Notes under the pieces: model-generated
Database searches by the model: none
What the model saw: only the letters and a program-made list of their open reading frames with translations
What the model was told of the DNA's origin: nothing
Source of the DNA: Sinomonas notoginsengisoli
GTDB taxonomy: Bacteria > Actinomycetota > Actinomycetes > Actinomycetales > Micrococcaceae
Length of the DNA stretch: 64,000 nt
Direction: 5' to 3'
NCBI RefSeq assembly: GCF_021554725.1
Contig: NZ_JAIZDP010000001.1
Location: 992,001-1,056,000, forward strand
Shown here: positions 1-64,000 of the stretch, one piece after another
Position numbering within the stretch: the stretch's first letter is position 1
How the letters are laid out: each line of letters begins with the position of its first letter
Translations under genes and position numbers: made by a program

Positions 1-3000
1 CATGCTCTTCTCGTGCTCCTCGCGGCCCATCGTGAGCAGCGGGTCAACGGCCGCTGCCATGTCCAACACCCCGTCGTAGTGGTGCCAGACTCGGGCGCCG
101 CGGGACGCGAGCCTGTCTCCGAGATCCGTCACGAGCGGATCCGCCCCGAGAGATTCCGCGCTCGCCGCCGACCGCGTGGCAGGGGTGCCGAGATGGGTGT
201 TGCCAGCGAGCTCCCTATCGAGGAGCTCGTAGAAGTCCGACGCGCCCTCGCTGAGGCGCGTGACATCGAGCTCCGAAGGCTGGAAGCAGCTCAGGACGTG
301 CATGCTGTGACGGGCACGGGTCATGGCGAGCGCGAAACGCCGCCGGCCGCCGGGCTCGCTGAGCGGCCCGAAGTGGTGCATCGCCCGGCCGTGCGGCGTG
401 CGCCCGAACCCGAGCGAGAAGATGATGTGGTCCCGGACGAGCCCGCCGGCGCGGTCAATGTGGACCACGCGGAACGGTTCCTCGCCCCCACTGAAGAAAT
501 CGACGACGTCGGGATGGTTTGCCATCTGGAGCCGTATGGCCTCCCCCACCCGGGCCGCATGGTAGGCGCTCGCGGTGATCACCGCGAGGGAGACGGTAGG
601 GCGGTGCTTCGCGTGGTCGAACACGAGATCGACCACGCGGTTCACCTCGGCCGCCACCGACTCCACGCCTCCGTCCTCGCCGCTCGGCATCCCGGTGCCC
701 TCGGCCAGGTACTCGAGGAGGAACGGCCGGTCGAGGCCGGTGACGCTTGCGCCGTCCGGCAGGCGCAGCAGGCTGCCGGAGTAGAACCTTCGGCTCAACT
801 GGAGGTCGAGTTCCTCGTCCACGGACCTGTAGGCAGTGCGGAGCCGGACCGAGGGCAGGACCCGGGAGAGCGCGGAGAGGGCGCTCTCGACGGAAGGCAC
901 AGGCGGCTGGCCCGGCTGCTGTTCGACGCACACGGAAAAGGGCCGCGGATTGGCCACTTGCGGGTCGCCGAAGGCGACGACGGCTTCAGCACGGCCGATG
1001 GCAGGCAGTGCCGCGCGCAGCGGCATCGAGTCCGCATCGAGGATGAGCACCGCATCGAACCTGTGGTCCTGAGGAAGTGCCCCTGTCAGGGCGTAGGGGC
1101 TGCACGTCCACACGGGCACCAGCGGCCGCAGGAGCCGCGGGGACTGGCGTTCGAGGGCGGGCAGGCTGATGCGGCCGTCCTTGAGGAGCGTGCGGAGGGC
1201 ATCTGCTTCGCGGGGGTGCCGCTGGATCGCGTCGCTCCACTCGGAGGCGAGGTGCCAGCGCAACCGTGCCGCACCGCTGGCAATGTGGGCCCTGTCGGCC
1301 TGCACGTAGTCAGTCTCTGCGCGGCGCAGCTGCTCGCCATCGGACATTGCAAGATAGTCGTCGCCGCTGATCATCGCTTCGAGGACCGACTGCCACCAGG
1401 CCAGTTCGAGCTCGGAGACGACCACGCTGGCAGGGGCCTCACGCTCTGTGAGGTCCGTGAGCAGGTCGCCGAGGCCGTGCTCACTGAGCTCGTCCTCGAG
1501 GAGGGTCCGCTCGGGGAGCGAGCGAAGCACGGGAGAGTCCTCTGCAAGGGCCTCGAGCCGGGCGGTCAGGTCCTTGACGTCGGCGTCGAGGAGGTTTCCG
1601 CCCAAGACGGTCGGGGCGAGGATGCTTCCGAGCCTGCGCAGGCCGCGCTCCGCCGCCAAATAGGACTCCCTGAGCTCCGCGAGCCCGGAGGGGACCGACG
1701 GATGCCTCTGCGACGCGGCGCAGGCGGCCCACGCCTCGCGCTGGGACTGGACGAGGGCAAGGGAGCTGTGCAGGTCCGCGAGGTGTACCCCGGGGCGGAC
1801 GTACTCCTTGGCAACCCTCCGCAGCCTCGAGCGCTGCAGCGCGGTCACCTCGATACCACGTTCTCTGCGCCACGCTGCGGGGGCCGTGGCCGCGATGAGG
1901 TCGGTGACCGGCCTGTCGAAGATGTCCGGGGTGAACTTGTCCAGGCTTTCCCGGACCGCGACGAGCAGCTCGAGCTGCCGACCCCACCCTGCCACGGTGG
2001 GTTCGAGACGGATCGCCGCATGCCCGGCGACAGCCTTCATGCGCTCCTGAAGTGCCGGGATCTCCGTCGCCAGGCTGGCGGCGAGCCCGCGCGCGTCATC
2101 CGTCTCCCGGCGGGTGACGAGCCGTGCGCCGTGCCAGGGGCTCTCCGCCGCCGCGCGGCTGAAGGAACCCAATTCGGCTGCCCGCCGCAGCCGCTCGCGC
2201 AACTCGGAACGGTCCTTGATGCTGTCGAGGACGCTCCGTTTGAGCCGCACCGTGGTGGCGGGAGCGGGATGCAGCGAAGTGAGCGCGGCGAGGGACTGCA
2301 TCGCCTGGTACGGCGAGCAGCCCCACCGTTCACGCACGTTGTGGAGGGACGCCACGTGGTCCATGAGCTGGTGGCGGCGCTCGCGCAGGACCCGGTAGGT
2401 CCCCTCCATCTGGGGTTTCTGGGCCTTCTCGTTGCGCACAATGGCTTGCACAAGCTGCTGCCGCAGGTGGCCGGGAGTGACGGTGGAACCTAGCTGCAGC
2501 ACGAGCGAGCCGAGGCCGAGGGACTCGCACTCCCGATGGAGCTCGGCCAGACTCGCCCTCCGCTCTGCCACAACCAGCACGGACCGGCCGGCGTGCACGA
2601 GTGTGGAGAGTACGTTAATGGCGGTCTGCGTCTGCCCCGTGCCAGGCGGCGCATCGACCACGAGCGAGTCCCCCGCGCGGACGGCGTCGAGAACTAGCTG
2701 CTGGTCGTTGTCGGCGTCGAGGACGAGGAACTCGTCCTCGGGGTCGCGCTCGTCGAGCGCCGCAAAGCGTGTCTCGTCCAAGGGCTCGGGGACGCGATGC
2801 ACCGACCCGGAGGTCGAGGCGAGGGCGGCGAGCACGGGGTGGGCGCTCGTGATCGAGGGATCTTCGAGGGACTCCTCGAGGTCCGCGAATGTCGAGACCA
2901 GAAGGCGGGAGTCCACTTGGGCTCCTGCAATCGGCGCCACCAGCATCCTCATACGCTCGAGCACAGGGCTCGGGTCCAACCGGGCGGTGCTGTAGGCCAG

Positions 3001-3573
3001 ACGCTCCACGGCGGAGGCATCGACGTCGATACGGTGCACCGAGCGCAGGTGCCGCACGAGGGCGGGGTTGATCCTGGCCTGCTCGGTCAGCTTGAGCTCG
3101 AAGTCGTCCTGCTCGGGCCGGACGGTGAGCGCCACCGCGGCGAGCAGCAGGGGCGCACTGACGCGGCGCGGCTTGCCGCCCACAGCCGAGGTCCAGGTCG
3201 CGAGGCCGGCCGCGAGGTGCCCCGCGTCCACTCCACGCTCGTTCGCGAGTTCATGTGACTTCGCCCTGAGGTAGCGGGCCGCTCGTGCGGCGCGCGTGTA
3301 GTCCTGCCGGTCGCGCAGGAGGGTCGACAGTCGGGTCCTGCGACCGGCCAGAAGCTGCGCGAGGCCGGACGCGTGAGCGTGCGTGAGGTCAATGCTGCCA
3401 TCCGGGCTCGGGAAGTAGGAGAGCATGGTGTCCGGCCCGGTGACCCCGGACAGGGCGGAAAGCCACGCCTCAAGGCGGGCCTCCTCCTCAGGGGACGTCG
3501 TTTCGGGCACGTCTTCGCTCTCCTCAACAGCTGCGAGCGCGCTGGCTCGCTCGCCTGTGGACCATCTCGGCAT
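1..3573 (-). CDS. Superfamily I (Upf1-like) helicase/AAA ATPase-like protein, 3' end cut by window edge
   Basis: The reading frame is open for 1191 codons from ATG (3573) to the left edge, so the C-terminus is missing. The order of elements is that of a superfamily 1 helicase: motif I around residue 310 (APPGTGQTQT), motif II around 846 (LILDADSMPL), motif III (VVAFGDPQV), a YRS-containing motif, and a motif VI-like segment (ALAMTRARHS) near residue 1120. Two key residues differ from active enzymes. The Walker A lysine is Gln314, and the motif II glutamate position is Ala847 (DADS instead of DEAS). It may bind nucleic acid without normal ATP hydrolysis, or use a non-canonical mechanism. No Shine-Dalgarno is visible. 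A TAACCT box 7 nt upstream suggests a leaderless transcript. The family call is firm; the cellular role is unknown. Confidence 0.8.
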   Translation of the reverse strand, partial: MPRWSTGERASALAAVEESEDVPETTSPEEEARLEAWLSALSGVTGPDTMLSYFPSPDGSIDLTHAHASGLAQLLAGRRTRLSTLLRDRQDYTRAARAARYLRAKSHELANERGVDAGHLAAGLATWTSAVGGKPRRVSAPLLLAAVALTVRPEQDDFELKLTEQARINPALVRHLRSVHRIDVDASAVERLAYSTARLDPSPVLERMRMLVAPIAGAQVDSRLLVSTFADLEESLEDPSITSAHPVLAALASTSGSVHRVPEPLDETRFAALDERDPEDEFLVLDADNDQQLVLDAVRAGDSLVVDAPPGTGQTQTAINVLSTLVHAGRSVLVVAERRASLAELHRECESLGLGSLVLQLGSTVTPGHLRQQLVQAIVRNEKAQKPQMEGTYRVLRERRHQLMDHVASLHNVRERWGCSPYQAMQSLAALTSLHPAPATTVRLKRSVLDSIKDRSELRERLRRAAELGSFSRAAAESPWHGARLVTRRETDDARGLAASLATEIPALQERMKAVAGHAAIRLEPTVAGWGRQLELLVAVRESLDKFTPDIFDRPVTDLIAATAPAAWRRERGIEVTALQRSRLRRVAKEYVRPGVHLADLHSSLALVQSQREAWAACAASQRHPSVPSGLAELRESYLAAERGLRRLGSILAPTVLGGNLLDADVKDLTARLEALAEDSPVLRSLPERTLLEDELSEHGLGDLLTDLTEREAPASVVVSELELAWWQSVLEAMISGDDYLAMSDGEQLRRAETDYVQADRAHIASGAARLRWHLASEWSDAIQRHPREADALRTLLKDGRISLPALERQSPRLLRPLVPVWTCSPYALTGALPQDHRFDAVLILDADSMPLRAALPAIGRAEAVVAFGDPQVANPRPFSVCVEQQPGQPPVPSVESALSALSRVLPSVRLRTAYRSVDEELDLQLSRRFYSGSLLRLPDGASVTGLDRPFLLEYLAEGTGMPSGEDGGVESVAAEVNRVVDLVFDHAKHRPTVSLAVITASAYHAARVGEAIRLQMANHPDVVDFFSGGEEPFRVVHIDRAGGLVRDHIIFSLGFGRTPHGRAMHHFGPLSEPGGRRRFALAMTRARHSMHVLSCFQPSELDVTRLSEGASDFYELLDRELAGNTHLGTPATRSAASAESLGADPLVTDLGDRLASRGARVWHHYDGVLDMAAAVDPLLTMGREEHEKSM

Positions 3574-3580
3574 ACTTTCG

Positions 3581-3586
3581 AGGTTA
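3581..3586 (-). promoter_or_regulatory. -10-like box, leaderless start of helicase gene
   Basis: TAACCT on the minus strand ends 7 nt before the ATG at 3573, which fits transcription starting at the start codon. Confidence 0.5.
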
Positions 3587-3641
3587 GCCTGTCCCCCCCA
3601 GCTCCAGCGCGCTGCAACACTGCGCGCGCCGCAAAACCGCA

Positions 3642-3672
3642 ACGGCCGGGACCCACGCGGGGTGCCGGCCGT
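3642..3672 (-). terminator. Stem-loop terminator after guaA
   Basis: ACGGCCGG pairs with CCGGCCGT, with an inner CCC/GGG pairing. It lies 22 bp beyond the guaA stop and upstream of the helicase gene. No U-tract follows. Confidence 0.6.
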
Positions 3673-3693
3673 CAAGCTCACGGAGTGCGCTGG

Positions 3694-5316
3694 CTACTCC
3701 CACTCGATAGTTCCCGGCGGCTTGCTCGTGACGTCGAGCACCACTCGGTTGACGCCGTCGACCTCGTTCGTGATCCGGTTGGAGATCTTCGCGAGCAGGT
3801 CGAACGGCAGGCGGGACCAATCGGCGGTCATCGCGTCCTCGCTCGAGACAGGCCGGAGCACGATCGGATGCCCATACGTGCGGCCGTCGCCCTGCACGCC
3901 GACGCTGCGGACATCCGCGAGCAGCACGACCGGCATCTGCCATACCTCATGGTCGAGTCCCGCCGTGGTGAGCTCGGCCCTGCCAATCGCATCGGCCTTC
4001 CGGAGGAGCTCGAGACGCTCGGCAGTGACCTCGCCGACGATACGGATGCCGAGGCCGGGGCCGGGGAACGGCTGGCGGCCCACAATCTCCTCGGGCAGGC
4101 CGAGCTGCCGGCCAACGGCACGCACCTCGTCCTTGAAGAGGGTGCGGAGGGGCTCCACGAGCTCGAAGCGGAGGTCCTCGGGAAGACCGCCCACGTTGTG
4201 GTGGCTCTTGATGTTCGCTGCACCCTCTCCGCCGCCCGACTCGACGACGTCCGGGTACAGCGTGCCCTGGACGAGGAATGCGATCTGCTCCCCCGCGGCC
4301 TGGGCCTCGGTGACGATGGCACGCTCGGCCTCTTCGAACGCGCGGATGAACTCGCGGCCGATGATCTTGCGCTTCTGCTCAGGGTCGGTGACCCCGGCGA
4401 GCGCGCCAAGGAACCGGTCCTGCTCGTTCGCCACATACAGCTTGACCCCTGTCGCGGCGACGAAGTCGCGCTCTACCTGCTCGGCCTCGCCCTCGCGCAG
4501 GAGCCCGTGGTCCACGAACACACACGTCAGCTGCTCGCCCACCGCGCGCTGGACCAAGGCAGCCGCGACCGCAGAGTCGACACCGCCGGAGAGGCCACAG
4601 ATCACCCGCGCATCGCCGACCTGAGCGCGGATGCGCTCCACCTGCTCCTCGACGATGTTCCCGGTGGTCCAGTTCGGTGCGAGCCCTGCAACGTCGAACA
4701 GGAAGTTCTCGAGGATCTTCTGGCCGAAGTCGGAATGCTTGACCTCGGGGTGCCACTGGACGCCGCCGAGCGACTTCGCGGTGTTGACGAACGCTGCCAC
4801 GGGCGCGCCGGCGGTGGTCGCGAGCACCTCGAAGCCCTCGGGCGCTGCCTCGACAGAGTCACCGTGGCTCATCCACGTGTTCTGGCTCGAGGGGACGCCG
4901 GCGAGCAGCGAGTGCGGTTCGCCCACTGCCGTCGCAACGGTTGCGCCGTACTCGCGCATGCCCGTGCGGGCAACCTTGCCGCCGAGCGCGTTGGCCATCG
5001 CCTGGAAGCCATAGCAGATGCCGAACACCGGCACGCCGGCCTCGAAGAGATCCGGGCCTACGCTCGGAGCCCCCGCGGCGTAGACGCTCGAGGGCCCGCC
5101 GGAGAGGATGATGGCGGCCGGATCTTTGGCCAGGATCTGCTCGGTGGACAGGGTGTGCGGAACGATCTCCGAGTACACCTTCGCCTCACGGACGCGGCGG
5201 GCGATGAGCTGCGCATACTGGGCCCCGTAGTCCACCACGAGCACGGGCCGGTGACCGGTGTGCGCAGTGGGCGACTGGGCCGGGGCTTGGGCCGGCATCT
5301 GGGAAGCTGTAGTCAC
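3694..5316 (-). CDS. guaA: GMP synthase (glutamine-hydrolysing)
   Basis: Converts XMP to GMP using glutamine and ATP, the last step of de novo GMP synthesis. At 540 aa it has the normal two-domain length plus a short Ala/Gln/Pro-rich N-terminal tail. The class I amidotransferase domain is in the first ~210 residues with the nucleophile in GICYGFQ (Cys101). The PP-loop ATP pyrophosphatase motif is GLSGGVDSA, and the protein ends with the family-typical [13 protein letters not shown]. The start is GTG at 5316 with no clear SD but a TAATCT box 6 nt upstream. It lies on the same strand as guaB and guaB3 further upstream, with other genes between, and has its own promoter and terminator. Confidence 0.97.
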
Positions 5317-5322
5317 CCGTCA

Positions 5323-5328
5323 AGATTA
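5323..5328 (-). promoter_or_regulatory. -10-like box, leaderless guaA start
   Basis: TAATCT (minus strand) lies 6 nt upstream of the guaA GTG. Confidence 0.55.
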
Positions 5329-5335
5329 CCGGACT

Positions 5336-5363
5336 GGCCACTCCCCGCCTGCGGTGAGTGGCC
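5336..5363 (-). terminator. Stem-loop between the DUF3817 gene and guaA
   Basis: GGCCACTC pairs with GAGTGGCC around a 12-nt loop. It sits just after the DUF3817 stop and separates the SURF1/DUF3817 unit from guaA. Confidence 0.5.
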
Positions 5364-5369
5364 GCCGTC

Positions 5370-5855
5370 TCAGGAGCGCTGGCCGGCGTCCGGGTGGGAC
5401 GCGAGTTCGCGCTCCGCCTCAGCGTGCATGCGCCGTTCGGCGAAGAAGCTCAGGAACGGGACCACACCGCCGAGCGCCATGACGATGAACCGCATGAACG
5501 GCCAGCGCATCAGGGACCAGAGGCGGAAGTTCGAGATCAGATAGATCACATACATCCAGCCGTGCACGATCAGGATGGTGATCGAGAGGTTGACGCCCCC
5601 CACCACGCCGGCCGGCTCGGCGTCGGCCAGCCCGAACCCGAACGGCTTCCCGCTGAACGCGTCGGCTCCCCCGGCGTAGAGGAATTGCCCGAACGCGTAC
5701 CGGGCGATCATTTCCGCGCACAGGAGCAGCAGCATGGTGCCGGTCGCATACGCGGCGACGCGGTAGAACTTCAGGGCCGAGCGGATCTGGGCGAGCGTGC
5801 CTCCGAAGCGGCGCTGGCCGGTGGTGCGGCCCACGGCGGGCTTGGGATCGATCAC
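5370..5855 (-). CDS. DUF3817 family integral membrane protein
   Basis: A 161-aa membrane protein with about three to four hydrophobic segments (around residues 32-52, 85-105 and 118-140) and the DUF3817 signature region HGWMYVIYLISNF near residue 98. The GTG start overlaps the SURF1 stop by 4 bp (GTGA) and has a good SD (GGAGG, 6 nt spacing), so the two genes are translationally coupled. The molecular function of DUF3817 is not known. The pairing with SURF1 hints at membrane or respiratory-chain maintenance, which is an inference from context. Confidence 0.85.
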   Translation of the reverse strand: MIDPKPAVGRTTGQRRFGGTLAQIRSALKFYRVAAYATGTMLLLLCAEMIARYAFGQFLYAGGADAFSGKPFGFGLADAEPAGVVGGVNLSITILIVHGWMYVIYLISNFRLWSLMRWPFMRFIVMALGGVVPFLSFFAERRMHAEAERELASHPDAGQRS

Positions 5856-6724
5856 GGTGTTCCTCCGGTCTCGCTATGGCGCGTCGGGGCGCCCGGGATG
5901 TGCTGGTCTGTGCTGGTGTCCGCGTTGGCTCCTCCGTCTGCGCCGGCCTCCGCCGCGGCGTCCGCGAGGGCGTCCTGGGTCCGCTCGTAGTCGTCACGGA
6001 CGAGGCGCCACCACAGGAAGATGGAGAATCCGGCGAACACGACCCACTCGACGGCGTAGAAGATATTGAGCCAGTTCACGGGCTGCCCGAGGGGCTGGGC
6101 TTCGATCGAGAGCCGCTCGAGCCCAGCCGAGGCCGGGACCGGGGCGCCGGAGGACGTGACCTCCTCTGTGGCACTGACGAAGCCCGGGTAGCTGGGTGCG
6201 TCCCAGACGTTGATGAGCTGCGCCACGGAGAGGGTTGCCACCTGGCCGGGCGGGACGTCGTGCTCGGCCTTGGGCGCCTCGGATGGTAGGAGCCTTCCGG
6301 TGAGCTTGAGGGCGCCCGACGGCGGGGAGGCCGTCCGATCGGGCGACGCGATCCATCCGCGGGCCACGGGAATCACGGTGCCGCTTTCGCCGCCCACGGA
6401 GGGCGCGCCGTCGACCGTGAATGCCGTCACGATCCACCAGCCCGTCCGGCCGTCCCGGAGCCGGTCCTTCACGAGGACCTGGCGTTTGGGGTCGTAGCTG
6501 CCGTTGAGGGAGACCATCTGGTCCGCCGCGGGCGCCGGGAAGGTCTCACCGGGACGCACGACGGCGCCGAGAGGCTTGACCTCCTCGGTGGTCCGGGCGG
6601 CGGGCGGGGCCTCGGACACAGAGCGGGAGAACTGCCATTGGCTCAGGAGCACGAAGACCCAGGACACGACGAGCGCTCCCACGAGCGCCGCGATCCACTG
6701 GGGCTTGAGGGCAGTTCGGAGCAC
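5852..6724 (-). CDS. SURF1 family cytochrome oxidase assembly protein
   Basis: SURF1 proteins help haem insertion and assembly of aa3-type cytochrome c oxidase in the cytoplasmic membrane. The 290-aa protein has the family layout: an N-terminal transmembrane helix (about residues 10-27) followed by the QWQFSR motif, a large extracytoplasmic domain, and a C-terminal transmembrane helix (about 225-245, VEWVVFAGFSIFLWW). A cytoplasmic acidic Ala/Asp-rich tail ends the protein. The GTG start at 6724 has no SD but a TACCGT box 6 nt upstream. It is coupled to the DUF3817 gene through a 4-bp overlap. Confidence 0.9.
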   Translation of the reverse strand: MLRTALKPQWIAALVGALVVSWVFVLLSQWQFSRSVSEAPPAARTTEEVKPLGAVVRPGETFPAPAADQMVSLNGSYDPKRQVLVKDRLRDGRTGWWIVTAFTVDGAPSVGGESGTVIPVARGWIASPDRTASPPSGALKLTGRLLPSEAPKAEHDVPPGQVATLSVAQLINVWDAPSYPGFVSATEEVTSSGAPVPASAGLERLSIEAQPLGQPVNWLNIFYAVEWVVFAGFSIFLWWRLVRDDYERTQDALADAAAEAGADGGANADTSTDQHIPGAPTRHSETGGTP

Positions 6725-6730
6725 TCATTA

Positions 6731-6736
6731 ACGGTA
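6731..6736 (-). promoter_or_regulatory. -10-like box, leaderless SURF1 gene
   Basis: TACCGT (minus strand) lies 6 nt before the GTG start. Confidence 0.45.
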
Positions 6737-6763
6737 CTCCGACAACCTGTAGAAAACGTAAAT

Positions 6764-6800
6764 GCCCCCGGCGCGAAAGCCACCCATGCGCGCCGGGGGC
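6764..6800 (-). terminator. Stem-loop terminator after the PTS EIIA gene
   Basis: GCCCCCGGCGCG and CGCGCCGGGGGC form a perfect 12-bp stem, 4 bp after the stop of the PTS gene and upstream of the SURF1 gene. Confidence 0.75.
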
Positions 6801-6804
6801 GCTC

Positions 6805-7299
6805 CTACGGATCGGAGTAGAGAAGGGCGGAGTTGACGAGCTCCGAGATGATGTCCGGATCATTGGCCCTGCGCAGCGATTCCCGGAAGCCCTCCTTCGA
6901 GAGTGAACGGGCTATCGTGGCGAGGACGTCAAGGTGTTCCGAGAAGGACCTCGCGGGCGTGGCGACGAGCAGGACCACATGGGCGGGCCCGTCGAGCGCT
7001 CCGAAGTCCAGGGTGTGGCCGTACTTCGTGACCCCGACGGCGATCGAGGGCTGGGTGACATGCTCGCTGCGCGCATGCGGAAGCCCGATGCCGCCCGGGA
7101 GGCCCGTGGCCAGCTGGTGCTCGCGGGCCGCCACATCAGCAAGGAAGCCGTCGAGGTCCTCGATCCGGCCCTCGGAGCGGAGCCGGGAGGCGAGCTGGCG
7201 TGCGGCATCGGCCCGGTCGGCGGCCACCATCTCGAGGATGACAAGGCCCGGAGTGGTCAGCTGAGCGTCGTAGCGGTCGAACGAACCGGGCAAGGGCAT
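6805..7299 (-). CDS. Orphan PTS EIIA (fructose/mannitol-type) domain protein
   Basis: A single-domain 164-aa EIIA-2 protein. The phosphorylatable histidine is His75 in the conserved GIGLPHARSEH motif, with later family landmarks HVVLLVATP and a C-terminal helix. No EIIB or EIIC permease, EI or HPr gene is nearby, so it could be a regulatory EIIA (PtsN-like) or serve a permease elsewhere. It starts 5 bp after the glpD stop. The TAAAAT box overlapping the end of glpD is 7 nt from the ATG, and no SD is present, so an internal leaderless transcript is likely in addition to any readthrough from glpD. Confidence 0.88.
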   Translation of the reverse strand: MPLPGSFDRYDAQLTTPGLVILEMVAADRADAARQLASRLRSEGRIEDLDGFLADVAAREHQLATGLPGGIGLPHARSEHVTQPSIAVGVTKYGHTLDFGALDGPAHVVLLVATPARSFSEHLDVLATIARSLSKEGFRESLRRANDPDIISELVNSALLYSDP

Positions 7300-7304
7300 G
7301 CGTG

Positions 7305-9026
7305 CTATTTTACCGGGACGATGTCCGACGCGCCCATCCGCGCTGCTTCGGCCGACTCGTCATCCGGCTGCTGCTGGCTGAGCCGCTCCGCCTCGACCCG
7401 GGCGAGGTAATGGGCCACCTCGTTGTCGCGCTGCGTCTGGCTCCAGCCCAGCAGCGGGGCCATGAGGTCGGCGACGACCGGGGCCGCGGACACGCCGCGG
7501 TCCCATGCCTCGATGGAAATGCGCGTGCGCCGAGTCAGGACGTCCTCGACGTGCCGCGCTCCCTCGTGGGTCGTCGCGTAGACCGCTTCGGCGCGCAGGT
7601 AGTCGTCGGCGCCCGGTAGAGGCTCGGCGAGCTCCGGCCGCTCCTTCAAGAGGTCCAGCACCTCGCCGGCAAGGGACCCGAAGCGGTTCAGGAGGTGCTC
7701 GACCCGCGCCACGTGAACTCCCGCCTTGTCCGCAAGGCGGTGCCGGCGGTTCCAGACCGCGCGGAAGCCTTCCGCTCCCACGAGCGGCACCCGGTCGGTG
7801 CAGGAGGCGGGCACCTTCTCGTCCATCGCGCGGGTCGCCTCGTCGACCGCGTCCTTCGCCATGACCCTGTAGGTGGTGAACTTCCCGCCCGCAATCATGA
7901 CGAGACCCGGGACGGGGTGCGCAACGACGTGCTCGCGGCTGAGCTTGGTCGTCGACTCGCTCTCGCCCGCGAGCAGCGGACGCAGCCCGGCGTAGACGCC
8001 CTCGACGTCCTCGCGCGTGAGTGGGCGCTTGAGGACCTTGTTGACGTGCTCGAGGAGGTAGTCGATGTCGGTACTCGAAGCCGCCGGGTGCGCCTTCTTG
8101 AGGTTCCACTCGGTGTCCGTGGTGCCGATGATCCAGTGCCGGCCCCAGGGGATGACGAACAGCACGGACTTCTCGGTGCGCAGGATGAGCCCGACGGTCG
8201 ACTGGAAGCGGTCCCTCGGGACAACGAGATGGATCCCCTTGGACGCCCTGACCTTGAGCTGGCCCCGGTCCGTGACCATGGCCTGCGTCTCGTCCGTCCA
8301 CACGCCGGTGGCGTTGATCACCTGCCTGGCACGGACCTCGAACTCGCTGCCGTCCTCCTGGTCTTTCATGCGCGCCCCAACGACCCGCTCCCCCTCGCGG
8401 AGGAAGTCGACGACGGTGACGCGGTTGGCCGCGTGCGCACCGTACTGCGCAGCGGTGCGCACGAGGGTCGCGACCATGCGGGCATCGTCGATCTGGGCAT
8501 CGTAGTAGCGGATCGAGCCGATCATCGCGTCGCTGCGCAGGCTCGGCGCCGCACGCAGCGTTCCACGGCGGAACAGGTGCTTGTGGATCGGAACGCCGTT
8601 GCCGCGCCCGCTCGTCAGGCCGAGCGTGTCGTACAGGATGAGGCCGAGGCCCACGTAGACCCGTTCCCAGAACCGGTGCTTGAGGGGGTAGAGGAACGGG
8701 ACCGGCCGGGCGAGGTGGGGCGCGATCCGCTGGAGCAGGAGGCCGCGCTCCTCCAGGGCCTCCTGGACGAGGCGGAAGTCGAGCATCTCCAGGTACCGCA
8801 GTCCGCCGTGCAGGAGCTTGGACGAGCGCGATGAGGTCCCCGACGCCCAATCCCTGGTCTCGACGATCCCGACCTCGAGCCCTCGCGTCGCGGCGTCGAG
8901 CGCTGACCCCGCGCCGACGACTCCTCCGCCGACAATCAGGACGTCGAGCTCGCGCCCCCGCTCCGCCGTCGCCCTGAATCGTGCGAGGGAGGCCTTGCGG
9001 TATTCCGGACTGAGCTGTGCTGTCAT
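7305..9026 (-). CDS. glpD: Glycerol-3-phosphate dehydrogenase (FAD)
   Basis: Oxidises sn-glycerol-3-phosphate to dihydroxyacetone phosphate and passes electrons to the respiratory quinone pool. The 573-aa protein opens its DAO domain with the FAD-binding VLIVGGGVVGAG (about residue 29) and the GlpD signature SSRSSKLLHGGLRYL. Substrate and FAD contacts such as IIGTTDTEW follow, then the C-terminal GlpD helical domain. The ATG at 9026 is preceded by a purine-rich AAGGGG SD. No glpF or glpK is adjacent. Confidence 0.95.
   Translation of the reverse strand: MTAQLSPEYRKASLARFRATAERGRELDVLIVGGGVVGAGSALDAATRGLEVGIVETRDWASGTSSRSSKLLHGGLRYLEMLDFRLVQEALEERGLLLQRIAPHLARPVPFLYPLKHRFWERVYVGLGLILYDTLGLTSGRGNGVPIHKHLFRRGTLRAAPSLRSDAMIGSIRYYDAQIDDARMVATLVRTAAQYGAHAANRVTVVDFLREGERVVGARMKDQEDGSEFEVRARQVINATGVWTDETQAMVTDRGQLKVRASKGIHLVVPRDRFQSTVGLILRTEKSVLFVIPWGRHWIIGTTDTEWNLKKAHPAASSTDIDYLLEHVNKVLKRPLTREDVEGVYAGLRPLLAGESESTTKLSREHVVAHPVPGLVMIAGGKFTTYRVMAKDAVDEATRAMDEKVPASCTDRVPLVGAEGFRAVWNRRHRLADKAGVHVARVEHLLNRFGSLAGEVLDLLKERPELAEPLPGADDYLRAEAVYATTHEGARHVEDVLTRRTRISIEAWDRGVSAAPVVADLMAPLLGWSQTQRDNEVAHYLARVEAERLSQQQPDDESAEAARMGASDIVPVK
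7307..7312 (-). promoter_or_regulatory. -10 box embedded in the glpD 3' end
   Basis: TAAAAT on the minus strand overlaps the last glpD codons, including the first base of its TAG stop, and ends 7 nt before the ATG of the EIIA gene. Confidence 0.55.
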
Positions 9027-9150
9027 GGTCGGCCTGCCCCTTCGCCGTGTCTGGCCCTGCCTTCGGAGCGACGAGCGGCCCTTTGGCGGGAACGTGCTTG
9101 GGGGCCAGTCTAGGCACGCCCGTCGAGAGTGTGGTGGAAGGGGCTGCGGT

Positions 9151-10284
9151 TCAGTGCTGATAGGGCGAGACGACCACGTCGACCCGCTGGAACTCCTTGA
9201 GGTCGGAATAGCCGGACGTCGCCATGGCGCGCCGCAGCATGCCCACGAGGTTGCTCGTCCCGTCGGCGTGGTGTCCCGGCCCGAAGAGGACCTCTTCCAT
9301 CGGCCCGACTGTGCCGACGTTCACCCGCTCGCCGCGGGGCGTGACGGGGTGGTGCGCCTCGGCGCCCCAGTGCCAGCCGCGCCCGGGTGCCTCCTCGGCA
9401 CGGGCGAGTGCGGACCCGAGCATCACGGCGTCGGCTCCCATCGCGATGGCCTTGACGATATCGCCCGAGGTCCCCATACCGCCGTCCGCGATCACGTGGA
9501 CGTAGCGGCCGCCGGACTCGTCCATGTAGTCGCGCCGGGCTGCGGCGACGTCGCTGATGGCCGAGGCCAGCGGCGAATGGATGCCCAGCGCGCGCCGCGT
9601 CGTCGTCGTCGCGCCTCCCCCGAAGCCGACGAGGACACCGGCGGCTCCGGTGCGCATGAGGTGGAGCGCGGGCGTGTAGCCTGCGGCGCCGCCCACGATC
9701 ACGGGGACGTCGAGCTCGTAGATGAACTTCTTGAGGTTCAGGGGCTCCTGGTTCTTCGACACGTGCTCGGCGGAGACGGTGGTGCCCCGGATGACGAACA
9801 GGTCGACGCCGGCCGCGAGGACGGTCTTGTAGTGCTGGACCGTTCCCGCCGGTGTCAGCGCGCCCGCGACCGTCACGCCCGAGGCGCGGATCTCGGCCAG
9901 GCGTGCGGAGATCAGCTCGGGCTGCACCGGTGCCGCGTAGATGTCCTGGAGGCGGCGCGTGATCGCCGGGCTCGAGGGCTCCCCGGCGAGGGCCGCGATC
10001 TCGGACAGGATCGGCTCCGGATCCTCGTATCGGGTCCAGAGCCCTTCGAGGTCGAGGACCCCGAGGCCTCCGAGCTTGCCGAGGGTGATCGCCGAGGACG
10101 GGGACATGACCGAGTCCATCGGTGCGGCGATGACGGGCATCTCGAAGCGGTAGGCGTCGATCTGCCACGAGACCGAGACGTCCTCCGGATCACGCGTCCT
10201 GCGGTTCGCGACGATCGCAATGTCGTCGAGGGAGTAGGCCCTGCGTCCGCGCTTGCCGCGTCCGATTTCGATCTCGTAAGTCAC
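9151..10284 (-). CDS. guaB3: GuaB3 family IMP dehydrogenase-related protein
   Basis: A CBS-less member of the IMPDH/GMP reductase family (377 aa from GTG at 10284). The TIM barrel starts with the GuaB3-typical YEIEIGRGKRGRRAYSLDD. The phosphate-binding segment HVIADGGMGTSGDIVKAIAMGADAV is split here as HVIADGGMG and VMLGSALARAEEAP. In the loop that carries the catalytic cysteine of IMPDH (SICTTR) this protein has ATTTTR, so the nucleophile is absent. Its activity is therefore uncertain. A further upstream GTG at 10314 is possible but gives a poor N-terminus. TAAGCT lies 7 nt upstream of the chosen GTG. It follows guaB, separated by a strong stem-loop. Confidence 0.85.
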   Translation of the reverse strand: MTYEIEIGRGKRGRRAYSLDDIAIVANRRTRDPEDVSVSWQIDAYRFEMPVIAAPMDSVMSPSSAITLGKLGGLGVLDLEGLWTRYEDPEPILSEIAALAGEPSSPAITRRLQDIYAAPVQPELISARLAEIRASGVTVAGALTPAGTVQHYKTVLAAGVDLFVIRGTTVSAEHVSKNQEPLNLKKFIYELDVPVIVGGAAGYTPALHLMRTGAAGVLVGFGGGATTTTRRALGIHSPLASAISDVAAARRDYMDESGGRYVHVIADGGMGTSGDIVKAIAMGADAVMLGSALARAEEAPGRGWHWGAEAHHPVTPRGERVNVGTVGPMEEVLFGPGHHADGTSNLVGMLRRAMATSGYSDLKEFQRVDVVVSPYQH

Positions 10285-10291
10285 GGCTCCT

Positions 10292-10297
10292 AGCTTA
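10292..10297 (-). promoter_or_regulatory. -10-like box upstream of guaB3
   Basis: TAAGCT (minus strand) lies 7 nt before the GTG. It also borders a short AGGAG, so either leaderless or led translation is possible. Confidence 0.45.
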
Positions 10298-10312
10298 CGG
10301 GAGGCGCAACGC

Positions 10313-10344
10313 ACGACGGCGCCCGCTAAGAAGGGCGCCGTCGT
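10313..10344 (-). terminator. Terminator after guaB (ACGACG-type stem)
   Basis: ACGACGGCGCCC pairs perfectly with GGGCGCCGTCGT around an 8-nt loop, 16 bp past the guaB stop. Confidence 0.8.
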
Positions 10345-10359
10345 CCAGGGTCCGGAAGG

Positions 10360-13212
<2,853 letters not shown>

Positions 13213-13259
13213 GGGGGTGCGCAGCCGCCGTCGTGTAGGCCCTGTGCAGCTGTGCCTTC

Positions 13260-13283
13260 TGGCGGCACCGTTCGGTGCCGCCA
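13260..13283 (-). terminator. Stem-loop terminator after groEL
   Basis: TGGCGGCACC and GGTGCCGCCA form a perfect 10-bp stem with a GTTC tetraloop, 25 bp past the groEL stop. Confidence 0.75.
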
Positions 13284-13308
13284 GGCCGTGCGCCTAGGGC
13301 AGTTGCGC

Positions 13309-14925
<1,617 letters not shown>

Positions 14926-14994
14926 CTACTCCTGTTGGTGTATAGAGCACAACACCCCGGCCGCCGGAGGCGACCGGGGCGCAGTGCACAAGCG

Positions 14995-15291
14995 TTACTT
15001 GACGACGATCGCGAGGACGTCGCGCGCCGAAAGCACGAGGTACTCGGCGCCGCCCGTCTTGACCTCGGTGCCGCCGTACTTGGAGTAGAGGACGACATCG
15101 CCGACGGCGACGTCCACGGGCACGCGGTTGCCGTTGTCATCGACGCGGCCGGGGCCGATGGCGACGACCTCGCCCTCCTGCGGCTTCTCCTTCGCGGTGT
15201 CCGGAATCACGAGGCCGGACGCGGTGGTCTGCTCGGCCTCGAGCGGCTTGACGACAATGCGATCCTCGAGGGGCTTGATAGAGACCGACAC
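14995..15291 (-). CDS. groES: Co-chaperonin GroES
   Basis: The 98-aa lid of the GroEL chamber. It has the full GroES sequence: N-terminal [12 protein letters not shown], the mobile loop ([14 protein letters not shown], residues 18-31), and the C-terminal [14 protein letters not shown]. The GTG start has AGGAG 6 nt upstream. It is first in the groES-groEL operon and controlled by the two CIRCE elements 85-160 bp upstream. Confidence 0.97.
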
Positions 15292-15375
15292 GGATCTCTC
15301 CTTTTCATGAACGGGTCACGGGTGGGGAGCCGGGCAAGCAACCGTCGTCGCGGGTGCCGGGAGCGTGCCTGACAG

Positions 15376-15402
15376 TTAGCACTCGATGCTGCCGAGTGCT
15401 AC
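15376..15402 (-). promoter_or_regulatory. CIRCE operator 1 (HrcA site)
   Basis: TTAGCACTC-N9-GAGTGCTAC matches the HrcA operator consensus except for the final base. Confidence 0.9.
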
Positions 15403-15422
15403 CAGCGACTCTAGTGAGCTGG

Positions 15423-15449
15423 CTGGCACTCGGTCAAGGCGAGTGCCAA
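15423..15449 (-). promoter_or_regulatory. CIRCE operator 2 (HrcA site)
   Basis: CTGGCACTC-N9-GAGTGCCAA is a second, slightly diverged copy with the same 9-nt spacer. It is centred 47 bp from the first. Confidence 0.82.
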
Positions 15450-15523
15450 CGACACGGTTCGGCCCTGCGGTGAGTGGACGCTGCGGGGGGCCGGGGACGC
15501 CGGTGACCGCGCGCCGTCGTGCG

Positions 15524-15907
15524 CTACTCGCCAGCCAGTTCGTCGTACCCGAGGTCCTCGCCGTCGTCCTCCGCAAGGCCACGCGTGAGGTACATAACGA
15601 GGATCGAGGCGACCAAGGCCACGCCGCCCACGATCAACCCTGCGATCGCGGCCATCTTCGCGCCGAGGAACTGGTCCCGCAGCGACTGGGCCTCAGGGGT
15701 GGGGTCAGCGATGCTCTTGCCGCCCACCGAGTACACCGTGGCGTTGAACGCGTCCAGGCCCATGACCACGAGCAGCAGCAGGGCGGCAATCACCGTCACC
15801 ACAATGCCGCCGATGAGCACGGGGCGGGCGATCGGGCGGAGACGGACAGCCACGCCGGTCCGCTCCGGGCGTGCGGGGACGGGGTCGACACTGGGGCTTG
15901 TCTCCAT
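15524..15907 (-). CDS. Small membrane protein of unknown function
   Basis: A 127-aa protein from ATG 15907. It has a ~25-residue cytosolic N-terminus rich in Pro/Arg, then two transmembrane helices (about residues 30-52 and 82-106) separated by a ~30-residue loop, and an acidic tail (AEDDGEDLGYDELAGE). No family was recognised. It is divergent from the methyltransferase gene, and both starts have TANNNT boxes 7 nt upstream. A longer version from 15979 would overlap the divergent gene start and is less likely. Confidence 0.7.
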   Translation of the reverse strand: METSPSVDPVPARPERTGVAVRLRPIARPVLIGGIVVTVIAALLLLVVMGLDAFNATVYSVGGKSIADPTPEAQSLRDQFLGAKMAAIAGLIVGGVALVASILVMYLTRGLAEDDGEDLGYDELAGE

Positions 15908-15914
15908 GCTGTCC

Positions 15915-15920
15915 AGCCTA
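15915..15920 (-). promoter_or_regulatory. -10-like box, leaderless small membrane protein gene
   Basis: TAGGCT (minus strand) lies 7 nt before the ATG at 15907. Confidence 0.45.
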
Positions 15921-15948
15921 TCCAATGAGCCTGCTGCGCGCGGGACAC

Positions 15949-15954
15949 TACGCT
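15949..15954 (+). promoter_or_regulatory. -10-like box, leaderless methyltransferase gene
   Basis: TACGCT lies 7 nt before the ATG at 15962. No SD is present. Confidence 0.5.
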
Positions 15955-15961
15955 TGATGGC

Positions 15962-17185
15962 ATGGCCCACGACAACCACGCACCGGAGCAGCTGGCACCT
16001 CTGCTGACGCCGGAGGGCTGGGCCCTCCTGAACTCACTGGGCCCGTACCGCGAGGAGGACGCCCTCGCCCTGAGCACTCGGATGCGTAAGGCGGGCCACT
16101 CCCCCGAGCTCGTCTCCGCCGTCCTGTCGCAGGCGCGCCTGAGGGTACGGGCAGAGGGGAAGTTCGGCGAGTTCGCCTCGCGCATGCTGTTCACCCGGCC
16201 CGGCCTCGAGCAGGCCACAAGGCTCTCCGTGGCCGCCCGCCACGCCCGCCGGTTCGTCGACGCGCGCGTGAGCCACGTCGCCGACCTCGGCTGCGGGCTC
16301 GGTGCCGACGCGATGGCCATGTCCTCCCTCGATCTCGAGGTCACGGCAGTCGAGCTCGACGAGACGACGGCCGCCTGCGCGACCATGAACCTCATGCCGT
16401 TCCCGAATGCACGAGTGGTGCATGCGGACGCGCAGTCCGTGGCACTCGACGGCATTGACGGTATCTGGCTCGACCCGGCCCGCCGCGAGACCTCGAGCTC
16501 GGGCACGACCCGCCTCTGGGACCCCGCGGCCTTCTCGCCGCCGCTGAGCTTCGCCGAGGGACTCGCGGAGCGTGGGCTGCCAGTGGGCGTCAAGCTCGGT
16601 CCGGGCATTCCCCACGAGTCCATCCCCTCCGGATGCGAGGCCCAATGGGTGTCCGTGCAGGGGGATGTGGCCGAGGTCGGCCTGTACTTCAATGCGCTCC
16701 GGCGGCCCAGCGTGCGGCGCGCGGCGCTGGTCCTCTCCGAAGGCGGCGCGGCCGAGCTCGTCGCGGAGTCGGACTTCGGCGGGGGCGTCGAGCCGCGCAT
16801 CGGCCCGCTCGAGGGGTTCCTGTACGAGCCCGACGGCGCCGTGATCCGCGCAGAGCTCGTCGCCGAGCTTGCCGAACGGCTCGGCGGCCACCTCGTGGAC
16901 CCGCACATCGCCTACATCTGCGCCCCCGGCCTCGTCTCCACCCCCTTCGCGAAGGCGTACCGGGTGCTCGAGGTCCGCCCGTACAACGTCAAGTCGCTGC
17001 GGGCATGGGTCCGGGCGGAAGGCATTGGGGTGCTCGACATCAAGAAGCGCGGATCCTCCGTCACGCCCGAGGAACTGCGCCGGCTGCTTCTGAGCGGCCA
17101 GCGGAAGGGCGCGTCGGCCCGGGCCACCCTCGTGCTCACCCGCATCGGAGACGAGCGGGTGGCGGCCGTCGTCGAGCCGGCCTAG
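15962..17185 (+). CDS. Class I SAM-dependent methyltransferase with THUMP-like domain
   Basis: A 407-aa protein with the SAM-binding motif VADLGCGLGAD near residue 108, an acidic motif II (VTAVELDE), and a motif IV-like LDPARRE in the place of DPPY. The C-terminal ~75 residues (KSLRAWVRAEGIGVLDIKKR...) match the THUMP-like domain found in this actinobacterial methyltransferase family. It probably modifies RNA, but the substrate is not known. It appears leaderless and ends at a bidirectional terminator facing the AroE-like gene. Confidence 0.85.
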   Translation: MAHDNHAPEQLAPLLTPEGWALLNSLGPYREEDALALSTRMRKAGHSPELVSAVLSQARLRVRAEGKFGEFASRMLFTRPGLEQATRLSVAARHARRFVDARVSHVADLGCGLGADAMAMSSLDLEVTAVELDETTAACATMNLMPFPNARVVHADAQSVALDGIDGIWLDPARRETSSSGTTRLWDPAAFSPPLSFAEGLAERGLPVGVKLGPGIPHESIPSGCEAQWVSVQGDVAEVGLYFNALRRPSVRRAALVLSEGGAAELVAESDFGGGVEPRIGPLEGFLYEPDGAVIRAELVAELAERLGGHLVDPHIAYICAPGLVSTPFAKAYRVLEVRPYNVKSLRAWVRAEGIGVLDIKKRGSSVTPEELRRLLLSGQRKGASARATLVLTRIGDERVAAVVEPA

Positions 17186-17204
17186 GCGACGGGCGATGTC
17201 GCAG

Positions 17205-17236
17205 TGCTGAGGGGTCTTGCGCCAGGCCCCTCAGCA
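17205..17236. terminator. Bidirectional terminator
   Basis: TGCTGAGGGG and CCCCTCAGCA form a perfect 10-bp stem between two convergent genes. Confidence 0.7.
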
Positions 17237-17238
17237 AG

Positions 17239-18057
17239 CTATGGGGCGCGCATGAACTCCTCGGCGGCGCGCACCTGCTCGTCGCTCGGGCGCATCCCCG
17301 TGTAGAGGACGAACTGCTCGAGCGCCTGGATGGTCATGACCTCGGCGCCCGAGATGACCGTCTTGCCGGCTGCACGGCCTGCCTCGACCAGCGGCGTGTC
17401 GGCTGGGAGTGCCACGACGTCGAAGACCACCCGCGCGGCGTCGACCGCTGCCTCCGGGAACGCCAGCGAGGCCTCCTCGGGGCCGCCCGCCATCCCAATC
17501 GGCGTGGCGTTCACGACCACGTCCGCCGTGGAGCCCCCCAGGTCGGGCTGCCAGGCGAACCCATACAGGTCCGCGAGGGCGTTGCCGGTCACCTCGTTCC
17601 GGGCCACGATCGTTACCCGTGTGAAGCCCGCGTCGCGGAAGGCGGCGGCGGTGGCCTTGGCCATGCCACCCGAGCCGCGCAGGAGGACCGACCACCCTGG
17701 ATCGATCCGTTCGCGGGAGATCAGCCGCGCGATGGCCGTGTAGTCCGTGTTGTAGGCCGTGAGGACGCCGGAGTCGTTGACCACGGTGTTCACCGAATCG
17801 ATGGCCGCGGCCGAGGGGTCCATGCGGTCAACCAGTGCAATCACGGCTTCCTTGTACGGCATCGAGACTGCGCAACCGCGGATGCCGAGTCCCCGGACGC
17901 CCGTGATCGCCTGCCCAAGGTCAGTCGGGGCAAACGCCTTGTAAATCCAGTTCAGGCCGAGGGCGTCGTAGAGGTAGTTGTGAAACTGCGTCCCGTTGTT
18001 GCTGGGCCGGCCCGAAAGCGAGATGCACAGCGTCATGTCTTTGTTCAGGATCGGCAC
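17239..18057 (-). CDS. AroE/shikimate 5-dehydrogenase-like protein
   Basis: A 272-aa member of the shikimate/quinate dehydrogenase family. The substrate-binding region has ISLSGRPSNNGTQFHN where AroE usually has S-x-SP...HN, and MPYKEAV supplies the catalytic lysine in place of the usual T-x-P-x-K. The Asp partner is in YNTDYTA (usually NTDxxG). The nucleotide fold follows with LLRGSGGMAKA and VVNATPIGM. The motif drift suggests a relative acting on a substrate other than shikimate. The GTG start at 18057 has TAGCCT 6 nt upstream; ATG 18036 is an alternative. Confidence 0.82.
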   Translation of the reverse strand: MPILNKDMTLCISLSGRPSNNGTQFHNYLYDALGLNWIYKAFAPTDLGQAITGVRGLGIRGCAVSMPYKEAVIALVDRMDPSAAAIDSVNTVVNDSGVLTAYNTDYTAIARLISRERIDPGWSVLLRGSGGMAKATAAAFRDAGFTRVTIVARNEVTGNALADLYGFAWQPDLGGSTADVVVNATPIGMAGGPEEASLAFPEAAVDAARVVFDVVALPADTPLVEAGRAAGKTVISGAEVMTIQALEQFVLYTGMRPSDEQVRAAEEFMRAP

Positions 18058-18063
18058 GGCACA

Positions 18064-18069
18064 AGGCTA
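18064..18069 (-). promoter_or_regulatory. -10-like box, leaderless AroE-like gene
   Basis: TAGCCT (minus strand) lies 6 nt before the GTG at 18057. Confidence 0.45.
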
Positions 18070-18093
18070 GTGCGTGCCGATCCCGGCGGGAGC

Positions 18094-18216
18094 TCAGCCT
18101 TGGCGCGCCTTCATGCGCGGATTCTTCCTGTTGATCACGAACGCCTTCCCGCGGCGACGGACCACCTGCGCCCCTGCGGCCTTCTTGAGCGAACGCAGCG
18201 AATTGCGGACCTTCAT
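18094..18216 (-). CDS. rpmJ: 50S ribosomal protein L36, zinc-independent (type B) paralogue
   Basis: A 40-aa protein beginning [12 protein letters not shown] and ending [12 protein letters not shown]. It has the L36 core ([17 protein letters not shown]), but the cysteines and histidine that bind zinc in the housekeeping form are absent. This is the C-minus form used when zinc is scarce. An AAGGAG SD lies 4 nt before the ATG. A Zur-like palindrome sits 20 bp upstream of the start. A zinc-binding L36 gene would be expected in the main ribosomal protein cluster, outside this window. Confidence 0.93.
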
Positions 18217-18236
18217 GGTGCTCCTTTCCTCGATTC

Positions 18237-18253
18237 ATGAGAACCATTCTTAT
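18237..18253. promoter_or_regulatory. Candidate Zur operator
   Basis: ATGAGAA-N3-TTCTTAT is a near-perfect 7-3-7 inverted repeat resembling actinobacterial Zur boxes. It lies just upstream of the zinc-free L36 gene and between it and the divergent AidB-like gene, so it could control either. Confidence 0.6.
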
Positions 18254-18299
18254 CCAACGCCATCTGGCCCCCGATGATTCCCGGGTGTGCAATGGGACC

Positions 18300-19985
18300 A
18301 TGCACGCCAATCAGGCACCGCCCCGCACCGACGTCGACGAGTTCTCGGCCAACGCCGCGCTCGTCGACGGGATCCGGCGCCACGGGGCAACCTGGGCATC
18401 TGGCGAGCTCGCCGCGATCGGGCGCCTCGTTGGCTCCCGCCAGTTCGCCGAGAATGCGCGCCTCGCCAACGAGTGCCCGCCCGTGCTGAACGCACTGGAC
18501 CGCTGGGGCGAGAGCCTCGACGAAGTCAAGTACCACCCGGCGTACCACCACGTCATCGCGGATGCGGTCGCGCACGGCGCCCACACGTCCTCGTGGGCGG
18601 ACCCGAGGCCAGGGGCCCACGTGGCGAGGGCGGCCGCGTTCATGCTGTTCGCGCAGATCGAACCGGGCCACGCGTGCCCCATCTCGATGACGCACGCCGC
18701 CGTCCCCGCCCTGTCGCGGCAGCCCGACGTCGCCCGCGTGTGGCTGCCGCACCTCTACGGCGACGGCTACGAACCACGGCTCATACGCGCCGCGGACAAG
18801 CCCGGCGCGCTCGTGGGCATGGCCATGACCGAGCGGCAGGGAGGGTCAGACGTGCGGACCAGCACCACCGCCGCGCGCGCCCTCGGCGACGGCACGGCGC
18901 TCATCACCGGGGCCAAGTGGTTCTGCTCGGCTCCCATGAGCGACGCGTTCCTCGTGCTCGCCCAGGAGCCCGAGGGACTCTCATGCTTCCTCGTGCCACG
19001 CGTGCTGGAGGACGGCGCGCGTAACCCGTTCCGCCTCGTGCGGCTCAAGTCGAAGCTCGGGAACCGGGCCAACGCGTCCGCTGAGGTGGAATTCGAGGAC
19101 ACGCGCGGCTGGCGGCTCGGCGAGGCCGGGCGCGGGGTGCGGACCATCATCGACATGGTCCACGAGACCCGCCTCGACTGCATCCTCGGCACCGCGGCCG
19201 GAATGCGCCAGGCAGTCGCCGAGGCCGTGTGGCACGCGCGGCATCGGCGGGCCTTCGGGCGGGTCCTCGCGGACCAGCCCGCCATGGCCGGGGTCCTGGC
19301 GGACCTCGCGCTGGAGTACGAGGCCGCTCTGGCACTGGGGCTGCGGCTGGCCGCGGCGGACGACGTCGTGTGGGCGCCGCCGGTGCCACCGGCTACCGCC
19401 TCGGGGGACTCGCCGTCGCCCATCCCTGTCCAGGCAGGGTCGACGGGCGCCCGGCGGGAGCGTGCGTTCGGCAGGATCGCGACGGCGGTGGGCAAGTACT
19501 GGGTGTGCAAGCGCGGGCCCGCGCACGCCGCCGAAGCCCTCGAGTGCCTCGGCGGCAACGGGTACACCGAGGACTTCCCCCTCGCCATGCGCTACCGGGA
19601 GCAGCCGGTCATGGCCATCTGGGAAGGGTCCGGGAACGTGGTCGCACTCGACGTGCTGCGGGCCCTCGCCCGCGAGCCCGACTCCGCCGAGGCGCTCGCG
19701 GAGGAGCTCGAACGACATCGCGGCACCGACCCCGCCCTCGACGCCCACCTCGAACAGGCCCTGGCCCTCATGGCCGATGCCGCGCGCGAACCCGAGGAAG
19801 CACAGGCCTGGGCCCGACGGCTCGCGGAGGCACTGGCAGTCGCGCTGCAGGCGACCCTCCTGCTCGACGGGGATCCCGCCGTGGCAGAGGCCTTCATTGC
19901 CGCCCGGCTCGGGCCCGGACGCAGCCTCGGCTACGGGTGCCTGCCGGATTCCGCCCGTGTGGAAGAGATCCTTTCGCGGGCGTGA
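18300..19985 (+). CDS. AidB-like acyl-CoA dehydrogenase family protein
   Basis: A 561-aa flavoprotein from ATG 18300. It has the AidB-type features: the long N-terminal helical region with YHPAYHHV, the flavin-binding segments MTERQGGSDV and TGAKWFCSAPM, and a C-terminal domain containing CLGGNGYTEDF and WEGSGNV. AidB in Escherichia coli belongs to the alkylation response and binds DNA; whether this protein does so is unknown. No SD or clear -10 box precedes the start. A Zur-like palindrome lies about 50 bp upstream, between this gene and rpmJ. Confidence 0.88.
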   Translation: MHANQAPPRTDVDEFSANAALVDGIRRHGATWASGELAAIGRLVGSRQFAENARLANECPPVLNALDRWGESLDEVKYHPAYHHVIADAVAHGAHTSSWADPRPGAHVARAAAFMLFAQIEPGHACPISMTHAAVPALSRQPDVARVWLPHLYGDGYEPRLIRAADKPGALVGMAMTERQGGSDVRTSTTAARALGDGTALITGAKWFCSAPMSDAFLVLAQEPEGLSCFLVPRVLEDGARNPFRLVRLKSKLGNRANASAEVEFEDTRGWRLGEAGRGVRTIIDMVHETRLDCILGTAAGMRQAVAEAVWHARHRRAFGRVLADQPAMAGVLADLALEYEAALALGLRLAAADDVVWAPPVPPATASGDSPSPIPVQAGSTGARRERAFGRIATAVGKYWVCKRGPAHAAEALECLGGNGYTEDFPLAMRYREQPVMAIWEGSGNVVALDVLRALAREPDSAEALAEELERHRGTDPALDAHLEQALALMADAAREPEEAQAWARRLAEALAVALQATLLLDGDPAVAEAFIAARLGPGRSLGYGCLPDSARVEEILSRA

Positions 19986-20070
19986 AGGCCCGGAAGCACG
20001 CGCTCGGGCCGTAAACTGGGACCACTCGTGCACACAGCCGGCCGCAGCCGGCCAGATTCGGGGGTATCCA

Positions 20071-21225
20071 CTGGAGATCGACTTCGCGCCGTCAGAGCAG
20101 TCCACGATCGGACTCGAATGGGAGATGGCCCTCGTGGACAAACACGGCGGCGAGCTCGTGTCCCTCGCGCCCCAGGTCCTCGAGCGCCTCGCTGCAGAGC
20201 ACCCCGAGCTCTTCGGCGATGTCCCCAGGATCCATCAGGAACTCCTGCTCAACACCCTGGAGCTCGTCACGGGTGTCCACCGCACCGTCGCAGAGGCCAC
20301 AGCGGATTTAGGCGAGTCCCTTGCCGCGGTGCGGAGCATCACCGACCGGATCGGGGTGGAGCTCTTCTCCGCGGGCAGCCACCCGTTCAGCCAGCCGCGA
20401 CTACAGCCGGTCACCGACAAGGAGCGGTACGCGAAGCTGATCGACCGAACGCAGTGGTGGGGCCGCCAGATGGTGATCTACGGCGTGCACGTGCACGTGG
20501 GCCTCGACCGGCGCGACAAGGCCATGCCCGTCCTCGACGCGCTCGTGAACTACTTCCCGCATTTCCAGGCGCTCTCCGCATCGAGCCCCTTCTGGAGCGG
20601 AGAGGACACGGGATACGCGTCCCAACGCGCCCTCATGTTCCAGCAGCTGCCCACGGCGGGGCTTCCGTTCCAGTTCCCCGACTGGGCCGGATTCGAGCAC
20701 TACGTCGACGACATGCTCGAGACCGGGGTGATTGATCTCATCAATGAGATCCGGTGGGACATCCGCCCCGTCCCGCGGTTGGGCACCATTGAGATGCGCG
20801 TGTGCGACGGCCTCTCCACGCTCGAGGAGATCGGCGCGATCGGTGCCCTCACCCAGTGCCTCGTCGAGGAGGCGTCCCGCTCGCTCGACGCCGGACGGCC
20901 CATCCCGACCATGCCGCCGTGGAATGTCCAGGAGAACAAGTGGCGCGCGGCGCGGTATGGCCTCGACGCGATCATCATCCTCGACGCCGCGTGCAACGAG
21001 AAGCTCGTCACCGAGCACCTCGCCGAGACGATCGAGCGGCTCGCGCCGATCGCGGAGGACCTGGGCTGCGCCTCGCAGCTGTATGACCTCGAGGGCATCA
21101 TGAGGCGGGGCGCCGGGTACCAGCGGCAGCGCCGGGTGGCTGAGGCCCACGGGGGCGACCTGCGCGCCGTCGTGCTCGAGGAGGCCCGGCTCATGCGCGA
21201 GGGCTACGCCCCGGCCGACGCGTGA
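20071..21225 (+). CDS. YbdK-type carboxylate-amine ligase (glutamate-cysteine ligase family 2), probable CTG start
   Basis: A 384-aa ATP-dependent ligase of the GCS2 family. It begins LEIDFAPSEQSTIGLEWEMA, which aligns with the N-terminus of homologues that start Met-[DE]-Ile. Later motifs include NTLELVTG, GVHVHVG and GTIEMRVCD. No ATG, GTG or TTG is available in frame near this point. The codon at the position of the initiator is CTG, preceded by GGGGG at 20060-20064. The next ATG would remove the EWE core. It follows the acyl-CoA dehydrogenase by 85 bp and overlaps the small membrane gene by 4 bp. Family members form gamma-glutamyl bonds; the true substrate is unknown. Confidence 0.85.
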   Translation: MEIDFAPSEQSTIGLEWEMALVDKHGGELVSLAPQVLERLAAEHPELFGDVPRIHQELLLNTLELVTGVHRTVAEATADLGESLAAVRSITDRIGVELFSAGSHPFSQPRLQPVTDKERYAKLIDRTQWWGRQMVIYGVHVHVGLDRRDKAMPVLDALVNYFPHFQALSASSPFWSGEDTGYASQRALMFQQLPTAGLPFQFPDWAGFEHYVDDMLETGVIDLINEIRWDIRPVPRLGTIEMRVCDGLSTLEEIGAIGALTQCLVEEASRSLDAGRPIPTMPPWNVQENKWRAARYGLDAIIILDAACNEKLVTEHLAETIERLAPIAEDLGCASQLYDLEGIMRRGAGYQRQRRVAEAHGGDLRAVVLEEARLMREGYAPADA

Positions 21226-21392
21226 GCGCCCGCAAACGTCGGTCACCCGCGCGGATCGTGCTCGTCCTGGTGGTTGTGGCGGTGGTCCTGGCCGTGACGT
21301 CCCACCTTCAGGCAGCGCTCTGGGTGGCCGGCGGGGCGGGCGTCTACGCGGCGGTGGAGTGGATTCTGGCCCGAAGCCTGCGCGGGCGTTAG
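21222..21392 (+). CDS. Small (56 aa) single- or double-pass membrane protein
   Basis: GTG at 21222 overlaps the ligase stop in a GTGA junction, so translation is coupled. The protein has a basic N-terminus (SARKRRSPAR), a Val-rich hydrophobic stretch (about residues 12-26), a second weaker hydrophobic stretch (33-50), and a basic end (RSLRGR). No family was recognised. The tight coupling supports it as a real gene. Confidence 0.6.
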   Translation: MSARKRRSPARIVLVLVVVAVVLAVTSHLQAALWVAGGAGVYAAVEWILARSLRGR

Positions 21393-21417
21393 GCCCCTCC
21401 GCGCCGTCAGGCACAAT

Positions 21418-22347
21418 TCACGCAGTATGTAGCCTCGAAAAGCGCGGTTCCGGCGGTGAATTGCCTCTGGCGGGCCGGTCAGCCACGTCTGCCACGACCT
21501 CGCCGATCCATTCCCTCTCGAACATCACGTGCTCCCAGCTGAATCGCAGGAGCGCGCAGCCTGCCCTGACGAGTTCGTTGTAGCGCGTGCAGTCCCTGTG
21601 CAGCGCTTGCCTGCCGCCGTGCCATTCGAAGCTGTCAGCCTCGGCAACCAGCCATACCCACCGCGACCCCCTGGAAAGGGTCCGTGCGAGGTCGACCCGG
21701 CGGTCTGTGCCGCCAGCGCGGATCACGACCTGTGGCTTCATGGGCACCCCGGCCTCGATGCAGGCAGCGCGAAGGCCCGATTCGAAGGCGTTCGCCGCCC
21801 GCCCGTCCATGTGCTCGAGTACGCGCTGCTGAGCGCTTCGGTTCCGTCCCACCCAGATTGCCGCCGCCGAAACCAGCTCGTCACGGGAGACGAGACCCAT
21901 GCGGAGGCCCGAGTCCGCGATGGCGAGGCCCTCCGCAAAGGGCAGGGCAGCTGCGCAGTCGAGCACCGTGCGCGCTGCCGATGTGGCGAAGACCTCGCCC
22001 TGGCGTACGAGGTCCTGCGCCGGCAGCAGCCGTCGACGGGTCGACACGCCCGAGCGCTTGATTGCCCGACGCTCGCGCGGCACGGCGAGTTCGACCACCT
22101 TCGGACGGTGCAGGACGCCCATGCCATGCGCGAGCGCGGCCGACCGAAGGCAGAGCACACCGCTGGACTCGAGCGCGGTGTGCTCCGCTTCGCCGAGGCT
22201 CGCGAGTGCATAGACTCCGCGCACTGATCGGATGATCGTGCCATCGGCGACAGCGCGCGCGATCTGGCGCTTGCTGAACGACCGCCGAAGCAGCTGGGTG
22301 CGCGCGCTGCCGCCGCGCATCGCGAGAAGGTCCATGATGGCCGTCAT
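21418..22347 (-). CDS. AbiEi-like winged-helix protein with DUF559 nuclease-like domain (copy 1)
   Basis: From ATG 22347 this is a 309-aa protein. The N-terminal ~60 residues form an AbiEi-type helix-turn-helix (LLAMRGGSARTQLLRR and RSVRGVYAL). The last ~110 residues match the DUF559 fold, related to Vsr-like endonucleases, with VDLAR, LVAEADSFEWHG and LLRFSWEHV. The acidic residues are in the positions of a PD-(D/E)XK site, though less regular than in copy 2. No AbiEii toxin or other partner gene is adjacent. Copy 2 lies at 55410-56255. The start has no strong SD; a longer in-frame N-terminus is possible. Confidence 0.75.
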   Translation of the reverse strand: MTAIMDLLAMRGGSARTQLLRRSFSKRQIARAVADGTIIRSVRGVYALASLGEAEHTALESSGVLCLRSAALAHGMGVLHRPKVVELAVPRERRAIKRSGVSTRRRLLPAQDLVRQGEVFATSAARTVLDCAAALPFAEGLAIADSGLRMGLVSRDELVSAAAIWVGRNRSAQQRVLEHMDGRAANAFESGLRAACIEAGVPMKPQVVIRAGGTDRRVDLARTLSRGSRWVWLVAEADSFEWHGGRQALHRDCTRYNELVRAGCALLRFSWEHVMFEREWIGEVVADVADRPARGNSPPEPRFSRLHTA

Positions 22348-22505
22348 AGCGCCATCGTTCCGGAATCCTCGCCCGCGGGTAGGCATCCGCGACGCTATGT
22401 GGACAGGCTTCGGCCGTCTGTTCCCGTCCCGCCGGACACAACTCGGGACGGGTCCCTGCGGATCCACGTCGATACGCGCATGAAGTGTGCCTGAGGGGCC
22501 GCCTG

Positions 22506-23585
22506 CTACACGCTCACGGTGGTGACGGGGAGCGAGGACTCCGGCGCGAAGTCGAGGCCGCTCGGGTCTCCGCCGTCCATGATCACCCGCGCGGCGAGGG
22601 CGGCGACCATGGCCCCGTTGTCCGTGCAGAGGGAGAAGTCCGGCACGGCCAGCGAGATCCCGGCTTCCTCGCACCGCTGACGCGTGAGCTCGCGGAGCCT
22701 CGAATTTGCCGCCACGCCCCCGCCCAGGAGCAGGTTCCGGATGCCCTGCTCGCGGCAGGCGAGGACGGCCTTGGAGGTGATCACATCCGCCACGGCCTGC
22801 TGGAAGGACGCCGCGACGTCCGCCACGGGGACGGGTTCGCCCGCCGCCTCGAACTGCTCGACGCAGCGCGCCACAGCGGTCTTGAGCCCGGAGAAAGACC
22901 AGTCGTAGCGGTGTGGCCCGGGCTCCTCCGCGGTGCCCATGTACTTCGGCTGGGTCAGTCCGCGCGGGAACCGCACAGCCCTCGGGTTGCCCCGCCGTGC
23001 GAGCCTGTCGATCACCGGCCCGCCCGGGTATCCAAGGCCGAGCAGGCGGGCCACCTTGTCGTATGCCTCTCCGGCGGCGTCGTCGATCGTGGAGCCGAGG
23101 AGTTCGACGTCCCCGGCGATGTTCCGGACCCGCAGCACCTCGGTGTGCCCGCCGGAGACCAGCAGCGCGCCGAGGTGCTCAGGCAACTCGCCGCCGTAGA
23201 CACCGCGATCGAGCAGGCCCACACCCACGTGCGCCACGAGGTGGTTCACGGCGTAGAGCGGTTTGCCGGTCGCCACCGCGAGCGCCTTCGCACCGCACAC
23301 ACCCACCATGAGCGCGCCGGCCAGGCCGGGCCCGGACGTGACGGCCAGCGCGTCGATGTCGTCGAGGGTCACGCCTGCCGTGTCGAGCGCCTCACGCAGG
23401 CTCGGCACGAGGGCGTCGAGGTGGGCCCGCGAGGCGATCTCGGGGATGACACCGCCGAAGCGGACGTGCTCATCCATCGAGGACGAGACTGTGTTGGCCA
23501 GCAGCGTTGTGCCGCGCACAATGCCCACGCCGGTCTCGTCGCACGAGGACTCGATGCCCAGGACCAGCGGCTCCCGGCGGTTCAT
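22506..23585 (-). CDS. tsaD: tRNA N6-adenosine threonylcarbamoyltransferase TsaD
   Basis: Catalytic subunit that transfers threonylcarbamoyl to A37 of ANN-decoding tRNAs (t6A). The 359-aa protein has the ASKHA nucleotide fold starting [15 protein letters not shown], the metal-binding HLVAH motif near residue 111, and SGGHTEVL. Its ATG overlaps the rimI stop by 4 bp. It is the last gene of the alr-tsaE-tsaB-rimI-tsaD operon. Confidence 0.96.
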
Positions 23586-24121
23586 ACGTTCTCCCCTTCT
23601 GACGCAGCGCCGGGCGCGGGCGCAACGCCGGGCGCGGGCTCGGCCTCACCGAGAGGCAGCTGCATGATGAGCGCGTCGGCGCCGTCCCGGTAGTAGTGCC
23701 TGCGGGTGTGGATATGGCTGAAGCCGAAGCGCCGGTAGAGTGCCTGAGCCCGCGGATTGTCGGCACGGACCTCGAGCAGAACGTCCTCGGCACCCCGACG
23801 GCGTGCCTCCCCGATGAGCTCGGTCAGGAGAGCCGACCCGATGCCCCGGCCCTCGTATTCGGGCACGACGGCGATCGTCTGGACATCCGCAATCGGCTCG
23901 ACGCACATGAGTCCCGCGTAGGCCACAATCCGGCGCCCCTCGGGGACCTCGGCCTCCGCGACGCAGTAGCGCCGTGTCTCGGACTGGCGGATCTCCTCCC
24001 GGAACATCTGCTCGGGCCATGCGTCGATGGGGAACAGGAGGCGCTCGAGCGCATGGACCGCGGGCACATCGCCCTCCGTCATCTCCCGGAGCACGACGCC
24101 GGGTGGCAGCTTCGCGCTCAC
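23582..24121 (-). CDS. rimI: Ribosomal protein S18-alanine N-acetyltransferase (GNAT)
   Basis: A GNAT acetyltransferase (179 aa) with the acetyl-CoA loop [15 protein letters not shown] near residue 85 and [19 protein letters not shown], typical of RimI. It acetylates the N-terminal alanine of S18 in other bacteria. The GTG start overlaps the tsaB stop (GTGA) and its own stop overlaps tsaD. The location between tsaB and tsaD is the standard actinobacterial order and strengthens the call. Confidence 0.92.
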
Positions 24122-24801
24122 AGCGCCCTCTTCCGGGGGCCCGGCACCTGGGCATCGGACTCGCGGAGGTACAGCGGGGTGGTGTCGCGCAGCGGTGTGC
24201 CGGCTGCGAGGCGGGAGGCGGCGCTGAGGCCGAGCGAGGCGGCGGTCGGCTGGGCGGAGTCGAAGCCCGGCGCGACGCTCGCCCCGGCATCCTCGAGCTG
24301 CGACGGGTAGAGGGCCGCCCCGGCACCGTACACGGGCAGGCCAGGGACGCGGCCCGGCGCGGTGACGTGAGGTCCGTCCAGGACGGTGCCGTCATTGGCG
24401 TAGCGGGCCCAGTAGAGCTCCTTGCGCCGGGCGTCGATGGCGACGAGGAATTCGGATCCGCCGGCTCCGACCGCCGTGACGTCCCATGCGAGCGCGTCCA
24501 GGCTCATCATCCCGTCCAGCGGCACGCCCCACGCGAATGCGAGCGCGCGCCCGGTCACGATCCCGGAGCGCAGGCCGGTGAAGGGACCCGGACCTACGCC
24601 GACCACGATCCTGGCGATGTCCCTGCCCGTGAGTTCCTGCTCCGCGAGCAGCGCCCGGATTCCGGGGGCGAGCACCTCGGCGTGGGATCTCGTGTCCTCG
24701 GTGGCGAAGGAGGCCAGGACCGCGGCGTCCCGGAAGGACTCGTGGCAACGGATGAGGGCAGCGGATGCGATAGCGGAGGTGTCGATGGCCAGGATGATCA
24801 C
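24118..24801 (-). CDS. tsaB: tRNA threonylcarbamoyladenosine biosynthesis protein TsaB
   Basis: A degenerate paralogue of TsaD (227 aa) that scaffolds the TsaB-TsaD-TsaE complex. The N-terminal ASKHA half is present (ILAIDTSAIASAAL and VGVGPGPFTGLRSGI). It overlaps both neighbours by 4 bp. Confidence 0.95.
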   Translation of the reverse strand: MIILAIDTSAIASAALIRCHESFRDAAVLASFATEDTRSHAEVLAPGIRALLAEQELTGRDIARIVVGVGPGPFTGLRSGIVTGRALAFAWGVPLDGMMSLDALAWDVTAVGAGGSEFLVAIDARRKELYWARYANDGTVLDGPHVTAPGRVPGLPVYGAGAALYPSQLEDAGASVAPGFDSAQPTAASLGLSAASRLAAGTPLRDTTPLYLRESDAQVPGPRKRAL

Positions 24802-25445
24802 TGGGGCGCCTCCTGGCCTTCAGCGGGCGGTTCGCCGGCGTTCAGCGGAGCCGGGACAGCGTCCGGATTGACGCGCTCTACCGCGGGCCAGCGGATCTCG
24901 GGGTGCCCGGTCCAGCGGGGGCCGTAGGCGCGGATCAGTACGAGGCGCGGCTCGTCGTCGTCCTCCGTGTCGAAGTCGAGTGTGGGACCGGAGGGAGCAG
25001 CGGCCGCCCTCGCGCGGCGGAGCTCGATGTCGAGGCGGCTGTCGGAGAGGTCCTCGACGAGCCCTCGGCCCCACTCCACGACCGTCACGGCCGCGTCCGC
25101 CCAGTTCTCGAGGTCGAGGTCCGAGAGCTCGCCGTGCCCGGAAAGGCGGTACGCGTCGACGTGGACCAGGTCGGGACCGCCGGGCCGCGGGCCGTGGATC
25201 AGGTTCGGGTGGATGCGGACCAGGACGAAGGTCGGGGAGATGATGCCGGGCTGCACGCCGAGCCCTTCGCCGAGCCCTTGGGTGAAGGTGGTCTTGCCCG
25301 CGCCGAGCTCGCCGGTGAGGACCACGAGGTCCCCGGCTGCCAGCACATCAGCGAGCGCCGCGCCGAGCGCACGGGTCTGCTCCGCCATCGTGGGAGCGAA
25401 GGCGATCTCCCACTCGGGTGCGCCCAGGGGTGGGCGACCGTTCAC
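24798..25445 (-). CDS. tsaE: tRNA threonylcarbamoyladenosine biosynthesis ATPase TsaE
   Basis: ATPase of the t6A complex (215 aa). It has Walker A GELGAGKTTF at about residue 45, a switch region (SPTFVLV) and HVDAYRL. The C-terminal ~60 residues (DFDTEDDDEPR..., Pro/Glu-rich) extend beyond the usual ~150-aa core. The GTG start overlaps the alr stop by 4 bp. Confidence 0.95.
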   Translation of the reverse strand: MNGRPPLGAPEWEIAFAPTMAEQTRALGAALADVLAAGDLVVLTGELGAGKTTFTQGLGEGLGVQPGIISPTFVLVRIHPNLIHGPRPGGPDLVHVDAYRLSGHGELSDLDLENWADAAVTVVEWGRGLVEDLSDSRLDIELRRARAAAAPSGPTLDFDTEDDDEPRLVLIRAYGPRWTGHPEIRWPAVERVNPDAVPAPLNAGEPPAEGQEAPQ

Positions 25446-26620
25446 AGGTCCTCCCCGAGGTAGATCCTCGGCACTCGCTGGCTGATGCGCGTCACGATCT
25501 CATAGTTGATGGTCCCTGTGGCGCGCGCCCAGTCGTCGGCGGTTGGCCCGCCGTCGGCTCCCGTGCCGAACAGCACGGCCTCGGCGCCGACCAGCAGCTC
25601 GGGGTCGGCGTCGGGGCCGAGGTCGACGACGACCTGGTCCATGGCGACCCGTCCCGCGACGGGATACGTGCGGCCGCCGACCCGGACGGGCCCGCGCTCG
25701 GAAGTGCGCGGCACCCCGTCGGCGTAGCCGAGCGGGACGAGGGCGAGAGTGCACGGGGACGCCGTCCGGTAGGTCAAGCCGTAGCTCACCCCCTGCTCGG
25801 CCGGGACGCGCTTGGCCTGCGAGAGGGTGGCGCGCAGGGTCATCGCGGGGCGGAGGCCGAGGTCCAGGGAGGACTGGTCGATGAACGGGGAGAGGCCGTA
25901 GATCGAGATGCCGGCGCGCACGAGGTCGAAGTGGGCGTCCGGGCGGGAGAAGACGGCCGGCGAGTTGGCGATGTGGCGCATCTCGAGGTCGCAGCCGGCG
26001 TCCTCGGCAACGGCGATCGCCTCACGGAATGCGTCGAGCTGGGCGTCGGTCTCGGGGCGCTCGGGCTCGTCGGCCACGGCAAGGTGGCTGAAGACGCCGA
26101 CCACGCGCAGGAGGCCTTCGTCCTGGTACTCGACGGCCTCCCCCACCACGGACTCCCAGCGGTCGGCGGTCACGCCGTTGCGTCCCAGGCCGGTGTCGAT
26201 CTTGAGGTGCACCCGTGCGGGGCGCTCCTGCTCACGGGCGGCCGCGACGATCCGCTCGAGCTCCCAGCCCGAGCAGCCCAGGTCGATGCCGGCGGCGACG
26301 GCCGCGGAGAAGTTCGAATCCGGGGTGTGCAGCCACGCGAGCATGGGGGCGTCGACGCCGGCGGCGCGCAGCCCGAGGCCCTCGCTGATGTGCGCCACAC
26401 CGAGCCACGAAGCACCCGCCTCGAGCGCAGCCCGGGCCACCTGCACGGCGCCGTGGCCGTAGCCGTCCGCCTTCACCACGGCCATGACCCTCGCGGGCGC
26501 AGCGACCTTGCGTACCACGCCCACGTTGTGGCGGATGGCGTCGAGGTCCACCACGGCGGCACGCTCGGGCAGTCGGACGGCGGGCAGGGTGGAATTGGGT
26601 GCGGCAGGCTCCGAAGTCAC
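25442..26620 (-). CDS. alr: Alanine racemase
   Basis: PLP-dependent interconversion of L- and D-alanine for peptidoglycan. The 392-aa protein carries the PLP lysine at Lys50 in VVKADGYGHGA, the HIANSPA segment, and the C-terminal AGRVAMDQVVVDLG. The start is GTG 26620, 6 nt after TACACT, with no SD, suggesting a leaderless mRNA for the whole alr-tsaE-tsaB-rimI-tsaD operon. Reading frame extends further upstream but covers the mshA region and is not coding. Confidence 0.95.
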   Translation of the reverse strand: MTSEPAAPNSTLPAVRLPERAAVVDLDAIRHNVGVVRKVAAPARVMAVVKADGYGHGAVQVARAALEAGASWLGVAHISEGLGLRAAGVDAPMLAWLHTPDSNFSAAVAAGIDLGCSGWELERIVAAAREQERPARVHLKIDTGLGRNGVTADRWESVVGEAVEYQDEGLLRVVGVFSHLAVADEPERPETDAQLDAFREAIAVAEDAGCDLEMRHIANSPAVFSRPDAHFDLVRAGISIYGLSPFIDQSSLDLGLRPAMTLRATLSQAKRVPAEQGVSYGLTYRTASPCTLALVPLGYADGVPRTSERGPVRVGGRTYPVAGRVAMDQVVVDLGPDADPELLVGAEAVLFGTGADGGPTADDWARATGTINYEIVTRISQRVPRIYLGEDL

Positions 26621-26626
26621 CCCACG

Positions 26627-26632
26627 AGTGTA
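26627..26632 (-). promoter_or_regulatory. -10 box of the alr-tsa operon
   Basis: TACACT (minus strand) lies 6 nt before the alr GTG. Confidence 0.55.
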
Positions 26633-26732
26633 CTCGGGGCGCACGACGCCGCCGGTTCGGCTCGTGGGCGACGCCCCACCTTGCGCGACCGCACGGCGCC
26701 GAAACGGTACGCGGCCGGGCATCCCCGCCACG

Positions 26733-26738
26733 TAGCCT
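26733..26738 (+). promoter_or_regulatory. -10-like box of mshA
   Basis: TAGCCT lies 7 nt before the mshA GTG at 26746. Confidence 0.45.
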
Positions 26739-26745
26739 TGGGAGC

Positions 26746-27990
26746 GTGCAGCACCATGACCGCGTGGCGATGATCTCCCTTCACACGTCCCCGCTCGAGC
26801 AGCCCGGCGCCGGGGATGCGGGCGGCATGAACGTCTACGTGTCCCACCTTGCGCGCGCGCTGGCCGCGAGTGGCGTGGGCGTGGACATCTACACACGTGC
26901 CACAGATGCAGAGCAGCCCGAGACGGTGCCGCTGGCCGAAGGCGTCCTGGTCCACCACGTCGCGGCCGGTCCCCGCCGCCGGCTCGCCAAGGAGCAGATG
27001 CCCCCGCTTGTCGAGGAGTTCGCCGCCGCGACGCTCGAGCGTTGCCGCAGGGCACCGGCCGCGTCGCGGATCGTCCACAGCCACTACTGGGTCTCTGGGC
27101 TGGCCGGGCTGGAGGTGGCGGGCGAGCTGGGCGTGCCCCTCGTGCACACGATGCACACCATGGCCCGGGTCAAGAACCTGCACCTCGCCGCGGGGGACGT
27201 GCCCGAGCCGAGCAACCGAGAGCGCGGCGAGCAGCGCCTGGCCGACGAGGCCGCGTGGTTCACCGCCAACACCGCGGCGGAGCGGGACGAGCTGGTGCGG
27301 CACTATGGCGTCGACGACGACCGGATCGATGTCGTGTCCCCCGGAGTGGATCTCGAGGTGTTCCGTCCCGCGTTCCGGGCTGCGTCCCGCGCGGGCAGGA
27401 GGATCGCGCGGGATACCTTCCATGTGCTCTTCGCGGGGCGGATCCAGCGGCTCAAGGGGCCGCAGGTGCTCGTGGCGGCCGCCGGCGCGCTGCGGCGTCG
27501 GCGGCCGGACATCCCGCTGCGGGTCTCGATCGTGGGTGCACCGAGCGGCTCCGCGGGCCTGGACCTGGACCTGCTCGCGCAGGCGGAGGGGCTCGGCGGC
27601 GTGGTGCATCGCCTGCCGCCGGTTCCGGCGGCCGAGCTCGCACAGTGGTACCGGGCCGCGGACGTGGTGGCGATGCCGAGCTTCTCGGAGTCGTTCGGGC
27701 TCGTGGCGCTCGAGGCCCAAGCATGCGGAACGCCTGTCGCGGCTGCGCGCGTGGGTGGGCTGACGCGTGCGGTGTGCGATGGGCGTACCGGCTTCCTCGT
27801 GGACGGGCACGAGCCCTCGGCCTGGGCCGCGGTGCTCGAACAGCTGTACGACGATCCCGAGACCCGGGGGGACCTCGGCCGCGCTGCGTCGATCTACGCG
27901 GAGCGCTTCGGCTGGGAGCAGACCGCCGAGGGCACGCGCGCCGCCTACCGTACGGCGCTGCACGAGCGGACGGCGGTCCGGCTGGCCTGA
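26746..27990 (+). CDS. mshA: MshA-type D-inositol-3-phosphate glycosyltransferase
   Basis: GT4 glycosyltransferase (414 aa) catalysing the first step of mycothiol synthesis: GlcNAc from UDP-GlcNAc onto 1L-inositol-1-phosphate. MshA hallmarks are the N-terminal HTSPLEQPG followed by DAGGMNVYV, HSHYWVSG near residue 100, THMTMA-like HTMHTMARVKN, and the C-terminal E-x7-E-like SFSESFGLVALEAQACGTPV. The start is taken at GTG 26746; the in-frame GTG 26764 or ATG 26770 are alternatives. ino1 at 31590 would supply the acceptor. Confidence 0.93.
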   Translation: MQHHDRVAMISLHTSPLEQPGAGDAGGMNVYVSHLARALAASGVGVDIYTRATDAEQPETVPLAEGVLVHHVAAGPRRRLAKEQMPPLVEEFAAATLERCRRAPAASRIVHSHYWVSGLAGLEVAGELGVPLVHTMHTMARVKNLHLAAGDVPEPSNRERGEQRLADEAAWFTANTAAERDELVRHYGVDDDRIDVVSPGVDLEVFRPAFRAASRAGRRIARDTFHVLFAGRIQRLKGPQVLVAAAGALRRRRPDIPLRVSIVGAPSGSAGLDLDLLAQAEGLGGVVHRLPPVPAAELAQWYRAADVVAMPSFSESFGLVALEAQACGTPVAAARVGGLTRAVCDGRTGFLVDGHEPSAWAAVLEQLYDDPETRGDLGRAASIYAERFGWEQTAEGTRAAYRTALHERTAVRLA

Positions 27991-28072
27991 CGCGCTTTGC
28001 TGGGGTCCCACTGGGTGGTGCTTGCGCGGCGGGGAGGGCCAAAGACATGCTTCACATCTCGGGGCTGCGCGA

Positions 28073-28078
28073 TAGGGT
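28073..28078 (+). promoter_or_regulatory. -10-like box, leaderless fhs
   Basis: TAGGGT lies 6 nt before the fhs ATG. Confidence 0.5.
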
Positions 28079-28084
28079 GGCGCC

Positions 28085-29800
28085 ATGACCGCTCAGGCAT
28101 CGTCGCCCAGCGCCAGCGCCAAGGGCTCCCCCGTCCCCAGCGACCTCGAGATCGCCCGCGCGGCGACGCTGCGTCCCATCGAGGAGGTGGCGGCAGAGGC
28201 AGGGATTCCCGCCGACGCCCTCGAGCTGTACGGGCGGTACAAGGCCAAGATCGACGTCGGCCGCCTCCCCGAGACGAGCAGGCGCGGCCAGGTCGTCCTC
28301 GTCACGGCGATCTCGCCGACGCCGGCCGGCGAGGGAAAGTCCACGCTCACGGTGGGCTTGGCCGATGCCCTGGCGCGCGCGGGCAAACGCGCCATGATCG
28401 CCATCCGCGAGCCGAGCCTCGGCCCGATCCTCGGGATGAAGGGCGGTGCGACGGGCGGCGGGCTCTCCCAGGTCCTCCCCATGGAGGACATCAACCTGCA
28501 CTTCACGGGCGACTTCCATGCGATCACGTCCGCGAACAACGCCCTCTGCGCCCTCATCGACAACCACATCTTCCAGGGGAATGCGCTGGGCATCGACCCG
28601 AGGCGCGTGACGTTCAAACGCGTCATGGACATGAACGACCGTTCCCTTCGGGACATCGTGATCGGCCTCGGCGGGCCGGCCCAGGGCGTCCCACGCGAGG
28701 CCGGCTTCGACATCACGGTCGCCTCGGAGGTGATGGCGGTGTTCTGCCTCGCGTCCTCGGCGGCGGACCTCAAGGACCGCCTGGGCCGTATCACCTTCGG
28801 CTACACCTATGACCGCAAGCCGCTGACGGTCGCTGACCTGGGCGCGGCGGGCGTCATGGCCATGCTCCTCAAGGATGCGATCAAGCCGAACCTGGTGCAG
28901 ACCATCGCGGGTACACCCGCCCTCGTGCACGGTGGCCCCTTCGCGAACATCGCCCATGGGTGCAACTCGGTGCTCGCGACCACAACCGCGCGGCGTCTCG
29001 CGGACATCGTCGTGACCGAGGCGGGCTTCGGGGCAGACCTCGGCGCCGAGAAGTTCATCGACATCAAGTCCCGCGCCGCGGACGTGGCGCCGTCCGCCGT
29101 CGTGGTCGTCGCGACGGTGCGGGCGCTGAAGATGCACGGCGGAGTACCCAAGGATTCCCTCACGGGCGAGGACGTGGGCGCCGTCGTGCAGGGCTTCGCC
29201 AATCTGGCCCGGCACGTAGAGAATGTGCGCAAGTTCGGGCTCGAGCCGGTGGTGGCCATCAACGAGTTCGTGAGCGACACGCCCGAGGAGCTCGCCGCCG
29301 TCGTGCGCCTCTGCCGCGAGGCCAGGGTGCGCGTCGCGGTCGCCGACGTGTGGGGCCGCGGCGGCGGGGGCGACGGCGGCGACGCCCTCGCGCAGGAGGT
29401 CCTCGCGGCGCTCGAGACCCCGGGTGCGTGCCGTCAGCTGTACCCGCTCGCGATGAGCGTCGAGGAGAAGATCGCCACCGTGGTCCGCGAGGTCTACCGG
29501 GGCGCGGGCGTGGAGTTCTCCGACGCGGCGAAGAAGACCCTGAAGCAGATCCACGAGAACGGCTGGGACAGCCTGCCCGTGTGCATGGCCAAGACGCAGT
29601 ACTCGTTCTCCGACAACCCGGCACTGCTGGGCGCGCCCGCGGGATTCACGGTGCATGTGCGGGAGCTGTGGCCGCGCACCGGGGCGGGGTTCGTCGTCGC
29701 GGTCACAGGCTCGCTCATGACCATGCCGGGCCTCCCGAAGGTACCCGCGGCACTGCGCATGGACCTCGACGACGACGGCCAGGTCGAGGGCCTCTTCTGA
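28085..29800 (+). CDS. fhs: Formate--tetrahydrofolate ligase
   Basis: ATP-dependent formation of 10-formyl-THF from formate (one-carbon metabolism). The 571-aa protein has the P-loop TPAGEGKST at about residue 80, the signature [30 protein letters not shown], and a complete C-terminus. It appears leaderless. A weak CCGG-rich hairpin follows the stop at about 29815-29837. Confidence 0.96.
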
Positions 29801-29988
29801 GGACCCGGGGGGAGCGCCGGCCGCTTCTTGACCGGCGGGGATCCGGCGGGTCCGACGGTTCGCCCCCCATGAGTCGCGCACCCTCAGTCCGCGAATCGCC
29901 GGGCCCAGAATAGTGGAGCTGCCGAGGCGGCGCCAAGGGGCGACTCATAGAGGCCCATGGCAGAACGGGGCGTTGCAGGGACGGGCCC

Positions 29989-31407
29989 TCAGGCCGGGGC
30001 CGGCTCCGCCGGCGCCTCTGCCGCCGCCCCGGCGAGCGCAGGCTTGATGTTCTGGTTGATGTGGAAGAAGTTGTCCGGATCGTACGTGGTCTTCACCGAC
30101 GCAAGCCGGGCGTAGTTCGCGGCGTAGTTGACCTCGATGCGTCCTTGGTCGTCGGCGTCCTGGAAGTTGATGTACCCGGCGGGCTCGGTGAACTCGTGCA
30201 GGGCACGCCAGTAGCTGCGGACCCACGCGATGTTGGCCTCGTTGTCCGCCGGGTTCTCCCACTGGCCTGCGATCACGGGCGCGAATCCCACGGACCGGTA
30301 CGGGAAGGCGGTCGCATCCGGGGCCACGCGCTGCACGGCGCCGTCGATCGGATAGAAGTGGTTGGCGGTCGCAAGGCTGGGGACCGTGGACCCGTATTCC
30401 TGCGCCACGCGCAGGATGTCGTCCGAGAGCTCTTTCGCGAAGTCCGCCTTCCAGTAGCCCTGGAGTCCGGGAGGGTTCCCCTCGTCGAACGCACCGTTGA
30501 GGAAGGGGTAGGGCATCGGCGCAACGAGCGAGCCGACCACCGGCCCGGCCTTGAGCACCGGCTGCCAGCGCGCCTCGCCCTCGGCCAGATCGCCTGTCCA
30601 CATGCCCACGATGAGCGCGACCTGGCGACCGTGCCACTCCTCGGGGATGAACGGCACCGGCGGCGCCTGGTGGTATGCGAAGAACGCGCCGAACTCCTCG
30701 GGCTGGGCGGCGATCCAGTCGCGGTAGAACTGTCCGACGGCGAACCCCTCCGAGGCGGGGAAGGCGACGATGCCCACATGGACGATGTCCACGGGGTGCA
30801 GCTCGAACTCGAAGGAGGTCACGACGCCGAAGTTGCCGCCGCCTCCGCGCAGTCCCCAGAAGAGGTCGGCGTTCTCCTCGGCGCTCGCCCTCACGAAGGT
30901 CCCGTCGGCGAGCACCACATCCGCCGAGACGAGGTTGTCGCACGCGAGCCCGTACTTGCGCGCGAGGAAGCCGATCCCGCCGCCGAGGGTCAGCCCGGCC
31001 ACTCCGGTCGAGCCGAGGATCCCGCCCGTGCTCGCGAGCCCGAACGCGTGCGTGGCATGGTTGTAGTCGCCCCATGTAGTCCCGGCCTCGGCGCGCGCCC
31101 GCTTCGCCGCCGGGTCGACCCAGACGCCGCGGCGGGGCGAGAAGTCGAGGACGAGCGCGCCGTCGGCTGTCCCGAAGCCGGGAGCGCTGTGGCCGCCTCC
31201 GCGGATCGCCACGGGCAGCTCGGCATCCCTGGCGAACCGCACGGCGGCGATGACGTCCGCGGTCTGGGAGACACGCAGCACAGCCGCTGGATGCTTGTCG
31301 TGCATGCCGTTGAATACGCGGCGAGCGGCGTCGTAGTCCGGGTCGTCGGGCTCGATCACCGTCCCGCGCACGTTCTCGCGGAGCAGGTTGATGGCAGTCG
31401 TGGACAT
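29989..31407 (-). CDS. FAD-linked oxidoreductase, BBE/PCMH family
   Basis: A 472-aa flavoprotein of the berberine-bridge-enzyme group. The PCMH FAD domain carries the histidine for covalent FAD attachment in AIRGGGHSAPGF (near residue 67). The second attachment site (Cys) of bicovalent members is replaced in TGGILGSTGVAGLTLGGGIG, so only single His linkage is expected. The BBE C-terminal segment is present (YINFQDADDQ...YGANYxRL-like YAANYARL, then DPDNFFHINQNI). An SD GGAGGGG precedes the ATG by 2-4 nt. It ends in an Ala/Pro/Glu tail. The substrate, perhaps a carbohydrate or alcohol, is unknown. Confidence 0.88.
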   Translation of the reverse strand: MSTTAINLLRENVRGTVIEPDDPDYDAARRVFNGMHDKHPAAVLRVSQTADVIAAVRFARDAELPVAIRGGGHSAPGFGTADGALVLDFSPRRGVWVDPAAKRARAEAGTTWGDYNHATHAFGLASTGGILGSTGVAGLTLGGGIGFLARKYGLACDNLVSADVVLADGTFVRASAEENADLFWGLRGGGGNFGVVTSFEFELHPVDIVHVGIVAFPASEGFAVGQFYRDWIAAQPEEFGAFFAYHQAPPVPFIPEEWHGRQVALIVGMWTGDLAEGEARWQPVLKAGPVVGSLVAPMPYPFLNGAFDEGNPPGLQGYWKADFAKELSDDILRVAQEYGSTVPSLATANHFYPIDGAVQRVAPDATAFPYRSVGFAPVIAGQWENPADNEANIAWVRSYWRALHEFTEPAGYINFQDADDQGRIEVNYAANYARLASVKTTYDPDNFFHINQNIKPALAGAAAEAPAEPAPA

Positions 31408-31521
31408 GGCCCCTCCCGGGGTTCTCCGAGACCACCTTGTGGCGCCGGCGCCCTCCTGCGCCCTCACCCGGCCACCGCTGATTCCTCCGGTGTACGCCGC
31501 GGGCGGGCAGCCGTCAAGGGA

Positions 31522-31574
31522 AGCACGACGCCGGGCCGGTCACCGCGCGAAGGTGACCGGCCCGGCGTCGTGCT
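31522..31574. terminator. Very long perfect stem-loop (23-bp stem)
   Basis: A perfect 23-bp inverted repeat beginning AGCACGACGCCGGGCCGG with a 7-nt loop (GCGCGAA). It is 15 bp beyond the ino1 stop and upstream of the BBE gene. It shares the ACGACGCCGG outer arm with other stem-loops in the window. Confidence 0.8.
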
Positions 31575-31589
31575 CGCCACTCGGACGGG

Positions 31590-32675
31590 CTACCGCTCGA
31601 GTTCGCCCCGGATGTACGCCTCGACGTCGGCGCGCGCCACATCGTCGGCCTTCTGCACCGGCGGGGACTTCATGAAGTACGCGCTCGGGGATGTCAGCGG
31701 ACCGCCAATGCCACGGTCGAGGCCGATCTTGGCCGCACGGACAGCGTCGATGATCACGCCCGCCGAGTTGGGCGAGTCCCACACTTCGAGCTTGTACTCG
31801 AGCGAAACGGGCGCGTCTCCGAAGTTGCGGCCCTCGAGGCGCACGAACGCCCACTTGCGGTCGTCGAGCCAGGCCACGTAGTCGGACGGGCCAATGTGCA
31901 CATCGCGCTCGGCGAGCTCGGCCTCGACGTTGGAGGTCACGGCCTGGGTCTTCGAGATCTTCTTGGACAAGAGCCGCTCGCGCTCGAGCATGTTCTTGAA
32001 GTCCATGTTGCCGCCTACGTTGAGCTGGTACGTGCGGTCCACGGTCACACCGCGGTCCTCGAACAGCTTCGCGAGAACGCGGTGGGTGATGGTCGCGCCG
32101 ATCTGGCTCTTGATGTCGTCGCCCACGATCGGCACGCCCGCCTCGGTGAACTTCGCCGCCCACTCCGGGGTACCGGCGATGAAGACGGGCAGCGCGTTGA
32201 CGAACGCCACGTGTGCATCGATCGCGCACTGGGCATAGAACTTCGCGGCCTTCTCGGAGCCCACCGGGAGGTAGCAGACGAGGACGTCCACGCGGGCCTC
32301 GCGGAGGGCGGCGACGACGTCGACCGGCTCCTCCGGGGACTCCTCGATGGTCTCTCGATAGTACTTGCCGAGGCCATCGAGGGTGTGGCCCCGCTGGACG
32401 GTGACGCCCGTTGGGGGCACGTCGGTGATCTTAATGGTGTTGTTCTCGCTCGCCACGATCGCGTCGGCGAGGTCGACCCCCACCTTCTTGCCGTCCACGT
32501 CGAACGCGGCGACGAACTCGAGGTCGCCAACATGGTAGTCGCCGAACGCCACGTGCATGAGGCCGGGAACTGTCTCCTGCGGGTCAGCGTCGCGGTAGTA
32601 GTGCACCCCCTGGACAAGCGAGGCGGCGCAGTTCCCCACACCGACGATGGCAACACGGATCTTGTTATCTGACAC
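31590..32675 (-). CDS. ino1: Inositol-3-phosphate synthase
   Basis: NAD-dependent conversion of glucose-6-phosphate to 1L-myo-inositol-1-phosphate, precursor of mycothiol and phosphatidylinositol. The bacterial-length 361-aa protein has the Rossmann motif [13 protein letters not shown], the Ino1 core [16 protein letters not shown] and [17 protein letters not shown]. The GTG at 32675 is preferred because AGGAG lies 4 nt upstream; an ATG 12 nt earlier has no SD. A TAGGAT box at 32744-32749 gives a leader of about 60-65 nt. Confidence 0.95.
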
Positions 32676-32743
32676 AGCACTCCTCATGACGTCGTGGCCG
32701 CGGCGCCAGCTGACGCACGTCCTTCGAGAGCCGCGGCACAGAT

Positions 32744-32749
32744 ATCCTA
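32744..32749 (-). promoter_or_regulatory. -10-like box of ino1
   Basis: TAGGAT on the minus strand, in the context TTAGGATATC. It resembles the guaB element. Confidence 0.4.
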
Positions 32750-32784
32750 ACCGCGCCGCCCTCCCCTCCCCGAGACGGATTCCC

Positions 32785-32790
32785 TAGACT
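32785..32790 (+). promoter_or_regulatory. -10-like box, leaderless PLDc_N gene
   Basis: TAGACT lies 6 nt before the ATG at 32797. Confidence 0.5.
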
Positions 32791-32796
32791 GGCCGA

Positions 32797-33120
32797 ATGG
32801 GATGGAACAAGAGGACCAAGAAGAAGTGGGCCGAGCTCAGCGGCGGGCAGCGCGTGGGCGTGGTGATCACCGGAGCCATCCAGATCACCCTCCAGGCCTT
32901 GGCCCTGCGGGATCTGGCCAAGCGCCCGGCCGAGCAGGTCAACGGGCCGAAGTTTGCCTGGGCGGGTGCTACATTCATCAACACCATCGGACCGATCGCG
33001 TACTTCCTCCTGGGCCGCAGGGCCGCGCCGGACCAGGCGCGGAAGGGCTCCGGCTCAGACGCGTCCTCGGCGGGCCTCAAGACGGCGACCGGGGTCTCGA
33101 TCGGGAAGAAGCTCGGCTGA
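32797..33120 (+). CDS. PLDc_N (phospholipase D nuclease N-terminal) type membrane protein
   Basis: A 107-aa protein with a basic N-terminus (MGWNKRTKKKW), two hydrophobic segments (about residues 20-36 and 55-73) and the PLDc_N hallmark ALRDLAKRPAEQVNGPK followed by FINTIGPIAYFLLGRR. The domain is known from cardiolipin synthases, but this protein lacks a catalytic domain. Function unknown. It is divergent from ino1. Confidence 0.8.
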   Translation: MGWNKRTKKKWAELSGGQRVGVVITGAIQITLQALALRDLAKRPAEQVNGPKFAWAGATFINTIGPIAYFLLGRRAAPDQARKGSGSDASSAGLKTATGVSIGKKLG

Positions 33121-33182
33121 CCGGGTCTGTCCGCGACGCTCGACGCCGGGGGCGCGCCTCGCGCTCCCGGCTTTCCTTGCAT

Positions 33183-34079
33183 TCAACGAGGCACCCGCAC
33201 GGTGAGCGCGCCCGGATCGACGCGGACGTCGAGGACGCTGCCGCGGCCTAGATGGTCGCCGTCCAGCTGGATGTCGTCCGGGTGCGCGGCGGCCACGCGC
33301 ACTGCTCTGCCGGTAAGGTGCCCGAGATCGGGCTGTGAATGCCGGCGGAATCGGAGCAGGAGGGCCGCCGCGACCCGAAACCAGCCGGGGAGTCCCCGCG
33401 GGGCGACCGCGAGGACGTTCAGGATGCCGTCGTCCACCCGCGCACCGGGGAAGACCTCGATGTCACCCTGAATGCGGCCGCAGTTGCCGATCATGACCCC
33501 GCGCTGGCGCCGATCGAGCGCGAAACGGCCATCGATGTCGACGCGGATGCGGATGGAGTCTCCCGCGATGCTCTGGGCCGCCGATGCCACATAAGCGAGC
33601 CAGCCGGCTTTGGCCTTGAGGCCGCTGTCCGCGTTGGCCATCATCGTGGCGTCCAGTCCGAGACCCGCCATCACCACGAACGCGAGCTCGTCGCCATCGT
33701 CCACTCGTGCCCAGGCGAGGTCGATGCGGCGGTCCCGCCCCTCCAGTGCGACCCCGAGCGCCGCCTCGGGATCGTCGATCGGGAGGCTCAGGTTGCGTGC
33801 AAACAGGTTGCCAGTGCCAAGCGGCACCAGGCCGAGCGGGATCTCGGCGCCCGCCAGGACCCCGGAGACCGCACGAACGGTGCCGTCCCCGCCGCCCACC
33901 ACAATCAGCTCCGCCCCGCCGTCGAGCGCCTCGACCGCCATGCCGGGCCCGGGATCCTGAGCGGTCGTCTCCAGGACCGTGGCTTCCGCCCCGTCGTCTG
34001 CACAGCGCTTCCGGAACGCGTCGACGAGTGCGTCGGCGCCCTCCTTGACCGGATTGACGATGAGCGCGCGCCTGTCCAC
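33183..34079 (-). CDS. Diacylglycerol kinase-like lipid kinase (DAGK/YegS family)
   Basis: A 298-aa member of the DagK/LCB5 family. The nucleotide-binding GGGDGTVRAV is near residue 62, followed by GLVPLGTGNLFARNL and VMAGLGLDATMM. The likely substrate is diacylglycerol or another lipid with a free hydroxyl. GTG start at 34079 with a GGAAGGGG SD. Confidence 0.88.
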   Translation of the reverse strand: MDRRALIVNPVKEGADALVDAFRKRCADDGAEATVLETTAQDPGPGMAVEALDGGAELIVVGGGDGTVRAVSGVLAGAEIPLGLVPLGTGNLFARNLSLPIDDPEAALGVALEGRDRRIDLAWARVDDGDELAFVVMAGLGLDATMMANADSGLKAKAGWLAYVASAAQSIAGDSIRIRVDIDGRFALDRRQRGVMIGNCGRIQGDIEVFPGARVDDGILNVLAVAPRGLPGWFRVAAALLLRFRRHSQPDLGHLTGRAVRVAAAHPDDIQLDGDHLGRGSVLDVRVDPGALTVRVPR

Positions 34080-34259
34080 AGTTCCCCTTCCGCCGGAAGC
34101 CCTTGACCTGAACGTTACCCGGACCCCGCGTCATAAAGATGTGGTGACGGCGCTCGCACAATCGGTGATCCAGCAAAGTCCCTGTGCTAGGAAGGAGACA
34201 GCTTGGCCACCACTGCAAGCAGTCCAACTGAACGTGTTCGCACCACACAAGGAGTAGGC

Positions 34260-34523
34260 ATGAGCTTCATCGGATTCCTCATTCTCGGTCTCATTGCGGG
34301 GGCAATTGCCAAGGCGATCCTCCCCGGACGGCAGGGGGGCGGCTGGCTCGCAACCCTCGTCCTCGGCGTCATCGGCGCGCTTCTGGGCGGCTGGCTCGGC
34401 GGGATGATCTTCAAGGAAGATCTCATGGCGCACTTCTGGAGCCTCAGCGCCTGGCTCACCGCCATCATCGGCTCGCTCATTGTGCTCATCATCTGGGGGC
34501 TTGTCACCCGGCGTCGAGCCTGA
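34260..34523 (+). CDS. GlsB/YeaQ/YmgE family stress-response membrane protein
   Basis: An 87-aa protein with three hydrophobic, Gly-rich helices and the family pattern IGFLILGLIAGAIAKAILPG, GGxxxTxxLG-like GGWLATLVLGVIGALLGG, and a C-terminal helix ending RRRA. The ATG at 34260 has AAGGAG 5 nt upstream. A second in-frame start, TTG 34203, has its own AAGGAG 5 nt upstream and would add 19 polar residues. A rho-independent terminator follows. Confidence 0.88.
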   Translation: MSFIGFLILGLIAGAIAKAILPGRQGGGWLATLVLGVIGALLGGWLGGMIFKEDLMAHFWSLSAWLTAIIGSLIVLIIWGLVTRRRA

Positions 34524-34559
34524 CTCCTCGCGCCAACCTGATCCCGCGCACACAGTAGA

Positions 34560-34592
34560 GGGGCGGTGCTGGGTCACTACCGGCGCCGCCCC
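34560..34592 (+). terminator. Rho-independent terminator of the GlsB gene
   Basis: GGGGCGGTGC pairs with GCGCCGCCCC (one G-U pair) and is followed by TTTCTGTGTTT. Confidence 0.8.
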
Positions 34593-34635
34593 TTTCTGTG
34601 TTTCGGATCACTGTCCGTTGCTGCGCTGCCGAGTC

Positions 34636-34935
34636 TCATCGGCGAACGCGTAGCCGAGAAACCTGGGCCCGCAGCTGGGCGTTCTCGTCCTCGAGGTCGA
34701 GGACGAGGCGTATGCCCTCGATGTTGAGTCCGGCATCAATCAAGTCGGCGATCCGGACGAGCCGCGTCATGTCGTCCTCGCTGTACCTCCTGGTGCCGCC
34801 CTCCGTGCGTGACGGCGTGAGAAGGCCCTTCCGCTCGTAGAGGCGCAGGCTGGAGAGCCCCATCCCGGACAGCTCGGCAGCGACTGAGATCGCATAGACG
34901 CCCTCTGACGGGTCGCGCTTGCGTTGCGTGGCCAA
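34636..34935 (-). CDS. MerR-family regulator, HspR-like
   Basis: A 99-aa DNA-binding protein. The MerR helix-turn-helix and wing span about residues 13-60 (YAISVAAELSGMG, LRLYERKGLL, GTRRYSEDD), followed by a dimerisation helix (NIEGIRLVLDLEDENAQLRAQV). The DLIDAGLNIEGI part resembles HspR. The start is TTG at 34935 because an in-frame stop lies three codons upstream. It is divergent from hsp20, with two inverted repeats in the shared region, so it probably controls the hsp20 operon. A role as repressor is an inference. Confidence 0.85.
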   Translation of the reverse strand: MATQRKRDPSEGVYAISVAAELSGMGLSSLRLYERKGLLTPSRTEGGTRRYSEDDMTRLVRIADLIDAGLNIEGIRLVLDLEDENAQLRAQVSRLRVRR

Positions 34936-34962
34936 TTCCGCCTACTTCCTTCCCCAGTGGTC

Positions 34963-35007
34963 TTGATCTGTGTCTTGAGATCAACTATATCTATGTCTGT
35001 AGAGACA
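34963..35007 (+). promoter_or_regulatory. hsp20 promoter with two inverted repeats
   Basis: TTGATC (34963-34968) and TATATC (34986-34991), spaced by 17 nt, form a good -35/-10 pair. TTGATCT-N8-AGATCAA (34963-34984) overlaps the -35 and spacer. TGTCT-N4-AGACA (34994-35007) lies downstream of the -10. Both are candidate sites for the divergent MerR protein. Confidence 0.6.
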
Positions 35008-35080
35008 GATCCATGGATGTGGAACCGTCCTACTGATGAATACTGGACATCCCGATATCGAACATCTGGAGGTGGCAGAG

Positions 35081-35503
35081 ATGCTGATGCGAACCGATCC
35101 ATTCCGTGAGCTCGACCGCCTGACGGAGCAGGTCTTCGGTAGCGCGTCGAGGCCCACGACCATGCCTATGGAGGCGTGGCGCGAGGACAGCGAATTCGTG
35201 GTGGAGTTCGACCTGCCGGGGGTGGACCCCGAGACGATCGACGTCGATGTGGAGCGCAACGTCCTGGCAGTCAAGGCGGAGCGGCAGTCGCACCGCCCGG
35301 ACGGCGCCGAGGTGGTTGCCGCCGAGCGCCCGTCCGGCACGTTCGGCCGCGAGCTCATCCTCGGCGACGCCCTGGACACGGGCAAGGTCACAGCGAACTA
35401 CGCGGACGGTGTCCTGACCCTGCGCATCCCGGTGGCCGAGGAGGCGAAGCCACGCAAGATCGAGGTCTCCACAACGCATTCGAAGAGGGAGATCGCGGCC
35501 TGA
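35081..35503 (+). CDS. Hsp20/alpha-crystallin small heat-shock protein
   Basis: A 140-aa small heat-shock protein that holds unfolding clients in an ATP-independent way. The alpha-crystallin domain covers about residues 25-125 (FVVEFDLPGVDPETIDVDVE, GTFGRELILGD, YADGVLTLRIPV), with the IxI-like tail RKIEVS. ATG 35081 has GGAGG 8 nt upstream; ATG 35087 is an alternative. It leads a probable operon with the J-domain gene and two small unknown genes. Confidence 0.93.
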   Translation: MLMRTDPFRELDRLTEQVFGSASRPTTMPMEAWREDSEFVVEFDLPGVDPETIDVDVERNVLAVKAERQSHRPDGAEVVAAERPSGTFGRELILGDALDTGKVTANYADGVLTLRIPVAEEAKPRKIEVSTTHSKREIAA

Positions 35504-35512
35504 GGGACCGTG

Positions 35513-35546
35513 GCCCCGGCAGGGCCGCACATGGCCCTGCCGGGGC
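35513..35546 (+). terminator. Strong intercistronic stem-loop in the hsp20 operon
   Basis: GCCCCGGCAGGGCC and GGCCCTGCCGGGGC form a perfect 14-bp stem with a 6-nt loop, 10 bp after the hsp20 stop and 27 bp before the J-domain gene. No U-tract follows. It could be an attenuator or an mRNA-stabilising processing site. Confidence 0.65.
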
Positions 35547-35573
35547 GCCGGCCTCCCCCACGCGGAGGCTGCC

Positions 35574-35915
35574 ATGCGTGCAAAGGACTTCTACGAGGTG
35601 CTCGGGGTGGACCGCACGGCGAGCCTGCGGGAGATCCGCTCCGCCTATCGGCGGCTCGTGCGCGAACTGCACCCTGACGGTCGCACCGCAGTCTCCGAGT
35701 CTGATCGCGAACGGCTGCGGGAGGCGATTGAAGCCTACGCTGTGCTGGGCCGCGAGGATCGCAGGGCGTCCTACGATGCCGCTCGGGACCGCGCCGAGTC
35801 CGTCCTCTGGGCGCAGATGCCTCCGCGCCAGCCCGTGTGGCTTGCGCGAAGGCCGATGAACCAGCAGATGGACCAGGACGACCTCGTGCGGTTCCTCCTC
35901 CGCTGGTTCCGCTGA
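35574..35915 (+). CDS. Mini J-domain (DnaJ-like) protein
   Basis: A 113-aa protein whose first 65 residues are a J domain: DFYEVLGVDRTASLREIRSAY, the catalytic HPD tripeptide near residue 34, and the helix IV region SYDAARD. It lacks the Gly/Phe, zinc-finger and C-terminal domains of DnaJ. The last ~45 residues are unrelated, with RRPMNQQMDQDD and an amphipathic end (LVRFLLRWFR). J domains stimulate DnaK; this one may deliver Hsp20-held clients to DnaK. GGAGG lies 5 nt upstream. Confidence 0.9.
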   Translation: MRAKDFYEVLGVDRTASLREIRSAYRRLVRELHPDGRTAVSESDRERLREAIEAYAVLGREDRRASYDAARDRAESVLWAQMPPRQPVWLARRPMNQQMDQDDLVRFLLRWFR

Positions 35916-35969
35916 CTCGTGAGAGGGAACATGCGTGGAGAGCACATCCACCCAGATGAAGGAGAGGCC

Positions 35970-36371
35970 GTGAGCCCAGAGAAGAGCGGCTGGCGCCGCT
36001 ACGACAGCACCCTGTTCCCCGTGTTCCACGAGAGGTTCGAGGAGAAGTGGGGCGAGGGCACCGCACCGTTCCTTGACCCCAGCGTCTACGACAACGAGCA
36101 GCCCAAGCCTCGTGCCCAGTGGATCAACGTCGATACAGGGGCGGCGGTCGCGGTCGTGCCCGTGTGGGAGGACGACTCCGCCGCACGCTCGTTCGCGGTC
36201 TTCTACCTGCCGCCCACCGGCGGGATATGGGTGCTGCGGCCGCCAGGGCTCTCGAGCTATGTCGAGGCGGTGGCCAACGGAACGGCTGCGAGCGAGGATG
36301 CGGTGGCCCTCCGTAACGACTCGTTCCACAAGGCCGTGGCCCACGCCGAGGCATTCATCTACGGCACGTAG
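35970..36371 (+). CDS. Uncharacterised protein in the hsp20 cluster
   Basis: A 133-aa protein of no recognised family, starting at GTG 35970 with GGAGAG 3 nt upstream (an ATG at 35931 is possible). It begins with aromatic and charged residues (GWRRYDSTLFPVFHERFEEKWGEG) and has no signal peptide or membrane segment. A mixed alpha/beta fold is suggested (AVAVVPVWEDD, FAVFYLPPTGGIWVL). It is 54 bp after the J-domain gene and 17 bp before the next small gene, so co-expression with the heat-shock genes is likely. Confidence 0.7.
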   Translation: MSPEKSGWRRYDSTLFPVFHERFEEKWGEGTAPFLDPSVYDNEQPKPRAQWINVDTGAAVAVVPVWEDDSAARSFAVFYLPPTGGIWVLRPPGLSSYVEAVANGTAASEDAVALRNDSFHKAVAHAEAFIYGT

Positions 36372-36388
36372 AAAGGAGAACTTGAGAC

Positions 36389-36583
36389 ATGGCCCGAATC
36401 ACCATCGACGGGATCCTCTACGACGTCGAGGGAACGGATGCTCCCGCGCTCGCGCAGAGCGTGGCTGAGGCTTTGGAGGGGGGTGCCGCGTGCACCCTTG
36501 AGGCGAGCCGGTTCGGCGGGCCCGTGCCCGTCCAGGGCCGATTGGTCATCGGCGCGAGCCAATCGTTCTTCGTCACGGGCTGA
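36389..36583 (+). CDS. Uncharacterised 64-aa protein in the hsp20 cluster
   Basis: A compact protein with no Cys and no membrane segment, starting MARITIDGILYDVEGTDAP and ending GRLVIGASQSFFVTG. Alternating hydrophobic residues suggest a small beta-rich fold with one helix (LAQSVAEALEGG). AAGGAG lies about 12 nt upstream of the ATG, which is long. Family unknown. It is the last gene before a strong terminator. Confidence 0.65.
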   Translation: MARITIDGILYDVEGTDAPALAQSVAEALEGGAACTLEASRFGGPVPVQGRLVIGASQSFFVTG

Positions 36584-36602
36584 GGCCGAGCCCAGACACG
36601 GG

Positions 36603-36646
36603 GAAGGGGCGCGGGCAGGCGGTGTTCGCCGTGCCCACGCCCCTTC
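36603..36646. terminator. Bidirectional terminator at the end of the hsp20 cluster
   Basis: GAAGGGGCG pairs with CGCCCCTTC, with further inner pairing (GGGCA.GGCGG/CCGTGCCC). It lies between convergent genes. Confidence 0.75.
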
Positions 36647-36667
36647 TTCATCGAGGGAGCCAGACGG

Positions 36668-37492
36668 TCAGGGCTTCTTGCGGCCCTCGTCGAATCCCTC
36701 GGTCTCGATGTGCTCCTTCGAGACGTCCTCGTTCACGGTCTTTTCACCGGTTCGGGTCTCGGTCCCGAGCTTGACCCGCTCCACCGGGACGGTCTCCTTG
36801 TCCACCACGGGACGCTCCTCGTGGAGGGTGACCTCGTGCTCCTCCTCCGAGAGGTCGGCCCCGCCCATGGCAGCACCGCGATTCTGCTCCGTGATGGGCT
36901 CGCGCTCCACACGGACCTCTTCGCGCTGGACCGGCACGGTCTTCTGCACGTTTTCCGTGGTGACGTACTTGCGGAGCCGGGCACGCCCGACTTCCTCCCG
37001 CTCGGTGCCGACGTTGAGCCGCTCCTCCGAACGGGTCATCGCGTCGTCCGTGTTGGGCCCCGAGGTGTCATGGCCGGTGGTCCGCCTGTCGGTCCGCCCG
37101 GTATCACCCTCGACGGCCGTCTCGTCGCCGGTGTGGCGGGTGCCCCGCCCGTTCCCATCCGCGATTCCGCTGCGGGCAGTGCGGCCGTAGTGCGTGTAGA
37201 GCCGGTCCTCCTCGTCGGGCTCGAGGTGCCCGTCCGGATCGACCCGTGGCGCGTCCTTGACCTGGTCCTTCGTGTACGGGACCACGAGATCTTCGCCCTG
37301 CCGGTTCGCTCCCTCGAGGGGGACGAACGACTCCTTCGTGCCGAAGAGCCCGGTCTTGACCGTCACCCACGTGGGGTTGTCGGTCTCGTCGTCGACGTAC
37401 AGCTCTCCGAGCCCGCCGATCTTCTCGCCGCCCTGTCCCAGGATGTTTCCCTTGGCACGGCCGAGGGTCTCGATGTCTTCACGTGTGACCAT
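36668..37492 (-). CDS. PRC-barrel and DUF2382 domain protein
   Basis: A 274-aa very charged, soluble protein. Residues 1-90 are a PRC barrel (GEKIGGLGELYVDDETDNPTW split across the sheet, and KESFVPLEGA). A Gly/Asp/Thr-rich linker follows, and about residues 150-260 form DUF2382 (ERLNVGTEREEVGRARLRK, VPVQREEVRVEREP, VTLHEERPVVDK). Proteins with this pairing are often linked to general stress or desiccation in bacteria; mechanism unknown. AAGGAG lies 9 nt upstream of the ATG. It is next to the heat-shock cluster and convergent with it. Confidence 0.88.
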   Translation of the reverse strand: MVTREDIETLGRAKGNILGQGGEKIGGLGELYVDDETDNPTWVTVKTGLFGTKESFVPLEGANRQGEDLVVPYTKDQVKDAPRVDPDGHLEPDEEDRLYTHYGRTARSGIADGNGRGTRHTGDETAVEGDTGRTDRRTTGHDTSGPNTDDAMTRSEERLNVGTEREEVGRARLRKYVTTENVQKTVPVQREEVRVEREPITEQNRGAAMGGADLSEEEHEVTLHEERPVVDKETVPVERVKLGTETRTGEKTVNEDVSKEHIETEGFDEGRKKP

Positions 37493-37809
37493 GGGTGTTG
37501 TCTCCTTCAGGTCAATCAGTTTCGGCTGTCGAGCGCCCCGCTTTCTTGAGGGCTGGGGCCGCTAATTCGGCCCCACGAGTCATCTACACAACCAGCCCGG
37601 GGGCGCTCGGCGCAAGGCCCACACCCCCGGGCCGCGGAGATCGCGCGGCGATGTTTACGCGCCACACCAGCGGGGCAATCATCGGGCGGTTTCTGCATTC
37701 TTCGGCGATTTCGCTGGGCTGGCCAAATCGGACGTCGCGGGCTCTTCCCAAATGCCGGTGCTGGCCATACAATGCCGTGACGCGAGGGAGCACGTTAGGC
37801 ACTAAGCCG
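37493..37809 (-). other. 317-bp intergenic region between treZ and the PRC/DUF2382 gene
   Basis: No gene was found. It holds two hairpins that could end the trehalose operon: GCCCGGGGG/CCCCCGGGC (37595-37632) and TGGGGCCG/CGGCCCCA with a 6-nt loop (37554-37575). A tandem 15-bp repeat (GTTAGGCACTAAGCC-like) lies at about 37794-37824 and overlaps the treZ stop codon. Its core TTAGGCACTAA is itself a small palindrome. The SD of the PRC gene is at the low end. Confidence 0.6.
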
Positions 37810-39636
37810 TTAGGCACTAAGCACGACGGCGGCCACTCCCGGCAGCAGCACGGCCTCACCGGAGGCGTTGCCAACCACCGTGCACCCCGGGTCTGTGGCG
37901 GCCAGGGCCCGTCCGCCGAACCCTGTGGGCAGCGGGACCTCGACGGGGCCGGGCCCGAGGCCCACGCAGACGATCGCCCCGGGGCGCCGCCATGTGATCC
38001 AGCGTGAGCCGGCGCCCTCACCAGTGCCCTCGACGCCGCCGGCGAGCACCTCGGTTTCGTCCAGTCGGCCCGACCACAGGCCAGGCTGCTCGGCGCGCAC
38101 CCGGATGAGCCGCCGGTACAGCGCGAGGAGGCGGGCGCCGTCGTGCGTTTCCGCCTCAGACCAGTCCAGGATCGAGCGGAGCCGGGTCTCGGGATCCTGC
38201 GGGTCTGGCACCAGGGCGGGGTCCCAGCCCATCCGCTCGAACTCGGCGAGGCGGCCCTTGCGCGTTGCCTCGGCAAGCTCGGGCTCCGGGTGCGAGGTGA
38301 AGAACTGCCACGGGGTCGTGGCGCCGTACTCCTCCCCCATGAACAGCATTGGCGTGAACGGCGAGGCCAGGGTCAGGACGGCTGCGACCGCGAGCCCGTC
38401 CCACCCGAGGACGGCGCTCGGCCGGTCGCCGACCGCGCGGTTGCCCACCTGATCGTGGTTCTGGCTCGACACCACGAGCTGGGTCGGCCTGACGCGCTCC
38501 GGGTCGAGCGGGCGGCCGTGGTGCCTGCCTCGGAAACTCGAGTAGGTGCCGTCGTGGAAGTACCCGCCGAGCATCACCTTGGCGAGCGCGTCCGGGTCGG
38601 CGAAGTCGGCGTAGTAGCCCTCCGCCTCCCCGGTCAGGGCCACGTGGATCGCGTGGTGGACGTCGTCATTCCACTGGCCGGCGAGCCCATAGCCGCCTGC
38701 CCGGCGCGGGGACACGATGCGCGGATCGTTGAGGTCGGACTCGGCGACGAGGAACGTGCGGCGGCCGCTCCCGTGCTCCACGTCCTCGGCCATGAGCTGG
38801 AGCTCCTCGAGCAGCGTCAGGGCCCTGTGGTCCTGGAAGGCGTGGACGGCGTCGAGCCGGAGGCCGTCCACGTGGTAGTCCTGAAGCCACATGCGGGCGT
38901 TGTCGAGGATGAGCGCACGGACCTCGTCGGAGCCCGGGCCGTCGAGGTTGACGGCGTCGCCCCACCCGGTCGCCGCCCCGGGGAGGAGGTACGGCCCGAA
39001 GAGTGGCAGGTAGTTCCCGCTTGGCCCGAGGTGGTTGTAGACCACGTCCTGGATCACGCCGATCCCGGCCGCATGGGCGGCGTCCACGAAGCGCTGGTAG
39101 GCCGCCGGGCCGCCATAGCCCTCGTGCACCGCGTACCACAGGACCCCGTCGTAGCCCCAGTTGTGCGGCCCGTTGAAGGCGTTGACCGGCAGGAGCTCGA
39201 CGAAGCCCACGCCGAGGTCCGCGAGGTACGGCAGCCGCTCCGCCGCGGCGTCGAAGGTCCCTTGGCTCGTGAAGGTGCCCACGTGCAGCTCGTAGATGAC
39301 CGAGCCAGCGAGGTCGCGGCCGGTCCAGTCGCCGTCGGCCCACGCATGGCGGTCCGGGTCGAAGCCCGCGGAGAGCGCGTGGACGCCGTCCGGCTGGCGG
39401 GGGGACCGCGGGTCGGGGAACGGCCCTTCGCCGTCCAGGACGTAGCCGTACCGCTCCCCCGCAGCGAGGGCACCTGCCACGCGGGCGGCCTCGGACGACG
39501 GCGGCATCCACCACCCGCCGTCGGCCTCCTCGAGCGGTAGGGTCTCGGCTTCCGGCCCCGTGCCGAGCACGAGCTCGACGCGCGAGGGGATCGGTGCCCA
39601 GACGCTGCCTTCGGGCCTGGGATCCTGGTGCATCAT
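37810..39636 (-). CDS. treZ: Malto-oligosyltrehalose trehalohydrolase
   Basis: GH13 enzyme releasing trehalose from maltooligosyl-trehalose (step 2 of TreYZ). The ~608-aa protein has an N-terminal CBM48-like beta domain, catalytic residues in [10 protein letters not shown] (nucleophile Asp), VAESDLND (acid Glu) and [12 protein letters not shown] (stabilising Asp), and a C-terminal beta domain. ATGATG at 39636 overlaps the treY stop, with GGAGG 4 nt upstream. It is last in the glgX-glgX-treY-treZ run. Confidence 0.95.
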
Positions 39637-42020
39637 GACGCCTCCTCTGGAACGAGCAGTGCTACCGGCAGCGAGGCGAGTACCTCGCCCACGGCCGCCT
39701 CGCCCGCATCGAACGTCTGCCCGGTGAACGCGTCCCGGACCGGGCGGGCAAGCCGGACCGTCGTCGTGCCCCAGCCGCCGGAGCGTTCGAGCCCCACGGG
39801 AAGCCGGGTCGCGAGCACCGCGGCGCCGCGCTCGCCGCGCCGGAACCCGATCAGATGTGCCGCAGCGGCACCCGAAGCCTCGATCGGCGCGTAGCCGGTG
39901 AACAGCTCGGGGCGGTCTCGGCGCAGCCGCAGCGTGCGCGAGACGACAAGGAGCTTGGCCTCCTCCGAGAGGGGGCCACGGATCGGGGCGCCGGCATCGA
40001 GCGCAGCGAGCGCCTCGGCGCGGGCGGCGAAGTCCACATCGCGCCGGTTGTCCGGATCGCACAGCGACCGGTCCCAGAACTCGGTGCCCTGGTACACGTC
40101 AGGGACGCCGGGCATGGCGAGCTGGAGGACCTTCGCCGAGAGCGCGTTCGAGGCGCCGAACGAGGCCACCCGGTCCGCGAACGCCGTCATGATCTGGTGC
40201 GCCTCGCTGTGGGGGTCCACGGCGGCGTCGACGAGCGCGCGGACGGCGTCCTCGAACGCGGTGTCCTGAGCCGTCCAGAGGGTGTGGACCCCGGCCTCGC
40301 GCGCTGCCTTCTCGGCGTATCCCACGAGGCGGTCCCTGTCCGCCGGCCAGGCGCCGAGGATCGCCTGCCACAGCAGATTCGCAAGGGGGCCGTCAACCCG
40401 TGGGCCCTCGGCCGGCGCCGCCGCCTCGAGCAGCTGGAGAAGGACCTTGGTCCATTCGTCGGCGAGCTCGGAGAGAACGGTGATGCGGGCGCGCGTGTCC
40501 TCGCTGCGCTTCGTGTCGTGTGTGGTGAGTGAGGTCATCGAGTGCGGCTGGCGCCGTTCGCGCTCGGCAAGGGCCTCGTGGAATTCCCCCGGGCTCACCG
40601 CGAACACCGTGGGGTCGCCACCGACTTCTGTGAGCGTTCCGAGGCGGGTGTACCGGTAGAACGCGGTGTCCTCGACGGCCTTGGCCATGATCATCCCGGT
40701 GGTCTGCTGGAAGCGGCGGCACAGCTCCTCCCCCGGATCGGCGAGCCGTGGCGCGATCTGCTCAATGGTGTCCTGGAGGTCGGGGCGCATGGCGCCGGCC
40801 TCCCGGCATGCGCGCACCAGGACGGCCAGATCGTGGTGGGCCGCCCCGTCGTCGCCAGCGCGCCCAGGGGCGAGGTAGGTGCGGTAGACCGGGAAGTGCG
40901 CGGCGATCTCCGCGAGGGCGTCCGCGAGTTCGGCAACGGGCGCTGACTCCGGAGCTGCCTCGTCAGGATCGCCGGCGGGCGCGGCCGCGAGGCGGGCGAG
41001 CCGGAGGATTTCGGCGCGGAGGAGGCCGTCGGCCATCCAGCGCTTGGTCTCGTGGATCATGGCGGCATAGTCGGCAGGCTCCCCGCGGAGTCGCGTGTCG
41101 AGCGCCGTGAGCGGCTCCTCACCGGCGGGGTCCACGAGCACTCGGTCCACGAGGCCGAGCGCGTCGTACCCCGTGGTGCCCTCGCACTCGAAGTCCTCGG
41201 GGAGGCTCTCGCCTGGTTCGAGGATCTTCTCCACGAGCGTGTAGGCACCCGAGGAGAGCTCGCGGAGCCGCTCGAGGTACTCCGCCGGGTCGAAGAGCCC
41301 ATCCGGGTGGTCGATCCGGAGGCCGTCCACGAGCCCTTCCTCGATCCAGCGTCGCACCTCGGCGTGGCTCTGGTCGAAGACCCAGGGGACTTCCACCCGG
41401 ACCCCGGCGAGGGTGTTGACGGCGAAGAACCGGCGGTAGTTCAGCCGCGTGTCTGCCTCGCGCCAGGGTATGAGGCGGTAGTGCTGCCGGTCGTGGACCT
41501 CCTGGGGGGTGTCCCCTACGCTCCACGAGCCGGCCGCCAGGGGGTAGGAGTGCTCGTAGTAGCGCAGCCGCGTCCCCTCGACGCGCAGCAGCCCGAGGTC
41601 TTCCTGTGAGCCGAGGGTCGGGATCAGCACCTTGCCACCGCCAGCGTCCCAGTCCACGTCGAACGCCTCGGCGTAGCGCGAGGCGCGCCCCTCCCGCAGG
41701 AGGGACCACCACCACGGGTTCTCCTCAGGCACCGCCACGCCGAGGTGGTTCGGCACGATGTCCACGAGCACGCCCATCCCGGCCCCGCGGGCCGCGGCCG
41801 CGAGCGCCGCGAGGCCCTCCCGGCCCCCTCGCTCCCGATCCACGCGGGCCGGGCCCGAGACGTCGTAGCCGTGCTCCGAGGAGCCCACCGATTCCAGCAG
41901 GGGCGAGAGGTAGAGCCAGTCGACGCCGAGGGAGGACAGGTACGGCACGAGCGCCGCGCCGTCGTCCAGCGTGAACTCGGGGCGGATCTGCAGGCGGTAG
42001 GTCGAGGCGGGGGTCTTCAC
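39633..42020 (-). CDS. treY: Maltooligosyl trehalose synthase
   Basis: GH13 isomerase converting the reducing end of maltodextrins into an alpha-1,1-linked trehalose unit. The 795-aa protein starts [15 protein letters not shown], and has IVPNHLGV, catalytic [23 protein letters not shown] and [14 protein letters not shown]. The GTG start has AAGGAG 4 nt upstream. It overlaps treZ by a few bases. Confidence 0.96.
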
Positions 42021-42042
42021 AGGGCTCCTTCTCGCGGCGGGA

Positions 42043-44253
42043 CTACTTCCCGGCGAGGCTCGAGGACGGCTGGTTCGTGGTGCTGGAGCTGGCCTGGGCG
42101 GCCAAGGACGCGGCGACCGAGTGGTCCACTTCTTCCGCCACCGGCTCGTGGGCCCGGAGCACGGCCATGCTCTTGGCTGCCACCGTCAGCACGGCCTCGG
42201 CCTTGATCTCGATCTCTCCCGCGGCCTGCCCGGAGGTGTCCAGGAGCATGTCCCACCCGGGCGCATAGTCCTCGCCGGGGAGGTGGAAGTCCACATCGGA
42301 GTCGTCGGCGTTGAAGTACATCAGGAAGTGGGCGTCCGTGATGGGGCGCCCGTACATGTCCCGGCCGCGGATGCCGTGGCCGTTGAGGAACACTCCCACG
42401 CTGCGGCCCAGGGCGATGTCCCAGTCCTCGGGGACCATGGGCTCGCCGTCAGCTCGAATCCACTCGATGTCCGGCAGCGGCTGCCCCTCGCCTCGGGGGG
42501 CGGGCCGGCCGTCGAAGAAGCGGCTGCGCCGGAAGGTGGGGTGCTCGGCGCGAAGCCGGGTCACGGCGGCGGTGAACTCGACCAGCGGGAGGTCCGCGCT
42601 CTGCCAGTCGATCCAGGAGAGCTCGTTGTCCTGGCAGTACACGTTGTTGTTGCCCTGCTGGGTGCGGCCCAGCTCGTCGCCGTGGGCGATCATGGGCACG
42701 CCCTGGGAGAGCAGGAGGGTGGCGATGAAGTTGCGCTGCTGGCGCGCGCGCAGCTCGAGGACCGCCGGATCGTCAGTGGGGCCCTCGGCGCCGCAGTTCC
42801 ACGAGCGGTTGTGGCTCTCGCCGTCGTTGTTGTCCTCGCCGTTGGCGTCATTGTGCTTCTCGTTGTAGGAGACGAGGTCGCGCAGCGTGAAGCCGTCGTG
42901 GGCGGTGACGAAGTTGATGGACGCGACCGGGCGGCGGCCGTTGTGCTGGTAGAGATCCGCGGAGCCGGTCAGGCGGGAGGCGAACTCACCGAGGGATGAG
43001 GGCTCGCCGCGCCAGAAGTCGCGCACGGTGTCGCGGTACATGCCGTTCCACTCGGTCCACTGCGGAGGGAAGTTGCCCACCTGGTAGCCCCCGGGACCCA
43101 CGTCCCACGGCTCTGCGATGAGCTTGACCTGGGAGACTACCGGGTCCTGCTGGATGAGTTCGAAGAAGCTCGAGAGCTTGTCCACGTCGTAGAACTCGCG
43201 GGCCAGGGTCGCGGCGAGGTCGAACCTGAACCCGTCCACGTGCATCTCGGTGACCCAGTAGCGTAGCGAGTCCATGATGAGCTGCAGCGCGTGGGGGTGG
43301 CGGACGTTGAGGGAGTTCCCCGTGCCCGTGTAGTCCATGTAGTACTGCGGGTCGTCCTCCACCATGCGGTAGTAGGCGCCGTTGTCGATGCCCCTGAAGG
43401 ACAGGGTGGGGCCCAGGTGGTTCCCCTCGGCCGTGTGGTTGTAGACCACGTCGAGGATCACCTCGATGCCCGCCCGGTGGAGCGTGCGGACCATGGCTTT
43501 GAACTCCTGGACCTGTTGGCCGGTGTCCCCGCTCGAGGAGTAGCCGGCGTGCGGGGCGAAGAACCCGATCGTGTTGTAGCCCCAGTAGTTGTGCAGGCCC
43601 TTGTCCTGCAGCGTGCTGTCGTCCACGAACTGGTGGACGGGCATGAGCTCGAGGGCGGTGACGCCAAGCTTGGTGAGGTGATTCACGACGGCGGGGTGGG
43701 CCACGCCCGCGTACGTTCCCCGCAGCTCGTCGGGCACCTCGGGGTGCCGCTCGGTGAGGCCCTTGACGTGCGCCTCGTAGACCACGGTGCGGTGGTACGG
43801 GACGCCCAGCGGGGCGTCACCCTGCCAGTCGAAGAAGGGGCTCGTGACCACGCCGAGCATCATGTGCGGCGCTGAGTCCTCGTCGTTGCGGCTGTCTAGG
43901 TCGCCGAAGGTGTAGGAGAAGAGCGGCTGGGCCCAGTCGGGCTGGCCCATGACGGCCTTGGCGTAGGGGTCCAGCAGCAGCTTGTTCGGGTTGCAGCGCT
44001 GCCCCGTGGCGGGGTCGTAGGTACCGTGGACGCGGTAGCCATAGAGCTGGCCGGGCTGGACGTTGGGGAGGTAGCAGTGCCACACGAACCCGTCCACCTC
44101 GGTCAGCGTGACGCGCTCCTCGTTCCGGTCCGCGTCGAACAGGCAGAGTTCCACCGACTCGGCGGCCTCGCTGAAGATCGCGAAGTTCGTGCCGGTGCCG
44201 TCGAAGGTGGCGCCGAGGGGGTAGGCCGTGCCGGGCCAGATGTCCTTCTCCAT
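42043..44253 (-). CDS. glgX: Glycogen debranching enzyme GlgX/TreX, copy 1
   Basis: Isoamylase-type debranching enzyme (736 aa) cutting alpha-1,6 branches of glycogen to give linear maltodextrins for TreY. An N-terminal CBM48 domain covers about residues 10-130. GH13 motifs are [21 protein letters not shown] (nucleophile), LIAEPWDVG (acid) and [14 protein letters not shown]. It has AAGGAG 7 nt before the ATG and is 22 bp from treY. A closely related copy lies immediately upstream. Confidence 0.93.
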
Positions 44254-44351
44254 GTGTCAGCTCCTTGCTGTGCGGCCCGTGGAGGGCCGTGTGGGCATCC
44301 TAGCGAGTCTATGTGATGCCAGGATGTCCCTCTGACGCCCGGGTTGGCGGC

Positions 44352-46484
44352 CTACCCCTCCCGTGACCCCTCAAGCACCACGGCGCTGCGAGCCGGAACC
44401 GTGAACACCTCGTTCGCGGCCGCGGTCTCTCCCACAAGGTGGCTCGCGCACGTGGTGATGGTGGTGGTCCACTTCTCGGGGAAGTGGCCGCCGGGGACGT
44501 GGTAGTCAACGTCGTTGTCCGCGGCGTTGAGGATCACGAGGAAGTCCGAGTCCCCCGGTGAACCGTGCCTGCCCACGGCCGGGACCGCGTTGCCGTTGAG
44601 GAAGAAGGCGAGGGACTTGGCCCAGTCCTGGTCCCAGTCCTCGGGTCCCATGGACGTCCCGTCTGCGTCGAGCCAGGCGATGTCGGGAAGCGGATCGCCT
44701 TCGGCGGGGTCCACGGCGCAGCCGTCGAAGAAGTGCCGGCGGCGGAACACCGGGTGCGCGTTGCGCAGCGCCAGGAGGCGGCGGGTGAAGTCGAGGAGCG
44801 CGGAATCGGCGCTCTCCCAGTCGATCCAGGTGATGTCATTGTCCTGGCAGTAGCCATTGTTGTTCCCGCCCTGGGTGCGTCCGAGCTCGTCGCCGTGGGA
44901 GATCATGGGCACACCCTGGGAGAGCACGAGGGTCAGGAGCAGGTTGCGCTGCTGGCGTGCGCGCAGCTCGAGCACGGTGGGATCGTCCGTGGGGCCCTCG
45001 ATGCCGCAGTTCCACGAGCGGTTGTCGTCCGTGCCGTCCCGGTTGTCCTCGCCGTTCGCCTCGTTGTGCTTCTCGTTGTAGGAGACCAGGTCGCGCAGGG
45101 TGAAGCCGTCATGCGCCGTGACGAAGTTGATGGACGCGCTAGGCCTGCGGCCTTCCGCCTCGTAGAGGTCTGCGGAGCCCGCCACGCGCATCGACAGTTC
45201 CCGGAGCTTGCCGGGCTCCCCGCGCCAGAAGTCCCGGACGCAGTCGCGGAACTTGCCGTTCCACTCGGTCCATTGCGGGGGGAAGTTGCCCACTTGGTAT
45301 CCGTCGGGGCCCACATCCCACGGCTCGGCGATGAGCTTGACGCGGGAGAGGACGGGGTCCGCCGCGACGAGCTCGAAGAACGGCGAGACCATGTCCACGT
45401 TCCCTTCCTCGCGGGCGAGCGTCGCCGCGAGGTCGAACCGGAACCCGTCAACGTGCATTTCTGTGACCCAGTACCTCAGCGAGTCGAGTACGAGACCGAG
45501 GGTGAGCGGGTGGCCCACATTCACCGAATTGCCCGTGCCGGTGTAGTCCATGTAGTGGAACTCGTCACCGGGGACGAGGTGGTAGTACGCGGCGTTGTCG
45601 ATTCCGCGGTAGCTCAGCTGCGGGCCCAGATGGTTGCCCTCCGCGGTGTGGTTGTAGACCACGTCGAGGATCACCTCGATGCCCGCACGGTGGTAGGCCT
45701 TGACGAGCTCCTTGAACTCGTAGATCTGCTGCCCGTGGTCGCCGGAGGACGAGTAGAACGAGTGCGGCGCGAAGAAGCAGATCGTGTTGTAGCCCCAGTA
45801 GTTCGCCAGGCCCTTGTCCAGCAGCGTCGAGTCGTTGACGAACTGGTGCACCGGCATGAGCTCGATCGCGGTCACCCCCAGCTCGGTGAGGTGGCGCACG
45901 ACGGCGGGATGTGCGGCGCCCGTGTACGTCCCCCGGAGTGCTTCGGGAACCTCGGGGTGAAGCTGCGTCAATCCCTTGAGATGGGTTTCGTAGATGACGG
46001 TCTCGTTGTACGGCGTGCGCGGCGGCGCATCCCCCTCCCAGTCGTACTCGCCGTGGTCCACGACCACCGAGAGCATGCTGTGTCCGAGCGAGTCGGAAGT
46101 GTCGATGACCTCGGGTTCCCCGAAGCGGTAGGCGTGCATCTCCTGGCCCCACTCGTTGCGTCCCGAGACCGCTAGGGAGTGGGGATCGAGGAGGAGTTTC
46201 GAGGGGTTGAAGCGGAGCCCGTGGGCGGGATCCCAGGGTCCGTGCACCCTGTACCCGTAGTGCTGGCCCGGACGCGCGCCGGCAATCGCGCCCTCCCACC
46301 GTACGGCCTGTTCACCGGCGGTTGGTTCCGCCCGGATCAGGTCCACGCAGTGCTGTTCGCTCGTCTCGTGGTCCACGAGGCACACTTCAACACGCTCCGC
46401 GGCTGGCGCGGTTGCGAGGGCAAAGTCGGTGCCGGAATCGCTCGGCCGGGCGCCCCAGAAGGATCCCTGGGTGTTCGAGTCCAT
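44352..46484 (-). CDS. glgX: Glycogen debranching enzyme GlgX/TreX, copy 2
   Basis: The first gene of the cluster (710 aa), a paralogue of the next GlgX with all catalytic motifs intact ([31 protein letters not shown]). The N-terminal CBM48 region differs most (starts MDSNTQGSFWGARPSDSG). The C-terminus is shorter than copy 1 and lacks the Ser/Thr-rich tail. Its start has TAGTGT 6 nt upstream and no SD, so it may be the promoter-proximal leaderless gene of the operon. A small hairpin (44273-44289) separates the copies. Confidence 0.92.
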   Translation of the reverse strand: MDSNTQGSFWGARPSDSGTDFALATAPAAERVEVCLVDHETSEQHCVDLIRAEPTAGEQAVRWEGAIAGARPGQHYGYRVHGPWDPAHGLRFNPSKLLLDPHSLAVSGRNEWGQEMHAYRFGEPEVIDTSDSLGHSMLSVVVDHGEYDWEGDAPPRTPYNETVIYETHLKGLTQLHPEVPEALRGTYTGAAHPAVVRHLTELGVTAIELMPVHQFVNDSTLLDKGLANYWGYNTICFFAPHSFYSSSGDHGQQIYEFKELVKAYHRAGIEVILDVVYNHTAEGNHLGPQLSYRGIDNAAYYHLVPGDEFHYMDYTGTGNSVNVGHPLTLGLVLDSLRYWVTEMHVDGFRFDLAATLAREEGNVDMVSPFFELVAADPVLSRVKLIAEPWDVGPDGYQVGNFPPQWTEWNGKFRDCVRDFWRGEPGKLRELSMRVAGSADLYEAEGRRPSASINFVTAHDGFTLRDLVSYNEKHNEANGEDNRDGTDDNRSWNCGIEGPTDDPTVLELRARQQRNLLLTLVLSQGVPMISHGDELGRTQGGNNNGYCQDNDITWIDWESADSALLDFTRRLLALRNAHPVFRRRHFFDGCAVDPAEGDPLPDIAWLDADGTSMGPEDWDQDWAKSLAFFLNGNAVPAVGRHGSPGDSDFLVILNAADNDVDYHVPGGHFPEKWTTTITTCASHLVGETAAANEVFTVPARSAVVLEGSREG

Positions 46485-46490
46485 GTGGCG

Positions 46491-46496
46491 ACACTA
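46491..46496 (-). promoter_or_regulatory. -10-like box of the glgX-treYZ operon
   Basis: TAGTGT (minus strand) lies 6 nt before the ATG at 46484. Confidence 0.45.
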
Positions 46497-46617
46497 GCGG
46501 ACGCCACCGACAACCGTCTGAACGGTCCCACAGATGGACGTTGTCCCTCAGCCTTGGCCGCTGGCTCCAGCGGGGCTAGCGTGGATGGTGGAGGCCCTTG
46601 GGGGAGGAGAGACTCTC

Positions 46618-47313
46618 GTGGATCTGGAGTTCACCGAGGTCGACGCGCCGCCACCGCGCAGGACGTGGCTGTGGCTCGCGATTGGCTGTGTCGCCACACT
46701 CATGCTCGTGCTGGTACTCGTCTCCCCCGCGGCTGCGGCGGTCACGGGGCTCGTGGTTCTCGCAGCAATACCACTCGCGATCATCGCCGGAACACCACGC
46801 ACGACGGCGCCGCTCGCCGTCGCTGCCTCCATCGCCCTCGTGACGTTGGGAGCCTCCGCGGTCTCGCTCGTGATCGAGTCCCGGGCCCCCAGAACTGTCT
46901 CCGGACCCGCCTTGTCCGCCAACAGCGGGACGCCTCCGCCCGCCGTCGGCCGTCCCTCCCCCTCACAGGGCGCGGTGATGCCGCTGCCCGAGCCGGCGGA
47001 CATCAAGCCCGCGCCGCCCACCCCCGAGCAGGCATCTCCCCCGCCGCCCTCCCCGCCTGAGGTGCCGGCAGTCGCGGAGCCAGCGCCATCGTCCGTACCC
47101 GAGCCAGCCCCAGAACCGGCGCCCGCGCCGGCACCTGCGCCAGCCCCACCATCGGCGCCCGCACCGCCACCTGCATCTGCGAACACGGTGGTGCAAACCC
47201 CTCCGAACCAGACGACCGCCGGCTGGGGCCAGATCCCCCAGGACGCGCGGGCCCAGCTGTGCGCGGCCGCGGCGCAGGCCGGGCAGAAGGCCCCTCCTGG
47301 GCAATGCCGCTGA
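46618..47313 (+). CDS. Membrane-anchored Pro/Ala-rich protein
   Basis: A 231-aa protein starting at GTG 46618 with GGAGGAGA 7 nt upstream. Three hydrophobic stretches lie at about residues 18-36, 41-56 and 62-81. They are followed by a long Pro/Ala/Glu-rich low-complexity region (about 95-195, with PAPAP-type repeats) and a C-terminal segment with two Cys (QLCAAAAQAG...PPGQCR). The rich region probably spans the wall. No family was recognised. Confidence 0.7.
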   Translation: MDLEFTEVDAPPPRRTWLWLAIGCVATLMLVLVLVSPAAAAVTGLVVLAAIPLAIIAGTPRTTAPLAVAASIALVTLGASAVSLVIESRAPRTVSGPALSANSGTPPPAVGRPSPSQGAVMPLPEPADIKPAPPTPEQASPPPPSPPEVPAVAEPAPSSVPEPAPEPAPAPAPAPAPPSAPAPPPASANTVVQTPPNQTTAGWGQIPQDARAQLCAAAAQAGQKAPPGQCR

Positions 47314-47418
47314 CCCCGGTCCGCGTCACAGTCCGGTCGAGTCGATTCAGGGGCTCCATGAGGCACGTGCAAGCGCTTACGCTTTAGCTCGGGACCCCAC
47401 GGGGACAGGAGGCCCGCG

Positions 47419-47772
47419 ATGACGTATCGGCTCCTCGCCTTGGGCGACAAGGTGACGTTCTTCGACACCGGCCGCCATCCGTTCAACGTCCGCGCGGTCT
47501 CTCAGGACCGGCGCATCGTGATCCTCTCGAGGCCCGTAGACATGGGGACGTCCGCGGAGTACACGATGATCGACTGGGAGCGCGGGGTGCGTGGATCCGA
47601 CGGCACGAGTGGGCAGGGCATCCGGATCACGTCACAGGCCCACCACCGCCTACACCGCTTCTTCAAAGAGCAGGGCGTACTGCGCGAGGGTGACGTGCCG
47701 GCGACGCAGTCGGTCCTCGCGTTCGGGGACTGGAGGCCTGTGCTCATTGCGACCGTCAACGGGCGGCCATAG
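47419..47772 (+). CDS. Uncharacterised 117-aa protein
   Basis: A soluble, probably beta-rich protein (MTYRLLALGDKVTFFDTG, FNVRAVSQDRRIVILSRP, YTMIDWERGVRG) with no recognised family. The SD AGGAGG lies 6 nt before the ATG, which supports expression. The composition is normal for the genome. Confidence 0.65.
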   Translation: MTYRLLALGDKVTFFDTGRHPFNVRAVSQDRRIVILSRPVDMGTSAEYTMIDWERGVRGSDGTSGQGIRITSQAHHRLHRFFKEQGVLREGDVPATQSVLAFGDWRPVLIATVNGRP

Positions 47773-47813
47773 GCCGGCACATGATGCACCCTCGCTCTTG
47801 ACGCACCTACTGC

Positions 47814-48092
47814 TCATTGGCCCATCGGGTAGATGCGGAGCCTGTCCTCCCACCGAGCCGGCGTGAATCCGGTCGCCTCGAGCTTCCGGAGGTCGAGAGT
47901 GGAGTGAAGCGGCCGGGGCGCCGAGTGGGGCTTGTCCTTCAAGTATTCGGCGGTGCTGACCCGCTCCACGTCGCCGGGATGGCGCCCGAGGACGGCGAAC
48001 ACCTCGGCCGCGACGTCTGCCCAGCTCGCGGTCTCCCCCGAGTTGCTGAGGTTGTATGTGCCGTAGGGCGCCCGCGTATCGATGAGGTGCCT
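47814..48092 (-). pseudogene. 3' remnant of rmlD (dTDP-4-dehydrorhamnose reductase)
   Basis: The minus strand encodes the last ~93 residues of RmlD (HLIDTRAPYGTYNLSNSGE, WADVAAEVFAVLGR, RPLHSTLDLRKLEATGF), ending at a normal stop. Upstream of the His codon at 48087-48089 the homology stops and the sequence becomes a sugar-transferase fragment on the other strand. About 70% of the gene, including the NAD(P)-binding and active-site regions, is missing. Confidence 0.8.
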
Positions 48093-49237
48093 GTCATTTC
48101 CTATGTCTTCCAGCTTGACACCGCGCGCGGCTATGTCGCGATAGCACTTCCTCTCGGAGTCGTATCCTTACTGTTTGGCCGGTGGATCCTCCGGGCGCTC
48201 CTCGTTCAGCAGCGAGCGAGTGGGAAGCACTTGGCCCGCGTCCCCCTCGTTGGTTCCGAAGACACGATCATGCACCTTTGTCGGCAGCTAGCCAGTCAGC
48301 CTGAAGCGGGCTACCTTCCTGTAGCCGCATTCATCCCAGGGTTCCACGGCTCCGGCATTGGCGTTTATGGGACGGAGTTGCCGGTAGTCGGAAGCGCACA
48401 ATCCCTCGATGCCCTTCTTGATGCCGTCCTGCTCAGCGGAGCTGACACAGTAGCGATCTCAGGCGGCGCACTCATCGGCCCAGAGACCCTCCGACAACTC
48501 GGATGGGAACTCTCGGCGCGAGACATCTCGATGGTCATGGCGCCTGCTCTCACCGACGTCGCCGGTCCGCGGATCCATACGCAGCCCGTCGCGGGCCTTC
48601 CCCTGATACACGTGACGACGCCAAAGCTTGATGGCATACGAGGAACCCTGAAGAGAGTATTCGATATTGCTGGGTCGGTGATGATTATCCTCGCATCCTC
48701 GCCCCTCTTTCTGTCCGTTGCCTTTGCGGTTTGGATATCGAGCCCTGGCCCGATCGTCTATTCACAGGTGAGAATTGGCCAAGGCGGAAACCCTTTCAAG
48801 ATGTACAAGTTCCGGTCCATGACTGCGGATGCGGACGCAATGTTGAGCGAACTCCTCAAGGCTCAGGGATCGGAGGACAAGCCCCTCTTCAAGGTCGTGA
48901 ACGATCCCCGAGTCACCGGAGTTGGTCGCGTACTTCGGCGCTACTCGCTGGACGAGTTACCGCAGCTGTTCAATGTTTTTCTTGGGTCCATGAGTCTGGT
49001 GGGACCCCGCCCCCAGCGGGAGGCCGAAGTAGCGCTGTATGAGGATTACGCCCATCGTCGCCTCATCGTCAAACCCGGAATGAGTGGTCTTTGGCAAGTA
49101 AGCGGCCGCTCTAATCTGACATCGGAGAGGCCATCCGCCTTGACTTGTACTACGTAGACAACTGGTCTCTTGTCGGCGACTTGATCATTCTTGCCAAGAC
49201 GTTCAGGGCCGTCTTGGCGAAGGACGGCGCGGCTTGA
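48093..49237 (+). pseudogene. 5'-truncated, frameshifted polysaccharide sugar transferase (WcaJ-type)
   Basis: Homology to membrane-bound initiating sugar transferases begins mid-protein at YVFQLDTARGYVAIALPLG. It runs through a CoA-binding-like domain and the C-terminal transferase domain (KRVFDIAGSVMIIL, GPIVYSQVRIGQGG, FKMYKFRSM, YSLDELPQLFNVFLG, SLVGPRPQREAE, KPGMSGLWQVSGRSN). The start codon and first membrane helices are missing. At about 49122-49130 one base is lost, giving a stop at 49157; the restored frame continues EAIRLDLYYVDNWSL to 49237. GC is visibly lower than in flanking genes. Confidence 0.82.
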
Positions 49238-49289
49238 TCTTGGTACTTGTTGCATCGCTGGGCACAGACGTCCTCACCTCAAACGGCGC

Positions 49290-50366
49290 CTACTGAACCC
49301 CCTGCGCGGCCCGTAGCCGATCCTCACCCCCCGGGGCCTCGACTGGCAGCAGCCCGAGCCGGGCGAGCAGTTCTCGGAGGCTTCGTTTGCTGGCATCCGG
49401 CGAGTACTGGCGCGCCCACCTCCCGCGCGCCGCGTCGACAGTTTCGCTAGCAGGTAATGCCGTCTCCACCTCTGCCAGGATTTCGGCCAGGTGCTCGGTG
49501 TCTCCTGCCCGTGCCACCCAGGGATGCTCTGATCCCACCACGTCAACCAACGGCCCCGTATCGCTCACGATGACCGGAACGCCCGATCCCATCGCAGCTG
49601 CCGCGCTCCAGGGGAAGCCGCCGGTGCCAACGGCGGGACAGACAAGCAGATCGATGGAACCGAGGAACTCGTCAGCGGGCATCGCGCCGACGCGCTGGAC
49701 GATCGGGCCAAGTGCTGCGAAACGCCCCCTGATGATGGCGCGTTCCCGGGCATCGGAGTATCTCGACTTTCCAGCTACCCGGAGCCGATACTGCCCCGGC
49801 GCCCAGCGCGCCAAGCTTTTCACGGCGTCCGCGAGCACCGTCACTCCGGAGGCCTCAGAGATCTCGCCCATGAACCCGATCCGGAGCGGTCCCCTTCCAC
49901 GGGCTGCGTGGACGGGCTCGAGATCGGGGACGGAGGGAGCCACCACGGACGCGCCCGGAAGCCGTGCCGCATCGAACGCGGTCGGAACAATGGTGGCCGT
50001 CGCGCCAACAGCGGCCGCTGCCTGAGCTGCCCGCAGGTACCCAGATGGCACGCCCTCGAAGGCGACAACCCTACGGCGGGTCCCAAGCGTCGCCAGAGCC
50101 GGCAGGATGCCGTCGCACCAGAGGACGCCCTCGGGATGCTCACGGCGCCAGCGGCGCAGGTCTCGTGAATAGTCTGCGCGCGAGACGGAGTTCGTCACTT
50201 GAGTCGGGACGCCTTCCGCCACCGCCCAGTCCACGAGGCCGGACGGGCTCGCCGGCCCGAGCACCTGCACATCCTCACCGAGCGTTACAAGGCCGTCGAT
50301 CACCGAGGTCAGGAGGCCTTGCCCACCGCCCCGGCCAGTTGCAGCTGCAACGACATGAATGCCCAT
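49290..50366 (-). CDS. Glycosyltransferase (GT4-like)
   Basis: A 358-aa GT-B glycosyltransferase from ATG 50366 with a GAGGAGG SD ~9 nt upstream. It starts with an N-terminal MGIHVVAAATGRGGGQG donor/acceptor fold. The C-terminal half has LRIGFMGEISEASGVTVLADA and VCPAVGTGGFPWSAAAAMGSGVPVIVSDTGP in place of the E-x7-E motif. It is next to the broken polysaccharide genes and may be a surviving member of that locus. Acceptor unknown. Confidence 0.8.
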   Translation of the reverse strand: MGIHVVAAATGRGGGQGLLTSVIDGLVTLGEDVQVLGPASPSGLVDWAVAEGVPTQVTNSVSRADYSRDLRRWRREHPEGVLWCDGILPALATLGTRRRVVAFEGVPSGYLRAAQAAAAVGATATIVPTAFDAARLPGASVVAPSVPDLEPVHAARGRGPLRIGFMGEISEASGVTVLADAVKSLARWAPGQYRLRVAGKSRYSDARERAIIRGRFAALGPIVQRVGAMPADEFLGSIDLLVCPAVGTGGFPWSAAAAMGSGVPVIVSDTGPLVDVVGSEHPWVARAGDTEHLAEILAEVETALPASETVDAARGRWARQYSPDASKRSLRELLARLGLLPVEAPGGEDRLRAAQGVQ

Positions 50367-50577
50367 CGTTCCCAGCCTCCTCGCAGCAGTTGGACTGTCA
50401 CCATCCAAGTTAGGCGCTCCGGGCCCGAAGGCTGGGTCGGCACGCCGTCCGTCATGCACCTCAGGACCCATGACGGCGATCGGTGCAGCAGCTCGCTGAC
50501 CCCGTCCGCGGTGTCGGCAGCGCGCCTTCTTGGCAGTGGGTTAGCCACACCCTCCCTGAGGCCGCACACTGGAGAGC

Positions 50578-50946
50578 ATGACTGAGCCAGACCTGCCCAA
50601 GGTCTTCCAGATCGACCTTCCACCAGAAAACGTCGAGGGCCGCTTCGCGGACTTCGCGAACCTGTGGCACACGCCCAACGTGTTCGTGCTGGACTTCGTG
50701 GCGCTCACCCAGCCGCCACAGACCGGCGAGGGGCCGGAGGGAGAGGCTTCCGAGCTCATCCCCGGCCGCGTGGTGAGCCGCATCCGCATCCCCCCGGAGC
50801 AGGTATTCGAGCTCGCCGCCGCCCTCACCCGGCAGCTGGGCATCTGGGAGCAGGAGACCGGCCGCAAGCCGCCCGCCAAGCCCCTGTTCGACTCCGAGGG
50901 CCGCCAGATCCGCATCGACGAAGAGGGCGTTGACGGTCCCGAATGA
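50578..50946 (+). CDS. DUF3467 domain-containing protein
   Basis: A 122-aa protein with the DUF3467 signature FADFANLWHTPNVFVLDFVAL (residues 24-44, here in two parts) and RVVSRIRIPPEQVFELAAALTRQL. These proteins are common in actinobacteria; function unknown. The ATG is preceded by GGAGAGC at short spacing. It overlaps the next gene by 4 bp. Confidence 0.85.
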   Translation: MTEPDLPKVFQIDLPPENVEGRFADFANLWHTPNVFVLDFVALTQPPQTGEGPEGEASELIPGRVVSRIRIPPEQVFELAAALTRQLGIWEQETGRKPPAKPLFDSEGRQIRIDEEGVDGPE

Positions 50947-51656
50947 AACCCCGTGCTCCGTGGGCGGCCTCCCTGCTGGCGGCTGTCCTGATGGCTCTCA
51001 CCGCCTGCTCGGCCCCCGCGACGCACGACGCCGCGCCGGCGCCGAGCGCTGCTGCCGCCCTCTCCGGCGGTGCTGCTCCTGCTACCGCCGCCGCTTCGGA
51101 TACCTCTCCTTCGGCCCTGACAGTGGTGAGCGTGCTCGGGGACTCCCATTCGGGCTGGCCCGGCTCGTGGTTCCGGGGCTCCGTGGCGAACGGGGCAGTG
51201 CCTGGGGTGGCCCCCGGTGTGCTCGCCTCAGAGCCTGGACGGACGTCGATCGAGCTGCTGGCGTGGGTGGGCCAAGCGACAGCTCGACGCGGCGTGGTCC
51301 TCGTTCAGGCCGGGACCAATGATCTGCTGATAAGGCGCGCGACCCCGCCGGTGGCCGCGCAGGGTGTCGAGGCGCTCGTGACAGCCGTGTCTGCCCAGCA
51401 TGTGCGCGCCATCCTCGTGTCGGTCCCTCCCTCGGGCACATTGGGCGCCGCCACCAACCAGCTCAACGCACTCCTGGAGGACTGGTCGCACGGCCACCAG
51501 GTGCCGTGGCTGGACGTGACACGCGCCGTTGCCCAGGCAGACGGGACGTGGCAGCTAGGGCTCAGCGACGATGGTGTCCATGCCAACGCCGCGGGCGGGG
51601 AGCGCATGGCCAGCGCGGCGCGGGCGCAGCTCCCGGGCTTGCTCGGCCCCGGATGA
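50943..51656 (+). CDS. SGNH/GDSL-type lipoprotein hydrolase
   Basis: A 237-aa exported protein. The signal peptide with lipobox LTAC (Cys22) predicts lipid anchoring. After a Ser/Ala-rich linker (to ~58) comes an SGNH-like fold: VLGDSHSGW (Ser nucleophile block I), QAGTNDLL (block III) and DGVHAN (block V, Asp/His). It may be an esterase or deacetylase acting outside the cell; substrate unknown. ATGA overlap with the DUF3467 gene. Confidence 0.82.
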   Translation: MKPRAPWAASLLAAVLMALTACSAPATHDAAPAPSAAAALSGGAAPATAAASDTSPSALTVVSVLGDSHSGWPGSWFRGSVANGAVPGVAPGVLASEPGRTSIELLAWVGQATARRGVVLVQAGTNDLLIRRATPPVAAQGVEALVTAVSAQHVRAILVSVPPSGTLGAATNQLNALLEDWSHGHQVPWLDVTRAVAQADGTWQLGLSDDGVHANAAGGERMASAARAQLPGLLGPG

Positions 51657-51684
51657 GAGCCACAAGCGCAATGGCTTCGGGAAT

Positions 51685-53208
51685 CTAGCGCAGGCGTGCC
51701 ACAGCGGCGCGCACGGCAGGGGCCAGCTCGCCCGCGCCGAAGGGGCCATCGTGGGCAGCGAGCCATCCCGCCTGCTGATGGACCAGCGCAGCGAGCGCAG
51801 CCAGCTCAACCGGCCGCGCGCCGTCGTGCGCCCCGTCCCCAGAAGCGGTGGCGAGGAGTGAGCCGAGGATGCCCGTGAGCGTGTCGCCACTGCCAGCGGT
51901 CGCGAGGTACGGGTGCCCTCCACTTTGGACGAGGGCGGTGCCGTCCGGCGCTGCCGCAACCGTCGCCGGCCCCTTGAGCAGCACGGTCACCCCGATGCGC
52001 CGCGCGGCCTCGCGGGCCCAGCGCAGGGGCTGGGCCTCGATCGCGGCGCGGTCCGGTGCGGCGGACCCTGAAACGAAGTTAGCCAGGAGCGACTCGAGCT
52101 CCCCCGCGTGCGGCGTGAGCACAATGTGCTCCCCCGCCACCGTCCCCTCCTCCGCGAGCCGGGACAGGACCTCCCCCAGCCGCGGCTCCGCGGCCAGTCC
52201 CCGCGATCCCGGGTCCGCCGCAAGGAACTCCCCCAGCGCCCCAAGGCCCGAGGCATCCACCACAGTGGGGAGCCCCGACCCGAGGGCCACGGCCAGCGCG
52301 CGGCGCTGACCGTCGTCATCCGCGATCCCCGGACCCACCGCCCACGCCTGCACCCGGCCCCGCGGCCCCACCGAGCCCACGATCTCCGGATGCGCCGCAA
52401 GCACCAGCCGGCGCACGGCGTCCGGTGCCACGAGCCGGACCATCCCCACACCCGTGGCGAGCGCGCCGGCCGTGGCCAGCACGGCGGCCCCTGGGTAGTC
52501 CTCGGAGCCCGCCACGAGGCCCAGGACGCCGCGGGAGTACTTGTGCCAGTCGTCGCGCGGCTCGGGCAGCAGGGCGGCCGCGGCGGCTGCGTCGAGCGAG
52601 CGCACGTCCGGCTCCGGCAGGTGCGGGCCGAGCCCGATGTCCACCACCTCCACCCTGCCCGCGAGGTGCCGCCCACGCCCCACGAGAAGCCCCGTCTTGA
52701 GCGCGCCGAACGTCACCGTCACATCCGCGGCCCACACCGCCGCACCCGCGGCGCCGGTGTCCCCATCGACGCCGGAGGGAAGATCGCACGCGATGACTGT
52801 CCCTGCCGGTCGGGGCAGCGGCGGCCGGAACTCGCCGGAGAAGCCGGTGCCGAGCACGGCGTCCACCACCACATCCGCCGGCTCAAGCCCGTCCGTGACG
52901 CGCCCGCCCGCCGCGATGAAGGCCGCGAGGCCCTCCGCGTGGGCCGTGCGGCCGGCGAGCACCGCCGTCGTGCGCACCCCGCGGCGCGCGACCTCCGCGA
53001 GCGCGAACAGTGCGTCCCCGCCGTTGTTGCCCTTGCCCACGACGGCGGCAACGCGCCTTCCGTAGACGCCGCCGGTGCGCTGGAGGTCCCGGAGAACCGC
53101 CAGGGCGAGGCCGTGCGCGGCTCGGGCCATGAGCCCAGGGCCCTCGCCGCGGTCGAGGAGCGGCCTCTCCGCCGCACGGACCTGGGAGCCGGTGTACGCA
53201 GAGACCAT
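51685..53208 (-). CDS. nnr: Bifunctional NAD(P)H-hydrate epimerase / ADP-dependent dehydratase
   Basis: Repairs NADHX and NADPHX. The 507-aa fusion has the epimerase (YjeF_N) in residues 1-210, with VGKGNNGGDALFAL and DAVLGTGFSGEF, and the dehydratase (ribokinase-like) in about 220-500, with TPHAGEL, LKGPATVAAAPDG and ATAGSGDTLTGIL. It is leaderless by appearance: TAGACT lies 7 nt before the ATG. It is convergent with the SGNH lipoprotein gene. Confidence 0.95.
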   Translation of the reverse strand: MVSAYTGSQVRAAERPLLDRGEGPGLMARAAHGLALAVLRDLQRTGGVYGRRVAAVVGKGNNGGDALFALAEVARRGVRTTAVLAGRTAHAEGLAAFIAAGGRVTDGLEPADVVVDAVLGTGFSGEFRPPLPRPAGTVIACDLPSGVDGDTGAAGAAVWAADVTVTFGALKTGLLVGRGRHLAGRVEVVDIGLGPHLPEPDVRSLDAAAAAALLPEPRDDWHKYSRGVLGLVAGSEDYPGAAVLATAGALATGVGMVRLVAPDAVRRLVLAAHPEIVGSVGPRGRVQAWAVGPGIADDDGQRRALAVALGSGLPTVVDASGLGALGEFLAADPGSRGLAAEPRLGEVLSRLAEEGTVAGEHIVLTPHAGELESLLANFVSGSAAPDRAAIEAQPLRWAREAARRIGVTVLLKGPATVAAAPDGTALVQSGGHPYLATAGSGDTLTGILGSLLATASGDGAHDGARPVELAALAALVHQQAGWLAAHDGPFGAGELAPAVRAAVARLR

Positions 53209-53215
53209 GTACGCG

Positions 53216-53221
53216 AGTCTA
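53216..53221 (-). promoter_or_regulatory. -10-like box, leaderless nnr
   Basis: TAGACT (minus strand) lies 7 nt before the ATG at 53208. Confidence 0.5.
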
Positions 53222-53391
53222 CTGAGCGACCAGGGTCACGGATCCTACAGATCTAGTGAAGTGGTCGCTTGGCCCTATCCAGCCAGACAAATGCCGATAA
53301 ACTGTTGAAGCTGCCACCTCCCCGGTCACCCGGGCCCTCGGCGGCGCGTTTATTCCGTGGGGCAAAGCTCCTGAACTGCATTGGGGGCAAA

Positions 53392-53862
53392 GTGAAGTCT
53401 CGTTGGGTTCCGGCCGCGCTGGTGACCGTGGCCTTCGTCGCCGTCGCGCTGGTCGCGTCCCACGGGACCATCGATGTGGCCGTGCTCATCTGGGCCGCCG
53501 TGGGCGTGTTCGGGGCGGTCTTCGGAATCGCGACCGCCAAGGCCGCGGGGCATGCTGACAAGTCTTCGACGTCCGTGGAGCCACCTGCCAGCCGGGCCGC
53601 GGAGGCCCAGGCACCAGAGGCCCAGGCACCCGTTGTTCGCGCCGCCTCGGTAGGCCAGGCCGCCAGTGTTCAGGCACCCGCCACTCATTCGGCCGCTGCA
53701 CCCGCTACCCATTCGGCCTCTGCACCCGCCACCCATTCGGCCGCCGCAGAGGCCCCGGTACCGCGCATTCCCGAGGCTTCGATGCTTCGGCCTCCCACTC
53801 TCGACCGCGCGTCCATCCTCGCGAAGCAGGGGCCCAAGCACTCCGCCGAGCAGCTGGCCTAA
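53392..53862 (+). CDS. Small membrane protein with Ala/Pro/Thr/His repeats
   Basis: A 156-aa protein from GTG 53392, with GGGG 5 nt upstream; an ATG further upstream is possible. Residues 1-50 hold two hydrophobic helices (AALVTVAFVAVALVA and VAVLIWAAVGVFGAVFG). The rest is a hydrophilic Ala-rich region with three 8-residue repeats of the type APATHSAA. No family was recognised; probably inner-membrane with a cytosolic or wall-facing tail. Confidence 0.6.
   Translation: MKSRWVPAALVTVAFVAVALVASHGTIDVAVLIWAAVGVFGAVFGIATAKAAGHADKSSTSVEPPASRAAEAQAPEAQAPVVRAASVGQAASVQAPATHSAAAPATHSASAPATHSAAAEAPVPRIPEASMLRPPTLDRASILAKQGPKHSAEQLA
53674..53745 (+). repeat. 24-bp coding minisatellite, 3 copies
   Basis: Three tandem 24-bp units (GCACCCGCYACYCATTCGGC core) encode APATHSAA, APATHSAS and APATHSAA. 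Nucleotide differences are mostly synonymous. Confidence 0.85.
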
Positions 53863-53916
53863 TCTCCCGACAGTGCCACCGCGCCGCGCCCGCGGCTCGG
53901 CGTTGCGCGGAGCGGG

Positions 53917-54267
53917 TCAGGCCTCGGCGACGACCATCGCCGTGGCGATGCCGCCGTCGTGGCTCATGCTCAGGTGCCAGCTCTTGACGCCGCGTTCCTT
54001 GGCCACGGCCAGCACGGTGCCTTTGACCTGGATCTCAGGGCCCGTGGAGCCCAGGCCGATCCAGCAGTCCTGCCAGTTCATGCCGGCCGGCGCACCGAGA
54101 ACCTTCGCCACGGCCTCCTTCGCCGCGAACCGGGCCGCGAGCGAGCGGACGTGGAGCTCCCGCTCAGCAGGGACGAAGAGCCGTTCGCGGAGGCCTGGGG
54201 TGCGCTCCAGCTGCCGTTCGAAGCGGGCAATGTCCACAACGTCCACGCCGATGCCGATGATAGCCAT
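53917..54267 (-). CDS. acpS: Holo-[acyl-carrier-protein] synthase
   Basis: Transfers 4'-phosphopantetheine from CoA to ACP. The 116-aa protein has the AcpS motifs [14 protein letters not shown] (Asp metal ligand) and [13 protein letters not shown], and ends [16 protein letters not shown]. It appears leaderless (TAGAGT 6 nt upstream). Confidence 0.95.
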
Positions 54268-54273
54268 GCCGCT

Positions 54274-54279
54274 ACTCTA
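54274..54279 (-). promoter_or_regulatory. -10-like box, leaderless acpS
   Basis: TAGAGT (minus strand) lies 6 nt before the ATG at 54267. Confidence 0.5.
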
Positions 54280-54312
54280 TCGGGGCCCCGAGGCCCGGCC
54301 CCGCGCTGGCCG

Positions 54313-55104
54313 CTACGTGAGCGTCCACGACCTCTTCGAGAGGCCGAACCAAAAGCCCTCGATCGCGGTCTTCGCTTCGATGCCGCCGGACTCCGATGCA
54401 GCGCCGAGGGCCACGTAGAGCGGCGCCCAGTGCTCAGACCGCGGGTGCGCTTCACGCGCTGCCGGCGCCTTGTGGATGAAGTCGAGGATCGAGTCCACGT
54501 CCCCGCGGGCCATCGTCTCCTCGGCCCAGTTGTCGAACTCCGAGGATGCGGCCGGCGGGGTGGCGTCCGCGGCCGCGCGCGGGTTGAACCAGTGCAGGTT
54601 GTGGGTGGTGAAGCCCGAGCCGATGATGAGGGTACCGCGGTCGCGCAGGGGTGCCAGGCTCCGGCCCAGCTCGAACAGGCCGCGCGGATCGAGCGTGGGC
54701 ATCGACATCTGCACCACCGGCACATCGGTCTCGGGGAACAGCTCCTTGAGCGGCACGTATGCCCCGTGGTCGAGGCCTCGGGTCTCGTCACGCTCCACGT
54801 GGTGCCCGTGCTGGGAGGTCAGCTTGGCGACCTCGTTCGCGAGTTCCGGGGCGAGTGGCGCGTCATAGCGCACCTGGTAGTACTTCTGGGGGAAGCCCCA
54901 GAAGTCGTAGACCAGCTCCTGAGGGCGCTCGGTGGCGCTCAGCGTCACAGGCGCGTTCTCCCAGTGGGCGGAGATCATGAGGATGTCCTTCGGCTTGGCG
55001 AAGGTGCCCGACCACTCGTGGAGTTCACGGGTCCACGTGGTGTCGTCGGCAAGAGGGGGTGCGCCATGGCTGAGGAACAGGACTGGGGGCTGGGCTGCGG
55101 TCAT
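54313..55104 (-). CDS. DODA-type class III extradiol dioxygenase family protein
   Basis: A 263-aa protein of the LigB/DODA family (4,5-DOPA dioxygenase-like, YgiD-type). Candidate metal ligands lie in LFLSHGAPP (His13), MISAHWENA (His47) and LDHGAYVPL. The C-terminal segment has SEHWAPLYVALGAA. No other aromatic degradation gene is nearby, so a stand-alone detoxification role is possible. TATCCT lies 6 nt upstream of the ATG. Confidence 0.88.
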   Translation of the reverse strand: MTAAQPPVLFLSHGAPPLADDTTWTRELHEWSGTFAKPKDILMISAHWENAPVTLSATERPQELVYDFWGFPQKYYQVRYDAPLAPELANEVAKLTSQHGHHVERDETRGLDHGAYVPLKELFPETDVPVVQMSMPTLDPRGLFELGRSLAPLRDRGTLIIGSGFTTHNLHWFNPRAAADATPPAASSEFDNWAEETMARGDVDSILDFIHKAPAAREAHPRSEHWAPLYVALGAASESGGIEAKTAIEGFWFGLSKRSWTLT

Positions 55105-55409
55105 GAATCAAGGATACGCCCAAGATAGTTGATCCTTCAAGTAAATGCGCTGGCCGATGCTGGTCCGCCGTGGCACCTCGGGCTTGGCTGCGGGGCCACC
55201 CACCGTCCGTTCCTGCTCACTTGGGCCCGAGATATAAGCTCCCGCGCGGCGCGCCGTGCGCGACCCGCCGCTCTCGCAACGTCTCAGCGAGCACGACGGC
55301 ACGCATCCGAGCCAGCGATTCCCCCTCCACAGGATCAATACACGGCCCGTACTCCACATAGCGGATCCCCGCCCTGCAAGACGGTGGCAGGGCCCGTTGG
55401 CATGGACTC
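55105..55409. other. 305-bp intergenic region between the dioxygenase and AbiEi/DUF559 genes
   Basis: No gene recognised. AAGGAT...ATCCTT (about 55110-55135) is a loose inverted repeat overlapping the dioxygenase promoter. Otherwise no clear hairpin or promoter was seen; the plus-strand gene start at 55410 has no strong SD. Confidence 0.5.
55111..55116 (-). promoter_or_regulatory. -10-like box, leaderless DODA-type gene
   Basis: TATCCT (minus strand) lies 6 nt before the ATG at 55104. Confidence 0.45.
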
Positions 55410-56255
55410 ATGGACCCTCTCGAGTACCTCAGATCCCTCGGCGGAGTAGCACGGACAGCCACACTCCTCCGAGCGGGGATCACCAAACGCCAGGTGGCCT
55501 CCCTTGCCGAGTTCGGAAGCAAGCCCGTCCGCGGCGTGATCGCACTGCCGGACAGCAATCCCGACTTCCACTTCGCTCTGGTCCACAACGGCCTGCTCAC
55601 CTGTGGTTCGGCCGCCCAGTGGCACGGCCTGTGGATCAGGGACAGGCCCGTGCGAAGGCACCTGGCCGTCGTCCATGCAAGGATCACCGGCTTCACCGCA
55701 CACCGGACCATCAGGCTCCCGGGGCACGAAACGCTGCCCGTTGCCTCAGTCGAGGACACGGTCCTCCACGCCCTCGGGTGCCTCCCGGTCCACGAGGCCG
55801 TGAGTGTCGCCGAATCAGCCGTCAGAGCTGGGCGTGTCGATCGGGGCATGCTCGAACGCATGCTCACGTCGAGCCGGAACACCCGGGCACGCCGCGCGCT
55901 CTCACTAGTCACCGGTACAGCTGATTCGCAACCGGAGGTCGAGGCGCGGCTCCTCTTCGCGTCCCGTGGCTGGCGCGTGGAGTCCCAGGTCATCGTGGCG
56001 AATGTGGGCCGAGTCGATTTCATCATCGAGGGCATCATCATCGTCGAGATCGATGGCCACGCGTTCCACGGCGCTCGTGACGCATTCGTCGAGGATCGTC
56101 GGCGGATGAATGAGGCCCTGCTCCTGGGCTACGTCACCCTGAGGTACCCGCCGGAGGTGGTGTGGCGGGACCCGGAACGAATACTGCGCGACGTCGAGGA
56201 TCTCCTGCTCAATTGGCGGATGGGACGCAGGCACCTCTGGGTCGCGGGCCGATGA
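55410..56255 (+). CDS. AbiEi-like winged-helix protein with DUF559 nuclease-like domain (copy 2)
   Basis: A 281-aa protein with an N-terminal AbiEi-type HTH (YLRSLGGVARTATLLRAG) and, from about residue 175, a DUF559/Vsr-like domain. A PD-(D/E)XK-like core is intact: VDFIIEGIIIVEIDGHAFHG, then DRRRMNEALLLGYVTLRYPP. No partner toxin gene is next to it. It has the same architecture as the protein at 21418-22347 but low direct identity. It may be a solitary nuclease or regulator. Confidence 0.78.
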   Translation: MDPLEYLRSLGGVARTATLLRAGITKRQVASLAEFGSKPVRGVIALPDSNPDFHFALVHNGLLTCGSAAQWHGLWIRDRPVRRHLAVVHARITGFTAHRTIRLPGHETLPVASVEDTVLHALGCLPVHEAVSVAESAVRAGRVDRGMLERMLTSSRNTRARRALSLVTGTADSQPEVEARLLFASRGWRVESQVIVANVGRVDFIIEGIIIVEIDGHAFHGARDAFVEDRRRMNEALLLGYVTLRYPPEVVWRDPERILRDVEDLLLNWRMGRRHLWVAGR

Positions 56256-56423
56256 CCCCGGCTGGGGCGTCCGCTCGCGCTCACAATGGGACCCCATGCG
56301 CGGCGCGTCGGCCTAGACACGCCGTGCCACGCCCGTCCCGAGCGGCCCAAGCGAGCAGGAACGGACACTCGCCCCGGCATCCACCCGCGCCCCGCCCGTC
56401 TCCCGCGTCCGAGGGCCCAGGCA

Positions 56424-56429
56424 TAGGGT
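56424..56429 (+). promoter_or_regulatory. -10-like box, leaderless DinB-like gene
   Basis: TAGGGT lies 6 nt before the ATG at 56436. Confidence 0.45.
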
Positions 56430-56435
56430 GGCCCC

Positions 56436-56999
56436 ATGAGCCAAGACCAGAACTGGGCCGTGGACATCCTCCTGGAGGGCTTCGAGCGCGTGCGCGAAGC
56501 GGTCGAGCAGGTGCTGCTCGGCCTCTCCCCCGACCAACTCGTCCAGCGCCCGGGCCCGCACGCCAACCACATCGCGTGGATCGTCTGGCACCTCACCCGG
56601 GTCGAGGACGATCATTTCGCGGCGCTGGCCCATGTCCTCGAGGGCAACGACGCACCGGCGGAACGGACCCGCGAGGTCCCGCCGGGCCAGCTGTGGCCCG
56701 AGTGGCGTGAGCGCTTCGGCCTCCCGTACAGCGAGTGGGCCACCGGCTACGGGCAGTCCAGCGAGGAGGTCGGGGCCTTCCCCGCCACGGATCCGGACCT
56801 CCTGCGCGGCTACCACGACGCCGTCTACATGCGCGCCAACGAGGTGATCCGCCGCCTCAACGAGGGCGATCTGGGCCGGGTAGTCGATCGCCGCTGGTCC
56901 CCACCTGTCACCGCGGCAGTAAGGCTGGTGAGCATCCTCAACGACACCACCCAGCACGTAGGCCAGGCCGCCTACGTCCGCGGACTCATCCGCGCCTGA
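56436..56999 (+). CDS. DinB/DUF664 family protein
   Basis: A 187-aa four-helix protein. The helix region HANHIAWIVWHLTRVEDDH carries the first histidine of the DinB metal site, and ILNDTTQHVGQAAYVRG carries the distal histidine. Related actinobacterial proteins include mycothiol-dependent transferases, and mycothiol is made here (mshA), so a thiol-transfer role is possible. This is inference only. Confidence 0.82.
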   Translation: MSQDQNWAVDILLEGFERVREAVEQVLLGLSPDQLVQRPGPHANHIAWIVWHLTRVEDDHFAALAHVLEGNDAPAERTREVPPGQLWPEWRERFGLPYSEWATGYGQSSEEVGAFPATDPDLLRGYHDAVYMRANEVIRRLNEGDLGRVVDRRWSPPVTAAVRLVSILNDTTQHVGQAAYVRGLIRA

Positions 57000-57038
57000 C
57001 CCGGACCAAAGGCCCTCGTCCCCCAGCCTCCCCGCGCG

Positions 57039-57044
57039 TACCGT
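57039..57044 (+). promoter_or_regulatory. -10-like box upstream of the deacetylase gene
   Basis: TACCGT lies 5 nt before the GTG at 57050. Confidence 0.35.
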
Positions 57045-57049
57045 CATGA

Positions 57050-58060
57050 GTGAGGAAGGGGCTCGTCGTGGCGGCACTGGCAAGGCGGCAGATCGCGATC
57101 GTCGTCGGAGTGTTACTCGCCGTAGCCCTGGTAGGCGGGGGCGTCGCCATCGCACTCCTGAGCTCCTCGGGAGGCCCGACGGCGGTCCCGTCGCCGACCG
57201 CTTCGCCCTCACCGTCTGCGAGCTCGTCCTCACCGACGGCCAGCCCGAGCCCGCCTCCGACAGGCGCTGGCCAATCGTCCCTACAGGGGCCGGAGCAGCC
57301 TTCCAGCGAGCTGCCGTCCAACGCTCAGCCGTCCAACCCTCAGCCGTCCAGCGATGCGCCAGCCCCGGCCCCTCAGCCCACTCAGCCCGGCGCGCCCGCG
57401 CCCCAGCAGCCGGCACCCGGTCTCCCCAGTGGGCTCCGCGGCCTGGACATTGAGCGGATCGCGACCAGCCAGAAGCTCGTGGCCCTCACCTTCGACGCCG
57501 GGGCGAACGACGCTGGCCTCGCCTCGATCCTGTCCACGCTCGCGGCCAACCGCGTGCCGGCGACGTTCTTCCTCACGGGCACATGGGCGCAGGCCAATCC
57601 CGCCAAAGTCTCTCAGATCGTCGCGGCCGGGCACCGGATCGGCAACCACTCCATGACCCACGCGGACATGACCACCCAGAGCGATGCGCAGATCGGTGCG
57701 GAGCTTTCGAACGCACAGGCCGCCATCCAAGCCGGCGGCGCCGATCCCCGGCCGCTCTTCCGCTTCCCGTCCGGCGCACGAACCGCCCGCACCATCGCTG
57801 CCGTCAATGCCAACGGCTACGCGGCCATCCGCTGGACCGTCGATTCCCTGGGCTGGCAGGGCACCATGGACGGCACGCGCGGCCCCGGGTTTGTCACGCA
57901 GAGGGTCCTGGCGGCGCTGCGGCCCGGGGAGATCGTCCTCATGCATGTTGGCTCGAACCCCAACGACGGCTCGACCCTCGATGCCGCCGCCCTGCCGGAC
58001 ATCATCGCCCAGATGCGGTCAGCGGGCTACGGCTTCACGACGCTGGACATCCTGCTGTAA
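57050..58060 (+). CDS. Membrane-anchored polysaccharide deacetylase (CE4)
   Basis: A 336-aa protein with an N-terminal transmembrane anchor (about residues 12-37), a long Ser/Pro/Gln-rich linker (to ~125), then a NodB domain. The HxxxH zinc motif is intact (NHSMTHADM, His200 and His204), and RFPSGAR forms motif 3. Motif 1 is TFDAG (Asp149, Ala150) instead of TFDDG, so one metal-ligand position is Ala. It probably acts on cell-wall glycan outside the membrane. GTG start with TACCGT 5 nt upstream. Confidence 0.87.
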   Translation: MRKGLVVAALARRQIAIVVGVLLAVALVGGGVAIALLSSSGGPTAVPSPTASPSPSASSSSPTASPSPPPTGAGQSSLQGPEQPSSELPSNAQPSNPQPSSDAPAPAPQPTQPGAPAPQQPAPGLPSGLRGLDIERIATSQKLVALTFDAGANDAGLASILSTLAANRVPATFFLTGTWAQANPAKVSQIVAAGHRIGNHSMTHADMTTQSDAQIGAELSNAQAAIQAGGADPRPLFRFPSGARTARTIAAVNANGYAAIRWTVDSLGWQGTMDGTRGPGFVTQRVLAALRPGEIVLMHVGSNPNDGSTLDAAALPDIIAQMRSAGYGFTTLDILL

Positions 58061-58121
58061 TCCGCGCCATTCGGGCGGTTCCGCGGGACAATGGAGAGTA
58101 CACAACCGAGAGGTGGCCACC

Positions 58122-58361
58122 ATGCGATGGTCCAGCATCTTCAAGTCCGCCGGGACCCCGCGCCTGCGTCATTCTGGCGCACCCTCCCACGGCGTGGGCA
58201 GCAATCCCGGCATGCCGCACCTCGCCGCAGCCCAAATCCCGGGTCCCGGCGTGGGCCGGATGCTCGCGGGCGAGACCGGCACCCTTCCCGATGATGCCGC
58301 GGACCCCGTCGAGAAGCAGGGCCACGTCTCCCACCGCCGCTCGCGCAGGAGAAACGGCTAG
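58122..58361 (+). CDS. Small uncharacterised 79-aa protein
   Basis: Starts MRWSSIFKSAGTPRLRHSG and ends in a strongly basic tail (SHRRSRRRNG). The middle is Gly/Pro-rich with no membrane segment. The SD GAGAGGTGG lies 5 nt before the ATG. It is 61 bp after the deacetylase and followed by a strong terminator, so it is probably the end of that unit. No family was recognised. Confidence 0.55.
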   Translation: MRWSSIFKSAGTPRLRHSGAPSHGVGSNPGMPHLAAAQIPGPGVGRMLAGETGTLPDDAADPVEKQGHVSHRRSRRRNG

Positions 58362-58372
58362 CAGCCGAAGCA

Positions 58373-58420
58373 CGACGGCGGCCGGTCACCTTCCGTGCGG
58401 AAGGTGACCGGCCGCCGTCG
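58373..58420. terminator. Long perfect stem-loop (22-bp stem)
   Basis: A perfect 22-bp inverted repeat starting CGACGGCGGCCGGTCACC with a 4-nt GTGC loop. It lies between the convergent 79-aa gene and glmS. Its GGCCGGTCACC core is shared with the stem-loop at 31522. Confidence 0.85.
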
Positions 58421-58449
58421 GACGTCACCTGCGAAGCTGGCTGGAAGGG

Positions 58450-60321
58450 CTACTCGACAGTGACCGACTTGGCGAGGTTTCGCGGCTGATCGACGTCGTA
58501 GCCCTTGGCCGAGGCGAGCTCGGCGGCGAAGATCTGCAGGGGCACGGTGGTGAGCAGTGGCATGAGCAGCACGGGGGTCTCGGGGACGTAGAAGACGTGC
58601 TCGGCGTACTCGCGCACTGCCTCGTCGCCCTCTTCCGCAACCACGAAGGTGCGGGCGCCGCGAGCGCGGACCTCCTGGATGTTGGAGACCACCTTGGCGT
58701 GCAGCGACTCGCGCCCCCGCGGGGACGGGACCACCACGAACACCGGCTGCCCTTGGTCGATCAGGGCGATCGGGCCGTGCTTGAGCTCGCCGGCTGCGAA
58801 GCCCTCGGCGTGGATGTACGCGATCTCCTTGAGCTTGAGCGCGCCCTCGAGTGCCACCGGGTAGCCCACGTGACGTCCCAGGAACAGCACGGAGCTCTCG
58901 TCCTTCATGCTGCGGGCGAGTTCGCGCAGCGGCCCGGCGTTGTCCAGGACGGTCTGGATCTTCTCGGGAATCTTGTTCAGGTCCGCGAGGACGTCCTTGA
59001 TCTGGCCGGAGAAGATGTTCCCTCGCAGCTGCGCGAGGTACAGGCCGAGCAGGTAGGCGGCCGTGATCTGGGCCAGGAATGCCTTCGTCGACGCGACGGC
59101 GATCTCCGGGCCGGCGTGCGTGTAGAGCACGGCGTCGGACTCGCGCGGGATCGTGGACCCGTTCGTGTTGCAGATCGAGACCGTCTTGGCCCCCTGCTCG
59201 CGGGCGTAGCGGACGGCCATGAGCGTGTCCATCGTCTCGCCGGACTGGCTGATGGAGACCACGAGCGTGTTGGAGTCCACGATCGGGTCCCGGTAGCGGA
59301 ACTCGTGCGCGAGCTCGACCTCGGTGGGGATCCGGCACCAGTTCTCGATCGCGTACTTGGCCACGAGCCCCGCGTAGGCGGCCGTGCCGCACGCGAGCAC
59401 GATGATCTTGTTGACCTTCTTCAGCTCCGCCGGGTCGATGCGCAGCTCGTCAAGGATGAGCCGGCCCGATTCGTCGGAACGGCCCAGGAGGGTGTCGTGG
59501 ACGGCGGCGGGCTGGTCGTGGATCTCCTTCTCCATGAAGGAGTTGAAGCCGCCCTTCTCCGCGGAGGCCGCGTCCCAGGAGACCTCGAACTCCTTGCCCT
59601 GGGCGGGGGCGCCGAAGAAGTCGGTGACCACGAAGCTGTCCGGGGTGATCGTCACGATCTGGTCCTGGCCCAGCTCCACCGCGCGGCGGGTGTAATCGAT
59701 GAACCCCGAGACGTCGGAGCCGAGGAAGTTCTCGCCCTCGCCGAGGCCGACGACGAGCGGCGAGTTCCGCCGCGCCGCCACCACCGTACCGGGCTGCTCG
59801 GCGTGCACCGCCAGGAGTGTGAAGGCGCCCTCCAGCTGCTGGCAGGCCAGCTGCATGGCCTTGGTGATGTCGCCGCCGGCCTCACCGCGGTACAGGTCGC
59901 CGATCAGGGCGGCGGCCACCTCGGTGTCCGTCTCGGACAGGAAAGCCACTCCCTTGGCCGCGAGCTCGCTCTTGAGCGTCGCGTAGTTCTCGATGATGCC
60001 GTTGTGGATCACGGCGAGCCGGCCGTCGTCGGCAAGGTGCGGGTGCGCGTTGACGTCAGTGGGGCCGCCGTGCGTGGCCCAGCGGGTGTGGCCGATCCCC
60101 GTGACGCTCTCCGGCAACGGGTGCTCCGCGAGCTCATTTTCAAGGTTCTTCAGCTTGCCGGCCTTCTTGCGCGACTCCATGGCCCCGTCAGACACCACGG
60201 CGACGCCGGCCGAATCGTACCCACGGTACTCGAGGCGGCGCAGGCCCTCGATCACCACATCAAGGGCGCCATACTCCCCGCTGCGCTTGCTGCTACCGAC
60301 ATACCCGACGATTCCACACAT
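58450..60321 (-). CDS. glmS: Glutamine--fructose-6-phosphate aminotransferase (isomerizing)
   Basis: Makes glucosamine-6-phosphate, the first step to UDP-GlcNAc. The 623-aa protein starts MCGIVGYVG; Cys2 becomes the N-terminal nucleophile, which fixes the start at 60321 even though an in-frame ATG lies nine bases upstream. The glutaminase domain has GHTRWATHG. Two SIS domains follow ([17 protein letters not shown]) and the end is [16 protein letters not shown] is 7 nt upstream. glmM near the right edge continues the pathway. Confidence 0.97.
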
Positions 60322-60328
60322 GCGCTCC

Positions 60329-60334
60329 ATCCTA
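60329..60334 (-). promoter_or_regulatory. -10-like box, leaderless glmS
   Basis: TAGGAT (minus strand) lies 7 nt before the glmS ATG. Confidence 0.45.
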
Positions 60335-60393
60335 CCGGCGCCCGCGCGGCCGGCGTATTTCGCGTTAGCTGCGCCACTTGGCAGAATGCACAG

Positions 60394-61359
60394 GTGACAT
60401 TGCAGAGAAGCGAGTCCGGCGGCGACGGCGCCACGCCCTTTGTGGAACTCGACCGCTCCACATGGGCCCGGCTCGCGGACCGCATGGAGCAGCCACTGAA
60501 CCAGGAGGACATCGAGCGCATCCGAGGTCTGGGCGATCCCCTCGATCTGGGCGAGGTCCGCGACGTCTACCTGCCGCTCTCCCGCCTGCTCTCTCTCTAT
60601 GTGGAGGCCTCGGGCGAGCTCCACAACGCCACGCAGACGTTCCTCGGAGAGTCGACGCAGCGCACCCCGTTCGTGATCGGCGTGGCCGGGTCGGTGGCGG
60701 TGGGCAAGTCCACCATTGCCCGTGTGCTTCGGGAGATGCTGCGGCGCTGGCCCTCCACCCCGAACGTCGAGCTCATCACCACGGACGGTTTCCTGTACCC
60801 TCTCGCGGAGCTGACCCGGCGCGGAATCCTGGAGCGCAAAGGCTTCCCCGAGTCGTACGACCGGCGGGCCCTGCTGCGGTTCGTCGCCGAGATCAAGTCC
60901 GGGGCCGAGGAGGTCCGGGCGCCGTGGTACTCGCACCTGACCTATGACATCGTGCCCGGAAAAGAGGTGGTGGTCCGCCGGCCGGACGTGCTCATCGTGG
61001 AAGGCCTCAACGTTCTGGCCCCAGCCCGCGCCCGGTACGACGGGACCGCAGGCCTGGCGCTCTCGGACTTCTTCGACTTCTCCCTCTATGTGGACGCCAA
61101 GACCAGCTACATCGAGCAGTGGTACGTGGAGCGGTTCCTGAAGCTCCGCTCGGGCGCGTTCGCCCAGCCTGAGAGCTACTTCCACCGCTACGCCTCACTC
61201 TCCGACGAGGAGGCCGCGACCACAGCGCGCAGCATCTGGAAGCGGATCAATGAGCCGAACCTCATCCAGAACGTCCTGCCCACCCGCGGCCGCGCCCAGC
61301 TGGTGCTGACCAAGGATCAGGACCATTCGATCAGCCGTATGCTCCTGAGGAAGGTCTGA
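60394..61359 (+). CDS. coaA: Type I pantothenate kinase
   Basis: Phosphorylates pantothenate, the first and usually regulated step of CoA synthesis. The 321-aa protein has Walker [15 protein letters not shown] near residue 95, [20 protein letters not shown], and the C-terminal [12 protein letters not shown]. The GTG at 60394 has no SD; CAGAAT 6 nt upstream could serve as a weak -10. It is divergent from glmS. Confidence 0.95.
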
Positions 61360-61469
61360 GGCAACGCCCGGCCCGGGCTGATCCGGCGGGGACCTCCGCT
61401 GGGCGCCGCCAGCCCACGACACAGGGAAAAAGTAACCCTTCGTTCATGGTGCGGTCCGCATTGCGCAGC

Positions 61470-61475
61470 TAACAT
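61470..61475 (+). promoter_or_regulatory. -10-like box, leaderless mscL
   Basis: TAACAT lies 7 nt before the ATG at 61483. Confidence 0.5.
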
Positions 61476-61482
61476 CGGCCCC

Positions 61483-61872
61483 ATGCTGAGTGGATTCAAA
61501 GCCTTCATCATGAAGGGCAATGTCGTCGACCTTGCTGTCGCCGTCGTCATGGGTGCGGCGTTCGGCGCCGTCGTCACCTCGTTCGTGTCGAATATCCTCA
61601 TGCCGATCATCTCGCTCCTCTTCGGCCAGCCGAACTTCGACAACTTCCTCGTCTTCGGCCCGGTGAAGATCGGCGTCTTCCTCACCGTCCTCATCAACTT
61701 CATCCTCGTCGCGGCGGCGATCTACTTCGCGGTGGTCATGCCGATGAACCACATGATCGAGCGCCGCAACCGCAAGCTGGGCATCAAGGAGCAGACCGAG
61801 GAGGAGCCCATCGATCCGCAGGTCGCGCTCCTGACCGAGATCCGCGACTCGCTCAGGTCCCGCGACATCTGA
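61483..61872 (+). CDS. mscL: Large-conductance mechanosensitive channel
   Basis: A 129-aa MscL that opens under membrane tension on osmotic downshock. It has the N-terminal FKAFIMKGNVVDLAVAVVMG (first helix region), Gly-rich TM1, TM2 (VFLTVLINFILVAAAIYFAVV) and the charged C-terminal bundle. The trehalose cluster in the same window also relates to osmoadaptation. Confidence 0.96.
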   Translation: MLSGFKAFIMKGNVVDLAVAVVMGAAFGAVVTSFVSNILMPIISLLFGQPNFDNFLVFGPVKIGVFLTVLINFILVAAAIYFAVVMPMNHMIERRNRKLGIKEQTEEEPIDPQVALLTEIRDSLRSRDI

Positions 61873-61904
61873 CCCGTTCGCCCACCTCTTCACCGACCCG
61901 ACGG

Positions 61905-61949
61905 ACGACGCCGGCCACTCGCCTCACGAAGGCGAGTGGCCGGCGTCGT
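61905..61949 (+). terminator. Perfect 19-bp stem-loop after mscL
   Basis: ACGACGCCGGCCACTCGCC pairs perfectly with its complement around TCACGAA. It shares the ACGACGCCGGCC arm with other stem-loops in the window. Confidence 0.85.
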
Positions 61950-62022
61950 GGGCAGCTCCTTCTCATCTGGATCTGGGGTCTGCGCAGGCAGGACTGCTGC
62001 TCGTCGCGCTGCGGCTTTTCCG

Positions 62023-63099
62023 TCAGGCGGCCAGAAGCTCGACCACCCCGTAGGCGCCGGTATCAATCACACGGCCAGCCCGGAACCCTGCTGCTGCACC
62101 TAGGGCTTGGATCTCGGCGGCCGAGCGCTGCCGGCCCTCGGTTTGGGCGAGCATCATGATGTCGGAGATCGACACCGGGAACTGCGCCACATTGGGCTCC
62201 TGCAGCCACTCGAGCACGAGTACCCGCGCTCCCGATGCAGCGGCCGCCCGGACCGTGCGGAGCACCTGGCTGCACTTGTCGTCATCCCAGTCGTGGAGCA
62301 CATCCTTGAGCAAATACACGTCTGCGCGCGCCTCAAAGCCGGTGAAAAGGTCGCCCTCCACAGTTCGCACCCGGTCCGCGACCCCACGGCTCGCGAGGTA
62401 CTCCCCGGCGGCGGCGAGCGGGCCCGCTTGGTCCACCAGAACGCCGTCGAGTGTCGGACGTTCACGAAGCACGGAGGCGAGCATTGCGCCGACACCGCCG
62501 CCCACGTCGCACACCGTTCCGTGCTCAGGCCACGGGTATGCGGCGACGATGAGCGGGGCGGCGAGGAGCGTGAGCTCGTGCATGGTGCGGGCGAACCCGG
62601 CCTCCTCGTCGGGGTGCGCGGCCATATGTTCCCACATGCTGGTACCCGTGGCTGCGTTGAATGCCGGCAAGCCATCGACGAGGGTCTCGGGGAGCCGGAG
62701 CCATCCGGCGAGCACGGCGTCCGAGGTCGCGTACCGTACCCAACCCGCCATCGAGTGGGGATCGCCTTCGAGCAGCAGTCGGCCCGTACGGGTGAGGCTG
62801 AAGCGGCCGCGGGAGTCCAGCCGCACGAGGCCGTAGACGGCCAGCCCGCGCAGCACGCGGTGGACGGTTGGTGCATGCAGGCCGAGCTGCTCGGCCACCT
62901 GCGCCCCGGTCCTGCTCCCAATCGCGAGCGGCTCCGCGAGCCGCGTGCGCACGGCGGCACGCATCAGCGCGATGGCCGCGACTCCCCCGCTGACCTCGAG
63001 GAACCTGGCCTGGGGCGGCTTTAGCCCGGCGGCCGCGCGTTCGAGGGCCCCGCTCAGGCTCTGGACGGCGCGAACAACGGCTGGCGGCGGCGTGCGCAT
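62023..63099 (-). CDS. O-methyltransferase family 2 protein (DnrK/hydroxyneurosporene-type)
   Basis: A 358-aa SAM-dependent methyltransferase. The N-terminal ~110 residues form a dimerisation wHTH (QVAEQLGLHAPTVHRVLRGL). The catalytic domain has VCDVGGGVGAMLA (SAM site), VEGDLFTGF and the family motif LLKDVLHDWDDDKC. Relatives methylate small aromatic or polyketide molecules. No biosynthetic cluster is adjacent; substrate unknown. TACGCT lies 6 nt upstream of the ATG. Confidence 0.88.
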   Translation of the reverse strand: MRTPPPAVVRAVQSLSGALERAAAGLKPPQARFLEVSGGVAAIALMRAAVRTRLAEPLAIGSRTGAQVAEQLGLHAPTVHRVLRGLAVYGLVRLDSRGRFSLTRTGRLLLEGDPHSMAGWVRYATSDAVLAGWLRLPETLVDGLPAFNAATGTSMWEHMAAHPDEEAGFARTMHELTLLAAPLIVAAYPWPEHGTVCDVGGGVGAMLASVLRERPTLDGVLVDQAGPLAAAGEYLASRGVADRVRTVEGDLFTGFEARADVYLLKDVLHDWDDDKCSQVLRTVRAAAASGARVLVLEWLQEPNVAQFPVSISDIMMLAQTEGRQRSAAEIQALGAAAGFRAGRVIDTGAYGVVELLAA

Positions 63100-63105
63100 G
63101 GGCCG

Positions 63106-63111
63106 AGCGTA
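63106..63111 (-). promoter_or_regulatory. -10-like box, leaderless O-methyltransferase gene
   Basis: TACGCT (minus strand) lies 6 nt before the ATG at 63099. Confidence 0.4.
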
Positions 63112-63219
63112 CCGCCCTGCTCAGATCGGGGACGCATACCGGCGTGTCACATCACAACGCGCCGTTGGAGCGAGTGCACTCGGGCGCCAACTGAGCAGGA
63201 ACGGACGGCCCAGCTAGGA

Positions 63220-64000
63220 TCAGGCGGTCTCGAGCGCGAGCTGGCTCTGGACCACGCCGGCGAGGCGCTCGGCGATGGCCTGTGCGGTGGCCTCGTCCGA
63301 GGCCTCGACCATCACTCGCACCAGAGGCTCGGTGCCCGAGGGCCGCAGGAGCACCCGCCCGGTCTCCCCCAGCTCGGCCACGGCGTCGGCAACAGCCGCC
63401 GCCACGCCGTCGTCCGCGCTGACGCGGCTCTTGTCCACGCCGCGGACGTTGATGAGCACCTGCGGCAGGCGGGTCATGACGGCGGCGAGCTCCTTGAGCG
63501 GGCGGCCAGTCCGGGCCACCTGCGCGGCCAGCTGGAGGCCGGTGAGTACCCCGTCACCGGTGGTGGCGTAGTCGGAGAAGATGACGTGGCCGGACTGCTC
63601 CCCACCGAGGGAGTAGCTGCCGGCGCGCATCTCCTCGAGCACGTAGCGGTCGCCCACGGCGGTCTCGTGGGTGGTGATCCCAGCGTCGCGGAGGGCGAGC
63701 TTGAGGCCGAGGTTGCTCATCACGGTGGCGACGAGCACGTTGTCGCGCAGCTGCCCGGCCTCCTTGAGGGCCACGCCGAGGATTGCCATGATCTGATCCC
63801 CGTCCACCACGGTGCCCTCGTGGTCCACGGCAAGGCAGCGGTCGGCATCGCCGTCGTGCGCGATCCCGAGGTCCGCCGCGTGGGCCACGACTGCTGCCTG
63901 GAGCTTCTCGAGGTGGGTGGAGCCCACGCCGTCGTTGATGTTCAGACCGTCCGGCTCGGCGCCGATCACGACCACCTCGGCGCCAGCGTCCTTGAACACC
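63220..64000 (-). CDS. glmM: Phosphoglucosamine mutase, C-terminal part (start beyond right edge)
   Basis: Interconverts glucosamine-6-P and glucosamine-1-P on the way to UDP-GlcNAc. About 260 residues are visible. They include the metal-binding loop [13 protein letters not shown], the sugar-specificity loop [10 protein letters not shown] and the phosphate-binding loop [15 protein letters not shown] near the C-terminus. The active-site serine and N-terminal domain are outside the window. The match to GlmM rather than a general phosphomannomutase rests on the GGEQSGH and [10 protein letters not shown] motifs. Confidence 0.94.

Follow-up and report, generated by a model that had tools for sequence, protein, structure and literature searches.

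A Zur-type box between a zinc-free L36 gene and an aidB-like gene in Sinomonas: a probable operator of rpmJ2, with aidB a likely bystander

When a single palindrome lies between two divergent genes, which of them does it serve? The question arises in the window analysed here, a 64,000-nucleotide stretch of the genome of Sinomonas notoginsengisoli (3.59 Mb in 32 contigs). On its minus strand lies rpmJ2 (18094..18216), which encodes a zinc-free (C-minus, type B) ribosomal protein L36 of 40 aa; on the plus strand lies a gene for an AidB-like flavoprotein of 561 aa (18300..19985). A first-pass annotation, made from the letters of the sequence, placed both genes behind a Zur-like site and noted that the flavoprotein would be an unexpected Zur target. 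There is good reason to read the box at 18238-18252 as the Zur operator of rpmJ2 and aidB as most likely a bystander.

The zinc-free L36 gene and its palindrome

The 40-aa protein scores 59 bits against the Pfam family Ribosomal_L36 (cut-off 26.1) and 69.9 bits against the NCBIfam model for type B L36, just below its cut-off of 70. Its translation has neither Cys nor His, as expected from the first-pass description of an L36 without zinc ligands. The genome also encodes a second L36 (G000:C1:1075623-1075733), in which the zinc ligands C11, C14, C27 and H32 occupy their usual places, and the ligand-free protein is therefore accompanied by a zinc-ligand paralogue. A likely ribosome-binding site of rpmJ2, GGAAAGGAGC, can be read at 18220..18229 (minus strand), whereas its promoter is putative, no clear -10 having been established. 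Downstream and on the same strand follows an aroE-like shikimate dehydrogenase gene (17239..18057), which directly adjoins aidB in G006, a relative without rpmJ2.

The palindrome is the 17-mer ATGAGAACCATTCTTAT at 18237-18253, an imperfect palindrome in which 6 of the 7 arm positions pair. The first-pass annotation correctly placed it 20 bp from the L36 ATG (18216) and ahead of the divergent gene; the distance to the likely ATG of the latter, at 18300, is 47 bp. Within it lies the 15-bp, 7-1-7 core TGAGAACCATTCTTA (18238..18252, assigned to neither strand), which is the putative Zur-type box. Allowing up to 3 mismatches, 0.28 matches to the 17-mer are expected per shuffled window. The core scores 23.0 bits on a matrix built from 14 boxes outside the genus that accompany zinc-free L36 genes or the operons containing them; the next-best site in the window scores 5.0, and in 36 Mb of composition-matched random sequence a level of at least 23 was reached once. 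The 14 training boxes had themselves been selected for their likeness to an actinobacterial Zur consensus, and matrix and consensus are therefore not independent of each other. The box agrees in form with the Streptomyces coelicolor ChIP motif tGaNNatSatNNtCa and with the 21-bp actinobacterial motif taaTGaNAANNNTTNtCANta, both given in PMC5472717.

Counterparts of the box accompany the gene in other genomes. A zinc-free L36 match occurs in 57 of 148 relatives, one in each, and 33 of these 57 loci were examined (30 among the matches listed and three further Sinomonas loci), of which 32 were parsed. A box scoring at least 10/12 lies within 60 bp of the L36 start in 16 of the 32. In 11 more, a box of at least 11/12 is found 1038-1281 bp away, ahead of the first gene of an operon. 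A box thus precedes either the zinc-free L36 gene or an operon-heading gene with a CobW_C domain at 27 of the 32 parsed loci, other genera included; shuffled controls reach either level in 2 of 1600 each. The remaining five loci (L059, L061, L062, L064, L087) have no box of at least 10/12.

The CobW_C domain is present in all 11 operon-heading genes, the eleventh encoding P0006, and the heading gene ends at rpmJ2. Eight of the heading genes and P0006 were put to NCBIfam, and all nine match, far below its cut-off, the MRF model, which describes a GTPase recruiting a ribosome hibernation factor. Among the COG0523-like heads (L060, L063, L065, L068, L069, L075, L076, L078), the sub-cut-off MRF score exceeds that of ZigA where both models match.

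Within Sinomonas, 13 of 15 genomes carry a zinc-free L36 gene, and in all 13 a box precedes the gene or its operon; rpmJ2 is accordingly a gene with a Zur-type box at its putative promoter that is conserved in relatives. The contexts of boxed rpmJ2 vary between several gene arrangements, the aidB-divergent one among them. In G001 (L203) a box lies between the zinc-free L36 gene and a divergent COG0523-like gene, and G008 (L202) and G011 (L201) share this layout on weaker COG0523-like matches (7.5e-4 and 3.5e-5, respectively). G007 (L177, L084) carries its zinc-free L36 gene in a cluster, with boxes, that also includes a ZnuA gene and a second Fur-family gene.

The regulator and other candidate sites

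The genome contains two Fur-family genes. One of them (G000:C1:716614-716964) adjoins genes for an ABC-3 family permease, an ABC ATPase and ZnuA. The best solved relatives of its product are S. coelicolor Zur (3mwm, 2e-48) and Mycobacterium tuberculosis FurB (2o03, 2.9e-39), and in the alignment it retains the two CxxC motifs as well as the HHHH segment. Against all NCBIfam models that it matched, the protein scores below the cut-off, with 48.1 of 167 bits for Zur (PRK11639). The first-pass annotation had made its reading depend on a Zur homologue, and one is present, together with zinc uptake genes: it adjoins znuABC.

A search of the genome for the same kind of box near znuABC had also been proposed, and two related boxes, TGGGAATTGTTCCCA and TGCGAGCGGTTCTCA, with starts 37 bp apart, precede znuA. 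They score 9.7 and 11.3 in this genome, levels that random sequence reaches, and the znuA boxes of relatives range from 4.5 to 18.6, some reaching only 4.5-7.8. Due to these low scores, the argument for them is one of position and conservation. Fourteen genomes have a znuA match at 53% identity or above; 13 of them have both boxes, and G011 has one. In G007, where the znuA match is only 35%, the box scores 20.2. The mechanically called znuA frame begins within the first box, and in G012 the same frame is broken by a stop at codon 2, so that the true znuA start probably lies further down. A pattern search of the genome returned 10 sites, two at znuA and one in the window, which are the expected places; the pattern was shaped after the znuA palindrome seen by eye, and the result is therefore circular for znuA. 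The other seven sites appear, by eye, to overlap or adjoin coding sequence. A site at C1:718913 was set aside, since it falls within the start of the znuC frame. The best match of the genome to the Zur consensus, TAAGAATCATTTTCA at C3:63784 (L005), lies at a place where no clear gene was seen.

With this regulator, Zur control of L36 is very probable, judged from gene content and conserved sites, and the proposed mechanism would be a simple one. When zinc is sufficient, zinc-loaded Zur would occupy the box, which lies at the expected place of the rpmJ2 promoter, 21 bp from the ATG, and would block RNA polymerase there. When zinc runs short, Zur would be released and the zinc-free L36 made, which could replace the zinc-binding L36 and so spare or free zinc.

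The specificity of the box was assessed across the genus. Allowing at most 1 mismatch from TGAGAAYNRTTCTCA, 12 sites are found over the 15 Sinomonas genomes, and the reversed control gives 2. Four of the 12 are found at rpmJ2 or znu loci (the window, G004, G012:C2 and G007), and for the other eight no evident zinc gene was found within the 3 kb inspected, which means that the box sequence alone is no proof of a zinc target. Could the palindrome in the window then be the site of another Fur-family regulator, or a chance match? Such a regulator is at hand, as the other Fur-family gene adjoins a catalase gene, and the eight sites lend the idea some substance. However, a score reached once in 36 Mb of random sequence and the conservation of the box with rpmJ2 across genera make this reading highly improbable. 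The eight palindromes are at L172, L178, L174, L175, L169, L171, L176 and L179; L174 and L175 represent one place in two genomes, while L172 and L178 share an identical palindrome in differing surroundings.

The expectation that the box might recur at other zinc-free ribosomal genes did not hold on L168 (G000:C23), where the genes for L28, L33 and the only S14 of the genome sit together: no box was found there, the best score being 4.8. The L33 and S14 encoded at this locus are without Cys, and the locus perhaps represents a constitutive zinc-free set. A second ZnuA-like gene of the genome, L195 (G000:C12:200049-201002), has counterparts in L196 and L197 and carries TGAGATCAGTTATCA in its upstream region. 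ZnuA-like genes of G005 and G001 have similar palindromes, TGAGATNNATTATCA, upstream of them, and these sites are possibly another type of operator. At L019 (G000:C31:63348), ATA/TTA triplets recur in an AT-rich segment of the otherwise high-GC genome.

The aidB side of the box

The mechanically called aidB ORF opens inside the box, at 18237. The start is taken here as the ATG at 18300, which fits a conserved promoter spacing. The product (P0002) shares the arrangement into AidB_N and acyl-CoA dehydrogenase domains with Escherichia coli AidB (3djl) and the AidB-like protein 5ez3, although it stays below the cut-off of the NCBIfam equivalog model NF008594 (468.4 of 545 bits). Its best named match is from Sinomonas albida, with zero distance to G001 on the AidB tree.

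Upstream of this start lies the element GGTGTGCAAT (18284..18293, plus strand), which includes a possible -10 (TGCAAT). The form GGTGT[GC][CG]AAT is conserved upstream of aidB in all 15 Sinomonas genomes, with or without the box. The gap between the element and the aidB ATG is 6 nt in 14 of the 15 genomes as measured by script, and also in G012 when taken to an in-frame ATG. An element so close to the ATG suggests a leaderless aidB transcript, with transcription presumably beginning at the start codon. A possible -35 (TCTGGC) is found at 18263..18268 on the plus strand, and is not conserved in G002, G003, G014 and G007. The box ends 10 nt before this -35 and 47 nt before the likely transcription start.

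The association between box and aidB breaks down when genomes are compared. An aidB orthologue is present in all 15 Sinomonas genomes; nine have the box and rpmJ2, or its operon, beside it, and the remaining six lack the pair at this place, with a best score of at most 8/12. Among 80 named aidB homologues, a few of them with less than 400 bp of upstream sequence, no upstream box comparable to that of the window was found: the best score is 4.0, and the shuffled null has its 95% level at 2.9 and its 99% level at 7.6. The box is thus not conserved with aidB across species. On the AidB tree, built by a quick method, the nine boxed genomes form one group (SH-aLRT 88%), in which G012 branches first and the other eight are grouped (SH-aLRT 93%). 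The contrast between genomes with and without the box therefore counts as one change, not nine.

Zinc-loaded Zur could in principle act in two directions, repressing rpmJ2 and activating aidB from just upstream of its -35. There is a precedent in the zitB promoter of S. coelicolor, which Zur activates from a box placed 8 nt ahead of the -35 (PMC5472717). The 10-nt distance in the window resembles this arrangement, and the spacing between box and promoter element is 30-32 nt in eight of the nine boxed genomes, with 38 nt in G012. The two cases differ in that zitB encodes a zinc exporter, and in that the aidB element also occurs without the box. Its persistence in all six box-less genomes suggests that the element does not seem to need Zur. 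The aidB homologues point the same way, their best score lying under the 99% null level though over the 95% one, and so does the imperfect conservation of the -35. AidB is not known to be linked to zinc. A two-way switch, in which loss of a COG0523-like gene left behind an operator through which zinc-loaded Zur represses L36 and activates the flavoprotein, is thus very unlikely; if true, it would tie an enzyme of an alkylation-stress family to zinc sufficiency.

Could Zur, alternatively, repress both genes from the same box, with aidB going up in zinc starvation? A single box can serve the divergent genes cg0042/cg0043 in Corynebacterium glutamicum (PMC2823685). The C. glutamicum boxes, however, overlap the core promoters according to the same paper, whereas the present box lies upstream of the possible -35. 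As double repression would also have to contend with the lack of such a box at aidB elsewhere, both in the six Sinomonas genomes and among the named homologues, it is very unlikely, slightly more so than activation.

In literature searches, nothing relevant was found on Zur together with AidB; in the text of a study of M. smegmatis Zur (PMC7174638), the terms rpmJ, L36, divergent and acyl-CoA are absent; and among the titles listed for Sinomonas and zinc, none concerns gene regulation. The Zur reading of the first-pass annotation is well supported by sequence for L36, where the Zur homologue beside znuABC, the znuA boxes and the boxes of other genera favour it, and is not supported for aidB, since the box tracks the L36 gene both in the Sinomonas contrast and against the 80 homologues. 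The position of aidB beside the box is probably a coincidence of neighbourhood, and the gene would be driven by its own promoter element. An intergenic box common to two divergent genes is no evidence by itself that both are regulated.

Origin of the arrangement and known systems

The layout of the first-branching genome offers a clue to how rpmJ2 came to lie directly behind the box. In G012, aidB diverges from a box that is followed on its other side by a COG0523-like gene and rpmJ2, with aroE further on in the same direction. In the other eight boxed genomes the box is directly ahead of rpmJ2, at 21-22 bp in seven and at 53 bp in G004. Since the box heads a CobW_C-rpmJ2 operon in G012, the window looks like this operon minus its first gene. 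The genome holding the window gave no match in searches for cobW (PF02492), for P0006-like proteins and for CobW_C (PF07683). The PF02492 search would be uninformative alone, as this family also misses the COG0523-like proteins found in relatives, and for this reason the absence was retested with P0006 and PF07683. Only 3 of the 15 Sinomonas genomes contain a match to P0006. On these genome comparisons, the simplest and most likely account is that the ancestor of the eight lost the COG0523-like gene, which would make the window a probable case of an operon reduced to a single ribosomal-protein gene with its operator retained. The order may also have been the reverse, with the COG0523-like gene gained in G012.

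Zur-controlled zinc-free ribosomal paralogues are described for M. tuberculosis and S. coelicolor in a review (PMC6103462), and RpmJ is listed as a predicted Zur target in some genomes in another source (PMC2823685). However, actinobacteria do not all place L36 under Zur, as rpmJ2 of S. coelicolor is reportedly controlled by SigR instead (PMC2374992). The window shares with the actinobacterial Zur paralogue systems a zinc-free paralogue, a 7-1-7 box, a Zur gene by zinc uptake genes and a zinc-ligand L36 encoded elsewhere. It differs from them in that rpmJ2 is the sole gene directly behind the box, and in that the box is also upstream of aidB. Compared with the boxed COG0523-like-rpmJ2 operons (L060, L063, L065, L068 and others, and G012), it has the same type of box and the same rpmJ2 without the COG0523-like gene, and with G012 it has the aidB neighbour in common. 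Sinomonas and several related genera thereby join the bacteria in which a zinc-free L36 is probably regulated by zinc.
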